Below, one piece after another: positions 1 to 55,887 of a stretch of DNA of 55,887 nt. The translations under genes were made by a program, and so were the position numbers. This DNA is from a virus. Each line of letters begins with the position of its first letter. The first letter of the stretch is position 1. Location of the stretch: IMG/VR virus record IMGVR_UViG_3300017971_000328, positions 1 to 55,887 of that record. One strand, written 5' to 3'. The notes beneath the pieces were generated by a model that saw only the letters and a list, made by a program, of their open reading frames with translations, made no database searches and was not told the origin of the DNA.

Positions 1-78
1 GAAGCTGTTCCCCGTCTCATCCTGAACTACCTGGAGCAGGAAGGGATCATTCCTGGACACTTGGGGATCACCCTATGA
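1..78 (+). CDS. C-terminal fragment of an unknown protein (5' end outside window)
   Basis: An open frame enters from the left edge and ends at the TGA at 76-78, giving 25 visible residues that include LILNYLEQEG and finish GITL. The stop overlaps the ATG of the next gene (ATGA at 75-78), the translational coupling seen throughout this genome, which supports it as a genuine gene end. Too little is visible to name a function. Confidence 0.5.
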   Translation, partial: EAVPRLILNYLEQEGIIPGHLGITL

Positions 79-545
79 TCTGGTGGCTCTTCCTCGTCTG
101 TCTCCCCTTCGTCTGGTTCCTGTGGACAGTTCTCCATGAGAGCATGCACGCTCTGGGGGCCAAGTTCTACAAGTATGAGCTTCTCTCCTTCAAGCCCTAT
201 CCTCACAAACAAGGCTGACGGGAAGTTCTATTGGGGCAGAGTGACCTGGGAAGGCGAGGACAAGACTCTCATTAGCATCATGCCTTATCTCTGGGATATT
301 CTTGTAGCCATGGGGGTAGGGGTTGGGGTGTTGTAGAGGAGCCCTACACCAAGACGGTGCTCATGGCTCTCTACTGCGCTCCTGTGGTCAATACAGGCTC
401 AGCCGTACAGGAACGCTACCGCAAGAGCGTTGGCGACCTCTCGAAGGTGCATTGGTGGATTGCTACGGCTGTCTTCTGGTTGTTCTGCGGGATGATCTGT
501 GTAGCAGTATCGAAGGCGACGTCTCTTGTCTCGACTCTGTTCTAG
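75..545 (+). pseudogene. HExxH membrane protein, reading frame broken twice
   Basis: The frame opening at ATG 75 encodes a hydrophobic N-terminus rich in Trp, Leu and Val, then a zinc-peptidase-like LHESMH motif (HExxH) at about residues 23-28. It stops at TGA 216-218 after PYPHKQG. Coding character continues in the +1 frame (DGKFYWGRVTWEG to about 330) and then returns to the original frame (VEEPYTKTV onward) to a stop at 543-545, with another hydrophobic stretch near the end. Joined together these give one membrane protein of about 155 residues resembling small M50-like or HExxH integral membrane proteins. The two shifts compensate each other; the second lies in a run of G tracts (310-330). 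Either the gene is decayed or two indels were introduced in sequencing. The stop faces the convergent gene ending at 542. Confidence 0.5.
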
Positions 546-1015
546 GGGTCTCTCGTATATTCGACGATGACGTAGGCAGTATCGAAGGCTCCCTGTCCTC
601 CTGTATGTCCTATATTGACATTTGTGTCATCTACAGAGAGAGTAAGAGTATCAGCGCTGCTGAAGTTGTCCTGTTGTCCTATTTGTTCGATGAAGGGATT
701 TAACAGAGGAGCTGTAGTATCTGTAGCTGTGCCCTTCAGTCTCACGATCTGACGGATACCGATGATATTGTGTGGAACGCTTTTACCAGGACCCGGCCCT
801 AATGGGCTACAATCTACTACCTTCCTATAAATAGGGTCTCCATTGATCCATACGCCTCGTGTTGATACCTCAAAGAGTTCATATTCTTTGAACGTGTTGA
901 ATGAACTCCAAGTACCATCTACCACACAGATGTGAAAACTTCCATCTGAAGACCGATAGCAAACATCGCCCCGTGTTGGCGTGGCTGGGAGTATGGTACA
1001 AACAGCGCTTTTCAT
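542..1015 (-). CDS. Small adhesin/receptor-binding-like tail protein (paralogue of next gene)
   Basis: A 157-residue protein. The start chosen is the ATG at 1015, which overlaps the TGA of the upstream gene (ATGA), rather than a longer in-frame extension. The N-terminal 35 residues carry the module shared by several genes here: LPATPTRGDV, a DG pair, a Cys, then DGTW. The rest contains WINGDPIYRKVV, a His-Asn-Ile-Ile-Gly segment and a closing VIVEYTRDP, a pattern I recognise from lectin-like host-recognition ends of phage tail fibres (WxxGxPIYRK...EYT). It is about half identical by eye to the 1012-1479 product, so the two are tandem duplicates. Probably exposed on the tail and involved in surface recognition; function is inferred from the pattern only. 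Confidence 0.8.
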   Translation of the reverse strand: MKSAVCTILPATPTRGDVCYRSSDGSFHICVVDGTWSSFNTFKEYELFEVSTRGVWINGDPIYRKVVDCSPLGPGPGKSVPHNIIGIRQIVRLKGTATDTTAPLLNPFIEQIGQQDNFSSADTLTLSVDDTNVNIGHTGGQGAFDTAYVIVEYTRDP

Positions 1016-1479
1016 GGGTCTCTGGTGTATTCCAAAACGACGTATGCTGAGTCGTAAGCCGTCCAATCATCACCAACAAGAATATTGATGTTTGTCTGGT
1101 CTACTGTCAGACGGATAACGAGGAAAAGAACGGAGTTCGCATGGCCAAGTTGGATAGAACTATAAGGGCCAGGACCTGTATCCGTCGCGACACCCCACAT
1201 ATCTGTAACCAATCTGAGTCCGACAATCCCGTGTGGAGTATTGGACCCTGGGACTGTGGGGAGACCTCCGAGGTCAATGACTTTCCTGTAAATAGGGTCT
1301 CCATTGACCCAAGTGGCATTTGTGAGCTGTTCTGTGGTACTATAGACCTTAGGGGTCGCTCCTCCAACTTGGGTCCAGACGCCGTCAGCAAAACAACAAT
1401 AGAAGGTCCCGTCATCTCGGTAGACAACATCCCCGACAGTTGGTGTAGCAGGTAGAACGCTGCATAAGGTCTGTTTCAT
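1012..1479 (-). CDS. Small adhesin/receptor-binding-like tail protein
   Basis: A 155-residue protein starting MKQTLCSVLPATPT at ATG 1479. It has the common N-terminal module (GDVVYRDDGTF, CCFADGVWTQVGG), which also opens the products at 3260, 4774 and, more weakly, 6612. This is followed by TWVNGDPIYRKVIDLGG and a C-terminal VVLEYTRDP, the lectin-like tail-fibre signature. Because the module is shared by proteins with unrelated C-termini, it may be the part that docks to the virion (inference). It lies between a 99-residue gene and its own duplicate, overlapping the latter by 4 bp, so the two are probably translated together in the late tail operon. Confidence 0.8.
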   Translation of the reverse strand: MKQTLCSVLPATPTVGDVVYRDDGTFYCCFADGVWTQVGGATPKVYSTTEQLTNATWVNGDPIYRKVIDLGGLPTVPGSNTPHGIVGLRLVTDMWGVATDTGPGPYSSIQLGHANSVLFLVIRLTVDQTNINILVGDDWTAYDSAYVVLEYTRDP

Positions 1480-1487
1480 GGGTCAAG

Positions 1488-1787
1488 CTACTCTTGGGCT
1501 TCTGTGCATTCTACACGAACCCCGATGTAGATCTCTACATTAGTTCCAGCTTGTGGGACGAAGGCGAGCCCAGCTTCTTCCGGGTTTCCAGCGAGAGTCA
1601 ATCCAGAAAGCTCAGCGAGGACCCCACTGCCCTGAAGTAGCTCTAGAAGAGTGCTGGAGCCGTCTCCAGACACAACCTGAGCCCCACCACGACCCGTCCC
1701 GCTTGGGTTCAAGGTTCCACTGGCTTTGTTGTGGGGCGTGCCTTCAAGAGTCACTACCTTTAGCCCACCACCGATCCGAACTGCCAT
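1488..1787 (-). CDS. Small Gly-rich structural-type protein, unknown
   Basis: A 99-residue product. ATG 1787 was chosen because AGGAG sits 7 bases upstream; a TTG two codons earlier lacks spacing for that site. The sequence is rich in Gly, Leu and Val (RIGGGLKVV, GTGRGGAQVV, LLELLQGSGVLAEL) with an acidic end (ECTEAQE), a beta-rich composition typical of small tail or decoration proteins. There are no catalytic motifs. It lies just downstream of triple-hairpin array A and 8 bp before the first small adhesin gene, so it belongs to the same late tail operon. Function unknown. Confidence 0.7.
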   Translation of the reverse strand: MAVRIGGGLKVVTLEGTPHNKASGTLNPSGTGRGGAQVVSGDGSSTLLELLQGSGVLAELSGLTLAGNPEEAGLAFVPQAGTNVEIYIGVRVECTEAQE

Positions 1788-1832
1788 GTCCAAGCTCCTA
1801 TATCAAGTCGCCGAAGCGACATCTCTTGAGTA

Positions 1833-1918
1833 GAAGAGCACTGCTACCTGGCTCTCCCAATGGAAGTGCACTGCTACCTGGCAACTCCCGGAGGAAGAGC
1901 ACTGCTACCTGGCTCTCC
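1833..1918 (-). repeat. Triple tandem hairpin array A
   Basis: Three copies of a unit with centres near 1845, 1875 and 1906 (period 30-31 bp). On the minus (mRNA) strand the 11-nt loop CAGGTAGCAGT is identical in all three. The stem is AGAGC/GCTCT in copies 1 and 3 and changes on both sides in copy 2 (AGTTGC/GCACT, with one bulge). The array begins about 12 bp after the stop of the gene ending at 1930. Confidence 0.85.
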
Positions 1919-1929
1919 CTCTGTTAGAA

Positions 1930-3114
1930 TTACTGTCTCCTGAATGTAGGGTCTAGGCGCATAGGAGCGTTTGGTAGCCTACGCTTCAATGTAGCCAACG
2001 TCACCCAGGGAGAATGAACTGCGGTATGTATGTTCCGACGACAGATTTGAATCTTCGTCGGTGTATTATTTGAGTCGATAGTCGACTTCTTCGGACTCTT
2101 GTAGAGTGGGGAACCACCACCAACTGGGAAAAAACTGAACTGCGACTTCTTGTTCCCAAGGAAGTCGTCGTCGTCTGAGATAGAAGTCAGTGTGGTGTAG
2201 TAAGAGTGCTTGTTTCCACGATACTTAACCTTCATGACGAGCTGATGATCCGAGTCGATGTAATCTGTCACAAAGCTATCAAAGCTGTGCGCATGGACCA
2301 AGAAGGCGACGTTTGTACCCTGCGTAAGAGGATAGACCAGAGCAGTTGGTCCATCCAGCGCCCTGAGATTCTGCGCGGGTCCGGCGATATTTTCTGTTAC
2401 CAGGAGTTGATTTTTGTAGGATTCCGTCCAGAGGAAGGGTTGCTGGGCTGTCCATGACCCACCTGGAGCCGGTGTAGTATATGCTAACCCGACCGTGTCC
2501 CAACAGGCTGTTCTATTAGGACCAAGTAGCTCTACAGGATTCCCTATCTTAATCCAATTCTCTTTGGTCTCGATATTGAGAGGCCACCACACGACCCCAT
2601 CGTTGTTTGTCGCGGGGAGTACTGATGTGTAGTGCTGGACAAATAACTGTCCTGTCTGACCCCAGAAGTTCAGGTAATAGCTGGGAGAGTTGAAAGCTCC
2701 GGATATACCAGAAGAGATGGAACTATGTCTGTTGTAGCGGTGTCGTCCTCTAGCCGAAGCGACAAGCGAGTTCCGACAAACCCGAAGCTGCGGAAACATA
2801 TCATCTTCGTCTACTTCAAGAGACAGTTTGAAGGAGATGCTTCCAGAGAAGTTTCCTCCTCCTTCGTCGAACAGATAGGGTCTAGCGACAGACCGAACCA
2901 GCTCCTCTGGCGAGGTTACACGGATGGGCTGCGGGAACCTGTAGTTTCTGATCTTCAGGTCCCACCAACAGTATCGATACATATTGGTCCATGTAGACCA
3001 GTCGCGCCCATGCCATAGATCGAAGTTAGTAAGCTGCGAAACCCAAGACGAAATGCTACTTGAGTTCAGAATTACTTGACCTTCTCCGAGCGGTATGCGT
3101 TTGAGATTCGTCAT
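1930..3114 (-). CDS. Tail protein, divergent member of the four-paralogue family
   Basis: 394 residues, no catalytic motif. It resembles the products at 3260, 4774 and 6612 in a Tyr-Cys-x-Trp-Asp segment near residues 48-52 (YCWWDLKI against YRCQWDIM), a DSDHQLVMKVKY segment matching their SSYDLVAAYTKK, and an end (KIQICRR, then NAPMRL) that lines up with their RIRFFLRD and APIKIEV. Unlike its paralogues it lacks the N-terminal GDV/DG.W module, so it may attach differently or serve as a core part. It is preceded by triple-hairpin array B and followed by array A. A GGGTTAGTATAAAG stretch 10-20 bp before the start resembles the late motif described elsewhere. Probably a receptor-binding or tail-tip structural protein. 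Confidence 0.75.
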   Translation of the reverse strand: MTNLKRIPLGEGQVILNSSSISSWVSQLTNFDLWHGRDWSTWTNMYRYCWWDLKIRNYRFPQPIRVTSPEELVRSVARPYLFDEGGGNFSGSISFKLSLEVDEDDMFPQLRVCRNSLVASARGRHRYNRHSSISSGISGAFNSPSYYLNFWGQTGQLFVQHYTSVLPATNNDGVVWWPLNIETKENWIKIGNPVELLGPNRTACWDTVGLAYTTPAPGGSWTAQQPFLWTESYKNQLLVTENIAGPAQNLRALDGPTALVYPLTQGTNVAFLVHAHSFDSFVTDYIDSDHQLVMKVKYRGNKHSYYTTLTSISDDDDFLGNKKSQFSFFPVGGGSPLYKSPKKSTIDSNNTPTKIQICRRNIHTAVHSPWVTLATLKRRLPNAPMRLDPTFRRQ

Positions 3115-3158
3115 CGCTACTTTATACTAACCCTGCATTTCTACAAGGATTTTACTCT

Positions 3159-3244
3159 GGCAGGACTCAATATGGGCCTGCCGTACTCTGGCAGGACTCA
3201 ATATGGGCCTGCCATGCTCTGGCAGGACTCAATATGGGCCTGCC
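3159..3244 (-). repeat. Triple tandem hairpin array B
   Basis: Three copies at 3159-3182, 3190-3213 and 3221-3244, exact 31-bp period. Minus-strand unit: stem GGCAGG/CCTGCC (6 bp) and 12-nt loop CCCATATTGAGT. All three cores are identical; only the linkers between them differ. The array begins 16 bp after the stop of the gene ending at 3260. Confidence 0.9.
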
Positions 3245-3259
3245 AATATTCCTTAAGAC

Positions 3260-4591
3260 TCATTGGACCTCAATCTTGATAGGCGCTCCCTGCATTCCCA
3301 TGGAAAACTGGACGCGCATATCGGAGAGAGGACTGATGAGTCCTGTTGTCTTGTCTCGCAAGAAGAAGCGGATACGAGGAAGCTGGTAGGTCGCACTGTA
3401 GTTGAGCAAGACTGTCCCCTGCCATTGCTGAGGCCAACAGGCGCTAATCTCCACCCAAATCAGGTCGTTCCACCTCTCTTCGTAGGTAGTTCCTGCTCCT
3501 CCAAGATTGATTGTCCTAATCTGGATCGTCTTGTCTTTTTTCGTATACGCCGCTACGAGGTCATAGGAGCTGACATCGAACCAGCTCAAACCTAAGCGGT
3601 CGACCCCCATGGGCTTGACCAAGAGGGCATTGTAGCCGCTTCCTTGTCTCTCCAGGCGATAGAGACGGAGGACCGAATAGTTCGGACCGAACTGGCGCAT
3701 GAGAGCTGAGGGGGAATCAAAGAAATCCCAAGAGGTGTCGTATGCTGTCTTACTCAGTGCACACCAGATCGCAAGCTTCCCGCCACTGTTGACGTAGGTA
3801 TTCGGTACAGGGGTATTAATCCAAGAGGAGGTTCCCCAATCCCATTCCCTGCGTCCATTGTTTCCACCGATGTTTGATGAGAATCCAGTCTTCGGTAGAC
3901 CGTAGCGTTTTCGTCCACCGTCATTTCGAGCGAACCACAGGACACGCTCCGCGTTATCCGCTGCATTCCAGGTATACCCTGCTGGCAACCCCATCCCCTG
4001 ATTACAGAGGTCTTCAAACCACGCGGGGAGACCAGCCCAATTTGTAGCCGTATTCTCGCAAGCTACAACATATCCCGTCTTGTAGTTACGACGTCCCCGA
4101 AGATTGGAATAGAAAGTGTTCATTCCGTAGATCTTAGTGATACGCGGGCTCGCGGAGTCAATGACGTCGTAAATACGAGCTACGATGTTGTTCGTGTAGA
4201 CACCACCACCTGTCACGGCGTTCGCTGCGAGAAACGTATACGCATCCCCGATGGAGGAGAACTGCATACCAGACCAAGAGTTGACCAAGGAAGCACCACT
4301 GTCGAACTCGAAGATGTCCCACCGGCACTGTGAGTAGAAAGTGTAGGACCGAATGTGAGGAGACTTCCGCTGAGTAATGGACAAGAAGTTGCTTTGAAGA
4401 GTGGACGTATCTCCAGCTTTCGTTAGAATGAGCTGGTCATACTGCTGTTGGAGCTGTGCCGATCCGCTTCCTCCACCTACAGCAGTCCACACCCCATCTA
4501 GATAGCAAAAGTGGATCGTGCCGTCTGTTAGGAAGGCTACGTCCCCCGCTGTCGGTCCTACTGGAAGTGTGCTACCGTAAGGCTGTTTCAT
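3260..4591 (-). CDS. Tail/receptor-binding protein, paralogue of 4774-6108
   Basis: 443 residues. Residues 1-41 are the shared N-terminal module (MKQPYGSTLP, GDVAFL, DGTIHFC, DGVWTAVGG). The remaining about 400 residues align over their whole length with the 444-residue product at 4774: YSQCRWDIFEFD / YYRCQWDIMEVD, ARIYDVID / AKVYDVID, YGMNTFYS / WGINSFYS, WFEDLCNQ / WFEDLCDQ, KPMGVDRLGLSWFD / KPYGVDRLGLNWFD, and a common C-terminus. This points to a recent duplication followed by divergence, as seen in multi-specificity receptor-binding sets. There are no enzyme motifs. The gene lies between hairpin arrays C (upstream) and B (downstream). Exact virion location is unproved. Confidence 0.8.
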   Translation of the reverse strand: MKQPYGSTLPVGPTAGDVAFLTDGTIHFCYLDGVWTAVGGGSGSAQLQQQYDQLILTKAGDTSTLQSNFLSITQRKSPHIRSYTFYSQCRWDIFEFDSGASLVNSWSGMQFSSIGDAYTFLAANAVTGGGVYTNNIVARIYDVIDSASPRITKIYGMNTFYSNLRGRRNYKTGYVVACENTATNWAGLPAWFEDLCNQGMGLPAGYTWNAADNAERVLWFARNDGGRKRYGLPKTGFSSNIGGNNGRREWDWGTSSWINTPVPNTYVNSGGKLAIWCALSKTAYDTSWDFFDSPSALMRQFGPNYSVLRLYRLERQGSGYNALLVKPMGVDRLGLSWFDVSSYDLVAAYTKKDKTIQIRTINLGGAGTTYEERWNDLIWVEISACWPQQWQGTVLLNYSATYQLPRIRFFLRDKTTGLISPLSDMRVQFSMGMQGAPIKIEVQ

Positions 4592-4678
4592 TGATTCGTA
4601 CCACTACTGTCCTTACAAGATGCCCCTACCTCGCATCTTGATGTGACCTCCTCAAGAGGTCTCCCTTTTGTTTTATGG

Positions 4679-4763
4679 GGCCTGATTCTAACCAAACAGG
4701 CCAAGTTGGTCCTGATTCTAACCAAACAGGACATATGTAGCATGATTACAACCAAACATGCTA
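4679..4763 (-). repeat. Triple tandem hairpin array C, with compensatory stems
   Basis: Three hairpins at 4679-4702, 4709-4732 and 4738-4763, centres exactly 30 bp apart. Plus-strand loops are ATTCTAACCAAA, ATTCTAACCAAA and ATTACAACCAAA. The stems differ but always pair: GGCCTG/CAGGCC, GTCCTG/CAGGAC and TAGCATG/CATGCTA. Each change on one arm is matched on the other. The array begins 11 bp after the stop of the gene ending at 4774. Confidence 0.92.
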
Positions 4764-4773
4764 TCACAAACTA

Positions 4774-6108
4774 TTATCGACGAACCTCGTACTTGAACGG
4801 AGCATCCCGATGACGTTGTGTTCGGACTACCCTCGCCTTAGATACAGGAGATACGACGTTCGTTGTATTGTGCCTCAAGAAAAACTGTGTTGTGTAGGGC
4901 TGATGTCCTACCATATTCAGAGAAAGCCTAGCGCGGGAAGCTCCCCATTCAGGAGGTATCCAAGCGCCGTATTCGACCCATTGGAGGTCTTTTACCGCGC
5001 TGCTCAGTCCTAGACTTGTAATTTCCCTCTGAATTGGGGTCTGATTTTTCCGTGTGTACATCGCGAAGAGGTCATAGGTAGAGGAGTCAAACCAGTTCAA
5101 CCCCAGCCGATCTACCCCATATGGTTTGACATGAATGGACCTGTTATTTGCATCAGACCCATCTTCTAGTTGATAGAGAACAATGAAGGATCTGTTATCA
5201 CTAGCCACTGACTGGATAAGAGGAGTAGTGTCTCCCGGAGTAAACCATTCCCAATTTGTTGCTCCTGGAAGGATCAGAGCACAGTATAGGCGTTGTTCTC
5301 CGGATGATGGATTATTGTGGTAGCTCCTGACAGCAGGAAGTGTAATGAAGTCAACTGCTCCATTATTCCACACCCAGCGACTCCCATTTGTCCCTAAATT
5401 GCAACTATATCCAGGAGTTGGAAGGCCATACAGTTTTTTATCTGTCCTGCTGAACCAAAGCGCGCGTTCATCATTTGCTACGTAGGTATGACCAGTACCA
5501 AAACCTATGTTCTGGTCACAGAGGTCCTCGAACCAATTGCTGAAATCACTCCAGTTAGGGGTTCCGTTGATACAATATTTAGGGTTCCTGTAGGAGCTTC
5601 GTCCTTTGAGCATGGAGTAGAAGGAGTTGATACCCCAGATCTTATCTATCTTTGGGACTGTAGGGTCAATGACATCGTAGACTTTCGCTACTGCGTGGTT
5701 TCCTGGTGTTCCTGGACTGGAGCCAGCGGGGAAGTTAGCAGAGACAAAAGCATAGAGGGCTGCCGTATCCGCAAACGTCTGACCTTCCCACACATTGTAG
5801 ATGGTACCGCCGTCATCGACTTCCATGATGTCCCATTGACAGCGGTAGTACAGGGCTTCGTTCCCGAAGATGTCAGCGGCTTTGTAACGAACCCATTCTG
5901 GGAAGTTGCTCCTGGCAAGACCAGTCTCATTTGCGATGGCGAAGCCAAACGTACCATACTGGAAGGTTCCACCACCTGCCGTCCCCGCCGACCCTACAGC
6001 GGTCCACACACCATCCGCGAAACAGAAGTGGATGGAGCCATCGTCCAAATAGACAACATCTCCCACAGTTGGGGCTACTGGAAGAGTTGATCCGTAGGGC
6101 TGTTTCAT
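4774..6108 (-). CDS. Tail/receptor-binding protein, paralogue of 3260-4591
   Basis: 444 residues. It begins MKQPYGSTLPVAPT with the common GDVVYLDDG / CFADGVWTAVG module, then a body colinear with the product at 3260. The middle (residues about 100-330) differs most, including SSPGTPGNHAVAK against a different insertion, which fits variable exposed loops on a conserved scaffold. It ends APFKYEVRR. Upstream at 6109-6148 is TTGTTATATAAGACC, an AT-rich element similar to the putative late motif. Hairpin array C follows it directly. I infer a trimeric fibre or tip protein from its repertoire and place in the operon; no catalytic residues are visible. Confidence 0.8.
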   Translation of the reverse strand: MKQPYGSTLPVAPTVGDVVYLDDGSIHFCFADGVWTAVGSAGTAGGGTFQYGTFGFAIANETGLARSNFPEWVRYKAADIFGNEALYYRCQWDIMEVDDGGTIYNVWEGQTFADTAALYAFVSANFPAGSSPGTPGNHAVAKVYDVIDPTVPKIDKIWGINSFYSMLKGRSSYRNPKYCINGTPNWSDFSNWFEDLCDQNIGFGTGHTYVANDERALWFSRTDKKLYGLPTPGYSCNLGTNGSRWVWNNGAVDFITLPAVRSYHNNPSSGEQRLYCALILPGATNWEWFTPGDTTPLIQSVASDNRSFIVLYQLEDGSDANNRSIHVKPYGVDRLGLNWFDSSTYDLFAMYTRKNQTPIQREITSLGLSSAVKDLQWVEYGAWIPPEWGASRARLSLNMVGHQPYTTQFFLRHNTTNVVSPVSKARVVRTQRHRDAPFKYEVRR

Positions 6109-6148
6109 TCTTTAACCGCTGGTCTTATATAACAAGGAATTTGAGACC

Positions 6149-6499
6149 TTAACTCTCCAGAACGTCGATCGCAGCTTCCCAAGCCGTGTTGAGCTTGATT
6201 CGGGCATAGACTTGGTCGACAATCCCAATGTCATGGCTGAAAACGAAGGCTGCTCCAGAGAAGTCAAAAGGCTGCTCCATCAGAGCATCTTTCCCAGCAT
6301 CTCTCTGTTCCTTGTTCACAAAGCCCATCAGACGGACCTTACAGGTCTGTACGTGCCAATCAATCTTGACCTCTCCAACCTTCCAGTATTCGAGGTCAAT
6401 GCCGTAGCGGTCATGCGTCTTAGTGATTTGAATGCCCATGTCCTCTATGTCCTCGGCTCGAAGCCGCTTGTTGTTGATTGGCCCCTCATCTTGCGACAA
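6149..6499 (-). CDS. Hypothetical 116-aa protein in tail operon
   Basis: 116 residues if translated from the TTG at 6499; the next in-frame ATG (6436) would give 95. Neither has a convincing Shine-Dalgarno site, and the TTG lies only 6 bp beyond the last hairpin of array D, so that structure could affect initiation. The charged N-terminus (MSQDEGPINNKRLRAEDIEDMG) leads into an alternating hydrophobic pattern (YGIDLEYWKVGEVKIDWHVQTCKVRLMGFV) suggesting a small beta sheet. The end AWEAAIDVLES is helical. No family recognised. It sits between two receptor-binding paralogues and may be a chaperone or accessory for one of them (speculation from position). Confidence 0.6.
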   Translation of the reverse strand: MSQDEGPINNKRLRAEDIEDMGIQITKTHDRYGIDLEYWKVGEVKIDWHVQTCKVRLMGFVNKEQRDAGKDALMEQPFDFSGAAFVFSHDIGIVDQVYARIKLNTAWEAAIDVLES

Positions 6500-6505
6500 G
6501 GAGCC

Positions 6506-6593
6506 GGTGGGACCTTAGTTACGCCCACCCTTTCCCCGGTGAGACCTTAGTTACGCTCACCCTATCCCCGGTGAGACCTTAGTTACGCTCACC
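6506..6593 (-). repeat. Triple tandem hairpin array D, with compensatory stem change
   Basis: Three hairpins at 6506-6529, 6538-6561 and 6570-6593, exact 32-bp period. The plus-strand loop ACCTTAGTTACG is identical in all. The stem is GGTGGG/CCCACC in one copy and GGTGAG/CTCACC in the other two, a matched change on both arms. Linkers are pyrimidine-rich (CCTATCCCC). The array begins 19 bp after the stop of the gene ending at 6612. Confidence 0.92.
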
Positions 6594-6611
6594 CACATTT
6601 TTCAAAGCTCC

Positions 6612-7976
6612 TCATGAGAACCGGTCCTGTCGAACCATGAACTTCGTCGGAGCGTTCGTTTCATTCAGTCTCAACTCAATATGTGCAGGAGACAAATGTC
6701 CCACACGTTTAGTTACTTTATCACGTAACCGGAAATATATCTTCATCCGGTTATGATGATTCTGGTGTACCATGTTTGCGTAGCGAGACAAGGCTCCAGG
6801 GAACCAATTGGACTTCCGAAGCTGGAGCCCAGAGGACGGATGCACATTGAGAAATTCCGGCCAAGCGATCTTCCGGAAGTAGGAAGGCTGTACCTCCTGC
6901 TTGAGCGAATAGGTCACTTCCATGTCGTACTTTGTGTTGTCAAAGTATGGAAGACGTATGGTGTCGATACCGAGGGGCTTAATATAGACAGCTAGCTGTC
7001 TGTCCCCCGGTCCTCCTCCGTCCCCACGAAGAGAGTAGGCAATCAGACCTGAGTTGTTTTCTGTTGGATCCAACATCCATCTGTTGATAGACTTCAACCC
7101 TGTATTCCCGAAGTTATTGACAATATTCCAAGTTGTCCCACCAGGAGAGACGAGAACGGCTGCTCTGTCGAGAATGTTAAGATAGCCGTCCGCAGCATTG
7201 ACATTAGTGAAGCCTTCCCAATTCTCATTCGCAGACTGTCTGAAGGAAGCCCCAGAAGGAGTGCTCCCGATGATAACAAGCTCGCCACGCTTCGGCATTG
7301 CGTACATTTTCGTGTAATTACGGGGGCACCAGCAGGCGTTTCGACCACGCGCCTCTGTGTTGAAATCAGCAGGTCCGAAGAAGGGGGCCAACGTTGGGAA
7401 GAAGTGTCCCCAAATGGCGTTGAAGACATTCTGGTAGTTCCCACCATTGCCCATGTGGTTCGGAAAGGAAGCCTTGTAGTGCCCACCCTTCATGCCTGCG
7501 TAGGCATTGTTGTAGCCGTACATACGCTCTATGACAGGGACATCCCCGTCTGTCACGTCAAAGGGCTTGACATCGAACTCATCGAAAGTGTCCGGAGAAC
7601 CACCATGAGGGATGTTCGCGTTGATCCAATCCACCATATCAGTGATGGTCGGAAAGAACTCCTCGAAGGTCTCATGTGTGGTGTAGTTTGTGATGAGCCA
7701 GCGACAGTCCTCAAACTGACTCCAGTCGTCTACAACACGTGGAGCAGCAGACCTGTTCTTTGTTGTAACGGCACCCTCCGTCAAAGGATAGTAGCGGGTA
7801 CCAAAGATGAGGGTGTCGTAGTATATTCTTGAAGCAGCCGTGCTGTACGACCCGAAGGCTTCCCACAGCCCGTCTGTTGGGCAGTAGTAGCCTCTGTCTC
7901 CTCCAACGATATAGACATCCCCACGCTTAGGAGAATAGTTCTCTGGCAGAGCAGGTCCAGTTCCAAGAAGTCCCAT
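6612..7976 (-). CDS. Tail/receptor-binding protein, third large paralogue
   Basis: 454 residues from ATG 7976, which overlaps the TGA of the preceding gene (TGATG); a longer in-frame start 14 codons upstream would lie inside that gene and is less likely. It has a diverged N-terminal module (PKRGDVYIVGG, YYCPTDGLWEAFGS), then ECRW-like EDCRWLITNYTT, FDVTDGDVPVIERMYGYN, IKPLGIDTIRLPYFD and KIYFRLRDKVTKR. All align in order with the 3260 and 4774 products, though more distantly. It is followed by hairpin array D. Context and homology within the window indicate a surface-exposed tail protein. Confidence 0.78.
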   Translation of the reverse strand: MGLLGTGPALPENYSPKRGDVYIVGGDRGYYCPTDGLWEAFGSYSTAASRIYYDTLIFGTRYYPLTEGAVTTKNRSAAPRVVDDWSQFEDCRWLITNYTTHETFEEFFPTITDMVDWINANIPHGGSPDTFDEFDVKPFDVTDGDVPVIERMYGYNNAYAGMKGGHYKASFPNHMGNGGNYQNVFNAIWGHFFPTLAPFFGPADFNTEARGRNACWCPRNYTKMYAMPKRGELVIIGSTPSGASFRQSANENWEGFTNVNAADGYLNILDRAAVLVSPGGTTWNIVNNFGNTGLKSINRWMLDPTENNSGLIAYSLRGDGGGPGDRQLAVYIKPLGIDTIRLPYFDNTKYDMEVTYSLKQEVQPSYFRKIAWPEFLNVHPSSGLQLRKSNWFPGALSRYANMVHQNHHNRMKIYFRLRDKVTKRVGHLSPAHIELRLNETNAPTKFMVRQDRFS

Positions 7977-9205
7977 CAGACACCCACTATCAAACGACCA
8001 GCTTGAGGAGTAGCCCAAGTGATCGTCACGTCGTCATCGTTGTATTGGATGGTGTTCGCCATGTTGGTGAGGTCCATCCCCGTCACCGCGTCCTGAATCA
8101 CCACGAAGACATCCTTGCTCGCGAACTTGTGGTTGAAGACCCATGTGGAAGCTGGCGTGTCAAAGACCGTCGCCTTCTTCTTCGGCATCCCTGAGACCAA
8201 TACAGCAGCAGGAGCCTTCGTCACCATCCATGGCGTAATGTCGTACTCCGCGTCCAAGAACTGATAGGCGTTCGGCGCGAAGCGTAGGTCAGCGAAGCTC
8301 GTGGTATCATACAGCGACCACGGGTGATTCTTGTTGAAGGCGTGTTGGTGTGAGTGCGTCAATCCTGACGCGTGGTCCTGCTCAAAGATATCGCTGTCAT
8401 ACAGGCCAACAACAACCACTCCAGAGGTCGGACTAGCGAAGGTGATGTCCACGTTGTTCTCATCCGTGTAGACAATGGTGTTGGCCAACCCCGTGATATC
8501 GAAGTCATTCGTCCCGTCATCTCGAATCTTCAACAGCACGCGCCGTGAGTTCAGGTTGTGCGGGACCGTGATAGCCGTCTGGTTCGTGAAGGCATACAGG
8601 TAGAGCGTGCTCGTGACCGCCCCACCACCCCCGGTAGGACCAATGTAACGGTAGCCCTCAACCCAGAGGTCTAAAGCCGCGTAGGCAGCGCTCTGGTCGG
8701 TCGAGACGACCAGAACACCCATGGAGTAGTTCCACTGCCAGGAAGGCGCTCCTCCAGCGCCAGAGAGGTACGTAGTAGGAAGTTCAGTACCTCCAGCGCC
8801 AGGGTCTCCATCGAATAGCCTGATGGAGTAGCCTGGAGAAGGGGAACCACCATCGCGGATAAGAGAAGGTTGTACCCAACTTCCATATATCGGAGTATTA
8901 AGATCTGCGTATACTTCTCTAGCAGTCCAGGCCCTGTTATTTGAAGTCGGCTCAGGAGACAAATGAACACTACGTTTTTCTAAAAGAGTTGGATTTGCTG
9001 CAACATTGGCATCGGCAATAGCTGGAGTCGATGCTCCTGGAATATTAGAAAATTCTGTCCATATTTTAGCTGGGTCGGTAATGAAAGAAAGACCATGTGC
9101 CTCATTATAAGACCAAAGAGTCCCCGGCACGTCATTTGCAGTACCAACTATCTGAAGAGGTAACTTATCAGAATTATTGATCTTCTCTGTGTTACTAAAC
9201 GCCAT
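7976..9205 (-). CDS. Tail/baseplate structural protein with repeated beta domain
   Basis: 409 residues. The C-terminal half holds two copies of a domain of about 80 residues: one around FTNQTAITVPHNLNSRRV...NTIVYTDENNVDITFASPTSG and a second around ASTWVFNHKFASKDVF...NTIQYNDDDVTITWATPQAG. Both have the order hydrophobic strand, NTI(V/Q)Y, (D/V)ITWA/F, P. The N-terminal part (IPGAST..., ADANVAANP, PSPGYSIRLFDGDPG) resembles the N-terminal region of the 1267-residue product at 9394 (IPGSNQQAW, AEAAANPAV, PSYGYQISLWQGDG). It is therefore related to that large fibre/baseplate protein. Stop and next start overlap (TGATG). Confidence 0.72.
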   Translation of the reverse strand: MAFSNTEKINNSDKLPLQIVGTANDVPGTLWSYNEAHGLSFITDPAKIWTEFSNIPGASTPAIADANVAANPTLLEKRSVHLSPEPTSNNRAWTAREVYADLNTPIYGSWVQPSLIRDGGSPSPGYSIRLFDGDPGAGGTELPTTYLSGAGGAPSWQWNYSMGVLVVSTDQSAAYAALDLWVEGYRYIGPTGGGGAVTSTLYLYAFTNQTAITVPHNLNSRRVLLKIRDDGTNDFDITGLANTIVYTDENNVDITFASPTSGVVVVGLYDSDIFEQDHASGLTHSHQHAFNKNHPWSLYDTTSFADLRFAPNAYQFLDAEYDITPWMVTKAPAAVLVSGMPKKKATVFDTPASTWVFNHKFASKDVFVVIQDAVTGMDLTNMANTIQYNDDDVTITWATPQAGRLIVGV

Positions 9206-9217
9206 AAGAGTACCTAC

Positions 9218-9376
9218 TTACTCCTTTAGCAATTCTTGTAGTTTGTGCTTTAATTGCTGCATGGCACTTTTACTTACAGTCTTCACTACAAGAATCTCGT
9301 CACTGAGTCTCACAGAAATGGTGAAGGTGCCATCTTTTTTTGTCTTCACCTGAATTTCTTCGTCGTACACCTTCAT
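9218..9376 (-). CDS. Small 52-aa charged protein
   Basis: A 52-residue frame between two large tail genes, starting MKVYDEEIQVKTKKDGTF and ending LQELLKE. AGAGG lies 6 bases before the ATG at 9376 and the next gene starts 13 bp after its stop, so it fills an otherwise empty gap of about 190 bp. The first half is strand-like with alternating charges; the second half (VSKSAMQQLKHKLQELLKE) is an amphipathic helix. No family recognised. The coding region contains two copies of the window's over-represented octamer TCTTGTAG (one per orientation). Confidence 0.65.
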   Translation of the reverse strand: MKVYDEEIQVKTKKDGTFTISVRLSDEILVVKTVSKSAMQQLKHKLQELLKE

Positions 9377-9393
9377 GAGAAACCTCTACAACC

Positions 9394-12300
9394 CTATACA
9401 AAGGAGATATTGAAATTCGTTATCTCCTCAACTCCAGAGAAACCTACTCGTATGTATAGGGTATCGTTAGTGTTTAGGATATTCAGGTTACCAATTGTCC
9501 AGTCAATATACCCAGCACCCGAACCTGTTTGACATCCTGTCCCCAAAAGAGGATTTCCGGAGTTCCATTGCGCAAAATTATATGCCGCTAGCATATCGAC
9601 CCAAACAGTACCTCCAGTTGGAGTACCATCCCATGCCTTAGCCAACTTCAGCTCAAGACTCGTATAAGAGCCTGAGATATTGAGTCTTCCATTCGCTGAC
9701 GCCGTCCCATCATGCTGGAATTCTCGGATGAGATAGACTGTGGGGTTCTGGCTGGCTGCGTAGTTGGGCTGCCCAGCGGCATTCGGACTGTAGGGAGTGT
9801 AGTCGAATGGGCGACGTCCGCCGCGTCCATTCCAGTAGCAGGCATCACCAGCAGCGATGTCCACGTTGGAGACCCATCCTCGCTGCGCGGGCAGGTCAAA
9901 GTTCCCCGTCAGAGCGCATCTCCAAGCTTCCGTGTAGAAGTCCTCGAAGAGTCTTGTAGCGGCTGTGATGTGTGTCTCAATGGCTACAGAGGCATCTGGA
10001 GAGACATCGGAGGAGGCAGCTCCAGCAATCCAGGTGTCCAATGTGCGTGCTTCTACGTTCGCTGTGGTTCCAAGATAGTAGTAGCTCAACGCAGTGATAG
10101 CCCAAGCATCCTCTTGGAAGGTATTGTTGACGGAGTTCCAATCCGTCGTCCAGCCACCCGCGACCAGTCTGGGGTCAGCTTGGGGAACGAGAACATCAGG
10201 GAGCCCATATTCCGGTCCAAGAAGACGTAAAACGTTCGTGATAGGCCAACTATCGCTGTTGAGCCAGTCTATATCACCAATATCAATGGTGAATTGGCTT
10301 CCAAGATCGTAATATTCTACTCCAGAGAGGAAACGTGTAATGACGAAACCGAGAGTCTCGCCTACCGTGACGCTATCCCCTATGTAGGGATCTTGTGCTG
10401 GGGCATTTGATTGCTGCCCATCATAGAATACTGGACCTTGTTGGAAGGTCACAGCTCCTGGGTTGTTATGTACAATTCGGACTGAGAACCTACCAGAATC
10501 ACCAAGAATGAGGTCTTGGGCAACATTTACTCGAATACGCGCCTTGAACTTCCCGTAGTCCCCAGTCATTGCCCCACCCGTATCATCGACACGGATGCGG
10601 ATATTATTGACGGTTTGGTCAAATGGTGTGTTCAAAGTTGTCAAAGCAACCGTACTGTGCTGTGCTATAGGAGCCCCGAAGTTGTCATCTGCCCCTGCTA
10701 CAAGTACATCTATCGTAGTAGTCTCATCCTCGAAGGAACAGTTGTTGACCGTATCGAACGCCCAAGATTTGTAGTAGGTACTTGGGTGTGCAGTGCCTGG
10801 TACCCAGTCTCCTATACCGAACGTCCCTGGATTAGAGATCATACGGCTTGCTGTAATGGCTGGTGTCACGACGCAGTTATTATTTCCATTCGTTGTGTTG
10901 AAGTCGGAGACAAAGGTGATGGCTGGGATGTAGACGTTGACCTGTCCCGGTGTTCCGGAGTCGAGAGCGATGACATCAGTACCGATGAAGTTCATGACGC
11001 TGACATTGGTCAGGACGTTGACGCCTTCGTCTTGGACGGTGATGGTTCCCCCACCAGAGGGAGTCCAAACCGCAGCTCCTGGCGTGGCGTCGTCACACTT
11101 GAAGAGAGCTTTCGTCGTGCTGTTCTGCCAGAAGTCACCTTCACGGAACTCGACACCGATACCCGCTGTGTCTACAGAGTCGTTGTTGACCGTTGGGTCG
11201 GCGGCTGCCGAGACATAGGTCTCTTTCTGGAAGCCTGTGTGGTTCGCTGTCTGGAAGGTGAGGTCAGACAGGTTAGCGTGGGAGGTGAGATTGATTCTTG
11301 TGGGGCTGATCTTGGCATAGCGCCAATCGATGTAGTCGTCGCCTTCATCGGTTCTTACGACTCTGGCTTTGACAGCATTCCCGTAGGTATCGTCTGTCTG
11401 GAAGATGACAGAGGCAATAGGGATGAACTCCTGGAAGGGCATGCCTGAGATCAGAAGGGTACTAATCTCAGTTTCAGCTCCTACTCTGGCATCCGCCGCG
11501 CTTGTATAGGTATCGATACCCATGTAGGCGACAGCTTGGCGTCCAGGATCATTGGTTGAGAGAACGTGACACAGAACATACTCCGTGTCAGGAACCTCTG
11601 AAATCTGCCAGACGGCTCCTGTGAACTCATTCCAAGCTAAGCGCCCTGTACCTGTTGTCAGGACCGAGAAGCCTGCGTTGGTTTGGGTACGGGGGAGCCC
11701 CGCAGCACCATTCTTGTAGTAGACAGGAAGGCCGATAGCAGAAGCAATTGCCAGTTCGGAGACGAGGAGGTCTTCATCTCTGATGTATCCGGCTTCTACT
11801 CCGAAGCGAGCATGCGCATTGAGAGCCCCTGATTGATCCGGGTCCAAACTGTTGAGGGCCAAGCCAGAGATGAATACGGTACCGTCATGCTGATGAAGTC
11901 GAGCATGGGTATGGGAATCCATCTTACATCCATGGCGTTCATTGCCGAAGTAGATGGATTTGCTGTTTGTGGCATCCCAATAGACAGCAGCTACATAGAC
12001 TTTGTTGTAAATGATAGAGGGATCAAAGACCTGTGTCTGTGTCAGAACTCCCGCGTCAAAATAGATGAAATGGAAACCTTCAGCATCCGGAATTGTGAGG
12101 CTGTCGGCGGCATTGAGCACATACTCCTGACCACTTTGGTAGATGCTGTAGTCCATACCTGTAGGAGCGATGGTGAATTCTCTGGGTGCTGCATCTACGA
12201 AGGAGATCGCAGAATCTGTATGGTTCACTTCCCCTGTAGCAGCAAGGACAGGAAAGCCGGTGGGCTCCTCTACAGCTTGATAGGGATAGGGGAGTGCTCC

Positions 12301-13197
12301 AGCCGGTACCGCTCTCCAGTCCAGGAGATAGACAACATCTACATCCTGGACTACAAGAATAGGCTCCTCGTATGACCCAGAAGCCGTTGGTCGTGTGGCT
12401 GTAAGTGCACCAGCTACCGTATCCGACAGATAGTAGATGCTCCCAGGCGTCAGACCGTGGGCGGCGATAGCAGCCTTACCGATCTGCTGCACCGTGAAGT
12501 TGTCGACGTCGATGACGCCCACCACCATGTGGGTACCGAGGGTGGCTTCAGCATCCGCTTGAGCTAGCTGCCATGTTCCACCATCGTTGTAGACTACTTG
12601 AAGATTCGAGAAGCCATGTGCAACTTGAGGGACGTCGAACCGAATAGGAGAGGTCGAACTCCCAGCACCGTAGGCACCTGTGTAGACGTAGAGAGTGGCT
12701 TTGATAGCCCCCCAGCCAAGATCCGCAGGAGTGAACGTCGGGAAAAATCTAATAATTCCGGCGTAGTAGTCGATTTCCCATGAACCCTCAGTCGGGGTGA
12801 TGAGAGTGACTCCATCTCCCTGCCAAAGGGAGATCTGATAGCCGTAGCTTGGGTCGTTCGTGATGGAGTTCGGGATGTCCGTAGGAGCAATCCACGGACG
12901 GATGAATGTACCCGCGACGTCCAGATACCAGGCTTGCTGGTTGCTTCCAGGAATCTCTGTGAGATCGGCAACCGTATACTTCGTGACTGCGGGATTCGCC
13001 GCAGCCTCCGCGTCAGCAGCCGCCGCGTTGACGGCGTAGTTGACGGGGTCTACCCAGACCTCAGAGCCTCTGACGGTGTGGGAAGATTTGTACAGGGAGG
13101 ACCATACCCGCTGAGTGTCCTCTGTGAAGACCTTCGAGAGAGCATGGAAAAACCCTGTTACACGAGTATTCCTAGTGGTGATATCTGGATCAGCCAT
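9394..13197 (-). CDS. Large tail fibre/baseplate protein (1267 aa)
   Basis: The second-longest gene in the window. The N-terminus (MADPDITTRNTRVTGFF, residues 1-about 180) shares motifs with the 7976-9205 product. The middle contains a GVIDVDNFTVQQIG...VYYLSD-type segment common in phage fibre proteins and a His-rich CKMDSHTHARLHQHDG stretch reminiscent of fibre metal- or trimer-forming sites. From about residue 750 (TITVQDEGVNVLTNVSVMNF) to the end it aligns with the whole body of the 645-residue product at 14100: NTPFDQTVNNIRIRVDD, KFKARIRVNV, GRFSVRI.HN, FQQGP.F, YSPNA.QPNYAAS. It is thus a fusion of an N-terminal domain to a second copy of that protein. Structural; no enzymatic motifs. 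Confidence 0.78.
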   Translation of the reverse strand: MADPDITTRNTRVTGFFHALSKVFTEDTQRVWSSLYKSSHTVRGSEVWVDPVNYAVNAAAADAEAAANPAVTKYTVADLTEIPGSNQQAWYLDVAGTFIRPWIAPTDIPNSITNDPSYGYQISLWQGDGVTLITPTEGSWEIDYYAGIIRFFPTFTPADLGWGAIKATLYVYTGAYGAGSSTSPIRFDVPQVAHGFSNLQVVYNDGGTWQLAQADAEATLGTHMVVGVIDVDNFTVQQIGKAAIAAHGLTPGSIYYLSDTVAGALTATRPTASGSYEEPILVVQDVDVVYLLDWRAVPAGALPYPYQAVEEPTGFPVLAATGEVNHTDSAISFVDAAPREFTIAPTGMDYSIYQSGQEYVLNAADSLTIPDAEGFHFIYFDAGVLTQTQVFDPSIIYNKVYVAAVYWDATNSKSIYFGNERHGCKMDSHTHARLHQHDGTVFISGLALNSLDPDQSGALNAHARFGVEAGYIRDEDLLVSELAIASAIGLPVYYKNGAAGLPRTQTNAGFSVLTTGTGRLAWNEFTGAVWQISEVPDTEYVLCHVLSTNDPGRQAVAYMGIDTYTSAADARVGAETEISTLLISGMPFQEFIPIASVIFQTDDTYGNAVKARVVRTDEGDDYIDWRYAKISPTRINLTSHANLSDLTFQTANHTGFQKETYVSAAADPTVNNDSVDTAGIGVEFREGDFWQNSTTKALFKCDDATPGAAVWTPSGGGTITVQDEGVNVLTNVSVMNFIGTDVIALDSGTPGQVNVYIPAITFVSDFNTTNGNNNCVVTPAITASRMISNPGTFGIGDWVPGTAHPSTYYKSWAFDTVNNCSFEDETTTIDVLVAGADDNFGAPIAQHSTVALTTLNTPFDQTVNNIRIRVDDTGGAMTGDYGKFKARIRVNVAQDLILGDSGRFSVRIVHNNPGAVTFQQGPVFYDGQQSNAPAQDPYIGDSVTVGETLGFVITRFLSGVEYYDLGSQFTIDIGDIDWLNSDSWPITNVLRLLGPEYGLPDVLVPQADPRLVAGGWTTDWNSVNNTFQEDAWAITALSYYYLGTTANVEARTLDTWIAGAASSDVSPDASVAIETHITAATRLFEDFYTEAWRCALTGNFDLPAQRGWVSNVDIAAGDACYWNGRGGRRPFDYTPYSPNAAGQPNYAASQNPTVYLIREFQHDGTASANGRLNISGSYTSLELKLAKAWDGTPTGGTVWVDMLAAYNFAQWNSGNPLLGTGCQTGSGAGYIDWTIGNLNILNTNDTLYIRVGFSGVEEITNFNISFV

Positions 13198-13202
13198 TGC
13201 TG

Positions 13203-13400
13203 TTACTCACCTATGGAGAGACCAAGAGGTTCTTCGTCTTCTTCTTCCGGGGGACCGTCCTGAAACATATCCCGAAGCTCAACATATATCGCATAGAGAT
13301 GTTGTCTCGTTAGGAGATATCCTGTCGAGGGGAGCCCTTCTGGATACATGATGAGCCTATAGCCACGAGGAACTTGGTTTTCTTTTAGCTCAAATTTCAT
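13203..13400 (-). CDS. Small 65-aa acidic-tailed protein
   Basis: 65 residues from ATG 13400 (MKFELKENQVPRGYRLIMY), with GGAGA 8 bases upstream inside the 3' end of the homing-endonuclease gene, so the two overlap by 11 bp. The C-terminus is strongly acidic (PPEEEDEEPLGLSIGE), and a central helix reads LLTRQHLYAIYVELRDMFQDG. It ends 5 bp before the start of the 1267-residue fibre gene. The sequence looks like a small adaptor or assembly factor, but I recognise no family. Confidence 0.65.
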   Translation of the reverse strand: MKFELKENQVPRGYRLIMYPEGLPSTGYLLTRQHLYAIYVELRDMFQDGPPEEEDEEPLGLSIGE

Positions 13401-14094
13401 TTGATGTCTCCGGTGTCAATACGTTTTTCCAAGACTTCCCTGTAGATATATTGTGAATTGTCTGCCAAGACACCGAATATAATTGTGCAATTGTATCTTT
13501 GTGTCTCCCTTGCGTAAGGAGACTTTTGATTTCTGCTACCATGGTCTCGTTGAGTTTAGCGCTAGGATTTTTACTACCAGCATGCTTCCCTTTCATAGTA
13601 GCTGCCGTTTTTCTTTTTTTCTCTTCAGAAGGTATGTGGCCTTTTTTACTCTCTGATATACGTTTACAGGTATCAGGCGACCTTTTACTTCCAATATGCA
13701 CTTCCGCAAGACGTTTTTTCTGATATTCGGACTGCGGATGTGCTTTACTGAGTCCTGTCATCCAAGCATGTCTTATATTCTCTTTCATGGTCGTCCATTC
13801 AAGATTTTCTAGTCTATTGTCTACTTTACATCCATTTTTATGGTTAACTGTTGATTTTCCTTCTGGATTATCTAGAAATGCAAGGGCTACGAGTCGGTGT
13901 GCTGAGGTTGTGTAGCGCCTCCCCTCTGGAGACCATACTGTAGCCTTTATATAGCCAGCTTTAGTTATAGATATAGTCAGAATACGTGTCTTTCGATTAC
14001 CTCTCCCAAGGTGTCTTATACGCCCCCAGGAACTAGCTTCGTAATTAGAGTATCCTGGAATAACTTTCCAAATTTCTTCAGTTGTCTCAGTCAT
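13390..14094 (-). CDS. Free-standing homing endonuclease, NUMOD4-HNH-NUMOD3 type
   Basis: 234 residues. Domains in order: NUMOD4 at residues 6-50 (EEIWKVIPGYSNYEASSWGRIR), a central HNH core (AHRLVALAFLDNP..., TVNHKNGCKVDNRLENLEWTT) with the catalytic NHKNG and NRLENLEW signatures, NUMOD3-like motifs (SKAHP..., GSKRSPDTCKRISESKKGHIP, MKGKHAGSKNPSAKL), and a C-terminal helix-turn-helix (MVAEIKSLLTQGRHKDTIAQLYSVSWQTIHNI). These enzymes cut a specific DNA site and spread their own gene. It sits exactly between two fibre paralogues and is visibly more AT-rich (several T-runs) than the flanking genes, both signs of lateral insertion. Domain assignment is firm; target site unknown. Confidence 0.92.
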   Translation of the reverse strand: MTETTEEIWKVIPGYSNYEASSWGRIRHLGRGNRKTRILTISITKAGYIKATVWSPEGRRYTTSAHRLVALAFLDNPEGKSTVNHKNGCKVDNRLENLEWTTMKENIRHAWMTGLSKAHPQSEYQKKRLAEVHIGSKRSPDTCKRISESKKGHIPSEEKKRKTAATMKGKHAGSKNPSAKLNETMVAEIKSLLTQGRHKDTIAQLYSVSWQTIHNISTGKSWKNVLTPETSNEI

Positions 14095-14099
14095 TTAGC

Positions 14100-16037
14100 T
14101 TATACCCACGTGATTTCTCCTAGGCTCCCGACATACTTTGTTGTCTGACCGTTGGCGTACTGAAGTCGGATATAGATACCCCAACCACCCCCGGTACCAG
14201 CACCCGTAAACCCGCCAGTTCCAAGGGAAAACGCCAGCTGTCCATTCTCCGGGTCGGGGGCGTTCCCGATGAGCCCATAGACGTCTTTGTCCGTCCTACA
14301 AGGATCCCCAGGAGCTAGCGGACCACCCAAGTACAGCGCGTTGCAGGAGTACCAGGCGATCCCGTCCAGACTGATGTCAAGCAAGACATTGTTGGCTGCG
14401 AGGTCGGCTTCGGTGATGTTGTAGTCCGTCAACCTGAAGCGCCCAACCGGATGTGAGACGCCAGTATGCCAGAAGCGACGATACCAGGTCCTCTGTCCAG
14501 CGCTCGCTGCGTAGTTTGGTTGAATACCTGCGTTGGGGGAGTATCCGTTGAAGTTCGTCTGTGGATAGATGAGCCTGGAGCACTGGTACTGCATTCCAAG
14601 GTTGTCATCGAAGGCGTTGATATTCTGCGTGTTGTCCCATGGAGTGAAGAGGTCAGACTGGAGACGTACAGCGCCCGCCTCAGCTCCCGCTTCCTCGATA
14701 CGGAAGTCATCGTAGATTCTTGTAGCGTTGGGGACGTAGGTGTTGACAGCGATGGCTGCTCCAGCACTGTTCTGGGTGTCCGCGACACCCCAGTCATAGA
14801 TGGTTGGAGTGACAACGGCTGCTGGGTCTACAACACAGAAGTTCGAGTTTGGTGTGACAGCCCAATCTGTTTTGTTGTAGGTGTCATCGTCGTCATCCCA
14901 CGCATTCGTCCAGCCGCCGAAGTCTGTGCTGTGGATGTTCGTTAGAGCGGGGAGACCAAAGTCACTCCCGTCGATGGACATCTGTTGGTTCTGCGGATAG
15001 CTGTCCCCGTTGAGGAAGTCGATCTCATCGATGTCCACGGTGAACTGAGACCCATTGGTGTAGTAGTAGACACCAGAGACCTGACGCGTGACGACGAGAC
15101 CACCAGTCTCAGCGATGGTTGTGGTTCCATCCAGGTCCGCTGTGTTGGACTCCGTGTCGTAGAACATGGGACCTTGCTGGAAAATGTAGCCTGGTCCTGT
15201 GTTGTGGATGACTCGCACGGAAAAGCGCCCTGAGTTCGGGATGATCGCGTCGATGTTGACGTCTACTCGTATTCTCGCCTTGAACTTCGAGGCGTCTGCG
15301 GTCATCGGACCACCACCGTCATCCACCCGGATACGGATGTTGTTGACGGTCTGGTCGAAGGGCGTGTTTGCCGTAGTCAGTGCCACGGTGTTGTGGAGCG
15401 AGATGGGAGCGCCGAAGTTGTCATCGTCTCCAGCGATAGCGACGGAGATCGTCGAGGTCTCATCCTCGAAGGAGCAGTTTTGTCCGTTTGAGTCCGTCGG
15501 GAGCGAGGTTGCTCTTGTAGTAGGATGAACAGTCCCAGCAACCCAACCGCCAATCAAGAAAGCTCCCGGAGCCGCGACGTGTCTGTTTGCTGTGACGATG
15601 TTCGCTACGGTTGCGTTATTGCTACCATCTGTGGTATTGTAGTGACTGACGAAGGTCGGAGGTGGGATGTATATGCTCACGGAGGTCGGAACTCCGTCAT
15701 CGCGCGCCAAGACATCGGCACCAATGAAGTTGAGGATTTCCACGTCTGTGAGGACATCCACGCCTTCATCCTGGACGGTAATGGCTCCTCCACCACCTGT
15801 TGGATACTTCCAGAATAGGGCGACTTCAGCGGCTGTTTGGAGGACCCCATCGACTACAACATTCGCATGACCTCTGGCTACGAGACCGGAGAGCCCTGTA
15901 CAAAGGTCCGGATTCTCTTGGAAACGGAAATAACTGACCGTCTCTGTTCCGTGCGCCTTGATAAGAATACCATCCCCAACAGCGAGAGGATAGTTGAGAC
16001 GATTCGATATGATAACGTTGATTCGTTCAATAGCCAT
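14100..16037 (-). CDS. Tail fibre/baseplate protein (645 aa), paralogue of 9394 C-terminus
   Basis: 645 residues, start ATG 16037 (MAIERINVIISNRLNYPLAVGDG). Residues about 110-645 are colinear with the C-terminal half of the 1267-residue product, sharing VQDEGV.VLT.V..NFIG.DV, TVALTT.NTPFDQTVNNI, FKARIRV and YSPNA. The N-terminal 80 residues are unrelated to that protein and may provide a different attachment. It is the first gene of the leftward tail arm; its start faces the first gene of the rightward arm across a 73-bp divergent region. An AGGTTAGTT element (late motif) lies 13-21 bp upstream of the ATG on the minus strand. Confidence 0.75.
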   Translation of the reverse strand: MAIERINVIISNRLNYPLAVGDGILIKAHGTETVSYFRFQENPDLCTGLSGLVARGHANVVVDGVLQTAAEVALFWKYPTGGGGAITVQDEGVDVLTDVEILNFIGADVLARDDGVPTSVSIYIPPPTFVSHYNTTDGSNNATVANIVTANRHVAAPGAFLIGGWVAGTVHPTTRATSLPTDSNGQNCSFEDETSTISVAIAGDDDNFGAPISLHNTVALTTANTPFDQTVNNIRIRVDDGGGPMTADASKFKARIRVDVNIDAIIPNSGRFSVRVIHNTGPGYIFQQGPMFYDTESNTADLDGTTTIAETGGLVVTRQVSGVYYYTNGSQFTVDIDEIDFLNGDSYPQNQQMSIDGSDFGLPALTNIHSTDFGGWTNAWDDDDDTYNKTDWAVTPNSNFCVVDPAAVVTPTIYDWGVADTQNSAGAAIAVNTYVPNATRIYDDFRIEEAGAEAGAVRLQSDLFTPWDNTQNINAFDDNLGMQYQCSRLIYPQTNFNGYSPNAGIQPNYAASAGQRTWYRRFWHTGVSHPVGRFRLTDYNITEADLAANNVLLDISLDGIAWYSCNALYLGGPLAPGDPCRTDKDVYGLIGNAPDPENGQLAFSLGTGGFTGAGTGGGWGIYIRLQYANGQTTKYVGSLGEITWV

Positions 16038-16049
16038 GGCTTCATACTA

Positions 16050-16058
16050 AACTAACCT
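16050..16058 (-). promoter_or_regulatory. Putative late promoter motif (AGGTTAGTT)
   Basis: One copy of the AGGTTAnnT motif, oriented with the leftward fibre gene starting at 16037. It lies in the 73-bp divergent gap between the leftward and rightward arms. Confidence 0.45.
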
Positions 16059-16079
16059 CGCATCTTCACGCTCCATCAC

Positions 16080-16094
16080 AAATCTAGTCAAAGT
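16080..16094 (+). repeat. 15-bp direct repeat AAATCTAGTCAAAGT, copy 1
   Basis: The same 15 bases recur at 16551-16565. Each copy lies just upstream of a ribosome-binding site and start codon of a rightward gene (16111 and 16585). Shorter relatives (TAGTCAAAG) occur at 21497-21505 and 26287-26295, also on the plus strand. Possible regulatory or RNA-processing element. Confidence 0.6.
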
Positions 16095-16110
16095 CTAGAA
16101 GGAGACCACG

Positions 16111-16551
16111 ATGAGAGATATCAAAGACGTCCAGCCTGAATTCATTACGGAGTGCCCTACCGGGGAGCTGACGATTATCGAAGGACCAACGATGTCAGGA
16201 AAAACCCTCCTGGCATGCCGGATGTTCATGCACTTCCTTCAGGAGAATCCTAAGAAGCGTGCCGCCTTCATCTCCAGCGAAGAGACGCGTGACGAGGTCA
16301 TTCGTCGCTGCGCTGCTTTGCCTGATGTAGACCTCAAGGCATTGGACCGAGGTATTCATGTGCAGGTATCCCCTACCAACAAGAGTTTCGACAATTTCGA
16401 CAATATGGACTTGACGCTGCTGGGATGCGCCGACTGTATCATATATGACACCATCTACAAGTATGACGGAGTCATGGAACTCGTTGAGGAATTCCCCAAC
16501 GCATTGCACATCGGACTCTTCCAAGCACCCCGAACGTACCAGCAGCGCTGA
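16111..16551 (+). CDS. P-loop NTPase, RecA/DnaB/KaiC-like
   Basis: 146 residues with a Walker A GPTMSGKT at 25-32, preceded by the characteristic GELTIIEG strand and followed by an alpha helix LLACRMFMHFLQEN. AAFISSEET is the second core strand of RecA-fold ATPases, and a hydrophobic strand ending in Asp (CIIYDTIY, about 110-117) can serve as Walker B. It is shorter than a full DnaB or RecA domain and lacks helicase C-terminal motifs, so it may be a minimal regulatory ATPase. A thymidine-kinase reading (GPMxSGKT) was considered but the zinc ribbon is missing. First gene of the rightward operon, with AAGGAG 6 bases before the ATG. Confidence 0.7.
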   Translation: MRDIKDVQPEFITECPTGELTIIEGPTMSGKTLLACRMFMHFLQENPKKRAAFISSEETRDEVIRRCAALPDVDLKALDRGIHVQVSPTNKSFDNFDNMDLTLLGCADCIIYDTIYKYDGVMELVEEFPNALHIGLFQAPRTYQQR

Positions 16552-16565
16552 AATCTAGTCAAAGT
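16551..16565 (+). repeat. 15-bp direct repeat AAATCTAGTCAAAGT, copy 2
   Basis: Exact second copy of the element at 16080-16094, beginning at the last base of the P-loop ATPase stop codon and running into the AGGAGG ribosome-binding site of the next gene. Confidence 0.6.
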
Positions 16566-16584
16566 AGGAGGACGGAGAGAACAA

Positions 16585-17484
16585 ATGACCGAAGCCACGA
16601 AGCTTGCGCTGTTTGAGTTCGATGGTGCCTTTCTGGGGACCTCTATCCTCGATGATGATTTCACGGCTGAGAGAGGGGTTCCTGCTCTTCTCAACGGCTT
16701 CAAGAATCACTCAGAGAATGAGGACATCGAAGTCGCCATTTTCACTACTCGTCCAGAAGAGGATGCAGCTCATATCCAAGCATGGCTGGAGGAGAAGACC
16801 GGAATCTCCATAGACCTCCTGAGTATCTACACCTTTGGTCACCGGGATCTTCGTTCTTGGGGCGTCAAGCAGTTGTATTACAAGTGGGTAGTCGGTCTCG
16901 CCTGTCGCCTCTTGGAGAACAAGCCAAAACTGGACGATATGACAGAGGTGTTGACTGTCGTCGTAGGAGATGGACACCAGAAAGTCCTTGACCTCATTAA
17001 GGACAAGCTCTCGGAAGAGAGAGGAGACTACTGCCAGTACCACAAGCGCGTGGTCTACAGGGAAGTTCCTATGACCTCAAGCCTTCACTTCAGGGGGACA
17101 AATCCTTTCCAGGTCCACGACTATTACTGCCAGGGAGAATACCCAGACACTGACGGCAACGGTAACATCGGCTACTATGACAGATTTCAGGGTATCGCTC
17201 CAGACACCTACGAGAGGATGCTGGTCTGGTCTGGCTATCAGAAGAGACCTCCGAATAAAGGCATGCGCGAAAACTGTTTCCAATCCATCGCGTGCAAGGG
17301 CTTTGACGTCATGCAGCTCCTCTTAGATGAGGGTATCTTCAACAAAGACAATATGTTCGAGGACTCCATCACCGTGCTCCGGAAGATTCTACAAGAATAC
17401 CGTGACCTCTCCGAGCAGGCTCTGGAGGACCAAGAGTCGCTCAACTCTAATGCAGCGGATGAACGTCATCACCGGATAGACTAA
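16585..17484 (+). CDS. HAD-superfamily-like protein with extra C-terminal domain
   Basis: 299 residues. Residues 7-20 (LALFEFDGAFLGTS) look like HAD motif I (DxDG), FTTRPEED near 54-61 like motif II, and VVVGDGHQKV near 127-136 like motif IV; the spacing suits an HAD phosphatase fold of about 150 residues. The first nucleophilic Asp appears replaced by Glu (FEFDG), so activity is uncertain. The following 150 residues (ECQ-poor, with HDYYCQGEYPDTDGNGNIGYYD and GIAPDTYERMLVWSGYQ) match nothing I know. Its stop is immediately followed by the next ATG. Possible nucleotide or polynucleotide 5'/3' end processing (weak inference). Confidence 0.5.
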   Translation: MTEATKLALFEFDGAFLGTSILDDDFTAERGVPALLNGFKNHSENEDIEVAIFTTRPEEDAAHIQAWLEEKTGISIDLLSIYTFGHRDLRSWGVKQLYYKWVVGLACRLLENKPKLDDMTEVLTVVVGDGHQKVLDLIKDKLSEERGDYCQYHKRVVYREVPMTSSLHFRGTNPFQVHDYYCQGEYPDTDGNGNIGYYDRFQGIAPDTYERMLVWSGYQKRPPNKGMRENCFQSIACKGFDVMQLLLDEGIFNKDNMFEDSITVLRKILQEYRDLSEQALEDQESLNSNAADERHHRID

Positions 17485-17748
17485 ATGAAGATCTCAACTC
17501 CACATCTCAAAGCAGACCTGACATGCAGTACCCAAGAGGAGTATGTTGAGGCTCTGCTCGAATTGAAGACTCTCATGGACTTCCTGGACGAAGGCTTCGC
17601 GGCTGTGATCTTCAAGATTCCGAAGCTCCAGCTTGCGGCTTCCGACGGACAGACAGTGAAGAGCGACGTGCGGTTTCGGGACTTCGAGATCTCATACGAC
17701 TCTGGTAGCCGTCAGCTCCTACTGACAAAATCACAGAAAGACGAGTAA
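17485..17748 (+). CDS. Hypothetical 87-aa protein
   Basis: 87 residues beginning MKISTPHLKADLTCST directly after the upstream TAA, with no spacer, so probably translated by re-initiation. Composition alternates helix (EEYVEALLELKTLMDFLDEGFAAVIF) and strands (VRFRDFEISYDSGSRQLLLTK). It looks like a small alpha/beta fold. No family recognised. It lies between the HAD-like protein and another unknown in a tight plus-strand operon. Confidence 0.7.
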   Translation: MKISTPHLKADLTCSTQEEYVEALLELKTLMDFLDEGFAAVIFKIPKLQLAASDGQTVKSDVRFRDFEISYDSGSRQLLLTKSQKDE

Positions 17749-17749
17749 A

Positions 17750-18175
17750 ATGCCAACGATAGAAGGGATCTCCTTCTCCAGGTTCCGAGAAGGGCAGAAG
17801 GTAATCTACAGGAATACACTAGCTGAAGTCCAAACAGTAAGAAAGAACGGGGTGGAGGTGATTCTTGAAGGGGATACGCATCCTCGATTCATTCCAGAGT
17901 CTAGCTACAGGTCTTTCAAACTATACTGGTCAAAGGTAGGAGATGAGATTCTACTCGATCTTCCTATCGATCTAGCCGACGGGAGCATCTCTATCAGAGT
18001 GCGCCCACAGACTCCTGCTGAAGGTCAGAGATGGGAGTACAGATATGCCTTGCTCCATGCCGTCCATTCAGACCCTATTGTGTCTGGAAGAGACCCAGAA
18101 GGTCGGGTATTTGGCTCACAAGAAGAAGCGAAGGAACAAGCTCTAAAGACGATTAATAGAATCTTCCGTCTCTAA
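17750..18175 (+). CDS. Hypothetical 141-aa beta-rich protein
   Basis: 141 residues starting one base after the previous stop. The N-terminal half (FSRFREGQKVIYRNTLAEVQTVRKNGVEVILEG) resembles an SH3-like or KOW-like small barrel with alternating hydrophobics; the C-terminal half is helical and charged (EEAKEQALKTINRIFRL). No catalytic motif or known family. Position suggests co-expression with the neighbouring unknown genes and the radical SAM protein downstream. Confidence 0.68.
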   Translation: MPTIEGISFSRFREGQKVIYRNTLAEVQTVRKNGVEVILEGDTHPRFIPESSYRSFKLYWSKVGDEILLDLPIDLADGSISIRVRPQTPAEGQRWEYRYALLHAVHSDPIVSGRDPEGRVFGSQEEAKEQALKTINRIFRL

Positions 18176-18190
18176 AGCCTGTGAGGTATC

Positions 18191-18550
18191 ATGAAGTTAG
18201 GGCAAGAATACGCAAACGGTGGGACCACAGTGCAGCTCGCAACGATCGAAGGCGACCTGTACCTCAACATTCCGGATGGAGGTGCCTTTGTCCCGGAGAT
18301 TGACGCGGAGGACTATCGACGGAGCTGTATCACATCGACGGAATCCTGCACGTCATGCAGCATGCCGCTTCAAGAAGTGCGCTACACCTCCTACGGACAT
18401 GTTTTCTCCTGTACGAAGTGTGCGACACCGGACATCTGGATTCCTCTGAACTACGGAACCCTCGCATCCTTGAAGGACCGCGCCACAGCTCTTGGAGAGA
18501 CGGTCATCGTCCAGCTCCTCAACCAGATTCAGCAGGAGAACAACCTGTGA
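18191..18550 (+). CDS. Zinc-ribbon protein
   Basis: 119 residues. Cys53-x2-Cys56 (CTSC) and Cys74-x2-Cys77 (CTKC), 17 residues apart, form a likely four-cysteine zinc ribbon; flanking strands (VRYTSYGHVFSC) fit the knuckle. The remainder is not recognised. The GTG start of the radical SAM gene overlaps its TGA stop (GTGA), so the two are translationally coupled and may act together. Confidence 0.7.
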   Translation: MKLGQEYANGGTTVQLATIEGDLYLNIPDGGAFVPEIDAEDYRRSCITSTESCTSCSMPLQEVRYTSYGHVFSCTKCATPDIWIPLNYGTLASLKDRATALGETVIVQLLNQIQQENNL

Positions 18551-19281
18551 GTTACAAAGAAAATCCGAAGACCGCGAAGAGCGGTATCCTCACCTGTATT
18601 CCACAGGATGACACCTGTCCTCACAACTGTGCTGACTGCTTCTTCCAGTCCGGTCGCAGCTACCTGGAGCCGTTCGACGAGCATCTTCCGAACATGCCGT
18701 TCGCTCCCAAGGTCTTTCATCGCATCATGCGAGTGAACGATGGGAATGATAGCAGCTATCGGATGGAAGAAGTCATCCAGGCAACGGAGCGCTACAAGAA
18801 TCGCTTCTTCAACACAGCGAATCCCAGCCACCTCAACGAGTTTCCGGACCCTGTGGTATTGACGGTCAATCCTGGGAAGAAGACGGACAAGTCCGCGTAC
18901 CTCCTGGAGGAGCTTCCAGAGAATCTGATGTATGTGCGTTTCCGTGTCAACGCTTGGAACCTGGACCTGGCTCGTCAGGTCATTGATCACTACACCTCCA
19001 AGGAGGTTCCGGTCGTCCTGACGTTCATGGCGTACTTCACGGAGTCTCTACCAGCCGACCAGCGTGACAAGTATGTCTACCGCAAGAGGACCATGAACTC
19101 CTATTGGGCGATCACAACCGACGCTTGGCGGGAGATCATGAAGGAGTGGGAAGACAACCTCTACGTCTCCTCCTGTGGGAAGATTGAGGGAGAGAAAGGG
19201 TCCACGAAGTGCCGATTCTGCGGTGTCTGCCTTCGGGAATACTACGCTACGATGGAGCGGATGGACCCCTGGAAAGGTTGA
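18547..19281 (+). CDS. Radical SAM protein with C-terminal cysteine cluster
   Basis: 244 residues from GTG 18547, which overlaps the stop of the zinc-ribbon gene. In-frame sequence upstream lies inside that gene and is not used. Cys24-x3-Cys28-x2-Cys31 (CPHNCADC) is the canonical CxxxCxxC that binds the [4Fe-4S] cluster and S-adenosylmethionine. Four more cysteines at 210, 222, 225 and 228 (CGKIEG..., CRFCGVC) could hold an auxiliary cluster. The middle (VVLTVNPG, LMYVRFRVNAWNLDLARQVIDHY, VPVVLTFMAY) has repeating strand-helix units of a partial TIM barrel. The substrate is unknown: no glycine-rich precursor peptide or deazaguanine genes lie nearby. Candidate for nucleic-acid, cofactor or peptide modification. 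Confidence 0.85.
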   Translation: MSYKENPKTAKSGILTCIPQDDTCPHNCADCFFQSGRSYLEPFDEHLPNMPFAPKVFHRIMRVNDGNDSSYRMEEVIQATERYKNRFFNTANPSHLNEFPDPVVLTVNPGKKTDKSAYLLEELPENLMYVRFRVNAWNLDLARQVIDHYTSKEVPVVLTFMAYFTESLPADQRDKYVYRKRTMNSYWAITTDAWREIMKEWEDNLYVSSCGKIEGEKGSTKCRFCGVCLREYYATMERMDPWKG

Positions 19282-19286
19282 CCTGA

Positions 19287-19943
19287 ATGGACAACGGCAT
19301 ACGAGAGAGCCTAGCGAAGAGCAGCGGGATATGCGGGAGTATGGAAGACATTCTCTCCTGTGCGACCTCTTTTCAGATCTCCAAGAGCGTTCAGGTCAGC
19401 TACCGTCATGGGAGCAAGAACTGGACGGTGGTCATCGACCGAGGTTGGGTTCTGAATGACCAAGGTCGGCGAGAGTTGGAGCCTTCTCCCTCGAATCGCG
19501 ATGAGGAGTTCATCCTGCATACCCGTTTCGACTTCACCACGGCTTGGCGCAAAGCTACTAAGGTTGCCATCGAAGTAGCTCGTGAGCAAGAGCAGTGGAA
19601 GAGAGAAAGGGAGTCGGCCATGCCTATCTCAGAACCGAGAAATGACCTCGGAGATCTTGGTCCGAGCTGGGAAGGGAACGCGGAGCAGTTCTCGAAGGTA
19701 AGAGACACCGTGCTCGCTACTCTGAAGAAGAATTATCCCTACTGTGGCGTCGATGAGGAGAAGCTGGACGCCCTGACAAACCACTTCCTCAAGCAACATT
19801 CGTTTTCCATCCCAGGAGACTTGGCTCAAGCATTTAAGGAGTTCGTGCTCTCTGGTGTCTTTGTTCCGTCCTATGCGGAGTACAATCCAGCAGCACACTT
19901 CGCTTTTGAGTTGCTTCGTTTCGCGATAAAGGAAGACAAATGA
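19287..19943 (+). CDS. Hypothetical 218-aa protein
   Basis: 218 residues, AAAGG 10 bases before the ATG. It combines a beta-rich N-terminal part (SVQVSYRHGSKNWTVVIDRGWVL) with a long charged helix (AWRKATKVAIEVAREQEQWKRERESA, residues about 85-110) and a C-terminal helical domain (VLATLKKNYPYCGVDEEKLDALTNHFLKQ). No recognised family. It overlaps the next small membrane gene by 4 bp (ATGA). Confidence 0.65.
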   Translation: MDNGIRESLAKSSGICGSMEDILSCATSFQISKSVQVSYRHGSKNWTVVIDRGWVLNDQGRRELEPSPSNRDEEFILHTRFDFTTAWRKATKVAIEVAREQEQWKRERESAMPISEPRNDLGDLGPSWEGNAEQFSKVRDTVLATLKKNYPYCGVDEEKLDALTNHFLKQHSFSIPGDLAQAFKEFVLSGVFVPSYAEYNPAAHFAFELLRFAIKEDK

Positions 19944-20146
19944 CTGAGATGATTGGAGCTTTCATCACCTTGTTCTGGATTCTGGCACTCCTGGCTGTAG
20001 GCGTGCTCGGAACCATCTTCCTTTACCAGTACATCCGGCGTCGGACCAAGGAAGACCAAATGCAACGTCTAGAAAAATCCTCTTCTGGATACAACAATGT
20101 CGCTATAGGACGCGCGGCCAAGACGCATGTCACACGCCATCGATAG
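19940..20146 (+). CDS. Small single-pass membrane protein
   Basis: 68 residues. Residues 4-30 (MIGAFITLFWILALLAVGVLGTIFLYQY) form one clear transmembrane helix followed by a basic stretch (IRRRTKEDQ), predicting N-out/C-in orientation by the positive-inside rule. The tail is short and basic. The start overlaps the upstream stop (ATGA). Could be a small inner-membrane modulator or a spanin/holin-like component, but there are no neighbouring lysis genes, so no function is assigned. Confidence 0.65.
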   Translation: MTEMIGAFITLFWILALLAVGVLGTIFLYQYIRRRTKEDQMQRLEKSSSGYNNVAIGRAAKTHVTRHR

Positions 20147-20369
20147 GGGCCAATCGCATTCAGGTTACCTCCTTCACAGAATGACCGAACCCTCCTTGAC
20201 TGACCTGATGAAAATTGGCCTCAACTTCCTTGGTAGCGATCTCGACGGAAAGCCGTCAAAGAAAGAAGAGAAGCTCGCGATAGAGCTGACTATCAAACAA
20301 GGCGAGATCGATCGCTTGAAGGAAAATCTCTCATCGAAGGGCAAGAAGAAGAAAAAGCGAAAGAGGTAA
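20127..20369 (+). CDS. Small protein with lysine-rich C-terminus
   Basis: 80 residues if started at ATG 20127, overlapping the membrane gene by 20 bp; an internal ATG at 20181 (MTEPSLTDLMKIGLNF) would give 62. Neither has an ideal ribosome-binding site. The C-terminus is a coiled-coil-like helix (KLAIELTIKQGEIDRLKENL) ending in a run of nine Lys/Arg after SSKG, suggesting nucleic-acid binding. It ends 2 bp before the SbcD-like nuclease gene and may be an accessory to it (position only). Confidence 0.55.
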   Translation: MSHAIDRGQSHSGYLLHRMTEPSLTDLMKIGLNFLGSDLDGKPSKKEEKLAIELTIKQGEIDRLKENLSSKGKKKKKRKR

Positions 20370-20371
20370 CG

Positions 20372-21454
20372 GTGAAATTCCTACACGTAGCAGACCTCCA
20401 CATTGGAGCGAACAGCTCGATTCCTGGCTTCCTGGAGCGACAGGAAGCTGTCTACGATCAGATCTTCGAGGCAGCACAAGAGCATAAGGTAGACGCTGTA
20501 GTCATCGCAGGAGACATCTGGCACAAGCCTGTTCACTCCCCACAGGAGCGTGACCTCTGGCTGAAGAAGCTGCTGCAATACAACCAGTGTGGCTTCAAGA
20601 TTATCCAGATCTCAGGCAACCACGACTACCTAGAGCCAGGGCACACGCATCTCAGTCACATCACGTTCCAAGCTGACCTCGGTCGCCTGGAGAACGTCAT
20701 CTCGGCTGACACAGAGATCAAGCTCTACCGTCTGAAAGACTACCTCTTCCTGCTCATGCCAGACCAGACCTTCGAGACCTCAGAGTTCAATCAAGAGGTC
20801 GCTCGTCGCGTCAAGGAGCTTCAAGAATCATCCTTCGAGCTTCCCTTCAAGGGTATCATCGTCGTTGCGCACTTCGCCGTCAAGGGCTGTGCTGCCGATA
20901 CAGCCGGTGCGAGTGGCCAACAGTACCAGATGGAGAAGGGCATAGAGGTCACAGACAACCTTCCAGTTACCTACATCGCTCTCGGAGACCTCCATATCCA
21001 ACAGAGGGTTGGTCCCTGCTGCTACTACTCCGGTGCTCCCATCCAAACGAGGTGGGGCGAGGATCCGGAAAAGGGAGGTCTGCTGGTCGATACGGATGAC
21101 CCAGACAACCCGACTCCGATTCTCTTCCAGAGTAAGCCGATGCTCACCTTCTACGAGAAGCCTGAGAAATGGCCTGAAGATGCGTTCATTCGCTTCGTCA
21201 CGGATAAAGAGCCTCCAGATGACCTACCAGAAGACGCCTACGTGGTCGTCAAGCCCTCGAAGAGACCGATTCTTGTAGGGAGTGAAGGTGGGGGTGGAGA
21301 AGGTGGTGGGGGTAGTGATAAGCCCAATCTGCTCGAAAACCTAGAGAACTACCTCAAAGAGATCGGTTGCCCAGAAGAGCACATCGAAGTCGCTCTTGAC
21401 GAAGCCAAAGCCATGGCTCAAGAAAAGGGCATCACCCTCCCTGACAGCGATTAG
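20372..21454 (+). CDS. sbcD: SbcD/gp47-like DNA exonuclease, calcineurin-type phosphoesterase
   Basis: 360 residues from GTG 20372. The metallophosphoesterase core is clear: DLH at 8-10, GD at 47-48, GNHD at 82-85, a VVAHFAVKG histidine near 165-170, and ALGDLHIQQRVG later, in the order seen in SbcD, Mre11 and T4 gp47. The family works with an SbcC/gp46 ATPase to resect DNA ends and open hairpins; here a probable partner is at 55117-55887 on the other strand, about 34 kb away rather than adjacent. Unusually, the core is followed by a Gly/Glu linker (GGGGEGGGGSD) and a helical domain of about 50 residues (NLLENLENYLKEIGCPEEHIEVALDEAKAM), perhaps replacing the usual capping region as a docking element. 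Confidence 0.9.
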   Translation: MKFLHVADLHIGANSSIPGFLERQEAVYDQIFEAAQEHKVDAVVIAGDIWHKPVHSPQERDLWLKKLLQYNQCGFKIIQISGNHDYLEPGHTHLSHITFQADLGRLENVISADTEIKLYRLKDYLFLLMPDQTFETSEFNQEVARRVKELQESSFELPFKGIIVVAHFAVKGCAADTAGASGQQYQMEKGIEVTDNLPVTYIALGDLHIQQRVGPCCYYSGAPIQTRWGEDPEKGGLLVDTDDPDNPTPILFQSKPMLTFYEKPEKWPEDAFIRFVTDKEPPDDLPEDAYVVVKPSKRPILVGSEGGGGEGGGGSDKPNLLENLENYLKEIGCPEEHIEVALDEAKAMAQEKGITLPDSD

Positions 21455-21545
21455 CTGCCTGACAGCGCCTGAATTCCTGCTTATCTTATATCAACTTAGT
21501 CAAAGAATAGTAGTGTGTGTAGGGAGACGTCAAAGAATATAGAAC

Positions 21546-21559
21546 GTTGCAAGTGCAAC
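21546..21559. promoter_or_regulatory. 14-bp perfect palindrome GTTGCAAGTGCAAC
   Basis: GTTGCA-AG-TGCAAC lies 19 bp before the ATG at 21578 in the 123-bp gap after the SbcD-like gene. Its size and symmetry fit a small operator or an mRNA leader hairpin. The same gap holds a TAGTCAAAG element at 21497-21505. Confidence 0.4.
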
Positions 21560-21577
21560 TGGCTGGAGAATGTAGCT

Positions 21578-22312
21578 ATGGTTGATTTGAAACAGAAGTT
21601 TGGAAAACACCTGAAGTACGCATCTTACGTTTTCCGTCACAAGTGGTTCGTCTTTCAAGAAGCTCGGAAGCTCGGGGTGACGAGGCAAGGTATCACTCAC
21701 GACCTCTCGAAGTTTCTTCCGGATGAATGGTTCCCCTATGTGGAGACATTCTATGGAGATGGTCGCAAGCCGAAAGAGGCAGTGAAAGCCGCCTTCAACA
21801 TGGCTTGGCTACGCCACATCCACAGGAATCCTCATCACTGGCAGCACTTCCTTCTTCAAGAAGATGAGGGCGATGCTCTGACTCTCGACATGCCGGAAGC
21901 CTACATCCGTGAGATGGTGGCGGACTGGAAGGGTGCTGGGAAGGCACAGGGGCATGGGGATGACGTCCGCGACTGGTTCGACAAGAACCACCACAAACAC
22001 CGAATGTCACATCGTACCAGATGGATTCTCTATGGGCTCCTGGAGCGGTACGACCTGTTGCTCAAGATTCTTGTAGAGGCGACCAAAGACAGCATTCCTC
22101 CAGGTGTTGTCCGCATTGGAGCCAATCGTGGGCACCTCATGCTGGTCGTCCAGAACCTCAACGAGAGCGTAGGACGCTGTGAGCGTTGGTTCGATTCCAT
22201 CCAAAAGTGCGGAATCGTTACCGAAGACTACTACATGACGGTCTATGAAGAGGATGAGCCCAAGCCTGGGATGCAGTACTTCATAGATATCAACGACTAC
22301 CTTTTCTCCTGA
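21578..22312 (+). CDS. DUF5662-like protein
   Basis: 244 residues from ATG 21578; an in-frame start 21 codons upstream would include a Cys-rich lead (MCRETSKNIERCKCNW) running through the palindrome and is less likely. The body matches the DUF5662 pattern common in phages and bacteria: HKWFVFQEARKLG, then ITHDLSKFLPDEWFPYVETFYG (HDxSKF..EW.pY), and a later AWLRHIHRNPHHWQHF with clustered histidines that may bind metal. The last 60 residues (VQNLNESVGRCERWFDSIQKCGIV) form a separate small domain. The catalytic role of this family is not established. Confidence 0.75.
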   Translation: MVDLKQKFGKHLKYASYVFRHKWFVFQEARKLGVTRQGITHDLSKFLPDEWFPYVETFYGDGRKPKEAVKAAFNMAWLRHIHRNPHHWQHFLLQEDEGDALTLDMPEAYIREMVADWKGAGKAQGHGDDVRDWFDKNHHKHRMSHRTRWILYGLLERYDLLLKILVEATKDSIPPGVVRIGANRGHLMLVVQNLNESVGRCERWFDSIQKCGIVTEDYYMTVYEEDEPKPGMQYFIDINDYLFS

Positions 22313-22330
22313 CACGTTTCATCTTAGATT

Positions 22331-22340
22331 ATCTATAGAT
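22331..22340. promoter_or_regulatory. Palindrome ATCTATAGAT in release-factor leader
   Basis: A perfect 10-bp palindrome 14 bp before the release-factor ATG and just ahead of its AGAAGGAGG ribosome-binding site. It is embedded in AGATTATCTATAG, a variant of the late motif. Possible control site. Confidence 0.35.
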
Positions 22341-22354
22341 AGAAGGAGGATGCT

Positions 22355-23048
22355 ATGGAAAGCATCGTAGTGGAGATTCGTGCTGCTGAAGGCGGCATGG
22401 ACGCGAAGTTGTTGGTGGAGCAGCAGGTACAGATCTACAAGCGCTACTGCCAACGGAGGTCTCTTTAGCTTTACGATCTTGCGTCAACTCCCTGGGTTGG
22501 CTGAGGTCAAAATCGAAGGGAAGAAGCTGCTGAAGCTCTTCTCTCAGGAAGCAGGAGGACACAGATGGCAACGGGTACCCCCAACCGAGAAGCGTGGACG
22601 TGTTCAGACGTCTACCATCACCGTGGCTGTCTTACCCATCGTTTCTCCGCAGTCCGTCCACCTCTCTGAACGCGACCTCTCCTGGAAGGCTTGCCGGGGC
22701 TCCGGTCCTGGTGGTCAACACCGCAACAAGACCGATTCCGCTGTTCAGCTCACTCACAAGCCGACAGGCATTGTTGTGCGCTGTGAGTCGGAGAGGAGTC
22801 AGCCTACAAATCTGAGGTTGGCCAAAGAGGTATTGGCTGCACGCCTCCAGCAACAGTCCGACGAAAAGACAATGAATACGCAGAACAAGAAGCGTAGAAG
22901 TCAAGTTGGAAAGGGAATGCGGTCGGACAAAAGGCGTACTGTTCGTGTCCAAGCCGGGAAGGTTATCGACCATCTCAGCGGGAAGAAGATGAAGGTGGCG
23001 AAGTATCTTCGCGGAGATATTGAGTCACTGTGGCACACCACCCCCTAA
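22355..23048 (+). CDS. Class-I peptide chain release factor, RF1-type, requiring +1 frameshift
   Basis: Begins at ATG 22355 (AAGGAGG 5 bases upstream). Frame 0 runs 37 codons (MESIVVEIRAAEGGMDAKLL..., KRYCQRRSL) to TAG 22466-22468. The rest is read one base forward from AGC 22467 to TAA 23046-23048. Joined length is 230 residues, continuous with release-factor domains 2-4: EAGGHRWQRV, the PxT codon-recognition tripeptide PPT at 75-77, CRGSGPGGQHRNKTDSAV with GGQ at 119-121, then RSQPTN and MRSDKRRTVRVQAGKVIDHL. Domain 1 of full RF1/RF2 (about 100 residues) is absent, as in short RF-1-like proteins. PxT predicts reading of UAA and UAG. It would release peptides on the ribosome, possibly sustaining termination or rescuing host ribosomes during infection. 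Confidence 0.85.
22455..22468 (+). promoter_or_regulatory. Programmed +1 frameshift signal resembling prfB, with UAG
   Basis: GGAGG (22455-22459), a 3-nt spacer UCU, the slippery codon CUU (22463-22465), then the in-frame stop UAG (22466-22468) followed by C. In bacterial prfB the order is an internal Shine-Dalgarno-like AGGGGG, 3 nt, CUU, UGA, C. Spacing and slippery codon match; only the stop is changed to the one an RF1-type factor reads. Confidence 0.75.
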
Positions 23049-23062
23049 TCTGAAAATCCCAC

Positions 23063-23071
23063 AGGTTATCT
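23063..23071 (+). promoter_or_regulatory. Putative late promoter motif (AGGTTATCT)
   Basis: Plus-strand copy of AGGTTAnnT in the 39-bp gap between the release factor and the tape-measure-like gene, 17 bp before the GTG start. It shows that the motif follows gene direction on both strands. Confidence 0.45.
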
Positions 23072-23087
23072 TCTGTCGAGGTACCAC

Positions 23088-26042
23088 GTGGCAGATGCTG
23101 CTAGCCGAATGCTCGCTGGTCGAGCGAAGAAGATCACTGCTGTCGGAGCTGCGTATAAAGACGCGCTCACGTCGCAAAAAGAGTTCACGAAACACCAGCG
23201 CAATTTGATTGCAGCCCTGAAAGGCGGCAACCGAGAGACAGATGTAGCTGCCAAGAAGGTCGGTCTGCTGAGTCGTGCCTACCAAGGCGTCACCGGAACA
23301 ATCAAGAAATACGGTATCGAGATCTCCGGAGCGGCGGCTGCGACCCAACTACTACGTCTAGAGCAGCGTGATACTGCCAAGGGTATCGAGCACTTCTACC
23401 GAACGGCAGACAAGCTTCCAACCCAGCTCAACCGCACAGGCAGCCACTTCGAGAACATGGGGAAGACAGGCTCAAAGGCATATGGTCACGTTGGTGACGC
23501 CTTGAACAACCTGGTCTCCGGTGAGTTCACGAAGTCCTGGAAAGACGTCAAGAAGATGACTGGAGAGGGAGGTCTCATTGATACCTTCCTCGGTACCAAA
23601 GGAGCGATGGGCGCAGTCATGACCTCTCGTCGCTTCGCTGTCGCTGTTGCCAAAGACGCGCATAGTCTCGCCCAAGCGTACAACGTTCCTGCCGAAGCCG
23701 TTCGTGACCTCCAGCGTGAGCTGAAGATGACGATGCGGAGTGGGACACGCAATACGAAGGAATACCAGAATGAGCTGAAGGCGGTAGCCGACCGCATCCT
23801 CTTTGCGGAGAAAGCTCTTGGAGTCGACAAGGCCGATGCGGTCGCCTTCGTGAATCGATCTATGTGGGAATTCGGCGAGACAGCAGAGACAGCCGGGAAG
23901 CGCTTGACGAACCTGAACAACTACGTTGAGGTCTCAAACGAGTTGCTCCAGAAGCAGGGGAAGTTGTCCAAGGGAGCCACCGCACAGTGGAAGGATGACT
24001 ACGCTAAAGCGGTTCTTGAAGCATCCTCAGCCTCGAAGCACCTGTTCCTGAACACAGACAAACTCGCTGAAGCCATGATGGCGTCTGCCCACTCAGCGCA
24101 CAAAGCGGGGCTGTCCTACAACCAGGTGCAGCGGACCATGAAGGCCATCCCGCAGATGCTCGGGAACACTCCTGAGTTCATGCAACAGAGGATGGGCGGC
24201 GCATTCTTGAAGATGGTCAACGACGGGGAGAAGTTCGAGAAATTCCTGGAAGGAATGCCCAAGAAGAAAGCTGACAACATCAGAGCGAGCGTCAAGAATA
24301 TCAAGAAATACGGCGGGAACGTCCTGACGAAGCGCGGAGCCCTCTTTGAGCTGCTTGGCGGCACCGAAGGCGGCATGAAGATGGCTTTCAAGGAAATCAA
24401 AAACCTTGGAACGGATTCCGCCCGAGCTGAGCTGCTGCACAAGATGTTCGGTATCGAAGATAGGATGACGGCGATCAACGTCTTGGCGACTCTTGAAGAG
24501 GGTGGGGGTGGCCTCGAAGAGTTCACCAAGAAGGTCAAGGAAGCCAAGGGTAAAGAAGGAACTGCGTGGGACAAAGCCTTCAAGGACCAGAAAAAGGGTC
24601 TGGGTGTCCTGACCACTGCGGAAGACGCGCTCGGCAAGCTCAAGAGGCACCTCGACGAGATCTCTGAGAATAGAATGCTATTGGGCGCAGCAGCGGCTAC
24701 AGGAGGCTTCACAGGGCTCTTCAAGAGACTCTTCGGTGGTGGCGCAGCTTCGGCGGCTGGAGGTCTTCTTCCTGGGGGTGGTGGGGGTGGTGGGGGTGCC
24801 ATGGCTCTTGCTGGAGGAGGCGGTGGCGGCGGCATTATGCGCTCTCTTGGGGGCATGGGAGCCGCGTTCCTGGCTTCTGGGGTCACGGCAGGGAAGTTCG
24901 CTCTCGGCGCTGCTATGGGCGGTGGAGGCGGTCTTATCGCCAACGTCTTGGGTCTCGTCGGGAAAGCAGGCGTAGCTCTCAAAGCCGGTGCAGCTCTCGC
25001 GGCACCCTTCGCAGCTCTCGCAGGAACTCTGCTCGTTTCCGAGCGGATTGCTCGTCGTATAGCCAAGACGGATAAGAGCATCCTAGAGTGGAGAGAAGAA
25101 TCCCAACGTGTAGAAGAGGCGATTGCCAAGCGAGAGAAGAAAGACATCGAAGCTGGAGAACTGAAGGTCACCAAGGGACCTCAGCGGAAAGACCTCCTAA
25201 GTAGAGGACTCCGTGCGGTCACTGGTGGACTGTGGGACCGACGCTTTGAGAATGTGGTTGCTTCTGGCGGTACAGCAGCCAGAAAAGACATGCTAGATCA
25301 AATAACAGGGGGTATGCCTAGCGACCTGGAAGGCAAATCAGCTTCCGACCTCGACAAGATGAGGTACAACGGAAAGAGCCCCATTGGCCTCATGTGGGGA
25401 CGTCCAGACCTCGCAGCCGACATCTCCAAAGCTCTACAAGCAAAGGGAGCCTCTCCGGAAGCTATTGAGGGAGCGCTGAAGCTCCGTGCCGCTCGAACAG
25501 GAGCCTCTCTCAAATCCTTGAAGCATCGCATCGCAGCAGCTAAAGGCGAGACCATAGCAGAGCGCGCCAAGTCGAAGTCCAAAAGAGAGGATGAAGCAGC
25601 TCTAGCGGCTGCGGATCGCATGCTGGCAGAACGCTCAGCTCAAGCAGCTACACCTGTGGCTGGTGGAGAAGAGGTTGCTATAGACGCTGGTCAACGTTTC
25701 ATGGACGAACGACGAACGGCGGACCTCTCATCAGCTATTGCTCCAGCCCCTGGAGGAATCGCAACCCTCATGAATGAGGCGAAGCTTGGAGCAGCAACAA
25801 AGATCAATCCAGAGGTTCTCAGGAACCTAATTGGTAGGGACAAGATGGCAGCCATGGTTCCTTCTGCTGCTCGTGGGAATCAAACCACACGTGCCCCCAG
25901 AGTTGGCGACATCCCGCTCAACGCAGGCGTAGACAACATGGGGAAGCTCACTCTCACCCTTGACAATTTCTACGACCTCTTAGGAAACTACGATGCTGCC
26001 AAAGAGTCTCAACTTCCCTTTGGCACAGGTGTGCCCCGCTAG
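23088..26042 (+). CDS. Tape-measure-like / large virion protein with Gly-rich hydrophobic segment
   Basis: 984 residues from GTG 23088 (GAGG 6 bases upstream). Long alpha-helical, Ala/Lys/Glu-rich sequence, interrupted near residues 560-650 by glycine runs and a strongly hydrophobic stretch (GGLIANVLGLVGKAGVALKAGAALAAPFAALAGTLLV). This combination (extended helices plus central membrane-active segments) is typical of phage tail tape-measure proteins, which set tail length and may enter the host membrane. The last 330 residues are charged, Ala-rich and probably disordered. Unlike most phages it is encoded on the opposite strand from the head genes. Other possibilities are an injected inner virion protein. 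No lytic enzyme domain was seen. Confidence 0.5.
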   Translation: MADAASRMLAGRAKKITAVGAAYKDALTSQKEFTKHQRNLIAALKGGNRETDVAAKKVGLLSRAYQGVTGTIKKYGIEISGAAAATQLLRLEQRDTAKGIEHFYRTADKLPTQLNRTGSHFENMGKTGSKAYGHVGDALNNLVSGEFTKSWKDVKKMTGEGGLIDTFLGTKGAMGAVMTSRRFAVAVAKDAHSLAQAYNVPAEAVRDLQRELKMTMRSGTRNTKEYQNELKAVADRILFAEKALGVDKADAVAFVNRSMWEFGETAETAGKRLTNLNNYVEVSNELLQKQGKLSKGATAQWKDDYAKAVLEASSASKHLFLNTDKLAEAMMASAHSAHKAGLSYNQVQRTMKAIPQMLGNTPEFMQQRMGGAFLKMVNDGEKFEKFLEGMPKKKADNIRASVKNIKKYGGNVLTKRGALFELLGGTEGGMKMAFKEIKNLGTDSARAELLHKMFGIEDRMTAINVLATLEEGGGGLEEFTKKVKEAKGKEGTAWDKAFKDQKKGLGVLTTAEDALGKLKRHLDEISENRMLLGAAAATGGFTGLFKRLFGGGAASAAGGLLPGGGGGGGGAMALAGGGGGGGIMRSLGGMGAAFLASGVTAGKFALGAAMGGGGGLIANVLGLVGKAGVALKAGAALAAPFAALAGTLLVSERIARRIAKTDKSILEWREESQRVEEAIAKREKKDIEAGELKVTKGPQRKDLLSRGLRAVTGGLWDRRFENVVASGGTAARKDMLDQITGGMPSDLEGKSASDLDKMRYNGKSPIGLMWGRPDLAADISKALQAKGASPEAIEGALKLRAARTGASLKSLKHRIAAAKGETIAERAKSKSKREDEAALAAADRMLAERSAQAATPVAGGEEVAIDAGQRFMDERRTADLSSAIAPAPGGIATLMNEAKLGAATKINPEVLRNLIGRDKMAAMVPSAARGNQTTRAPRVGDIPLNAGVDNMGKLTLTLDNFYDLLGNYDAAKESQLPFGTGVPR

Positions 26043-26075
26043 TTTGTTATCTATACCTGAAAGGAAACTCCTGTC

Positions 26076-26321
26076 ATGCACAAGCTCATGAAAGCTCTAG
26101 CTACACAAAGTGTCACAGTCAAGAACGGCACATCTGGTGAGATCAGCTTACACTATCCGGAGATTGGAGAGAACAACTACCCAACGGGAGTCGTTCTCCG
26201 TCTCGGTATCCAGCCAGGACAAACACTGACTCTCACGGACATGATCTCCTTGAAGGCACTCAAACTCTCTTCAAATCTGAAAAAACTAGTCAAAGCTAGG
26301 CACCTACTTGTTCTGCTGTAA
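26076..26321 (+). CDS. Hypothetical 81-aa protein
   Basis: 81 residues, MHKLMKALATQSVTVKNGTSGEI, with GAAAGGAAA upstream of the ATG and a TTGTTATCTATACC late-motif variant at 26044-26057. Alternating strand pattern (VVLRLGIQPGQTLTLTD) followed by a basic helix (LKALKLSSNLKKLVKARHLLVLL). Part of the reading frame contains TAGTCAAAG (26287-26295). It lies directly downstream of the tape-measure-like gene and may be a small tail component. No family recognised. Confidence 0.6.
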   Translation: MHKLMKALATQSVTVKNGTSGEISLHYPEIGENNYPTGVVLRLGIQPGQTLTLTDMISLKALKLSSNLKKLVKARHLLVLL

Positions 26322-26439
26322 AATCCATATCTGAATCCTTGTTTTGTGTTTCCGTCACATTTCCTGATTTTCAGGATTTATGTTACCGGTCTACTCTAAG
26401 GCTAGAGGGACCTGACTACCAGCAAGGAGTCCGTAAGAC

Positions 26440-26985
26440 ATGGGCGTACAATTGGTCACCTGCTACATTTGCAAACAGTTGAAACCAAGAAAACTCGCAC
26501 ATGAACACCACAAAGTCCCCCGAGCCGCAGGAGGAAAAGACACCAAAGACAATCTCGTATACCTGTGCCCCACGTGCCATGACAACCTACACAGGTTTGC
26601 TGAGATGATTTCCAACGGCAAGAGTTCCGAAGCCGTCGACCTTGCTACATTGGAGTACAAAGCCCCCGCAGTCCGCAGCCGAAGCATGAAGCTCGCTCAA
26701 CTCGTCGCGAAGAGCTTCGCCATCCCAGGACTCGACGAACGCGCCGAAACCGAAGTCCGCGTCACACTTCCAACTGAACTCGTCAAAAGATTAAGGGTGC
26801 TAGCATCTGAACACCCAGGGGACCGTGGTAGACCTCTTGGCGTGCCGAAGTTCGCAGCCCTGATTTTGACACAGTACCTCATCAGGAAGGGTATGTGGAG
26901 GATCGATGACATGCAGTTCAACATCTTCAAGTTGGCGAAGTCATGTAGTAATATCCTCTCGTCGCGCACCGGTCTATTGTCCTAG
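26440..26985 (+). CDS. HNH endonuclease with C-terminal helical domain
   Basis: 181 residues. A classic HNH core occupies residues 8-51: CYIC (zinc knuckle), HEHHKVPRAAGGKDTKDNL (catalytic His pair and Asn), CPTCH (second knuckle). The C-terminal part (EVRVTLPTELVKRLRVLASEH...GVPKFAALILTQYLIRKG) looks like a ribbon-helix-helix or similar DNA-binding segment, which would give site choice. HNH proteins in phages act as homing nucleases or assist terminase; being far from terminase here and flanked by small spacers, a free-standing homing role is more likely. The 118-bp upstream gap holds a small inverted repeat CCTGATTTTCAGG at 26363-26375. Confidence 0.85.
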   Translation: MGVQLVTCYICKQLKPRKLAHEHHKVPRAAGGKDTKDNLVYLCPTCHDNLHRFAEMISNGKSSEAVDLATLEYKAPAVRSRSMKLAQLVAKSFAIPGLDERAETEVRVTLPTELVKRLRVLASEHPGDRGRPLGVPKFAALILTQYLIRKGMWRIDDMQFNIFKLAKSCSNILSSRTGLLS

Positions 26986-27119
26986 AGTATTAGCGAATAT
27001 TCTGTAGTATCCGGTCTCCCAGCACAGTCTGGATAGGAAATTAGTCTCCAACATATCGTAATTCTTGAAGTAATAATCTGCTTGTTTTTTGAAGCTCAGC
27101 CTGATAGGCTTGGAGGCAT

Positions 27120-28859
27120 ATGCTCGGAATTCTTCATACCAATGATAAGGTCCCAGCGCTCCATGAGATCCATTCGGCGCTCGGTTTGGGAGAGATAGAG
27201 AAGGCGTCCGCGCTTCTCCTCTCGTACCTGACACACCCAGAGGTGAGTTCCCATCTGCATGGAGCCTACGGTGATTGTGCGAACGTCCTCCGTTACGTCA
27301 ATCGAGTAGCATTCGACGACAAGGTACAGACAGCGCAATGCAACATCATCATTGGAGAAGTGCTCATCGGAGTAGAATTCTTCAAGAATTACATACGCTC
27401 CACCACAGACCTCCTCTTCATCCTCCTACATGAACGCAACCACTATCTCATCCGACGCTTGAAGTTCGCTCGCCTCCAAGGGATCTCAGCCAACGCAAGT
27501 GGTCTGCTGGAGGACGCCTATATCAATGGTCCTCTGTACAGGCTCTTGCGTCCCAAGTTCCTGACGGAATACTACAAGGATGAGAAGGACATCCAGACCA
27601 TCCTCTATCCAGCGAGCTACAAGTTCAAGTCCTGGATGAAAGAGGTAGGCTATCCAGACCCACACAAACGTGAGATCCTCCGTCTACACCAGCGACTCTA
27701 CGACGGCGACTCGGAGAGCTACGCCCATGTGGACTACGAAGAGTGGATGAAAGCGGGGAGACGGCTCGTTTTGTGGCTCATACAGAAAGCAGACGAAGAG
27801 GAGCGACTGGATGCGGAGGAGCAGCCTTGCACGGAGTCCTGTGAGAGTGTCACTGACTACGGCTCCATTGGTGTCTTGGGGAACCCCGCATCACAGGAAG
27901 CCGCAGAAGAGTTTCTTGAAGACTCCGATACCATCGACCCCGCCACAGGGAAGATCGGAACCAACGAGGGGAAAAGAGACGGAGAGATAGACCACTACGA
28001 GGGTATGGAAGAGGACTACAGCAACGGTCCTACCAAAGAAGACATCCAAACTGCTGTGGAGCAAGCGCTAGAGGCTGGGAAGTCCCTCTACTCGGAGGAT
28101 CCTTGCGGTGAACCTGACACAGCGTGGACACAGAGTGGAAACAGGAACAACCTCCTCCACGCCATCGTCGTGCCGAAGGTGAACCTGGACGGTATGGACG
28201 GTGCGCTCCTACAAGAAACGTGGGATATGACTCTCGACGATCTAGCCTCCGATGTGCAGAACGCGGTTGTAGACCTCTCCTACAAGCTCAACCAAGTCGC
28301 CTCTCTGATTGGTTGCATCATGAGCACACCAGCTCTTCAGGATACAGGACTTCGTGGGAAGTCTGTCTACCCCTACCAGATTCATCGTCAAGACATCGTA
28401 ATGATGGGAGCTGGGTATCCTCCAACCTCCTGGAATCTCCATCTGGACAAACCAGAGGAGAAGGTGCCTCTCTATGTAGATGTGTCTATATCCATGGGGC
28501 ATTGGTACCTCTTCATCCCGTGGATCGTACAACACTTGAAGCAGCATGTGGGGAAGGTCTACCAATTCTCGGGGACGGGAGTTCTCTTGGAGCGCCCCAA
28601 GAACACACAGATTCTGCTCACATCCCAAGGCACCTGTTTCAATACCGTGGCACGTCACATCCTGGAAGAGGGCTACAAGCGGGTCCTCATTCTCACTGAT
28701 GATGACGGGACACTCCTCACAGAGCACCGCAACACTCTTCAAGCGAAGCAGACGGAGGTCTATCTTCTGTGCACGGAGAGAAGAGAAGGTATGAAGCGAC
28801 ACGGGTGGTCGAGCATCGCGACGAGGAAGATCAATCTCTTGAGGGAAATCGAACGATAA
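27120..28859 (+). CDS. Metallopeptidase-fold plus VWA-like protein (DUF2201 type)
   Basis: 579 residues. The N-terminal domain carries HERNH at 104-108 (HExxH zinc-peptidase motif in an LLFILLHERNHYLIRR helix). The middle is acidic (DEEERLDAEEQ, EEFLEDSDT, IDHYEGMEED). The C-terminal domain has a von Willebrand A MIDAS motif DVSIS at 454-458 and LILTDDDGTLL further on. This order (putative metallopeptidase, linker, VWA-like) is that of the DUF2201 pair of Pfam domains, which bacteria encode next to a MoxR AAA+ ATPase. The MoxR partner is the next gene here. Such pairs act like chaperones that insert metal or remodel target complexes; the phage target is unknown. GGAGG precedes the ATG by only 3 bases. 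Confidence 0.82.
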   Translation: MLGILHTNDKVPALHEIHSALGLGEIEKASALLLSYLTHPEVSSHLHGAYGDCANVLRYVNRVAFDDKVQTAQCNIIIGEVLIGVEFFKNYIRSTTDLLFILLHERNHYLIRRLKFARLQGISANASGLLEDAYINGPLYRLLRPKFLTEYYKDEKDIQTILYPASYKFKSWMKEVGYPDPHKREILRLHQRLYDGDSESYAHVDYEEWMKAGRRLVLWLIQKADEEERLDAEEQPCTESCESVTDYGSIGVLGNPASQEAAEEFLEDSDTIDPATGKIGTNEGKRDGEIDHYEGMEEDYSNGPTKEDIQTAVEQALEAGKSLYSEDPCGEPDTAWTQSGNRNNLLHAIVVPKVNLDGMDGALLQETWDMTLDDLASDVQNAVVDLSYKLNQVASLIGCIMSTPALQDTGLRGKSVYPYQIHRQDIVMMGAGYPPTSWNLHLDKPEEKVPLYVDVSISMGHWYLFIPWIVQHLKQHVGKVYQFSGTGVLLERPKNTQILLTSQGTCFNTVARHILEEGYKRVLILTDDDGTLLTEHRNTLQAKQTEVYLLCTERREGMKRHGWSSIATRKINLLREIER

Positions 28860-28901
28860 TTTCCTTGACTTCAAGAATCGTTTCTTGTAGGGTGGAGCAG
28901 A

Positions 28902-30116
28902 ATGCTTGAGCAATTTGGGATATACGGTTGGGGTGACATCGAACCTGTGGTTCTGGCAGCCATGGTCGCCAAGCAACCGGTCCTCTTCATTGGGACACAC
29001 GGTGCCGCTAAGACCGAAGGTGCTGTGGTCCTGATCAAGGCTCTGTCTGGTCCTGACGCTCAAGTCCAGAAGTACGACGTTCCCAACCTTCAAGCCGAGG
29101 AGCTGCTGGGATATCCAAACCCACGAGACCTAGCTGAAGGTAAGCCGATGTCCTACGTCCCCACTCCCATCTCGATTTGGGGGAAGAAGGGGATCATCCT
29201 GGATGAGCTGAATCGCGCTACCATGATGGTCCAACACAAGCTCGTCGAGTTGGTGCGGGAGAAGACAGTCATGGGCATGCCTACCGGCGTCGAGTACGTC
29301 TTCGCAGCGGTCAACCCTCCTGAGTCCTATGGGTCGCTCTACATGGAGCTGGCGCTAGCTTCTCGCTTCATCTGTGTGCAGGTCCCCGACCTGTCTATCT
29401 TCACAGAGGGAGTGCTCAACAGCATTCTGGAGACGACGATCTCCACGAAGGAAACAGACACGTTCGTGGGCTTGGTGGAGAAGGTCCGTCGGTCAGCGCT
29501 ACCGAAGAAAGACACAAGGGAGCTTCGGTCTCTGGTAGCCAGGATAGCCAAGGTCGTGCACACAGCGCTCTCTGTGACGCCGACGACTCCTGGCTACAAC
29601 GTCCGCAGCATGAAGATGCTCTATGACATGCTGGATGCGTCCGAGAAGCTCAGAAGGGTCAGCACGGAGGACTACGCGAAGATGGTCACCTCCACGACTC
29701 TTGTAGACATCGTTCTCAGTACGATTCCGGAAATCTGGGGGATCACTCAAAAGACAACGCAGAAAGATACCTTGGTCCAGAAGATCAAGAACATCGTCGC
29801 TGACTTCAAGCTAGGGGACACCGTGTCTTCAGCGGTTGACGTAGAAGACCTCCTTGATTCCGGAGTTCCTACAACAGAGACGCTGGCTTGGAGCGAGGAT
29901 ATCGTATCGAAGATCAAGGAAACCAACAACGAGCTGAAGCTACGGAGAGTGCGGAACAAGGTCGTGAGCATGCTGGATGTCATCCCAGTCAGCATCCGGA
30001 ACTCTCTGTTGCTCGCTCTTTTGCATCGGATGAAGGTGCTGAAGATGTTCACCCTGGACTACCCTCTCTCCGAGGAAGGGATCTCGCAGCTTATCAAAGA
30101 AGCGTTCGAGTTGTAG
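28902..30116 (+). CDS. MoxR-family AAA+ ATPase
   Basis: 404 residues. Walker A GTHGAAKT at 31-38, Walker B GIILDELNRA with DE at 101-102, a sensor-1-type FAAVNPPESYGS after it, and an arginine-containing ALASRF segment: the MoxR/RavA layout. The C-terminal third is an all-helical lid (RSALPKKDTRELRSLVARIAK...NVRSMKMLYDMLDASEKL). MoxR ATPases drive conformational change or metal insertion together with a VWA protein, here the gene immediately upstream (42 bp apart). GGAG lies just before the ATG. ATPase identity is firm; target unknown. Finding both halves together argues for an intact functional system rather than a captured fragment. Confidence 0.9.
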   Translation: MLEQFGIYGWGDIEPVVLAAMVAKQPVLFIGTHGAAKTEGAVVLIKALSGPDAQVQKYDVPNLQAEELLGYPNPRDLAEGKPMSYVPTPISIWGKKGIILDELNRATMMVQHKLVELVREKTVMGMPTGVEYVFAAVNPPESYGSLYMELALASRFICVQVPDLSIFTEGVLNSILETTISTKETDTFVGLVEKVRRSALPKKDTRELRSLVARIAKVVHTALSVTPTTPGYNVRSMKMLYDMLDASEKLRRVSTEDYAKMVTSTTLVDIVLSTIPEIWGITQKTTQKDTLVQKIKNIVADFKLGDTVSSAVDVEDLLDSGVPTTETLAWSEDIVSKIKETNNELKLRRVRNKVVSMLDVIPVSIRNSLLLALLHRMKVLKMFTLDYPLSEEGISQLIKEAFEL

Positions 30117-30120
30117 GTGG

Positions 30121-30951
30121 ATGATGGGTAAGTCTCTCAAATTCAAGAAAAACCCGTTGAAAGGCACGAGCCGCTGGTACATCGTGCAGAAGCCAGACAG
30201 CTCTCCTGCCTTTGTACGAAAGAAGGCTACAGCGACAGTAGACTTGAAGGAGCTTCAAGAATTGACGCATGTCGTCCTTTTGCAAGGGCAGTCTGGAGCT
30301 GTTCTATTGGGTCCAGGACAGGCTATGCAGGTCTATGGGCAGCACGAGCTGGAGACAGATGTTCTCTCCCTCTACAAGTTCTATCTGGAGAAGGGAGTGA
30401 TCGTCTTCAAGAAGCTGTTCGGAGGCGTGCTGCGCGACATCATAGTCGATCCGACTCTTGAAGACGCGATAGAGAACACAGCTCTCGTCTTCCCTCACTT
30501 CCTACAAGGAGCGGTGCCTACACCCACCTACGGAATCGAATACGAAGGGAAGTACCTCCTAGACGTGAATGCCGTCATCCGGAAGATTCGCGGCACAGAG
30601 ATGACCCAACGTCCAGACAACGACGAAGACGACGACATGGAGGTACTGGAAGATGACACACCTACGCCGGTCCCCGGTGCTGCCACAGAGAACAAGGACA
30701 AAGCGTGGAAGGACCAGGACGCGACAGAAAGACAAAGAGAGAAGCTCGCATCGTTGGGTATCAAAGCTGACCCAACTTGGACAAGGGGGCAAGCCTCGAA
30801 GATCATTCAGGACAAACTCAACAACATCCCAGCAACGGAACGTCAACTCAAGATGCTGAAGACTCTGGGAATTCCAGCCCCAGACAACATCAGACGGTCC
30901 GAAGCCTCGAAACTCATTAAGGATGAGAGAAGACGGAGGGGGCTATCGTAA
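30121..30951 (+). CDS. Protein with two C-terminal helical repeats
   Basis: 276 residues (ATG 30121; a second ATG three bases on is equally possible), starting 4 bp after the MoxR stop. The N-terminal 165 residues are a mixed fold (WYIVQKPDSSPAFVRKK, HVVLLQGQSGAVLLG). An acidic linker (PDNDEDDDMEVLEDDTPTP) follows, then two copies of a repeat of about 37 residues: ATERQREKLASLGI...TRGQASKIIQD and ATERQLKMLKTLGI...RRSEASKLIKD. Such short (A/T)xxQ..xLxxLGI..A/S..I repeats occur in phage and bacterial DNA- or protein-binding tails. It could be a substrate or adaptor of the MoxR/VWA machine (position only). Confidence 0.65.
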   Translation: MMGKSLKFKKNPLKGTSRWYIVQKPDSSPAFVRKKATATVDLKELQELTHVVLLQGQSGAVLLGPGQAMQVYGQHELETDVLSLYKFYLEKGVIVFKKLFGGVLRDIIVDPTLEDAIENTALVFPHFLQGAVPTPTYGIEYEGKYLLDVNAVIRKIRGTEMTQRPDNDEDDDMEVLEDDTPTPVPGAATENKDKAWKDQDATERQREKLASLGIKADPTWTRGQASKIIQDKLNNIPATERQLKMLKTLGIPAPDNIRRSEASKLIKDERRRRGLS

Positions 30952-30968
30952 GAAACAGGAAATTTATC

Positions 30969-30997
30969 TTGACAGCGTTTCAGCTTTCAAGTATAAC
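30969..30997 (+). promoter_or_regulatory. Sigma-70-type promoter (TTGACA, 17 bp, TATAAC)
   Basis: TTGACA at 30969-30974, a 17-bp spacer, and TATAAC at 30992-30997, eleven of twelve consensus bases. It lies in the 91-bp gap before the sigma-like gene (ATG 31043), giving a predicted start of transcription near 31004. It is the only near-consensus host-type promoter I found in a gap of this window. Confidence 0.75.
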
Positions 30998-31042
30998 GGG
31001 AATTGGTGGTTCTAGCTTGATACTTGAAGCTTGGAGGATTGT

Positions 31043-32269
31043 ATGTTCAAGGAAGCTCTGACCGAGTTCATTGCCACATATGGAAGAGCCTGGAGCCTTA
31101 CCCAGGCTGATGCGGTGTGCACAGAGCTTGTGCGTTCCCATGTCATGGGAGGCGTTTGGGAGATGCGCCGGAATCTTCGGGGTCTGACGAGTAGGCCAAT
31201 GGCAAAGCTCCTCGAAGAGAAGATTGCCTCGCAGTTCACTCGCACCAATGGCTACAGGAATCTGTGGCGTGCGATCATGGACGCTATCTGTAGCAGTCGG
31301 TCCGTTCGGTCGGTAGCGCGGCGTCACAAGGTCAGCCGTGAGGATGTCTACTTCATCTATGACAGGCTGACGGGTGAGCAGTGCGACCACATGTTCCGAA
31401 AGGCCGAAGCGGAAGAATGGTGCTTCGATCCAATCAATGCCCGTCAGTACTCCAAGCTCGCTTTGAAGCTAAAGACCTTCTCGAAGACGATGGCGTACAA
31501 GCGGCTCCAGTTCGTCGCCAACTACGACCGGGGCATCTGTCTGGAGGACTTCGCTGAAGACCTGTGGATGGAGGGCTGTCGACTGCTCCAATTGAACTGG
31601 CACATCACGAACGAGAAGATTCGTCTGAACCTCGCTCGTCGTGCCATCGTCAACGAGGCTCTGGACCTTCTGCATCACCACACGCATGAATCGCGAGCGC
31701 GGTTGGCGAGCGTGGAGGTCGAGACTGATGGTCCTCACCGGGATTTCGAGCGGTTCGTCACGACCCTCAGTTTGGACCGACCAACACATGCAGATGCGGC
31801 TACTGTTCAAGAGCTGTCACTGCACAACATGTGCGTCGACCCTCAGAACGAAGAGGAAGCACGGCACACCTGGGAGGTCGTCCGTGTGCTCAGTCGAGGT
31901 CTTGACGATAGGTACCAAACGTACCTCCGTATCATCTCGCTGGAGATCATCCCCACGGAGTTCGAGCAGTATGTAGAGAACAAGTACTGCAAGACTCTTG
32001 AAGAGGTGACGCTCGACAAGAAGCGCCCTGCCTACTGGAAGAATGGGCGCAAGCCGAAGCACGAGGACTTCGTGAGAGCTGTCAACTACAGGAAGCTGAG
32101 CAAGCTTGCTTGTGGCTGGTTGCAGATTAACCAGAATGACCTCAAGAGACACCTCGGAACGAGGCTCAGGCGGCTCATCGCTGAGCAAGGCGGCACGGAC
32201 GTCTCAGTGTTCAACAGCGTCGGGAAAACTCCCAACATCGACAATATGATGGCAGCCGCTTTCGCCTAA
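31043..32269 (+). CDS. Putative phage sigma-like factor
   Basis: 408 residues from ATG 31043 (GGAGG 5 bases upstream; a TTG four codons earlier overlaps that site and is rejected). The segment KLALKLKTFSKTMAYKRLQFVANYDRGICLEDFAEDLWMEGCRLLQ (about residues 140-190) resembles sigma-70 region 2 in its helix spacing and the DLxDLxQEG-like ED...DLWMEG. RSVARRHKVSREDVYFIYDRL (about 92-112) is a helix-turn-helix, and LSRGLDDRYQTYLRIISLEIIPTEFEQYV (about 275-303) resembles region-4-type helices of phage late sigma factors. Resemblance is weak and by pattern only. Behind a host-type promoter and last in its operon, it would suit a regulator of late genes. Its TAA overlaps the convergent gene. Confidence 0.45.
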   Translation: MFKEALTEFIATYGRAWSLTQADAVCTELVRSHVMGGVWEMRRNLRGLTSRPMAKLLEEKIASQFTRTNGYRNLWRAIMDAICSSRSVRSVARRHKVSREDVYFIYDRLTGEQCDHMFRKAEAEEWCFDPINARQYSKLALKLKTFSKTMAYKRLQFVANYDRGICLEDFAEDLWMEGCRLLQLNWHITNEKIRLNLARRAIVNEALDLLHHHTHESRARLASVEVETDGPHRDFERFVTTLSLDRPTHADAATVQELSLHNMCVDPQNEEEARHTWEVVRVLSRGLDDRYQTYLRIISLEIIPTEFEQYVENKYCKTLEEVTLDKKRPAYWKNGRKPKHEDFVRAVNYRKLSKLACGWLQINQNDLKRHLGTRLRRLIAEQGGTDVSVFNSVGKTPNIDNMMAAAFA

Positions 32270-34197
32270 TCCCAACGGAACGGGACAGGAGGGAAGCGCG
32301 GGTCCGGAATATCTGTAACCGGAATCGGGTCTGGCTCTTCCATCGCTGGAATCTCTTCCTCAACCACAGTCTCTTCTACCGGAGCTACTTTCAGGGCTTC
32401 GGGGTCCAGCACCATCGGTTCCGAAGCGGGCTCAACAATGACCGGAGGTTCCGGATCGGGCATGTCAGCAGGAGGCGCAAACTGCCTGAGTTGCTCTTCT
32501 GTAATGAGTTCTCCAGGACCGCTAACTTCAGAATCAGAAGACTCCTGAGATTCCGTGCTATCACTCTCATCCTCTTCCTCCAGCTCATCCAAAGAGATGT
32601 CGGTTCCGAGGAGGTCTCCGAGGTCAATCTCTACCTCAACCTCAATCTTGACAGCCAATCGCTCACTCAGGAAGTTCCGGTCCAGTGACGCTACGTAGAT
32701 TTGAGCTGCCAAGCCAGGTGCGGTCTCGGCTTTGAGCAGATAGCTCTTCGACCCGAAGTCCACGTACATGCGCGGAGGGACATCCCCGAAAGCGGGGATG
32801 GTCAGAACATCGAAGGATTGACACCTAGCCTTCTTCCCTTCAAGAATGGGGTGAACCTGTATGATATCCACATCCTGGGTATCAAACTCGCCCTCGACGT
32901 AGTTCGGTACGAGGACGTCAGTAGTCCCAAGAACCAGGTGCCCCTTCTTCACGGAGATGTCATCGACGTAATCCAGCTTGAACCACGTGTCTTGCGGTTC
33001 CGTGACATCGTTCTTGTGCGCGTCGATGAAGCCGTGGTCCCGCTGGAGATGCTTGAAGACTTCAAGAGTCAGAGGATGGAGTGACCCCTTCTTGTCTTTC
33101 TTCTTCTCTTTCTTGTCCCCAGCGTCAGGGATGAGCTTGTCCAGGAGCTTCCCGACGGCTTGCGCAATCTCGTCATGCGTACCGTCTTTTGGCTCCGTGA
33201 TCCCCTGCTTGTGCAGTTCGAGGACCAGGAGAGCCATCTGCTTCTTGTCCAGCCAGATTCCGGATTGCCCCTGGACCATCTCCCCGATCATCTTCTCCAG
33301 AGCTGTCTTCGCTTTGTACTGCTCTTTTGCTTTGGCGAGCTTCTGAGCGAGGTCCGGATGGAGTGGTTCCAAGGCAGCAATCGCGGCTTGGAACTGTCGC
33401 GTGATCATATTCGTTGTCATGAGAGTCACCTGATCCCTGTCAAACCACACGTCCACGGGTTGGTCGTCCTGCATGACAGGATCCAATCGAACGAGCACTC
33501 GCCGTGCAAATGGTTGATAACTTTGAACTACCCCCACACGCCCCTTGTGTGGAAAAATATCGATGGATACTCTATCTCCCGCCTTGATCGGAGGGAAGAC
33601 GAGGTTCTGCGCTATGAACTCCTTAGCGCTCTTCACTACCTTCGAGACGTCCTTGTCCACTACAGAGAAGATGGGTTTTCGGCCATTCTTCTCCTTGAGC
33701 TGGAACAGCACCGTCATCTTGAACTTCCAGTAGGCTGCCACGATTAGAAGCTCTATAGGACGATTGGTGTCTCCTCTGGTGAAGATGAGCGACCCAGAGA
33801 CCTTGTATTGCCCACCTTCTTGCCCTCGCTTCAAGGGACCACGGGTTGTCACCTTGAAGGTCTTGCTGAAGAGATCGTTCCATACCTTCTCGGCAGGCTT
33901 CTGAAGACGCTTGCCTTTCGCGTAGTTTATGATATGCTTCGCGACTTCGTAGAGAAGGTAGGTCTGGAGAGCCTTTAGATTCGCTGTGCGCTCTTCCTCG
34001 CATTCACACTCTGTGGCGTGCTTATGAATCTGGATGACAGCCTCTTGCTTCCGTGCGCTCTCTTCATTCGGATGTCGACCCAGGAGCTTTCCAGGCGTCT
34101 TCTTAGAGTAGAGGCAGACCTTCTGCTCGGAAAGAGGACGATCAGGGTCGATATCCTTCTTGTCGCACGGTCGAATGATGGCTGTCTTCAGCGACAT
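32266..34197 (-). CDS. Large unknown protein with acidic Pro/Glu-rich tail
   Basis: 643 residues. Near residues 215-245 there is a KOW/SH3-like strand set (AGDRVSIDIFPHKGRVGVVQSY...RRVLVRLDP), an ALEKMIGEMVQ helix region, a KKEKKKDKKG basic patch, then a beta domain. The last 120 residues are acidic and proline-rich (DELEEEDESDSTESQESSDSE, PDPEPPVIVEP, PVTDIPDPRFPPVPFRWD), probably disordered and ending in an aromatic peptide that may be a docking motif. It starts the leftward neck/tail segment's end and its stop codon overlaps that of the sigma-like gene (CTAA), leaving no terminator between the convergent operons. Function unknown; structural or assembly role likely from position. Confidence 0.65.
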   Translation of the reverse strand: MSLKTAIIRPCDKKDIDPDRPLSEQKVCLYSKKTPGKLLGRHPNEESARKQEAVIQIHKHATECECEEERTANLKALQTYLLYEVAKHIINYAKGKRLQKPAEKVWNDLFSKTFKVTTRGPLKRGQEGGQYKVSGSLIFTRGDTNRPIELLIVAAYWKFKMTVLFQLKEKNGRKPIFSVVDKDVSKVVKSAKEFIAQNLVFPPIKAGDRVSIDIFPHKGRVGVVQSYQPFARRVLVRLDPVMQDDQPVDVWFDRDQVTLMTTNMITRQFQAAIAALEPLHPDLAQKLAKAKEQYKAKTALEKMIGEMVQGQSGIWLDKKQMALLVLELHKQGITEPKDGTHDEIAQAVGKLLDKLIPDAGDKKEKKKDKKGSLHPLTLEVFKHLQRDHGFIDAHKNDVTEPQDTWFKLDYVDDISVKKGHLVLGTTDVLVPNYVEGEFDTQDVDIIQVHPILEGKKARCQSFDVLTIPAFGDVPPRMYVDFGSKSYLLKAETAPGLAAQIYVASLDRNFLSERLAVKIEVEVEIDLGDLLGTDISLDELEEEDESDSTESQESSDSEVSGPGELITEEQLRQFAPPADMPDPEPPVIVEPASEPMVLDPEALKVAPVEETVVEEEIPAMEEPDPIPVTDIPDPRFPPVPFRWD

Positions 34198-34199
34198 GG

Positions 34200-34919
34200 C
34201 TACTCAGCGTCTTCCGTCTCAGCCAGGAAGGGACGTCCAGGAAGGTCGTGATCAATCTCCCTGCGTAGGTCGAGCTGCTCATACCAACGAGGGGAATAGC
34301 CCGTTTCATCCTTGATTGTGCGGAGCACGTCTTGTGCATCCTCATGCGGCAAGATGGGGAAGTCCCACGTCAGAGGACCAACATGCGGAGCACGGTGGAG
34401 TTTGCAGTACTTGACCCAGTTCGGGTCGTGGTTCGCTCGGTCCACGGTGAGACGAATCCAGCTCAACCCAGCCCACGGACCGATGGTGGCACTCTGGTCC
34501 TCAATCATAGGAAGACGATGGTAGGGAGACATCTGAACCTCTTCTTGAAGCTCCGTTATCTCCTCATCTCCAGTCATATCATCCAATGCTTGGAGGAGAA
34601 AGCGCGCAGTGTCTGCGTCTCCTGTGTCGACAGCATGAGCAGCCGCTACAAGAAGCTCCTTGTGTACGTCTCGTTCTTTGGCCATAACGGCAGCCTCCCG
34701 AATCACGTTCCCGTCGTCATCCGTCTCAAAAAAGAAAGTAGAAAGGTTTTCCAGCAGAGCGCTCTCCAGATATCCGCGCCAAGCATCCGGCTCCAACTGA
34801 GCGAGCTTCTTCCGTGTTCGCTTCTGAAGCAGGTTGAGATTCAGCTTCTTTGGCATGCTCTTGATTATCTCAGTGAGCAGCTCAGCGTAATCATAGGACT
34901 TTTGTACAGTATCCGGCAT
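34200..34919 (-). CDS. Hypothetical 239-aa protein
   Basis: 239 residues, MPDTVQKSYDYAELLTEIIKS, with helical first half (KLNLNLLQKRTRKKLAQLEP, FLLQALDDMTGDEEITELQEEV) and a C-terminal half with conserved-looking aromatic residues (WIRLTVDRANHDPNWVKYCK, WDFPILPHEDAQDVLRTIKDETGYSPRWYEQL). No family recognised. It is 2 bp upstream of the gene at 34197 and 9 bp downstream of the P-loop gene, so co-transcribed with the late group. Confidence 0.65.
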   Translation of the reverse strand: MPDTVQKSYDYAELLTEIIKSMPKKLNLNLLQKRTRKKLAQLEPDAWRGYLESALLENLSTFFFETDDDGNVIREAAVMAKERDVHKELLVAAAHAVDTGDADTARFLLQALDDMTGDEEITELQEEVQMSPYHRLPMIEDQSATIGPWAGLSWIRLTVDRANHDPNWVKYCKLHRAPHVGPLTWDFPILPHEDAQDVLRTIKDETGYSPRWYEQLDLRREIDHDLPGRPFLAETEDAE

Positions 34920-34928
34920 TCGCTGTTC

Positions 34929-35390
34929 CTATACGCAGACCTTTGAGACGGATCGTCCTTGCTTCGTGAGCGCTTGGCTTATCCCTCTGTAGTACCCGCG
35001 AAGTCGTACAAGTAGTTGAGTTGCCTCTCTCTGAGAGAGACCAAGACGTTTACCGTCTCTAACCATATAACGTCTTAAATGCTCCTCGAATGGGGGCTCG
35101 ACGTGGATGAAGGTGAACGTAGGTGGAGGTACTACAAGATTCTTGAAGTTGATACTCTCCAAGGAAGCTGTGCTGTTGTAGGGGTCGAACAGTTGGACAG
35201 CTCCAGGGAGCATCGGCGCAATCTCGTAGAGTCCAGGAGCGTTGAAGAAGCGTTCCCAGAGGAATGGAGGAGAAGGGTCGAAGCTGCGGCTCCCGATGTT
35301 TCGTTCTGGCTGTATGGAAGCTACAAAGGTGGACTTCCCAGCCGCGTGGGCACCAAAGACTAACTTCAAGGATTGAGGAGCTTCGTTCAT
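34929..35390 (-). CDS. Small P-loop kinase-like protein
   Basis: 153 residues from ATG 35390, which overlaps the TGA of the upstream K/E-rich gene (TGATG). Residues 9-20 (LVFGAHAAGKST) are a strand plus Walker A GxxxAGKS/T. FTFIHVEPPFEEHLRRYMVRDGKR resembles the strand-lid region of small kinases (zeta-toxin, PNK or gluconate-kinase like), with several Arg residues in the lid. The substrate site is not identifiable. Likely a nucleotide- or polynucleotide-kinase-type NTPase. Unusual to find within a structural operon. Confidence 0.6.
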   Translation of the reverse strand: MNEAPQSLKLVFGAHAAGKSTFVASIQPERNIGSRSFDPSPPFLWERFFNAPGLYEIAPMLPGAVQLFDPYNSTASLESINFKNLVVPPPTFTFIHVEPPFEEHLRRYMVRDGKRLGLSQREATQLLVRLRGYYRGISQALTKQGRSVSKVCV

Positions 35391-36661
35391 CACGCCTCTT
35401 CAAAGACCTTCTTGATCAAGGGACGGATCTTGTCCATGACGGTATCGACCACCTTTTCGAGGTCGACTGTCTCTACAGGCACGTCGTCCTTGGCTTTGCC
35501 CTTCCCCTTGTCTTTCCCTTTACCCTTGTCGTTTTTCTTCCCTTTGCCCTTGTCGCTCTTAGCGTCTTCGGCTTTAGGCGTCTCTCCAAGACCACCGTCA
35601 GGAGTCACATCGGGGATGTCAGCAGGATCGATGTTATCCTTCTCGTCCTCCTCGACTTCCTCTTCGATATCTTCGATGATCTCATCTTGACGAGTCATAT
35701 CTTCGGGGGCCTCCTTCTCTTTTTCAGGCTTCCCCTTCTCGTCTTTTTCTTCCTTGGGCTTCTCTTCCTTCTCTTTGTCCTTGCCCTTGGGCTTCTTTTC
35801 CTTCTCGTCAGGCTCCGGTGGCTTGTCCGTCTCGGGGATGTCCTCTTCCGTTACTTCAGCCTCTTCGTCAGGATTGCCCTTCTCTTTGGGCTTCTTCTCT
35901 TCCTTACCCTTGGGCTTCTCTTCCTTCTTCTTGTCGTTTTTCGGAGCCTTCTTATCCTTGGGCTTCTTCTCGTCCTTGCCCTTGGGCTTCTTCTCGTCCT
36001 TCTTTTCTTTCGGAGGGGCTTCCTCTTCTACAACCTCCTCCTCAAGAACCTCTTCCAGCTCCTCGTCGGGCTTCTCTTTCTTGTCGTCCTTCTTGCCCTT
36101 GTCCTTGCCCTTGTCCTTGGGCTTCTCTTCCTTCTTCTTGTCGTCTTTGGGAGCCTTCTCTTCCTTCTTCTCTTCCTTCTTCTTGGGCTTCTTCTCTTTC
36201 TGAGGATCTTCCTCTTCAAGAATCTCGTCTTCAAGGACTTCTTCTAGCTCCTCGTCAGGCTTCTCTTTCTTGCCTTTGCCCTTGGGCTTCTTCTCTTTCT
36301 TGTCGTCCTTCTTGCCCTTGCCCTTGGGCTTCTCTTCCTCTTCTACAACTTCCTCTTCGACCTCAACGTCAACGTCAACGTCTTCAGGGACGTCGAGACC
36401 GGTTACGGAGTCTTCCGGACCCTCCTCAACCTCATCGTCTTCTTTCTCTTCCTCTTCCTTCTTCTCTTCGTCGAGCTTCTCTTCCGCTTCCTCTTGGTCC
36501 TTGTTCGGCTTCTTTTTCTTCTCGTCTTTCTTCTTGTCGTCGTCTTTCTTCTTGGCGGCGAGAAGAGTCAGGAGCACCTGTGCTTGATCTGGATGTCCAG
36601 AAGCAGATACGAGGGAAGAAAGTTCTTTGATCTCTTTGGTCTTGGTTTCATCGATAGACAT
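35390..36661 (-). CDS. Lys/Glu-rich low-complexity protein
   Basis: 423 residues from ATG 36661 (AGGAG upstream), rather than a frame opening 19 codons earlier inside the neighbouring gene. A short helix (KEIKELSSLVSASGHPDQAQVLLTLLAAKK) is followed by about 330 residues made almost only of Lys, Glu, Asp, Pro and Gly, with two long internal repeats each starting KPDEELEEVLE and containing KEEKPK(G/D)K motifs, then a C-terminal helix (VDTVMDKIRPLIKKVFEEA). It is intrinsically disordered and near charge-balanced. The coding strand is nearly all purine here (GAAG/AAGG), so the other strand is a pyrimidine tract of about 1 kb. Possible scaffold, internal head protein or condensate-former (inference). 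Confidence 0.8.
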   Translation of the reverse strand: MSIDETKTKEIKELSSLVSASGHPDQAQVLLTLLAAKKKDDDKKKDEKKKKPNKDQEEAEEKLDEEKKEEEEKEDDEVEEGPEDSVTGLDVPEDVDVDVEVEEEVVEEEEKPKGKGKKDDKKEKKPKGKGKKEKPDEELEEVLEDEILEEEDPQKEKKPKKKEEKKEEKAPKDDKKKEEKPKDKGKDKGKKDDKKEKPDEELEEVLEEEVVEEEAPPKEKKDEKKPKGKDEKKPKDKKAPKNDKKKEEKPKGKEEKKPKEKGNPDEEAEVTEEDIPETDKPPEPDEKEKKPKGKDKEKEEKPKEEKDEKGKPEKEKEAPEDMTRQDEIIEDIEEEVEEDEKDNIDPADIPDVTPDGGLGETPKAEDAKSDKGKGKKNDKGKGKDKGKGKAKDDVPVETVDLEKVVDTVMDKIRPLIKKVFEEA

Positions 36662-36669
36662 GGCTGCTC

Positions 36670-37098
36670 CTAACGAATGACCGGAAGCCGCTCTGGAGAA
36701 TGAGCAAGAGTTTCCCAAATACGCCCGGTGAGGATGGCGTAGACTATGATGTCAACCGTTGTTGAATTGTTCGTAATTTCCACAGTATGGACGATTTCTG
36801 GGTAGACACCACGCTGGGTCAACATGCGATGCTCAGGCTCAAACCGTAGAACCATGTCCGCTGCTACTGTGAGGTCTACAAGGTCCTTGGAGTAAGTTCC
36901 CGACATCAGTGGATTTGAACTGTTCCCAACAGTGAGGGCGCGGGTAATCTTGTAGTGTGTTTCCTCAGCACTCACATTGTAGTACATGAGGATCGGATCG
37001 AACAGCGGGAAGTCAGACACGTTGTCTTCAAGAGTGAACGTGTGTGACGAGTTGGCTACGATATTAATCGGGAAGAGTATCTCAATCGGGACAAGCAT
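36670..37098 (-). CDS. Small beta-rich structural protein, unknown
   Basis: 142 residues, MLVPIEILFPINIVANSSHTFTLED, with alternating hydrophobic strands, several Asn-Ser motifs and few charges (VEITNNSTTVDIIVYAILTGR): a jelly-roll-like composition typical of head-fibre or tail-sheath accessory proteins. GTAGG lies just before the ATG. It sits 8 bp upstream of the K/E-rich gene. No family recognised. Confidence 0.68.
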   Translation of the reverse strand: MLVPIEILFPINIVANSSHTFTLEDNVSDFPLFDPILMYYNVSAEETHYKITRALTVGNSSNPLMSGTYSKDLVDLTVAADMVLRFEPEHRMLTQRGVYPEIVHTVEITNNSTTVDIIVYAILTGRIWETLAHSPERLPVIR

Positions 37099-37104
37099 GT
37101 GTTC

Positions 37105-37275
37105 CTACTTCTTCTTTTTCTTGCGCTGTTGGACCGTCTCAAAATAGTCGGCCAAACTCTCAAGAATCAAGGTGGATTCAGCTTCTCTCCCAGCTTCCTC
37201 AAGCTCCAGGGCTTTGTCCATCAGGGCTTGAATAGCGCGAGTATTTCCAGACGTCTTCTGTCCACAACAGCTCAT
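37105..37275 (-). CDS. Small 56-aa helical protein
   Basis: 56 residues, MSCCGQKTSGNTRAIQALMDKALELEE, ending in KKKKKK. A vicinal CysCys sits at the N-terminus and a helix of about 35 residues follows (ALELEEAGREAESTLILESLADYFETV). It fills the space between two late genes, starts 18 bp after an AGGTTATCT late motif, and stops 6 bp before the next ATG. Short, but its codon pattern and position support it. Confidence 0.6.
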   Translation of the reverse strand: MSCCGQKTSGNTRAIQALMDKALELEEAGREAESTLILESLADYFETVQQRKKKKK

Positions 37276-37284
37276 ACTGCCAAA

Positions 37285-37293
37285 AGATAACCT
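37285..37293 (-). promoter_or_regulatory. Putative late promoter motif (AGGTTATCT)
   Basis: Minus-strand copy 10-18 bp before the ATG at 37275, in the gap after a countertranscribed small gene, so a fresh initiation signal would be needed here. Confidence 0.45.
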
Positions 37294-37354
37294 AGAGAAG
37301 GGCTCTATTGCTGTTAGTCCTCGTAATTACAGAGGCTACTTAACTACAAGAAGT

Positions 37355-37537
37355 ATGAAACGTCATCGAAAATCGCTGAAGTGGGCAGAAGAGCGGTGCG
37401 GACGCGTCAAAGCCGTCGCTCATGAAGAGGACGTCCACCACTGGCATGTAGCTAGAAGACACGCTAAACGAGCGCTTTCTCACGCCAGACGACGTTCCGA
37501 CAAGAAGATTATTGAAGAGCGTCTGCGAGAAGAGTAG
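37355..37537 (+). CDS. Small very basic protein on opposite strand within late operon
   Basis: 60 residues, MKRHRKSLKWAEERCGRVKAV, with 20 Arg/Lys and 8 His (HEEDVHHWHVARRHAKRALSHARRRSDKK). No minus-strand frame of any size occupies this interval (37276-37539), and AGAAG lies before the ATG. It is the only plus-strand gene candidate inside the leftward head/tail arm. The composition suits nucleic-acid binding. It could instead be a chance frame. Confidence 0.5.
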   Translation: MKRHRKSLKWAEERCGRVKAVAHEEDVHHWHVARRHAKRALSHARRRSDKKIIEERLREE

Positions 37538-37539
37538 GT

Positions 37540-37902
37540 CTAGCCGATAGCGGCGAGCGCTACAAGAAGAGAGTTCCCCGGTTCCACCACCTCAAACTGA
37601 ATTAGTTCAGCTTGGGGGCTTCCACCAACATCGAACGTCACGCGCATCCAGTATCGTCCAAGCGGAGTCGTAGCACTGATAGGGAGACCTATGCCGTAGA
37701 AGCCGGTAGAAGTGGCTTGTTGAACGAAGGTGACGGATCCTCCAGCGATCTCTGTTGCAGGCACCGGAGCACCATTGACATCTCTATAGATGAGACCCAA
37801 AGGGGGCAAGTCAGGCTCAGCCGGTACAGGAGGGAGCGCCGACTTATCCAGAATCTGGGTAGCGACGAACAAGTAAGATTCGTTCCTGGGAACAGTCAGC
37901 AT
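37540..37902 (-). CDS. Small beta-sandwich-like structural protein
   Basis: 120 residues, MLTVPRNESYLFVATQILDKSALPP, with a Pro-rich stretch (PPVPAEPDLPPLG) and then an Ig-like run of strands (GGSVTFVQQATSTGFYGIGLPI, PLGRYWMRVTFDV). The overall pattern resembles small Ig-fold decoration or neck proteins common in phage virions. It is 9 bp downstream of the 384-residue gene. Confidence 0.66.
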   Translation of the reverse strand: MLTVPRNESYLFVATQILDKSALPPVPAEPDLPPLGLIYRDVNGAPVPATEIAGGSVTFVQQATSTGFYGIGLPISATTPLGRYWMRVTFDVGGSPQAELIQFEVVEPGNSLLVALAAIG

Positions 37903-37911
37903 GATACGCCT

Positions 37912-39066
37912 CTACAGTCCAAACTGCTGTCGCCACAAGGGACTACGAGACAACACCTTGTGTATCTCACCTTCCACGTAGGGGCTTTGCAGATAGTTCT
38001 TGAGCTTCCTTCGATTGATTGGAGGGATGTTCTCTTCTGGCTCGTAGAAGTCATCTCCCCCTACGCTGTCCACCATCGCCATGATGGCGTCATGGACGTA
38101 GCCCAAGGATACAGGGAACAACTCCGCTTCAAGAGCCTCTGGAGGGGCCTGAGAGAAGAGTTTTTTGTCCTCTGTGAAGACGTCAGCGAAGAGGCTGTAG
38201 ACCTGCTTGACGCCATGAAGATAGCCGTTCCCTCCCTCTCGAAGAAGTTTGGAGGCTTTCTTGAAGAGTCGGGTGAAGTCTCGGCTTTTGATAGAGTCCA
38301 GACTCTGAGCGACGATCATGGCGAAGTTCTCGAAGGGCATGACCTGTACATCCCGCAGCATAGAAGAGATGCGCACGTTCTCAGTCGCCATCGCAAGACG
38401 CCTCTCCTCTGAAGTCATGTTCTCCTCAAAGGAAGCAGTCACAGCGTCGACATCAGACGCCAGGTCCTCCAGCCCCAACATCTCCAGGTTCTCAGCGAGA
38501 GCCGTCAGAGTACTGATGGTCTGGGCTTTCTCTTCCAGAGACATCGAATCGAGAGTCCACGCGGCTTTCTCGACGAAGGGCTCGTAGCCGTCAGCTTTCG
38601 CCAGATTCTTGAAGATGGCTACAGCAACTCCCCATTGTTTCGCTGGTTTTGCGTCTGTAATCTCCTTACCGTGTTCCTTGAAGAGCTTCTTCCAAACCCC
38701 CATCGCCTTCGGATTGATACCCTTGGGAGGAGTGTCTGGGGCTGGAGAGGTACCCGCTTCAAGAATCGTGTCAGAAATCAGCTCATCCCCAATAGAACGA
38801 GCTGCTTCCATGAGCAGCCACGACTCTTCGTCTACAGAAGGATTCTTACCAAGACGCTGGGCAGCTTCCCTGATAGCAGGCTCAATCTCTTTTTCAGCAG
38901 CTTGAGCAGTCATCTGGAAAGCAGCAACCTTGGTCAAATCAGGAACTGGAAGCTTGAAGCTCTCCAGATGTGCACGAATTTCTGTTGGTTGAAACCCCTT
39001 ACGCGCCAGAACCTCAGTGAGACTCTGTACATCGATATCAGAAGCTTCCTTACTATGGAGAACCAT
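37912..39066 (-). CDS. Helical protein of late operon (384 aa), unknown
   Basis: 384 residues, mostly alpha-helical and charged (ALARKGFQPTEIRAHLESFK, AEKEIEPAIREAAQRLGK, EEKAQTISTLTALAENLEMLGLEDLASDVDAV). The ATG overlaps the upstream stop (TGATG). No enzymatic motifs. Helical proteins of this size between capsid and tail genes are often completion, chaperone or inner virion proteins, but I cannot identify this one. Confidence 0.65.
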   Translation of the reverse strand: MVLHSKEASDIDVQSLTEVLARKGFQPTEIRAHLESFKLPVPDLTKVAAFQMTAQAAEKEIEPAIREAAQRLGKNPSVDEESWLLMEAARSIGDELISDTILEAGTSPAPDTPPKGINPKAMGVWKKLFKEHGKEITDAKPAKQWGVAVAIFKNLAKADGYEPFVEKAAWTLDSMSLEEKAQTISTLTALAENLEMLGLEDLASDVDAVTASFEENMTSEERRLAMATENVRISSMLRDVQVMPFENFAMIVAQSLDSIKSRDFTRLFKKASKLLREGGNGYLHGVKQVYSLFADVFTEDKKLFSQAPPEALEAELFPVSLGYVHDAIMAMVDSVGGDDFYEPEENIPPINRRKLKNYLQSPYVEGEIHKVLSRSPLWRQQFGL

Positions 39067-39452
39067 CAGTATACCTCATTTTCCATAGGCTGGGCTGCGA
39101 GACCCAAGTCCTCAGCTTCAACACGTATGACGTGTGTTTCTGTCTCGTATGTGTCTTCGTTTGTACCGTCGATAACGAGCAGCGACAAACGAACCATCAG
39201 GTGGTGAAGGCTGGACGGATGGATGAAGAAAATCTGGAAGCTGCCTTCACTCGTTCCGCTTCTCCAATCGAACTCAACAGGGCAGTCTATGGGAGTGTCC
39301 CCAGAGAGGAGAGTACACGTTCCTGCTTTGACCAATTGTGGCCTATACGTGCCTTCTGGTCCCATCGTAGGGTCGAGGATATAGGTCGTGACGAGCACGA
39401 TATCCCCCGTCTCATGATAGGTCGCAGACACGCCTAATTCGTAGGTGGTCAT
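39066..39452 (-). CDS. Beta-rich neck/tail-type protein (128 aa)
   Basis: 128 residues, MTTYELGVSATYHETGDIVLVTTYILDP, almost entirely strand-forming, with a GTSEGSFQIFFIHPSS motif typical of Ig-like phage structural proteins. Overlaps the next gene by 3 bp (TGATG) and follows the cysteine-containing gene by 3 bp, so it is part of a tightly coupled late group. No family recognised. Confidence 0.65.
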   Translation of the reverse strand: MTTYELGVSATYHETGDIVLVTTYILDPTMGPEGTYRPQLVKAGTCTLLSGDTPIDCPVEFDWRSGTSEGSFQIFFIHPSSLHHLMVRLSLLVIDGTNEDTYETETHVIRVEAEDLGLAAQPMENEVY

Positions 39453-39455
39453 GTG

Positions 39456-39911
39456 TTACTCTGCTTTGGCTACCTTGGCGAGTTGCTGGAAGCGACCTTT
39501 GTCCTCTTCCTCCATGTTCTCGAAGCGAAGTGGCATGATCCTACCCTGACTCTTCTGGACGTAGTGGTCCGCTGAGAGTGTAGCAGCGAACTTTTCAGCT
39601 TCTTGTAGTGAGTTCTGTCCCTCGAAGAAGTAATAGTAGTAGCCGTCTTCTTTGTTGTAGTAAGCCGTCGTTGAAGCGAGCTTTGTCCGAAGCTCTTTCC
39701 AGGGATCACGGAGATCCTTTTCTTGTAGGATCTGAGCTAGAGAAGGTTCCCGTACACGGACAAGAGCCTGGAAGGGAGCGGTCCATTTGTCACAGGTATC
39801 ATTGGAATCGAACCCAAGACCCGCACAGCTTGTGGTGCGATTGGCGAGACGGTACTCAGTACCCCAAACAGCACAGTTTGAACAGGTTTTCAGTTTTGTA
39901 TCTTCAGGCAT
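39456..39911 (-). CDS. Cys-cluster protein (zinc-binding N-terminus)
   Basis: 151 residues from ATG 39911, preferred because GGAG lies 7 bases upstream; an ATG four codons earlier (39923) has no such site. The N-terminus holds CSNC, then CAG and CDKW within 35 residues, a likely zinc- or Fe-S-binding knuckle (C-x2-C-x15-C-x10-C). The rest has YYNKEDGYYYYFFEGQNSLQEAEKF, a small alpha/beta domain. Sits downstream of the major capsid gene. Function unknown. Confidence 0.68.
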   Translation of the reverse strand: MPEDTKLKTCSNCAVWGTEYRLANRTTSCAGLGFDSNDTCDKWTAPFQALVRVREPSLAQILQEKDLRDPWKELRTKLASTTAYYNKEDGYYYYFFEGQNSLQEAEKFAATLSADHYVQKSQGRIMPLRFENMEEEDKGRFQQLAKVAKAE

Positions 39912-39945
39912 GACTTGCTCCATTTAACGCTACGGATACACATAC

Positions 39946-39954
39946 AGATAACCT
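39946..39954 (-). promoter_or_regulatory. Putative late promoter motif (AGGTTATCT)
   Basis: Minus-strand copy in the 177-bp gap after the capsid gene, 35-43 bp before the ATG at 39911, just downstream of two hairpins. Confidence 0.45.
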
Positions 39955-39963
39955 CACACCATT

Positions 39964-40033
39964 GGTAGCAGCAACTTTAGCTACCACCTCTGGTGTAGGT
40001 AGAAGACACCGCTCTCCCTCGAAAGAGAGAGCG
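39964..40033 (-). terminator. Hairpins after the major capsid gene
   Basis: Two inverted repeats follow the capsid stop: CGCTCTC/GAGAGCG (40010-40033) and GGTAGC/GCTACC (39964-39985). Neither is followed by a strong U-tract, so they may attenuate or stabilise the abundant capsid mRNA rather than end it fully. Confidence 0.45.
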
Positions 40034-40088
40034 AAAACAAATATGTAGTAGAGTATTGGAGAAGAAAGACGAGGAGGACAGAAAGGGA

Positions 40089-41174
40089 TTAGACGCGCTG
40101 TCCGAAGCACACTGCTCGGGCGTTGCCGATGATCATGCCTTCACCCGAGTGGATGAACCAACCACGGGCTGCCTGACCGACGACCGCGAGGTCGATAGCC
40201 TTGGCTTCCGGAGGAGTCTGCTCAAGGATCACGCCGAGGTTTCCAGGAGGCGCGGTCACGAAAGCTTCGCCCTGCTCCAGAACTCGGAGCTGCTCGTAAC
40301 GGAAGCCGTCCGTGAGGACCTGCATACCGAGGAGCGTACCGAGGCGACCTTCGAGGATCAGCTCGTGCTGGTGGACTGGATCGAACCAGTTCACGAAGTC
40401 GTTGTTGCTGATGATGTCCTGCCAGAGATCATAGGCAATCAACAGGTTCGCAGCCGGGGCACCCCAGGACGAGACCTGAGTCTGCATCTGAGCCAGTGAC
40501 GCCGGGTTGAAGTTGCCGAAGAAAACGCGGTCGTTGAAGAGCGGAGCCGCTGCGAGCATGAGGTCGCGGAGGATGCGGTCTTCACGAACCATCATCGCGA
40601 TGAGTCCGTCCTGGTACTTCGCGTCGAGGAGATCGAACGGTGCACCCTGGATGTCACCTTCTTCGATGACGATGTATGCGTCAACGGAGAAGAGCGGTGG
40701 GTAGAGATACGCCTGTCGGATTTCCTGCGTGGTGATTTTGCTGTCCACGGTAGCCATGAACGCAACCACGTCGCGCTTGCGCACGGGGATCTTGGCGTCT
40801 TCGCCCTTACCCAGCGGTCGAACGCCGAGAATGGTGCGAGCGAAACCCTGACGTTCCGAGGTCTCGATGATCTGGTCAGTTACGACCTCACCGATAAGCT
40901 CGAAGTCGTTACCAGTGCGATCCTGGTACGCCTCAGCGAGAGCCTGATTGCGCTCTGCAACCTGAGCTGCCTTCTCACGACCGGAAACACGCGACTCAGC
41001 GAGCTTGCCGTTGCCGTAGTTGTTGAGCAGATAGCCGATCTGCTGCATGAGACCCTTCTTGTCATTGGCGTTGATCTCGAAGTGGTCGCCCATGTTCGCG
41101 AAGATCTTGTTGCCATCGGGGCGAGCAAGGCCCTCAACAGCCGGAACGTCCGTTCCTGCAATCATCATAGTCAT
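40089..41174 (-). CDS. Major capsid protein
   Basis: 361 residues, MTMMIAGTDVPAVEGLARPDGNK. AAAGG lies 8 bases before the ATG. The protein has the length and order expected of HK97-fold capsid proteins: a helical N-terminal arm (AAQVAERNQALAEAYQDRTG), an E-loop/P-domain core (EVVTDQIIETSERQGFARTILGVRPLGKGEDAKIPVRKRD), and an A-domain-like end (DPVHQHELILEGRLGTLLGMQVLTDGFR, GVILEQTPPEAKAIDLAVVG). Its place after protease, scaffold and decoration-like genes agrees. The C-terminus and VIIEEGDIQGAPFDLL region are close in style to SPO1-like and jumbo myovirus capsid proteins. I rely on order and pattern rather than a measured alignment. Confidence 0.8.
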   Translation of the reverse strand: MTMMIAGTDVPAVEGLARPDGNKIFANMGDHFEINANDKKGLMQQIGYLLNNYGNGKLAESRVSGREKAAQVAERNQALAEAYQDRTGNDFELIGEVVTDQIIETSERQGFARTILGVRPLGKGEDAKIPVRKRDVVAFMATVDSKITTQEIRQAYLYPPLFSVDAYIVIEEGDIQGAPFDLLDAKYQDGLIAMMVREDRILRDLMLAAAPLFNDRVFFGNFNPASLAQMQTQVSSWGAPAANLLIAYDLWQDIISNNDFVNWFDPVHQHELILEGRLGTLLGMQVLTDGFRYEQLRVLEQGEAFVTAPPGNLGVILEQTPPEAKAIDLAVVGQAARGWFIHSGEGMIIGNARAVCFGQRV

Positions 41175-41229
41175 TTTGGTTACCTTTTCCGTTGTCCTTT
41201 ATGGAAACTGCACAGAGTCAGCTTCGCAG

Positions 41230-41730
41230 TTACTTCGCGTTCTGTCCGGTACACCAGCGCATCTTTTTCCCTTGCACTGTGACGAACTTCGGCTTTTTTG
41301 AAGTATCCTTGCCAAGCATCATGTTCATGACTCTGATGCGCCTACTTCTCAAGTCTCGATAGCGACAGGTGGACATCCAAACCCGTTTGCCAGATGCACG
41401 CTGCTTCTTCAGTCGCGGCTTCTTACAACACAGCCACTTCTTCTTGGTTGTCTTGTGCTTCATCTTCAATTTCTTGAAGCGAAGTTTGGTCTGCATTCGG
41501 TCGCTGACAGCTTCTTTAAGGTTATCAATTCCCTCTGCCAACAGAATGTCGAGACCATTGTCCAGCACATAGTCCATGAAGTCAGCGTACACTTCCATAA
41601 CGCTGCGTGCTTGATCCGTAAAACCGGCTTCCATAAGACTGACGGCGGCGTCTTCCAAAGCGGCTAACCGCACTGGATAGTCATTCGCCTCAAAAAGACG
41701 AATATGAAGGCTTTTCTCTACAGCACTCAT
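41230..41730 (-). CDS. Basic protein between decoration and capsid genes
   Basis: 166 residues from ATG 41730 (GGAAGG 5 bases upstream; an earlier in-frame GTG abuts that site). The first 85 residues are acidic and helical (RLAALEDAAVSLMEAGFTDQARSVMEVYADFMDYV). The second half is very basic (KLRFKKLKMKHKTTKKKWLCCKKPRLKKQR, RYRDLRSRRIRVMNMML), with a CysCys. The split charge suggests a nucleic-acid- or capsid-interior-binding tail. Located directly upstream of the major capsid gene. Confidence 0.65.
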   Translation of the reverse strand: MSAVEKSLHIRLFEANDYPVRLAALEDAAVSLMEAGFTDQARSVMEVYADFMDYVLDNGLDILLAEGIDNLKEAVSDRMQTKLRFKKLKMKHKTTKKKWLCCKKPRLKKQRASGKRVWMSTCRYRDLRSRRIRVMNMMLGKDTSKKPKFVTVQGKKMRWCTGQNAK

Positions 41731-41748
41731 TTTCACCTTCCACTTTGC

Positions 41749-41757
41749 ATATAACCT
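41749..41757 (-). promoter_or_regulatory. Putative late promoter motif (AGGTTATAT)
   Basis: Minus-strand copy 19-27 bp before the ATG at 41730, right after a 7-bp inverted repeat (CTTTTCA/TGAAAAG at 41761-41791). Confidence 0.5.
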
Positions 41758-41816
41758 ACTCTTTTCAACCCTTAGTTTTAAAAGTGAAAAGTAGGAGGTT
41801 GTTACAAAATAACCCC

Positions 41817-41854
41817 AAAAGAGGAAGACCCTCTGTCTACAAGAATCAGACAGA
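41817..41854 (-). terminator. Terminator-like hairpins after decoration-like gene
   Basis: AGAGG/CCTCT (41820-41834), followed on the minus strand by TTTT, has the form of a weak intrinsic terminator. Just ahead of it (minus-strand order) is a 7-bp stem TCTGTCT/AGACAGA (41832-41854) whose loop contains the over-represented word CTACAAGA. Confidence 0.55.
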
Positions 41855-41922
41855 CGTATCCCTATTGGTGGTTTTGACGAGAGAATGTGTGGAAAGAAGA
41901 AGGAAGAGAGCGAGGTCAGAGG

Positions 41923-42660
41923 TTAGACGGGCTGAATCTCGAAGCGAACGCCCAGCATGCCGGGACGATCCGAGTCAGTCTGACCAACTTCCGGAGTCGC
42001 GTGAACGACTCCAACCAGCGTACCGGGACCGGCACCGACGAGCTGACCAGCCGCACCAGAGAAAACCTGGTCGCCGATAGCCCACGCTTGCGCGGCATCG
42101 TACTGGTTGGTGTAGATGATCCCGTGACCACCGACAACGGCGAGCTGCGCAAAGAACTGCTGGGCATAGCGGTGCACGCCAGCGTCCTGGTAGCGCGTCA
42201 GAGCCTCGTTTACCGTCAGGTTGTACCTGTAGGTGATCTCCAAGACATCCGAAGCCTCGTTCGCGTTGAAGGTGAGAACGCCAGTCGCGTAGTTCACGTT
42301 GAACTGACCAACACCAACAGCCACGTTGAAGACGAGGTTGATAGCCTGGGTGACGTCCCACACACGAATGTCCGTGCCCGCTGCGCCGACGAGGTTCGTG
42401 TTCTCAAGCTGCACGGTCAAAGGAGCCGCAGCCGGAACAGTCGCATCCTCAACGAGGGAGCGCGTTACGTGGAGGAAAGCGTCCGTGGACGAGAATCCAG
42501 CGAGGCGCTCACCGGCAGCACCAGCCGAAGGCTGTACTGCGGAGCCACCAGCACCGTCATCCACAAAAACAAAGAGCTGGCCCTCTTCTGCGACGTTCGC
42601 GCCAGCAGCGAGGGGGAACTCCCGAGGAGCTTCCAGGTCTGAGAAATTTCGATCGTACAT
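41923..42660 (-). CDS. Head decoration or structural protein
   Basis: 245 residues, MYDRNFSDLEAPREFPLAAG, with AAGGGAAGGA ahead of the ATG. Ala/Val/Gly-rich and beta-forming (GQLFVFVDDGAGGSAVQPSAG, VLTFNANEASDVLEITYRYNLT). Stretches such as GDQVFSGAAGQLVG resemble phage capsid decoration and hub proteins. Its place between the scaffold-like and capsid genes supports a head surface or structural role. No enzymatic motif. Confidence 0.68.
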   Translation of the reverse strand: MYDRNFSDLEAPREFPLAAGANVAEEGQLFVFVDDGAGGSAVQPSAGAAGERLAGFSSTDAFLHVTRSLVEDATVPAAAPLTVQLENTNLVGAAGTDIRVWDVTQAINLVFNVAVGVGQFNVNYATGVLTFNANEASDVLEITYRYNLTVNEALTRYQDAGVHRYAQQFFAQLAVVGGHGIIYTNQYDAAQAWAIGDQVFSGAAGQLVGAGPGTLVGVVHATPEVGQTDSDRPGMLGVRFEIQPV

Positions 42661-42675
42661 GATTTATTCCTTCCC

Positions 42676-43767
42676 TTACTTAAGTGCCAAGCGCTGTCGC
42701 AGCGCGGCTTTTCGATCCATTGTTTCCTGACCAGCCGTCTTCGTCTCCAGCGGAACGTTCGCGGGCAACTCAGGGAATGCTGCCTGCTGTGCCAACTGAG
42801 GAGAATTCGGTGCACTGACGACCTCAGACGGAGTGTACTTCTCAGCTTTGTTGACCGAAGCCTCAATCTGATGGTACGCTTCCGGACTGTAGGACGCCCA
42901 CTCGCGAGCTTGATTGATTGCGGTCTCGAAGAAAGCGGGACCGGTTTCGTCGAAAACAGCCTCGACTGTCGGTACGGGAGCTGCCACACCTACGTTGGCC
43001 AGTGCTTCGTACAGAGCGGTCTTCAGAGGGTTGCTCACGAGCACGCCCTTCTGCATGGCGGTCAAGACGAGACCAAGCGCGCTCATGAGATCTTGAGCGG
43101 CTTCTGCCTGCTTTTCCCGGAGAGAATCGGCTTGCTCGGCTTCCATCGTTTCACGGAGCTGCGCTACAACATCAGAGCGCTCCATGGCAACGGCGTAGGG
43201 GCGAGCAGAGATCCCTTCCAGGGTCTTCTGCAATCCATCCTGTGCACACGCCTTCTTGACGGTTTCGGCATAGCCTTGACTCAGAAACAATGCACGGATG
43301 TCAGCGGGATTTGGTTGATCCGATAGACGGACCTCGGCGAGCGGTTGGCCTGCGGCGAACACGGACCAGCTCGGGTTTTCCTCGTCGTATTGGAACAACA
43401 CCATATCGACGGAAGCGTCAGCCGGGAGATTGTCCCATGCTGTTACCTCAGCGATAAGCTGCTGACCGGCAGACTCGGTTTCCGGAGCGGGTGCGGTTTC
43501 TTCGTAAGACTGCCCACCTTCGGTTGTTGGAGTCGTGCCCTCTGGAGAATCCGCAGAAGCGTCGACTTCAGTAGCTTCAGGTTCAGGAGTCGTCTCGGTA
43601 GCGGCTTCCGCTTCCACCGTCTCAGCTACCGCCTCTTTCGGGGCGGGCTCAGGGGTGGTCTCGTCAGCATCGGCATTCGCCTCAACTTGAGTTGACTCAT
43701 CTTCCTGTGCGTACTGAGCCATCCTTTCCTTCCGCTTTTCTCGTAAGGCTGCTCGGGTCTCAGTCAC
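42676..43767 (-). CDS. Scaffold-like protein
   Basis: 363 residues from GTG 43767 (AGGAG 6 bases upstream). The first 110 residues are acidic and low-complexity (ADADETTPEPAPKEAVAETVEAEAATETTPEPEATE), then come long helices (VAQLRETMEAEQADSLREKQAEAAQDL, YHQIEASVNKAEKYTP), ending basic (MDRKAALRQRLALK). This composition and the order protease, scaffold, capsid are those of myovirus prohead cores. It would be removed by the protease encoded just upstream. Confidence 0.72.
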   Translation of the reverse strand: MTETRAALREKRKERMAQYAQEDESTQVEANADADETTPEPAPKEAVAETVEAEAATETTPEPEATEVDASADSPEGTTPTTEGGQSYEETAPAPETESAGQQLIAEVTAWDNLPADASVDMVLFQYDEENPSWSVFAAGQPLAEVRLSDQPNPADIRALFLSQGYAETVKKACAQDGLQKTLEGISARPYAVAMERSDVVAQLRETMEAEQADSLREKQAEAAQDLMSALGLVLTAMQKGVLVSNPLKTALYEALANVGVAAPVPTVEAVFDETGPAFFETAINQAREWASYSPEAYHQIEASVNKAEKYTPSEVVSAPNSPQLAQQAAFPELPANVPLETKTAGQETMDRKAALRQRLALK

Positions 43768-43803
43768 TGTGAACTCCTTTCATAGTCACCTTTATACAAA
43801 GAT

Positions 43804-43832
43804 AACTAACCTACATCACTTCCAAGTAACCT
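43804..43832 (-). promoter_or_regulatory. Two late-motif copies (AGGTTAGTT, AGGTTACTT)
   Basis: AGGTTAGTT at 43804-43812 and AGGTTACTT at 43824-43832 on the minus strand, in the 73-bp gap before the scaffold-like gene; TTTGTATAAAG follows. Confidence 0.5.
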
Positions 43833-43840
43833 AGTTAAAT

Positions 43841-44572
43841 TTAAGCTGCTTCGGAATGTGGAGGATTTTTGACTCCACTGTCCACAGCGTCAAAGTCAGC
43901 GGGGTCGCCGACACTAGATGATTCGATGAAACACACCCCTCCGCAAGTCTCATACACCAGAATACCTCCGATGATTTGACCCTTGGGATGGCATGTAATC
44001 TGCCCGCTTTTCGCAATCGCTCCACAGTAGGAACACTGAGTGTAATCCACCCAAGCTCCCATGCTATGAGCTACCCGGTCGCGCTTGAGGATCTTCTGGA
44101 CGAGAGCAGTGTCTTTCGTCCGGTCCCACCCAGCTAGAATCCTTACCTTTACATAGCGATGACCACGAATCTCCATCGGGGTCATGTACGCGTCAAAGAT
44201 AACACCTTTCGCCTTCAATGGGTCCTTGTTGTCATGGTCTGCGTGTGTGGGCTTTCCAATGAAGCTTCCAAACACAGGCTTACCGGACTGCACGTCGAAG
44301 CGAAGAAGCTCAGCCAGCGGGAAACAATCCAGGTTTCTGTTCGGTACATCTGCTGTGACAATCGGGATCTCCACGAAGACATAGTCCGCGATGTGCGGGC
44401 TAATCTTGTAGGCGGGAGACGCCAACGGAAGCCACGAAATGTCGATCAGAGGTCGTTGCTGAAGCGGAGACGCAAGTCGGGTGTTCCCTTCGCCGTCAGC
44501 TCTGACGTCGAGACCATGCCCCTCAAAAATATTGGAGGCAGCTTCAGACTCGCCCACTTTTAGAATAGGCAT
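43841..44572 (-). CDS. Prohead protease (S80/gp21-like)
   Basis: 243 residues. Probable catalytic residues: His110 in KPTHADHDN and Ser170 in VAHSMGAW, separated by a beta domain (GVIFDAYMTPMEIRGHRYVKVRI), as in the T4 gp21 / herpes-type assembly proteases that cut scaffold and capsid arms. After the serine comes a cysteine-rich insertion (CSYCG, CHPKG, CGGVC) that may bind zinc. Lies between portal and scaffold, the usual place. The AGGTTATAT motif is 20-28 bp upstream of its ATG. Confidence 0.82.
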   Translation of the reverse strand: MPILKVGESEAASNIFEGHGLDVRADGEGNTRLASPLQQRPLIDISWLPLASPAYKISPHIADYVFVEIPIVTADVPNRNLDCFPLAELLRFDVQSGKPVFGSFIGKPTHADHDNKDPLKAKGVIFDAYMTPMEIRGHRYVKVRILAGWDRTKDTALVQKILKRDRVAHSMGAWVDYTQCSYCGAIAKSGQITCHPKGQIIGGILVYETCGGVCFIESSSVGDPADFDAVDSGVKNPPHSEAA

Positions 44573-44591
44573 TTTGCACCTCTCTAGGTCA

Positions 44592-44600
44592 ATATAACCT
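44592..44600 (-). promoter_or_regulatory. Putative late promoter motif (AGGTTATAT)
   Basis: Minus-strand copy in the 51-bp gap between portal and protease genes, 20-28 bp before the ATG at 44572. Confidence 0.5.
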
Positions 44601-44623
44601 AAGTTTTGAAAGGTACTTATTAT

Positions 44624-47600
44624 TTATTTGGATTTTGGGATGTGCCCGGTCAAAAGTTGGCTGGAAGCCATGGGCCAATTCCGAGTGTTTTGTTCAGGAG
44701 CTGCCCGTCTCGGCTGATTATCATCAGTCTTCATGGACGCCATCATGAACAATTCGTTGACCTGCTCTGGATTTGCAGCCTGTGGAACCCTCTTGGTCAG
44801 ATGGTTCACGATGTCAGCAGCAACATCCGGCTCCAATGAGACGTCCTTAATGAGTCCCAGTCTCGCCAGAATGTACTGTGCAAGCTGCTTCTTCTTGGGA
44901 TTGAGCAATCCCATCTGCATGGCATAGCGTCCCTGACGACCAATACCCCTGGCGTTCAACACCTTTTTGACGAGGACTTCGGCTTCTCTCTGACGGAGGT
45001 CGACGAACTTTTTGTCCCGACTCCAAATGGGAAGGCTGCGCATGATCTGAACAACCTGCTCCGACGTTCCTTCAGGGATGTTAATGTTGACCACTTGAGG
45101 AGGCTGCGGAGGAGCAGCAGGAGTCTCCACCGGAACCACGTCCGGAAGAGGGACCTCTTCTTTCGGAGGATCAGCCAGAAGCAACTGCATCTGGAAGGAG
45201 CGCTCCAGGTCCGTCAAGAGGAGCTTCTTGGGGTCAATCTCATCCGGACGCTTCAACCGCACAACATTGTAGTACGTGCATGTGTAGAAATCCGGCCTAT
45301 CAGAGGACAGCTCAGGAACTATCCGAACATACTTGGTTTTATGCGACACAAAGATGCGTACACGGGAGACACAAGTCAGCGCGTTCTGCGGATGTGTCGG
45401 GAAGGGACTCTTGGTCCTCAAGAACTCCGCGAGAGACTTCCCCCACGAACCAGACTGGCGAGCCTGCGTCTGGTTCAGCTTGTCAATGAGGTTCTGCCAC
45501 TCATCCATAGGAATGTCGACCGTCTTATACTCCAAGACGTCAGACTTCAAGTATCCCTGTGGAGGTATGACATCATCCGGAAGAATTCCATCCAGGAGGT
45601 AGCCGAGATCTACAGGAACATCTTCCGACGTCGCCGTGACACCTTTCTTATAGATGGTATCAGCGAGAGAGAAGTAGCCATTCTTGTAGAACTTCGTCGC
45701 TGCTTGTGCCGTATCAGCCGCCTTCTTGTGCGTCTTCAACGCCTCCATCAGAACGTCTCGGATGGACTTTGTGAGCTTCTCCTCTTGTTCAGGAGTGAGC
45801 TTGCGGACAGGACGCTTCTTCGGCGTCGGAGGAGGCAGCTCCTCTTCAAGAATCTCTTCCTCAGCTCCCTCAGCTCCCTCAGCTCCAGGAACCTTTTCCC
45901 CTTCTTCCAGCTCATCCTTCACCTCTGGAGGCAGCTCGGGGATCTCAGCGTCTGGATGCGTTTCCTTGACCTTATCGATCAATTCTGGTAGGTCTTCTTT
46001 CTCGACTTCCAGAACATGGGGCTCTTCACCCTCTCCAGGCAGCTCTTCCGGAATCTCAGGAAGACCCAACTCTGGAGGCATGCCGCCTTCTTCTTCACCC
46101 TCTTCTGCACCACCGAAGCCAGGAAGCTCCCCGAAGTCGCCTTCCTCTTCTCCTCCTTCTTCTCCCTCGAATTCACCTTCAGCGGCATTGCGCCAAGGTG
46201 TCAGCTCTTGACGGAGTTGAATATCTTCAGGCGCTTCTGTTCGGAGCTGTGCGAGGTCGAGACCCAGGACCTTGGCCCACATCTCTAGGTTGACAGGGAT
46301 ACCCTTGTCTTGAGCCATCTCCAGGAAGTCGCGTGCTTCCGGACTCACAGCCGTCAGCCACTTCTTGATCTCTACACGGAGAGCAACATCGTCATCCTTG
46401 ACTTCAAGAAGCTTGTCGAGGTTCAACCCGTAGGCAGAGGAAACCTCCGCGATTGGAACGGGGACGCCCTGCTCTATAGCGTCACGAATCTTATCTGGCA
46501 TTTCAGGAGATGCTTGTAGAGCCCACTGACGGAACTTCCTCCGCAGTGCTACATCATCTTCCATAGCCAAAGCCAGCTCATCGATATCCAAACCAATCGA
46601 GTTGGCCCAAACTCTCAGGGGCACAACCAGACCAGACTCTTGAGTGATGTTCTGGATCTTGTCCGCGTAGTCTGGGTCCGTCGCCGCTTGGTATTCTCGT
46701 AGAGACCGACGAAGCGCCAAGTCTTCCGGAAGACGCTCCAGCTCATCTTGAAGGTCGAACCCCGCAAAGGTAGCCCACGTCTTCAGAGTGACAGGGAGAC
46801 CGCGCTCTTGCGCCATCTCCAGAATTTCTAGATACTCACGGTCGGCTACAGGACGGAGATTCTTGGAGAACTGAACCGTAGGGATCATCCACTCTTCGTT
46901 CGTCGTCGAGTCGGCGATACGGTAGCGGTGCGCGAGCTTCTTCTCGGGGATGCGTCGGAAGTTGTTGATCTCAGCGATTGGCTTAAGGATCTTGTCTTCG
47001 ATGAAGAATCTGGTGATGAACTCCCGGTGTGCCCGTACCCTTTCCAGGAAAACTGACAACAGGGTCTCCATTGTATTACTGGAAAGTAGACCATTTGCTA
47101 CAAAGGAACGATTCTCTCGGTCCTCCATAGAGAGGTCGTACACAGCGTGTTCTCCAGCCTCGTCAATGGAAGTAACAGGAGTGAATCGATATCGTAGTAC
47201 AAAAAGAGCCTTCAACTTCGCAGTGAAACTTGGGCTAATTTTGTGGAGCGCTGTCAGCAGACTCGTGTAATCGCCACGGTCATCACGGTCATACAACAGG
47301 CGCTTCTCATCACGAAGAGGATGCGTCCCTAGTTTATGCCAACTGATGCAGACTTCCTCACCCGAGTCATTCTTGTAGAAGCTCCCGTGTCTGTTGGTCT
47401 TTGTTTGACGGGCTTTCAAGAATTCTTGCAAGGGCTCAATAGGAATTCCAAAACGATTCCTAGACTTTAGCTTCCTTCCCTGCACGATGCTTTTCGTGAG
47501 AACATACGGCTTGAGATTCTTGTAGAGTTCAAGGCTATCATGACGGTCCAAGGTCAGCCGTCGACCATTCCGACGAGCTGAAGCATAGCCATGCGCATTG

Positions 47601-49723
47601 AGCACCGCTTGAATGCCGCGAAGAAGTTCTGGACTTCCACTCAGGAAGGTAGCCTGCTCTCTGTTCTCTCTAACAGACCCATCTCCTTCCAAGAAAGCTG
47701 CCAAGAAGGCATTCTGAGAAGACGCGTCTGCTTGAAGAATAGACCACGGAACCTCTTTTTCGAGAGACTTCTTCTCCGTGAATCCTAGTTCATTCAACCA
47801 GCAGCATACAGGAAGGCTATCAAATTTAGTGGCGTAGACGTTCTTATGGCATACTGTCTCGACACCATTGATACTTTGAGGGGTACCCTCTTCAAGCATA
47901 AGGTGCCTGGTTCCTGTCAGCCCGAACACCTCAGCGACAAAACCCTCTACTTTATCCAGGAAAGAGAGATCAGAGTTGGAGAACCAGAAGGAGTACTTAT
48001 CACGCCACCCTTCAGCCGTCAGACTGCCCAACACATAGGCGAGCATTGGCGTCATGGCGCGTGGCTTCTGGACCTCTTTGGTTGCTCCATTGGCAATATT
48101 TTGCCGCGCAGAGGCACTAGTCAGAGATGCTCCAGGATGCTTCGTCAAGTAGCCTTTTGTATCCAAACCATGAGCGAGGATATGCGACCCAAGACTCTTG
48201 TATGTTTTTCCACACTCAGCACACGTGACAAAAGAGTCCTCAGTCTTCTTACAGGCATCACTGAGAGAGAATTCCAATGTGGTCTCTCTCACCACCTTAT
48301 TTGTGCTGATACAGAGGAGGTCTCCTTCTTGAAGATCTCTCAGCTCTACGAAGTCTAGGTCGACTCCTCGCAGTACCAACAGGGGATGCGTTGGAGTACC
48401 TGTCAGTTCATTACCACTTTCTGTAAGAATGCGGTATGTTGGAGCTTTCCCGTTGTAGAGCCAAACTTTTGTACTAGCCAGTCCAAAACGAGAGTCTACT
48501 GTAACGCTCAAAGGACGGGGAGTCTTTTCGTCTGGGTTCTTTTCTTTGAGCAACTCGTCTAGACGTACAATCCCCTGTTCCTTCGTTGGAACAAGGGTGT
48601 CTCCGGTCAGACATGAATAGGTGGCGTCACCACTCAAAAATGACTCATTGATTCCAAGAGCTTGCATCTTCGCTTCGGTGATAAATTGCCACTCATCACT
48701 GATTTTTAAGATATCCTGAGCCGAACCACCACCAGCTTCACTGAACTCGATACCCTGTCGGACACCTACGACAGCTCCTACAGGGTCCTCTTCGGCAGCC
48801 AGAAGAGCTTCAACGGCTTCGTTGATCTCGCCTACTGTTGGTTCCCAATCCTCGTTTCCTACCGTGACGGTCCGTACTGCTCCAAGGCGACGACGCACAG
48901 CAGCCTGAGACCCTTGAATGAGACCCTTCTGGTAGGCGATGATATCGAGGATCCTTGTGTAGATGGAGGTCCCTACAGAGTCCGTCGCTGAGGACCTTCT
49001 AGCAATGTAGGAGGTGTTGCGCGGGTCGAGAGGAATCTCCTGTCCTTTAAGGAGATAGGCCAAGAGGTCCTGAGAGAGCTGCTGCTTAGCCGCGATGTCT
49101 CTGGGGTCCTTGCTCCGTGCGAACTGTTTCATCGCGTCTGTAGGCACGAGGTCGAGCTTCGGAGCCAACCCTGGGATAGGGATGGGGCTGATCTTGATAT
49201 AGTCTGGGTCATGGAGAATCATCCGAGACCAGTACCCCTTCGAGGAGTCGAAGAGGAAGTGAGGGATGAACCGACCCAACATGAGAAAATCGAGTGAAAT
49301 GAAAGGAAGCTGCGATTCGAGCTGGATGGCTTCGAGGCAGTCTTCGTAGATTTGGAGAATCTTGGGGTCTTTGACTCCAAGGAGACCGAAGTCAGACCAT
49401 GGCATATCCTTGTAGAGGTCGACAGCGGGTCCTGCCGTAGCATCCTCTACGTAGATTTTCCGCCAAAGCTCGTTCTGCTTCCTGTAATCGTTTGGAATGA
49501 AACGAGAAGTGAGAGTGTCCAGCGTCAGGTCATCATACGTCGGGTTGTAATACGTCCTACCAGGAGACGTCGCTGTCCTCGAATGGGAAGCCGTCTTGTG
49601 TTTTGCCTGGTCAGACAGATGCTGGAAGAAAGCCTGTCTTACATCCTGTGGACCGGGCTGCGCAGACGCAGTCCGAACGCTGTGTTGTCGAGCACGACGA
49701 CGAGACCTAGCTATACTGAACAT
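44624..49723 (-). CDS. Portal protein precursor with in-frame intein
   Basis: 1699-codon frame. Removing residues 371-883 leaves a mature protein of 1186 residues. The N-extein has portal-type features (FDSSKGYWSRMILHDPDYIKISPI, SDEWQFITEAKMQALGINESFLSGDATYS). The C-extein continues directly with TMETLLSVFLERVRAHREFI, the long portal helix. Then follow four helical repeats of about 56 residues (964-1183), an acidic Gly/Glu/Pro linker (about 1184-1330, EGEEGGEEEGDFGELPGFGG), and a C-terminal domain. The portal ring is the DNA channel at one capsid vertex; the gene lies between terminase and protease as expected. The mature length is about twice that of a typical portal, owing to the repeats, acidic linker and C-terminal domain. 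Confidence 0.85.
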   Translation of the reverse strand: MFSIARSRRRARQHSVRTASAQPGPQDVRQAFFQHLSDQAKHKTASHSRTATSPGRTYYNPTYDDLTLDTLTSRFIPNDYRKQNELWRKIYVEDATAGPAVDLYKDMPWSDFGLLGVKDPKILQIYEDCLEAIQLESQLPFISLDFLMLGRFIPHFLFDSSKGYWSRMILHDPDYIKISPIPIPGLAPKLDLVPTDAMKQFARSKDPRDIAAKQQLSQDLLAYLLKGQEIPLDPRNTSYIARRSSATDSVGTSIYTRILDIIAYQKGLIQGSQAAVRRRLGAVRTVTVGNEDWEPTVGEINEAVEALLAAEEDPVGAVVGVRQGIEFSEAGGGSAQDILKISDEWQFITEAKMQALGINESFLSGDATYSCLTGDTLVPTKEQGIVRLDELLKEKNPDEKTPRPLSVTVDSRFGLASTKVWLYNGKAPTYRILTESGNELTGTPTHPLLVLRGVDLDFVELRDLQEGDLLCISTNKVVRETTLEFSLSDACKKTEDSFVTCAECGKTYKSLGSHILAHGLDTKGYLTKHPGASLTSASARQNIANGATKEVQKPRAMTPMLAYVLGSLTAEGWRDKYSFWFSNSDLSFLDKVEGFVAEVFGLTGTRHLMLEEGTPQSINGVETVCHKNVYATKFDSLPVCCWLNELGFTEKKSLEKEVPWSILQADASSQNAFLAAFLEGDGSVRENREQATFLSGSPELLRGIQAVLNAHGYASARRNGRRLTLDRHDSLELYKNLKPYVLTKSIVQGRKLKSRNRFGIPIEPLQEFLKARQTKTNRHGSFYKNDSGEEVCISWHKLGTHPLRDEKRLLYDRDDRGDYTSLLTALHKISPSFTAKLKALFVLRYRFTPVTSIDEAGEHAVYDLSMEDRENRSFVANGLLSSNTMETLLSVFLERVRAHREFITRFFIEDKILKPIAEINNFRRIPEKKLAHRYRIADSTTNEEWMIPTVQFSKNLRPVADREYLEILEMAQERGLPVTLKTWATFAGFDLQDELERLPEDLALRRSLREYQAATDPDYADKIQNITQESGLVVPLRVWANSIGLDIDELALAMEDDVALRRKFRQWALQASPEMPDKIRDAIEQGVPVPIAEVSSAYGLNLDKLLEVKDDDVALRVEIKKWLTAVSPEARDFLEMAQDKGIPVNLEMWAKVLGLDLAQLRTEAPEDIQLRQELTPWRNAAEGEFEGEEGGEEEGDFGELPGFGGAEEGEEEGGMPPELGLPEIPEELPGEGEEPHVLEVEKEDLPELIDKVKETHPDAEIPELPPEVKDELEEGEKVPGAEGAEGAEEEILEEELPPPTPKKRPVRKLTPEQEEKLTKSIRDVLMEALKTHKKAADTAQAATKFYKNGYFSLADTIYKKGVTATSEDVPVDLGYLLDGILPDDVIPPQGYLKSDVLEYKTVDIPMDEWQNLIDKLNQTQARQSGSWGKSLAEFLRTKSPFPTHPQNALTCVSRVRIFVSHKTKYVRIVPELSSDRPDFYTCTYYNVVRLKRPDEIDPKKLLLTDLERSFQMQLLLADPPKEEVPLPDVVPVETPAAPPQPPQVVNINIPEGTSEQVVQIMRSLPIWSRDKKFVDLRQREAEVLVKKVLNARGIGRQGRYAMQMGLLNPKKKQLAQYILARLGLIKDVSLEPDVAADIVNHLTKRVPQAANPEQVNELFMMASMKTDDNQPRRAAPEQNTRNWPMASSQLLTGHIPKSK
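46181..46834 (-). repeat. Four about 56-residue tandem repeats in the portal
   Basis: Each repeat follows the plan E-M-A-Q-x-x-G-(L/I)-P-V-x-L-x-x-W-A-x-x-x-G-L-D-L ... E-D-x-x-L-R-x-x-(L/I)-x-x-W. Copies start near residues 964, 1020, 1076 and 1130. Probable helical bundle added to the portal crown or clip. Confidence 0.7.
47075..48613 (-). mobile_element. Intein with DOD (LAGLIDADG) homing endonuclease and C2H2 finger
   Basis: 513 residues from Cys371 to Asn883 of the portal precursor. Block A begins CLTGDTLVPT. Block B has TPTH (Thr443, His446). Block F is near VTSIDEAGEHAVYDLSMED, and block G is FVANGLLSSN, followed by Thr884 as +1 residue. The penultimate residue is Ser instead of the usual His. 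The endonuclease has two DOD motifs (YVLGSLTAEGW, about 563-573; FLAAFLEGDGSV, about 673-684). A C-x2-C-x9-H-x3-H finger (501, 504, 514, 518) lies between the splicing and nuclease parts. Inserted in the conserved FLSGDATYS portal motif, typical of inteins. Confidence 0.92.
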
Positions 49724-49747
49724 TGGTACCTACTTAAAGCTCAATGT

Positions 49748-50110
49748 TTACGCGATATCAGTCAGCCGACACTGAGCACAATAACGAGCCTTTACGTTGT
49801 TAAGTAACTCGATATTTTGCATCGGGGTCGCGCTCTTGCATCGTGGGCATTGAGCGTCGTGGTCCTCTTTGTTCAAAGACATCGGTACCATGAAAGTGGA
49901 AGCGGTCTTTTCCTTCTCACCTTCGTCAGCTTCAGCCGCTTTGGTCACTGCCGTGCAGATGATCTTCTTCGCCAGCTCTGTGTTATCGATGTTGGTGAGG
50001 TCAAAGTTTGCGTACCGTAGTGCGCTTCTCGCATGACCCTTGTAGAGAGCAGATACGCCTTGCTCCGCAGCAACCTGATTAAAGAGGGTATCAAAGCTTG
50101 TAGCCGTCAT
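49748..50110 (-). CDS. Zinc-ribbon protein between portal and terminase
   Basis: 120 residues. Helical first two-thirds (MTATSFDTLFNQVAAEQGVSALYKGHARSALRYANF), ending in a CPRC...CAQC zinc ribbon (two Cys pairs 21 residues apart). Its place between TerL and portal suggests a packaging or neck-assembly accessory. It stops 24 bp before the portal start. No family recognised. Confidence 0.68.
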   Translation of the reverse strand: MTATSFDTLFNQVAAEQGVSALYKGHARSALRYANFDLTNIDNTELAKKIICTAVTKAAEADEGEKEKTASTFMVPMSLNKEDHDAQCPRCKSATPMQNIELLNNVKARYCAQCRLTDIA

Positions 50111-50119
50111 TGCTCTTAC

Positions 50120-52309
50120 CTACCTGTTGGGAAAGAAATTTGGGTTGTTGACTTTTCGGACGCCTTGTCTTCTACTAGAATTAGTTTGACGAGCATTCCG
50201 AACGACTACACGGTCAGAATTCTTCCGACTGTAGACGCCTCGACTGCCTGCACGTTTCACAGTTGCAATAGCACTTGGTCCCTGATGAAGATTCTTTTGT
50301 CCTGCTGTTCCTGAGTATTCGTACATCTCTCTGTTCGCGAAGATGTAGCGGTCAGCCAAGCAGAGACACCTGAAAATGTCATCTTGGTCATTAGAGGGCT
50401 TCAACACCTTCCTACCTACTTCTTTGACTGTCAAAATTTGACGTAGCAGGTGTGCGTTGGGAACCTTCTGTAGCGCATCAGGATTACCAAGAGGAAGGTC
50501 TTTAAGAGCCTCAGCGATACGTTGTGTCTCTGAAGCATCTTCAAGATTCAGTCTCTTCCGGCGTCGAGCAGCAATCGAATCTACAACTTTCGGTTTCTCC
50601 AGAATCTCCATCTCAGGATAGGGGAAACGCCAGTTGCTCTGCATGACGTGAGCGCGGAAGTTCACGAAGTCCGCCCACTTCAGGGTGTACTTCTCAGCCT
50701 CTACAGCACGCCTCTTGAGTGTGTGCATCCGAAGAGACTGGATAATCTGAGTCGAATTCCAGCGGTCTGTAACTACGTGTATGATCTTCAGATCTTCGCA
50801 GAACCGTTCGATGATATTCTCGTAGACAGAAGGGAAGTGCACAGGCCACTTTCCTGTCAGGTCATCATCTCGGGGGATGATCTCAAAGATGAGGTCACAG
50901 ATGGCGCGGTCGACATCCTTCTCGTAATGGCAAAGCGTACCAGAGAAAGAGCAGTAGGACTCTCCCGCGTCCATCGTGAGAATCCGAGGCGTGTTCTTAT
51001 CTCGGATACAACTCACGAGCCTTCCAGTAACGTAGTAGCCGTCACTGGTGTCATCCTTCTGCGTCTCATACTGCATCGTCCCTGGACCAACGATGGTGTT
51101 GTCCGCGAGCTTCAAGACTGACTGTTCTGAGGAGATGAAGGGGTTATGCGCCATCGGAGGGATAGCACCGTAGTCTCGCAGGTACGTGACGTAGTTCGCA
51201 CGCTTCTCAGAAGCGAGGTCTTCTTCTTTGATTGTGGGGTTGGCTTCCCACGTGGAGACATGATCCCAAACTCTTCGCGGGTCTCTGATGGACTCTTCCA
51301 CCAGACGCATGATCTTGTCCGAAGCGGAGCATGGCGATGAGATATTGATCATGAGACCGTCTGGAATGTTGAAGTTCCCACGACGCCGCTGCTCTTCCGC
51401 TCCTGAGCGAACAGTACGTAGAGACTTGATTAGAGCTTCGTATGTCTCATCCGCGTTCGCCGTGACGCGCTGTGGGTTGTCATCCATGAAGCCAATCTCA
51501 TCGACCCCAGCAATCAACCTCGTGCGACCACGAAGCTTCTTCATGTCAGCAGGAGCGTAGGTGAGATAGATGCGCTTCCCGATGAAGTAGACGAAGGTAT
51601 CACCTTCACGGTACAGCTCCGTACCGAGACGAGCTGCTTTGTCCTCCATGAAGCTGATGTACTCTTGGTACCAAGCGGAGCCGTCCTGCAAATCCTTGAA
51701 GGCTTTCCACAGCGTTTGCTCAGCTTGACCCGCAGTAGTCGCAGTGAAAGTGCCATACAGCGTCTGCTTCGCCGTCAAGAGACCAAAGGTCTTCGCAGGA
51801 GTTGGAAGCTGCAAGAACTTGTGAATATGATAGCTGGTAATCATCCCAGCGCATGCTGTTTTACCAGAGCGCATCCCAGCGCACACGTTGACTTCATTCG
51901 GGAAGTGAAACAGCCCCTCTTTCTCGAATTGGAGCTTGTTCTTTCTGCACTTAGGGCATACGCCGAATTCCAGCGGTTGAACCCTATCCAACAGCTCATC
52001 GAAAGAGGACCCGGCAGGGACGTCCTGTATGTAGTCGTAATCACTACAATGAGGGCAGTAGTCCTCGAAAAGCTGAAGCATCCATTGCATCTGCTTTGGG
52101 AAGGGAGGGTTCTCTGCTGACAGGAATTTGGGCTCAGTGACCCATTCAACAATGTTAGGGCACCACTCAATACCCGATTCGTCAATGGAAAAGACGCTAG
52201 CGTCAAGGTCAGCGTCTATAGCTTGTTGGACCATTGCTTCCGGATCTGGCAAGTCCAGAGACGGAACCGCAGTAGGGTCCTCTAAAATGGTAGGTTTTAC
52301 TTTAGGCAT
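50120..52309 (-). CDS. terL: Terminase large subunit
   Basis: 729 residues. ATPase: Walker A AGMRSGKT at 144-151, Walker B LIAGVDE at 265-271, with coupling motif ISSPCS near 323-328. RNase-H-like nuclease: ILTMDAGES (first Asp about 447), VVTDRWNS and the C-terminal DDIFRCLCLADR. Before the ATPase is an unusual zinc pair (CPHC at 85-88 and CPKC at 118-121). The last 60 residues are basic and Arg-rich (RKNSDRVVVRNARQTNSSRRQGVRK). It is the motor that pumps and cuts DNA into the prohead. A terminator separates it from the small-subunit candidate upstream. Confidence 0.92.
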   Translation of the reverse strand: MPKVKPTILEDPTAVPSLDLPDPEAMVQQAIDADLDASVFSIDESGIEWCPNIVEWVTEPKFLSAENPPFPKQMQWMLQLFEDYCPHCSDYDYIQDVPAGSSFDELLDRVQPLEFGVCPKCRKNKLQFEKEGLFHFPNEVNVCAGMRSGKTACAGMITSYHIHKFLQLPTPAKTFGLLTAKQTLYGTFTATTAGQAEQTLWKAFKDLQDGSAWYQEYISFMEDKAARLGTELYREGDTFVYFIGKRIYLTYAPADMKKLRGRTRLIAGVDEIGFMDDNPQRVTANADETYEALIKSLRTVRSGAEEQRRRGNFNIPDGLMINISSPCSASDKIMRLVEESIRDPRRVWDHVSTWEANPTIKEEDLASEKRANYVTYLRDYGAIPPMAHNPFISSEQSVLKLADNTIVGPGTMQYETQKDDTSDGYYVTGRLVSCIRDKNTPRILTMDAGESYCSFSGTLCHYEKDVDRAICDLIFEIIPRDDDLTGKWPVHFPSVYENIIERFCEDLKIIHVVTDRWNSTQIIQSLRMHTLKRRAVEAEKYTLKWADFVNFRAHVMQSNWRFPYPEMEILEKPKVVDSIAARRRKRLNLEDASETQRIAEALKDLPLGNPDALQKVPNAHLLRQILTVKEVGRKVLKPSNDQDDIFRCLCLADRYIFANREMYEYSGTAGQKNLHQGPSAIATVKRAGSRGVYSRKNSDRVVVRNARQTNSSRRQGVRKVNNPNFFPNR

Positions 52310-52318
52310 AGTTGTCCA

Positions 52319-52340
52319 CTAAAAAGAGGGCATTCCCTCT
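52319..52340 (-). terminator. Intrinsic terminator between TerS-like and TerL
   Basis: On the minus strand AGAGGG-AATG-CCCTCT followed by TTTTTAG: a 6-bp G/C-rich stem, tetraloop and U-tract, in the 66-bp gap between 52376 and 52309. It ends 10 bp before the terminase ATG. Confidence 0.8.
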
Positions 52341-52375
52341 CCTACAAGTAACCGAGGAAGGTTTCAGTGGATTCG

Positions 52376-53026
52376 TTAGTGTAGAGCAGCGTCACTCTTG
52401 TAGGGCTTTTTCTTCTTGGAACCTTCGTCATCCCCGACGACATTGAAGCGCTTCTGAATCTTGATTACAGCTTCTTGTTGGTCCATGGTGAGCCTAGAAC
52501 CAATACGCTTCAGCATGTCGCTGGAGGCATTGCTGACCGCCTTGGAGTGCTCCGCTCCAACTTTAGGAGTCAGGTCTTCCCGGAGACGATGCAGCTCTTC
52601 AGTTACCGTAGTGATGACACGGGAGACAAGAGGTCCAACCACGTCATTCGCTAGCTCACTGGCGAGCTTCTCTGGACTGTCGAGCTGATGGATGTCTTGA
52701 ACAAGTCCACGAAACTGCATCAGAATTTGAGAATACCCTTGGGCATTACTGCCCTTGGAGTCTGCCATGTAGGTGATATGCGCCTCATCTAGCGCTTCTT
52801 TGACTTTCCTGTATACTTCCTGGAGGTCCTCAGACCGATCATTCATACCATCGATCTTGTTCTCGCCAGAGGTGATACACTTGGAGAGATGCTCCATGAT
52901 GAGGTCGTAGGGAATGCTGAACTCGCTCGATATCTCCTCCGCAGATGCACCTTCATCCAGGTAGGCGGATTTGATCGCTTCAAGCGTCTCTGCATCCTTG
53001 TTCAGGCAGACAGGACAGGAGGTCAT
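52376..53026 (-). CDS. Possible terminase small subunit
   Basis: 216 residues. An N-terminal CPVC knuckle with a further Cys/His after the helices, and a helix-turn-helix (EEISSEFSIPYDLIMEHLSK, about 30-50) that could recognise packaging DNA. A central helical oligomerisation region (LQEVYRKVKEALDEAHITYMA, LASELANDVVGPLVSRVITTVTEELHRLREDL) and a basic C-terminus (KKKKPYKSD) follow. This architecture (HTH, coiled helices, basic tail) and its place just upstream of TerL fit a small terminase. An alternative is a transcription regulator. Confidence 0.6.
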   Translation of the reverse strand: MTSCPVCLNKDAETLEAIKSAYLDEGASAEEISSEFSIPYDLIMEHLSKCITSGENKIDGMNDRSEDLQEVYRKVKEALDEAHITYMADSKGSNAQGYSQILMQFRGLVQDIHQLDSPEKLASELANDVVGPLVSRVITTVTEELHRLREDLTPKVGAEHSKAVSNASSDMLKRIGSRLTMDQQEAVIKIQKRFNVVGDDEGSKKKKPYKSDAALH

Positions 53027-53061
53027 AGCACCATTCTCCCAGGTGCTTTCAGCACCAGCTA

Positions 53062-53811
53062 TTACGGTCCGTATACGAGCTTACGAGCGTACTCTTCGCT
53101 GCCGTAGGCTTGAGTGTAGTACTCGTACAGCTTCTGCTTCGTCGCATTGTCCAGCTCAGCGGTTCGCTCTTCAACCGAGATAATCTCAGTCAGAGAAGCT
53201 TTGAGAGCTTCCCCCTGCTTCGGCTGAACGATGATGTCCGTTCCACGAACGTCGGTGACCGTTCCGACGTACAGACGACCATTCGCGTAGCCTTTGACCG
53301 TATCTCCAGCATACACAACCGCAGCCGAGATTTGGGTCTTGGCGAAGCTGGCATTCTTGAGGCTGGACGGTGCGCGATGCTCGTTCAGGATGTCCATGAG
53401 AGTAGCTTCTTGCCTGCGAGCCAGGAAAGTCGTGCCGTTCTCGTCGGTGTCCACATCCCAGAACACGTTCTCTTTGTCTGTGTAGATTGAACCAGTGACT
53501 CGCGTCATGCCATCAGCATCGCCAATCGGTCGACGAGGCGTGAAAGACTTGACGACCAAGCTGAACCCATTGACATCAGGATGTCGAGCAGCACTGCGCG
53601 AAACAGGCTCGACCTTACCCTTGAAGCGCTGAACCACGAATGCTTGAACTTCATCCATAGTCGGCTCTTTCAAAGACGAATGATACCCGAGCAGGATGCG
53701 CGCGGCATTCTTGGAGTCCATGGGCTGAATGTCTGCGAGGTAGAGATCGCCCCTTGGACGCCCAGCAGCAGCTTTTCGCTCTTGGAATTTTTGAAACATA
53801 TCTTGGCTCAT
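53062..53811 (-). CDS. Hypothetical 249-aa protein
   Basis: 249 residues from ATG 53811 (MSQDMFQKFQERKAA). The in-frame sequence before it (DEVLDAQKKGWF) looks coding-like but has no usable start codon after the preceding gene's stop. It contains KSFTPRRPIGDADGMTRVTGSIY, an alpha/beta N-terminal part and an SH3-like set of strands (AGDTVKGYANGRLYVGTVTDVRGTDIIVQPKQGE). C-terminus helical (EYYTQAYGSEEYARK). No family recognised; lies upstream of the terminase pair. Confidence 0.65.
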   Translation of the reverse strand: MSQDMFQKFQERKAAAGRPRGDLYLADIQPMDSKNAARILLGYHSSLKEPTMDEVQAFVVQRFKGKVEPVSRSAARHPDVNGFSLVVKSFTPRRPIGDADGMTRVTGSIYTDKENVFWDVDTDENGTTFLARRQEATLMDILNEHRAPSSLKNASFAKTQISAAVVYAGDTVKGYANGRLYVGTVTDVRGTDIIVQPKQGEALKASLTEIISVEERTAELDNATKQKLYEYYTQAYGSEEYARKLVYGP

Positions 53812-53853
53812 CGTAAACCAACCCTTTTTCTGTGCGTCAAGAACTTCATCTAA

Positions 53854-53862
53854 AGATAACCT
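53854..53862 (-). promoter_or_regulatory. Putative late promoter motif (AGGTTATCT)
   Basis: Minus-strand copy 43-51 bp before the ATG at 53811, directly after the stop of the upstream gene. Confidence 0.45.
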
Positions 53863-53869
53863 TTGCTTT

Positions 53870-54736
53870 TTAAACCAGTTTGTTGAAAGAGAAGAGCGCC
53901 TCGAAGGGCTGAATAGCTTCAGGGAGCTTCTCTCCAGGGAAGGCGGATAAGGCGTTTTTCCCAAGGAATTGGCGGATAAGCTGCTGAATCGCACAGGAAT
54001 CCATGTTCAGTGCCTGCTCCATAGCACTCGCTTTGACAAAGTTGGCCAACGTCCAGGTCAAAATGTCAGCAATGTCCGCATGGAATTTGTGTTCCAGATG
54101 AATCACTGTAGGATTCTTCCGTACTCTACAAGCCAAAGAACAGTAAGCCAACCCAAGCTCTGGGATTCTCAGCACTTCCGTCAGGTCCTCTGGTGTAGGT
54201 CTCTCACAGACACAACACACATACTCCGTCTGAACGAACTCGAAGGTCGCCTGCAAGTCTTGACTGCCGACAGGAAGACCAATTGCCATATGCCTAAGAG
54301 CAGTGATAGCAGATTCCAACAGGCTGTTCGTTTCCGTGACCGTGTAGTCTAAGACCTCCGCAATCTCCCGTGTTGATAGCTCCTCGTTTCCCTCTTGCTC
54401 CTTGTAGTAGCACAGGAGACAATTCTGCGCTGATGTCCTATCTACCCAATAGGGACAACTCCTCAGCAAACAGGGAACGACGACCTCTGTCTTAAGAATA
54501 GAGCAGTAGAAGGGGTCTTCAGGAGGAGCTTTCAAGTTCTCCGGAATCTTGTCCCAGACCGTGCCGAAGTCCAATTCTTGAAGACATAGCTGTGCCGTCT
54601 TCGGGTCTGAAGCAGACACCATTGCAATGACTTCAGCTACTTCATGAGAAATACACGTATCGCACTGCCCCTTACAGTAGCCATGTGCTTTGACACGGCA
54701 CTTTGGCATTTCCTCACTTGTTTGTGTCTTCGCCAT
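53870..54736 (-). CDS. Zinc-rich protein with sigma-region-4-like HTH
   Basis: 288 residues from ATG 54736 (AAAGG 6-7 bases upstream; an ATG five codons earlier lacks such a site). It is cysteine-rich: CRVKAHGYCKGQCDTC at the start, CLLRSCPYW, NCLLCYY, then VCCVCERP...YCSLACR, up to three zinc sites. Between them, ELSTREIAEVLDYTVTETNSLLESAITALRHMA (about 125-157) follows the sigma-70 region 4 helix-turn-helix plan (STxEIAxxLxxT...E..A..LR). Could be an anti-sigma, late transcription co-activator or DNA-binding protein. It overlaps the YkgJ-like gene by 23 bp. Confidence 0.55.
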   Translation of the reverse strand: MAKTQTSEEMPKCRVKAHGYCKGQCDTCISHEVAEVIAMVSASDPKTAQLCLQELDFGTVWDKIPENLKAPPEDPFYCSILKTEVVVPCLLRSCPYWVDRTSAQNCLLCYYKEQEGNEELSTREIAEVLDYTVTETNSLLESAITALRHMAIGLPVGSQDLQATFEFVQTEYVCCVCERPTPEDLTEVLRIPELGLAYCSLACRVRKNPTVIHLEHKFHADIADILTWTLANFVKASAMEQALNMDSCAIQQLIRQFLGKNALSAFPGEKLPEAIQPFEALFSFNKLV

Positions 54737-55106
54737 CCGATGCCTTTTCATCTGGAAGGAGAGTATCGATATTGGGACGTCCTGTCTCGAAACGAGCTAC
54801 GTCGTCAATTCGAGTATCCTTCTCACAGGTATAGGTTCGACAAATCCACGGACGCCTTGCGTAAATACCACAAGACCCATCAGGATTCTGGTATACACAA
54901 GCCCCCTCCTTTGTACGAGCCAGAATAGGATACCCAGGAGCTTCGGTCACAAGGTAGTGCCCGTTTTTCAACTCCTGCTCATTGAGGCCAACATGGAACC
55001 CACAGCACGGTGCTTTGCAGTTCACACAGTTGTACTCTGTGCAATCTCCCTCAACCATGGCTGCGGACATCGCAGCGGACATATACAGGTCTGACCCTTT
55101 AGGCAT
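54714..55106 (-). CDS. YkgJ-type cysteine-cluster protein
   Basis: 130 residues. NCVNCKAPCCGFHVGL at the start, then ACVYQNPDGSCGIYARRPWICRTYTC: the YkgJ/UPF0153 pattern (CxxC..CC, C.yl..dG.C.iY..RP..Cr.y.C), a putative zinc- or iron-chelating domain. Its function in bacteria and phages is unsettled; a redox or metal-storage role is commonly suggested. The basic C-terminal half of the family is replaced by a short acidic tail. Starts 10 bp after the stop of the SbcC-like gene (minus-strand order). Confidence 0.85.
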   Translation of the reverse strand: MPKGSDLYMSAAMSAAMVEGDCTEYNCVNCKAPCCGFHVGLNEQELKNGHYLVTEAPGYPILARTKEGACVYQNPDGSCGIYARRPWICRTYTCEKDTRIDDVARFETGRPNIDTLLPDEKASDGEDTNK

Positions 55107-55116
55107 AGCTTACGCC

Positions 55117-55887
55117 TCACACTTTCAGTTTTGATTCGTTGTTCTCACGGACCACAGTCCAAACCTTGTCAAAGGAGTGCTGTAAGACCTCAGATTCATG
55201 CGTGATTACGAACACGCTACTAACAGCCTCAGTAGCTCGGAGCTGCTGGAAGAGGTCAGTCAAGATACCTCGCTTCCCTGCGTCCAAGTCTCCGTAAGGC
55301 TCATCCACAATCAATATATTAGCGGACTTATGCGATGTTCGCAACGTTCGGAGCGCAAAGAGGTTCGCCATATCGAGAGATTTGGCTTCCCCTCCGCTCG
55401 TCCCCTTACCTGGAAGTACGATCCTCTTTCCCTCATGCTGCATCGACAGCTCGAACTCTAGATTTTTGCCCACGCTGACCTTATAACCAGAACCAGAGAA
55501 GAGGGGATTGAGGTAGTGTGGCAGAATCTTCACAAGCTGCTGCATGATGATATCCAAGCGAACCGTCTTGAGTCCCTTCGGACCAAACGCATCGACGAGC
55601 TTGGGAAGATAAATCTGTCGGGGGCGAAGAGCAGAGGCTTCCTGCAACATCTCTTCAGCCGTCTGCTTCAGGGTCTCGACTTCATGTCTCTCGCGAAGCT
55701 GTCCCTGTACAACAGTCTGCTCTTTAATAAGGTCCTCAATCTGAGTCGTCAGATCTTCAAGAATCCCCTGCTTCTCCTGGAGCACCTCATCCCCCGTAAG
55801 GTCATCAGTGTCCAAGTTCGCATCTCGAATCCAAATGGACACCTTGTTGAGGATGTCACCCTCATTCTTGTAGGCCGCCTTCTGCTC
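55117..55887 (-). CDS. sbcC: SbcC/gp46-like recombination ATPase, C-terminal part (cut by window edge)
   Basis: The frame is open to the right edge, so the real start lies outside; 256 residues are visible. A coiled coil (KQGILEDLTTQIEDLIKEQTVVQGQLRERHEVETLKQTAEEML) leads into the ATPase C-lobe: ABC signature GTSGGEAKSLD, Walker B ILIVDEPYGDLD with D-loop, and a switch His in FVITHESE. These are the hallmarks of SbcC, Rad50 and T4 gp46, which with an SbcD/gp47 nuclease process DNA ends in recombination-dependent replication. Its likely partner is the gene at 20372, on the other strand. Confidence 0.9.
   Translation of the reverse strand, partial: EQKAAYKNEGDILNKVSIWIRDANLDTDDLTGDEVLQEKQGILEDLTTQIEDLIKEQTVVQGQLRERHEVETLKQTAEEMLQEASALRPRQIYLPKLVDAFGPKGLKTVRLDIIMQQLVKILPHYLNPLFSGSGYKVSVGKNLEFELSMQHEGKRIVLPGKGTSGGEAKSLDMANLFALRTLRTSHKSANILIVDEPYGDLDAGKRGILTDLFQQLRATEAVSSVFVITHESEVLQHSFDKVWTVVRENNESKLKV

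What the first reader, a model, noticed from the sequence alone, without database searches (positions are those of the whole stretch)
22355..23048. Phage RF1-type release factor with a UAG version of the prfB +1 frameshift signal
Seen: the release-factor frame stops at UAG after codon 37 and continues, fully homologous, in the +1 frame. The site GGAGG-UCU-CUU-UAG-C has the same SD-like element, 3-nt spacing and CUU slippery codon as bacterial prfB, but UAG replaces UGA. The fused protein has the RF1-type PxT tripeptide (PPT) and GGQ. Known: bacterial RF2 reads UGA and autoregulates through a UGA frameshift; I know of no established UAG/RF1 counterpart. Inference: a self-limiting loop in which scarce UAG-reading factor raises frameshifting and makes more factor. 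This could let the phage sense and buffer termination capacity, useful because many of its genes end in TAG. Caveat: a single-base sequencing error could create the same break, although it would not explain the prfB-like context.
Basis: partly seen in the sequence, partly recalled or inferred. Interest (0 to 1): 0.93.

Follow-up and report, generated by a model that had tools for sequence, protein, structure and literature searches.

The report
Frameshift-controlled third release factor
A phage gene for a stop-codon-reading protein is deliberately broken by a stop codon that ribosomes must slip past, a device known for the bacterial RF2 gene but found here, with interchangeable stop codons, in an undescribed RF1-like family of phages and some bacteria, which suggests that cells and viruses repeatedly invent this way of sensing how well translation stops.

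Summary
At 22454-22469 the window reads CGGAGG-UCU-CUU-UAG-C; frame 0 ends after 37 codons, and the rest of a class-I release factor (PPT, GGQ) continues in frame +1. It is not a sequencing error. Of 103 distinct related loci with a +1 break, 102 break at a CUU-stop, usually with GGAG(G) three bases upstream and C after the stop. Both halves are under purifying selection.

The protein belongs to a clade apart from RF1 and RF2. It is RF1-like in its tripeptide, lacks domain 1 and has no RtcB partner. It occurs in phage contigs and on chromosomes, chiefly of Myxococcota, that also carry full-length prfA and prfB.

The site stop is UGA in 80 loci, UAG in 19, UAA in 3, and switches repeatedly on the tree, although the factor stays PPT-type and should not read UGA. 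About 100 further relatives use an in-frame UGA instead, most with a covarying 3' hairpin. I read this as recoding that couples factor synthesis to termination failure, direct at UAG sites, indirect at UGA sites. A 2025 survey found no TAG in prfB motifs; Mimivirus eRF1 (CUU-UAG-C) is the nearest precedent.

The parts
22343..22349 (+). Shine-Dalgarno of the release-factor gene (AAGGAGG), 5 nt before ATG
   Evidence: sequence
22355..22468 (+). 0-frame ORF: 37 codons (start of RF domain 2) ending at UAG 22466-22468; purifying selection in relatives
22455..22459 (+). internal SD-like element GGAGG, 3 nt before the slippery codon
   Evidence: pairing with anti-SD -10.7 kcal/mol, strongest in the gene
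22463..22469 (+). slippery codon CUU, in-frame stop UAG and following C; +1 slip CUUU then AGC
   Evidence: CTT in 102/103 relatives
22467..23048 (+). +1-frame ORF: rest of domain 2, domains 3 and 4 of the release factor, ends UAA
22578..22586 (+). PPT, the PxT stop-codon-recognition tripeptide (RF1 type)
   Evidence: sequence; alignment A1
22710..22718 (+). GGQ peptidyl-tRNA hydrolysis motif (family form GGQHRNKT)
   Evidence: sequence; alignment A1

Best explanation
The gene encodes a third class-I release factor: RF1-like, without domain 1, distinct from prfA, prfB and prfH. It is expressed only when the ribosome, paused with CUU in the P site and an in-frame stop in the A site and pulled by an internal Shine-Dalgarno-like element, slips +1 instead of terminating. 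The in-frame stop therefore acts as a meter of termination: slow termination gives more factor. In this phage the stop is UAG, which a PxT factor should read, so the loop would be direct negative feedback. In most relatives it is UGA. There the site would report scarcity of host RF2, and the product would relieve it indirectly by taking over UAA termination. Shown: conserved site, conserved coding on both sides, family and fold. Inferred: that shifting happens, its efficiency, the regulation and the codon specificity.
For: Site conserved at the same protein position across a family diverged to about 45-60% identity. Consensus C-GGAGG-N3-CUU-stop-C with 3-nt spacing in 78 of 102, as in the hosts' own prfB (CGGAGG-CAT-CTTTGAC in Nannocystis). 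dN much lower than dS on both sides. No likely internal start: 0 of 102 loci have an SD-led ATG in the +1 frame. UAA is strongly under-used at the site (3 seen, 22 expected from the same genomes, no simulation of 2000 as low), as expected if the stop must be one that a single host factor reads. Genomes with a UAG site use more TAG (0.43 against 0.27 of TAG+TGA, p=0.003). A second recoding device, in-frame UGA with a covarying 3' hairpin, sits within a few codons of the same place in another branch of the family. An intact close relative models as RF1 domains 2-4 in the ribosome-bound shape (pLDDT 90.6; TM 0.88 to RF1 on the ribosome).
Against: No expression data. The UGA majority does not fit simple self-reading by a PxT factor. 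The link between site stop and genome stop usage is not secured against relatedness (only 3 independent pairs on supported branches). A few relatives are uninterrupted (L046, L053, L056, L064, L076, L084, L121-L123), so recoding is dispensable. The fused window protein itself could not be modelled here.
Confidence: 0.6

Rival explanations
1. Fixed throttle: the site merely caps the amount of a factor that would be toxic in excess. The stop is chosen for leakiness and nothing is sensed.
For: Stop identity switches freely between UGA and UAG while tripeptide and recognition residues do not follow. UGA-C is a weak stop (established knowledge). UAA avoided.
Against: A weaker SD or start would throttle more simply. 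Two different recoding devices evolved around the same place, both built on an in-frame stop codon, and prfB, the closest analogue, is known to autoregulate.
Confidence: 0.2
2. Cross-sensing only: the site measures host RF1 or RF2 availability, with no feedback from the product; in effect a detector of the infected or stressed state.
For: UGA sites in 80 of 102 with a PxT factor. Host prfB carries nearly the same motif, so both would rise together when RF2 is short.
Against: Does not by itself explain UAG sites such as the window's, where the product should read the site stop.
Confidence: 0.13
3. The product is mainly a ribosome-rescue factor (like PrfH), not an ordinary terminator, and is induced by termination failure.
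For: Lacks domain 1 like PrfH; third factor in cells that already have prfA and prfB; phages face ribosome-damaging defences.
Against: Keeps PxT, GG at the first-base contact and RF1-type recognition loop, unlike PrfH (PMC1586002). No RtcB or other constant neighbour.
Confidence: 0.1
4. Sequencing error, pseudogene or two separately started proteins.
For: Single contig, reads not available; GGAGG could in principle be a start signal.
Against: Same break in over 100 independent loci; purifying selection on both sides; no start codon at a suitable distance in the window.
Confidence: 0.02

Closest known systems
Bacterial prfB (RF2) programmed +1 frameshift
   Same: SD-like element, 3-nt spacing, CUU, in-frame stop, following C, +1 shift early in a class-I release-factor gene.
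   Different: RF1-like factor; shift lies in domain 2 because domain 1 is absent; stop may be UAG or UAA as well as UGA. Prince et al. 2025 (PMC12421855) found TGA in 98.6%, TAA in the rest and TAG in none of 8,164 motifs, and no frameshift in prfA.
Mimivirus R726 / Megavirus mg280 eRF1 genes
   Same: Viral class-I release-factor genes that need +1 shifting at CUU-UAG-C (Mimivirus) or CUU-UAA-C (Megavirus), plus a UGA-C readthrough (PMC3521657). The same mix of devices is seen here across one family.
   Different: Eukaryotic/archaeal-type factor, amoeba viruses; shift and readthrough lie in one gene. The family here is bacterial-type and usually uses one or the other.
Peptide chain release factor H (PrfH/RFH)
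   Same: Class-I factor without domain 1, additional to RF1 and RF2.
   Different: RFH has an SxY tripeptide, shortened loop, GP instead of GG, and an RtcB gene next to it (PMC1586002). The family here has PxT, GG and no RtcB; prfH model 104.2 bits against a cut-off of 166.65.
RF1 of UGA-recoded (code 4) phages
   Same: Phage-encoded RF1-type factor (reported for code-4 phages, cited in PMC10746230); some members here carry in-frame UGAs in low-TGA genomes (L034-L036, L396, L402).
   Different: The window and most frameshift members use the standard code with TGA as an ordinary stop.

Membership tests
prfB-type programmed +1 frameshift (as a device) | In-frame stop after a CUU slippery codon, homologous product in frame +1 | tested here: met
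prfB-type programmed +1 frameshift (as a device) | SD-like element 3 nt upstream of CUU and C after the stop | tested here: met
   window sequence; consensus
prfB-type programmed +1 frameshift (as a device) | Stop codon UGA (UAA in 1.4%) | tested here: not met
   UAG in the window and in 18 relatives
prfB-type programmed +1 frameshift (as a device) | Product reads the site stop and limits its own synthesis | not testable with these tools
   expected for UAG with a PxT factor; needs an assay
RF2 (prfB gene) | SP(F/Y) tripeptide | tested here: not met
   PPT
RF1 (prfA) | PxT tripeptide and GGQ | tested here: met
RF1 (prfA) | Domain 1 present and NCBIfam prfA cut-off reached | tested here: not met
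   Pfam PCRF only from profile position 101; 212.7 bits against 400; separate clade, SH-aLRT 99
PrfH / RFH | SxY tripeptide, GP at the first-base contact | tested here: not met
   PPT and GG
PrfH / RFH | Adjacent rtcB gene | tested here: not met
   no recurrent rtcB-like cluster among neighbours
Mimivirus-type eRF1 | Eukaryotic/archaeal class-I factor | tested here: not met
   bacterial PCRF and RF-1 domains

The most novel reading that the evidence does not exclude
The domain-1-less PPT factor reads UGA as well as UAA and UAG (a bacterial-type omnipotent factor). Every UGA, UAG and UAA site in the family would then be a direct self-limiting loop, and this would be a third codon specificity among bacterial release factors.
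Probability: 0.13. Interest if true: 0.92.

Novelty: new variant of a known kind. Interest (0 to 1): 0.8.

Why it matters
It adds an undescribed class-I release-factor family, shared by phages and bacteria, in which recoding control arose outside prfB, in two forms (slippage, and stop readthrough with a hairpin). The first form allows all three stop codons. It contradicts the view that only RF2 is controlled this way and that TAG is excluded from the motif. Because UGA, UAG and UAA versions exist in one family, the question of what the site senses (its own product, host RF1 or RF2, or termination in general) can be tested directly by swapping stops in a reporter.

Tried and rejected
Sequencing error, pseudogene and internal initiation. 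Alternative genetic code for the window: rejected, TGA ends 12 genes. PrfH-RtcB system: rejected. Coupling between site stop and recognition residues: none after correction for multiple testing (715 tests). Downstream RNA structure at the frameshift sites: none worth noting (z -0.1 to -0.3), unlike the in-frame UGA class (z about -1.7). Rfam match at one readthrough hairpin (L118): none. Upstream neighbour in five loci that I took for an RNA ligase: no Pfam match, claim dropped. Phylogenetic correction of the stop-usage link: too few pairs.

Full report
WHAT IS THERE. The window is a 55,887-base IMG/VR virus record, probably a fragment, with 52% G+C, no tRNA genes and standard stops (25 TAA, 17 TAG, 12 TGA outside this gene). 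At 22355 an ATG with a good Shine-Dalgarno opens a frame that ends at UAG after 37 codons. The site is C-GGAGG-UCU-CUU-UAG-C, and the +1 frame continues to 23048. The fused 230-aa protein matches Pfam PCRF from profile position 101 on, and RF-1. It is RF1-like (prfA 7.7e-63, prfB 1.1e-41, prfH 6.3e-30), yet far below all three NCBIfam cut-offs. PDB sequence neighbours are RF1 first, then RF2, then PrfH.

IS IT REAL. A scan of viral contigs with the fused protein gave 14 full-length relatives (48-56% identity), every one with a +1 break at the same aligned Leu codon. Four more viral scans and one genome scan, dereplicated, gave 283 distinct loci: 103 with a +1 break, 124 with an in-frame stop in the same N-terminal stretch, 54 uninterrupted (most of these ordinary prfA) and 2 odd cases. 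Of the 103, 102 have CTT before the stop: 80 UGA, 19 UAG, 3 UAA. They comprise 73 IMG/VR contigs, one INPHARED huge phage (LR745208), 27 bacterial contigs and the window. The consensus is C-GGAGG-N3-CUU-stop-C. CTT makes up 13% of the other Leu codons of these genes. Anti-SD energy is -8.3 on average against -2.8 in control windows, and the window scores -10.7. Sixteen related pairs show dN far below dS on both sides of the break wherever both could be estimated. Internal starts are unlikely.

THE FAMILY. On a tree built without the site columns, the family stands apart from RF1 and RF2 (SH-aLRT 99). Most inner branches are weakly supported, so only broad statements are safe. Site stops change at least 18 times by parsimony among the frameshift rows. 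The window's nearest neighbours include UGA and UAA sites. Carriers include complete or near-complete genomes of Minicystis, Nannocystis, Pyxidicoccus and Labilithrix, and alphaproteobacteria such as Jiella and Rhodovibrio. The carriers that I searched whole have, besides this gene, full-length RF1-type and RF2-type factors; several host prfB genes keep CTT-TGA-C, while the prfA genes have no CTT-stop. In Jiella the gene lies between an rnhA-like and a peroxiredoxin-like gene (read from sequence), that is, in ordinary chromosome. No constant neighbour and no RtcB was found. An uninterrupted relative from the window's clade (L053) models with pLDDT 90.6 as RF domains 2-4 and matches ribosome-bound RF1 at TM 0.88.

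A SECOND DEVICE. In 124 loci the interruption is an in-frame stop, nearly always UGA. In 89 of the 123 loci with enough sequence, other genes also end in TGA with little sign of read-on, so the standard code applies. In the main group the UGA replaces the codon for the aromatic residue of the 'GW' motif of RF1 (alignment) and is followed by a hairpin about 8-10 nt downstream. Folding energy is 1.7 SD below other windows of the same genes (n=96). The stem shows 73.7% paired cells against 66.0% in shuffles, and 40 double-change cells against 14.5. The one-column slide scores almost as well on covariation, and inspection of L205 shows why: some members pair in a register one base off. A few low-GC phages carry two UGAs and rarely end genes in TGA (for example L396, L402), which may be recoded genomes.

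HOW IT MOST LIKELY WORKS. The mechanics are inferred from prfB, where they are established: SD-anti-SD pairing and slow termination favour a +1 slip of tRNA-Leu from CUU to UUU. Slow termination therefore makes more factor. With PxT the factor should read UAA and UAG (tripeptide rule as summarised in PMC1586002), so UAG in the window closes a direct loop. For the UGA majority the product should not read the site. Either it senses RF2 scarcity and relieves it by taking over UAA, or the site is only a throttle, or the factor reads UGA after all. Two observations favour a function for the stop's identity over chance: UAA is avoided (3 seen, 22 expected), and sites with UAG lie in genomes richer in TAG (0.43 against 0.27, p=0.003; G+C does not differ significantly, p=0.17). 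The second is not secured against relatedness. No recognition residue tracks the site stop, and the tripeptide is PPT or PPN in most.

KNOWN AND NEW. The device is that of prfB. Prince et al. 2025 (PMC12421855) found no TAG among 8,164 motifs and no programmed shift in prfA. Jeudy et al. 2012 (PMC3521657) showed that Mimivirus eRF1 needs a shift at CUU-UAG-C and a UGA readthrough, and that Megavirus has CUU-UAA-C. That is the nearest viral precedent, in an unrelated factor. The huge-phage paper lists release factors and my text search of it found no mention of recoding in them. I found no paper describing this family; most subscription journals and preprints were not searchable. I therefore file it as a new variant of a known kind: a known device in a new gene family, with free choice of stop and a parallel readthrough form.

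LIMITS. Loci were found by conserved peptide patterns and are not a census. Genes around the loci were called by a simple script. The tree is a quick one. Nothing here measures shifting, regulation or codon specificity.

Noticed in passing
L118:10097-10180 and about 95 similar loci (alignment A7): Related release-factor genes of standard-code phages and alphaproteobacteria carry one in-frame UGA (GGC-UGA-A/C) at the Trp of the GW motif, followed by a covarying hairpin: a readthrough counterpart of the frameshift.
   Followed up: partly
L041:10112-10114 and L059 (same aligned place): Inside the frameshift clades, two members have CUA or CUC before UGA and continue in frame, as if slippage had been swapped for readthrough.
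   Followed up: no
L013, L033, L059: The recognition loop is shortened (HRWQHAPTGK, HRVQRTSNGR, HRWMRDRTGK) with loss of the usual PxTE; L033 also has GGQGVNTT. Codon specificity may differ.
   Followed up: no
L016, L018, L020 (about 2830-3490): A divergent subfamily (HRVQRIPKGEQRRHTS) that also has a CUU-UGA +1 break.
   Followed up: no
L396, L397, L402, L407, L391 and L034, L036, L073, L107: Low-GC phages with two in-frame UGAs in the release-factor gene; in several of them genes almost never end in TGA, suggesting partial or full UGA recoding.
   Followed up: partly
G009:C146:20057-20380 and 22954-23277: A Sandaracinaceae MAG carries two copies of the factor about 3 kb apart.
   Followed up: no
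L154:10001-10668: The Nannocystis pusilla copy has a frame offset of 2, perhaps an assembly error; two sister species show the ordinary +1 site.
   Followed up: no
window 44624-49723, minus strand: A 1699-aa ORF contains intein splicing and LAGLIDADG domains (Pfam).
   Followed up: no
window 20372-22312, plus strand: The release factor follows an SbcD-like phosphoesterase gene and a DUF5662 gene and precedes a 984-aa ORF without family match.
   Followed up: no
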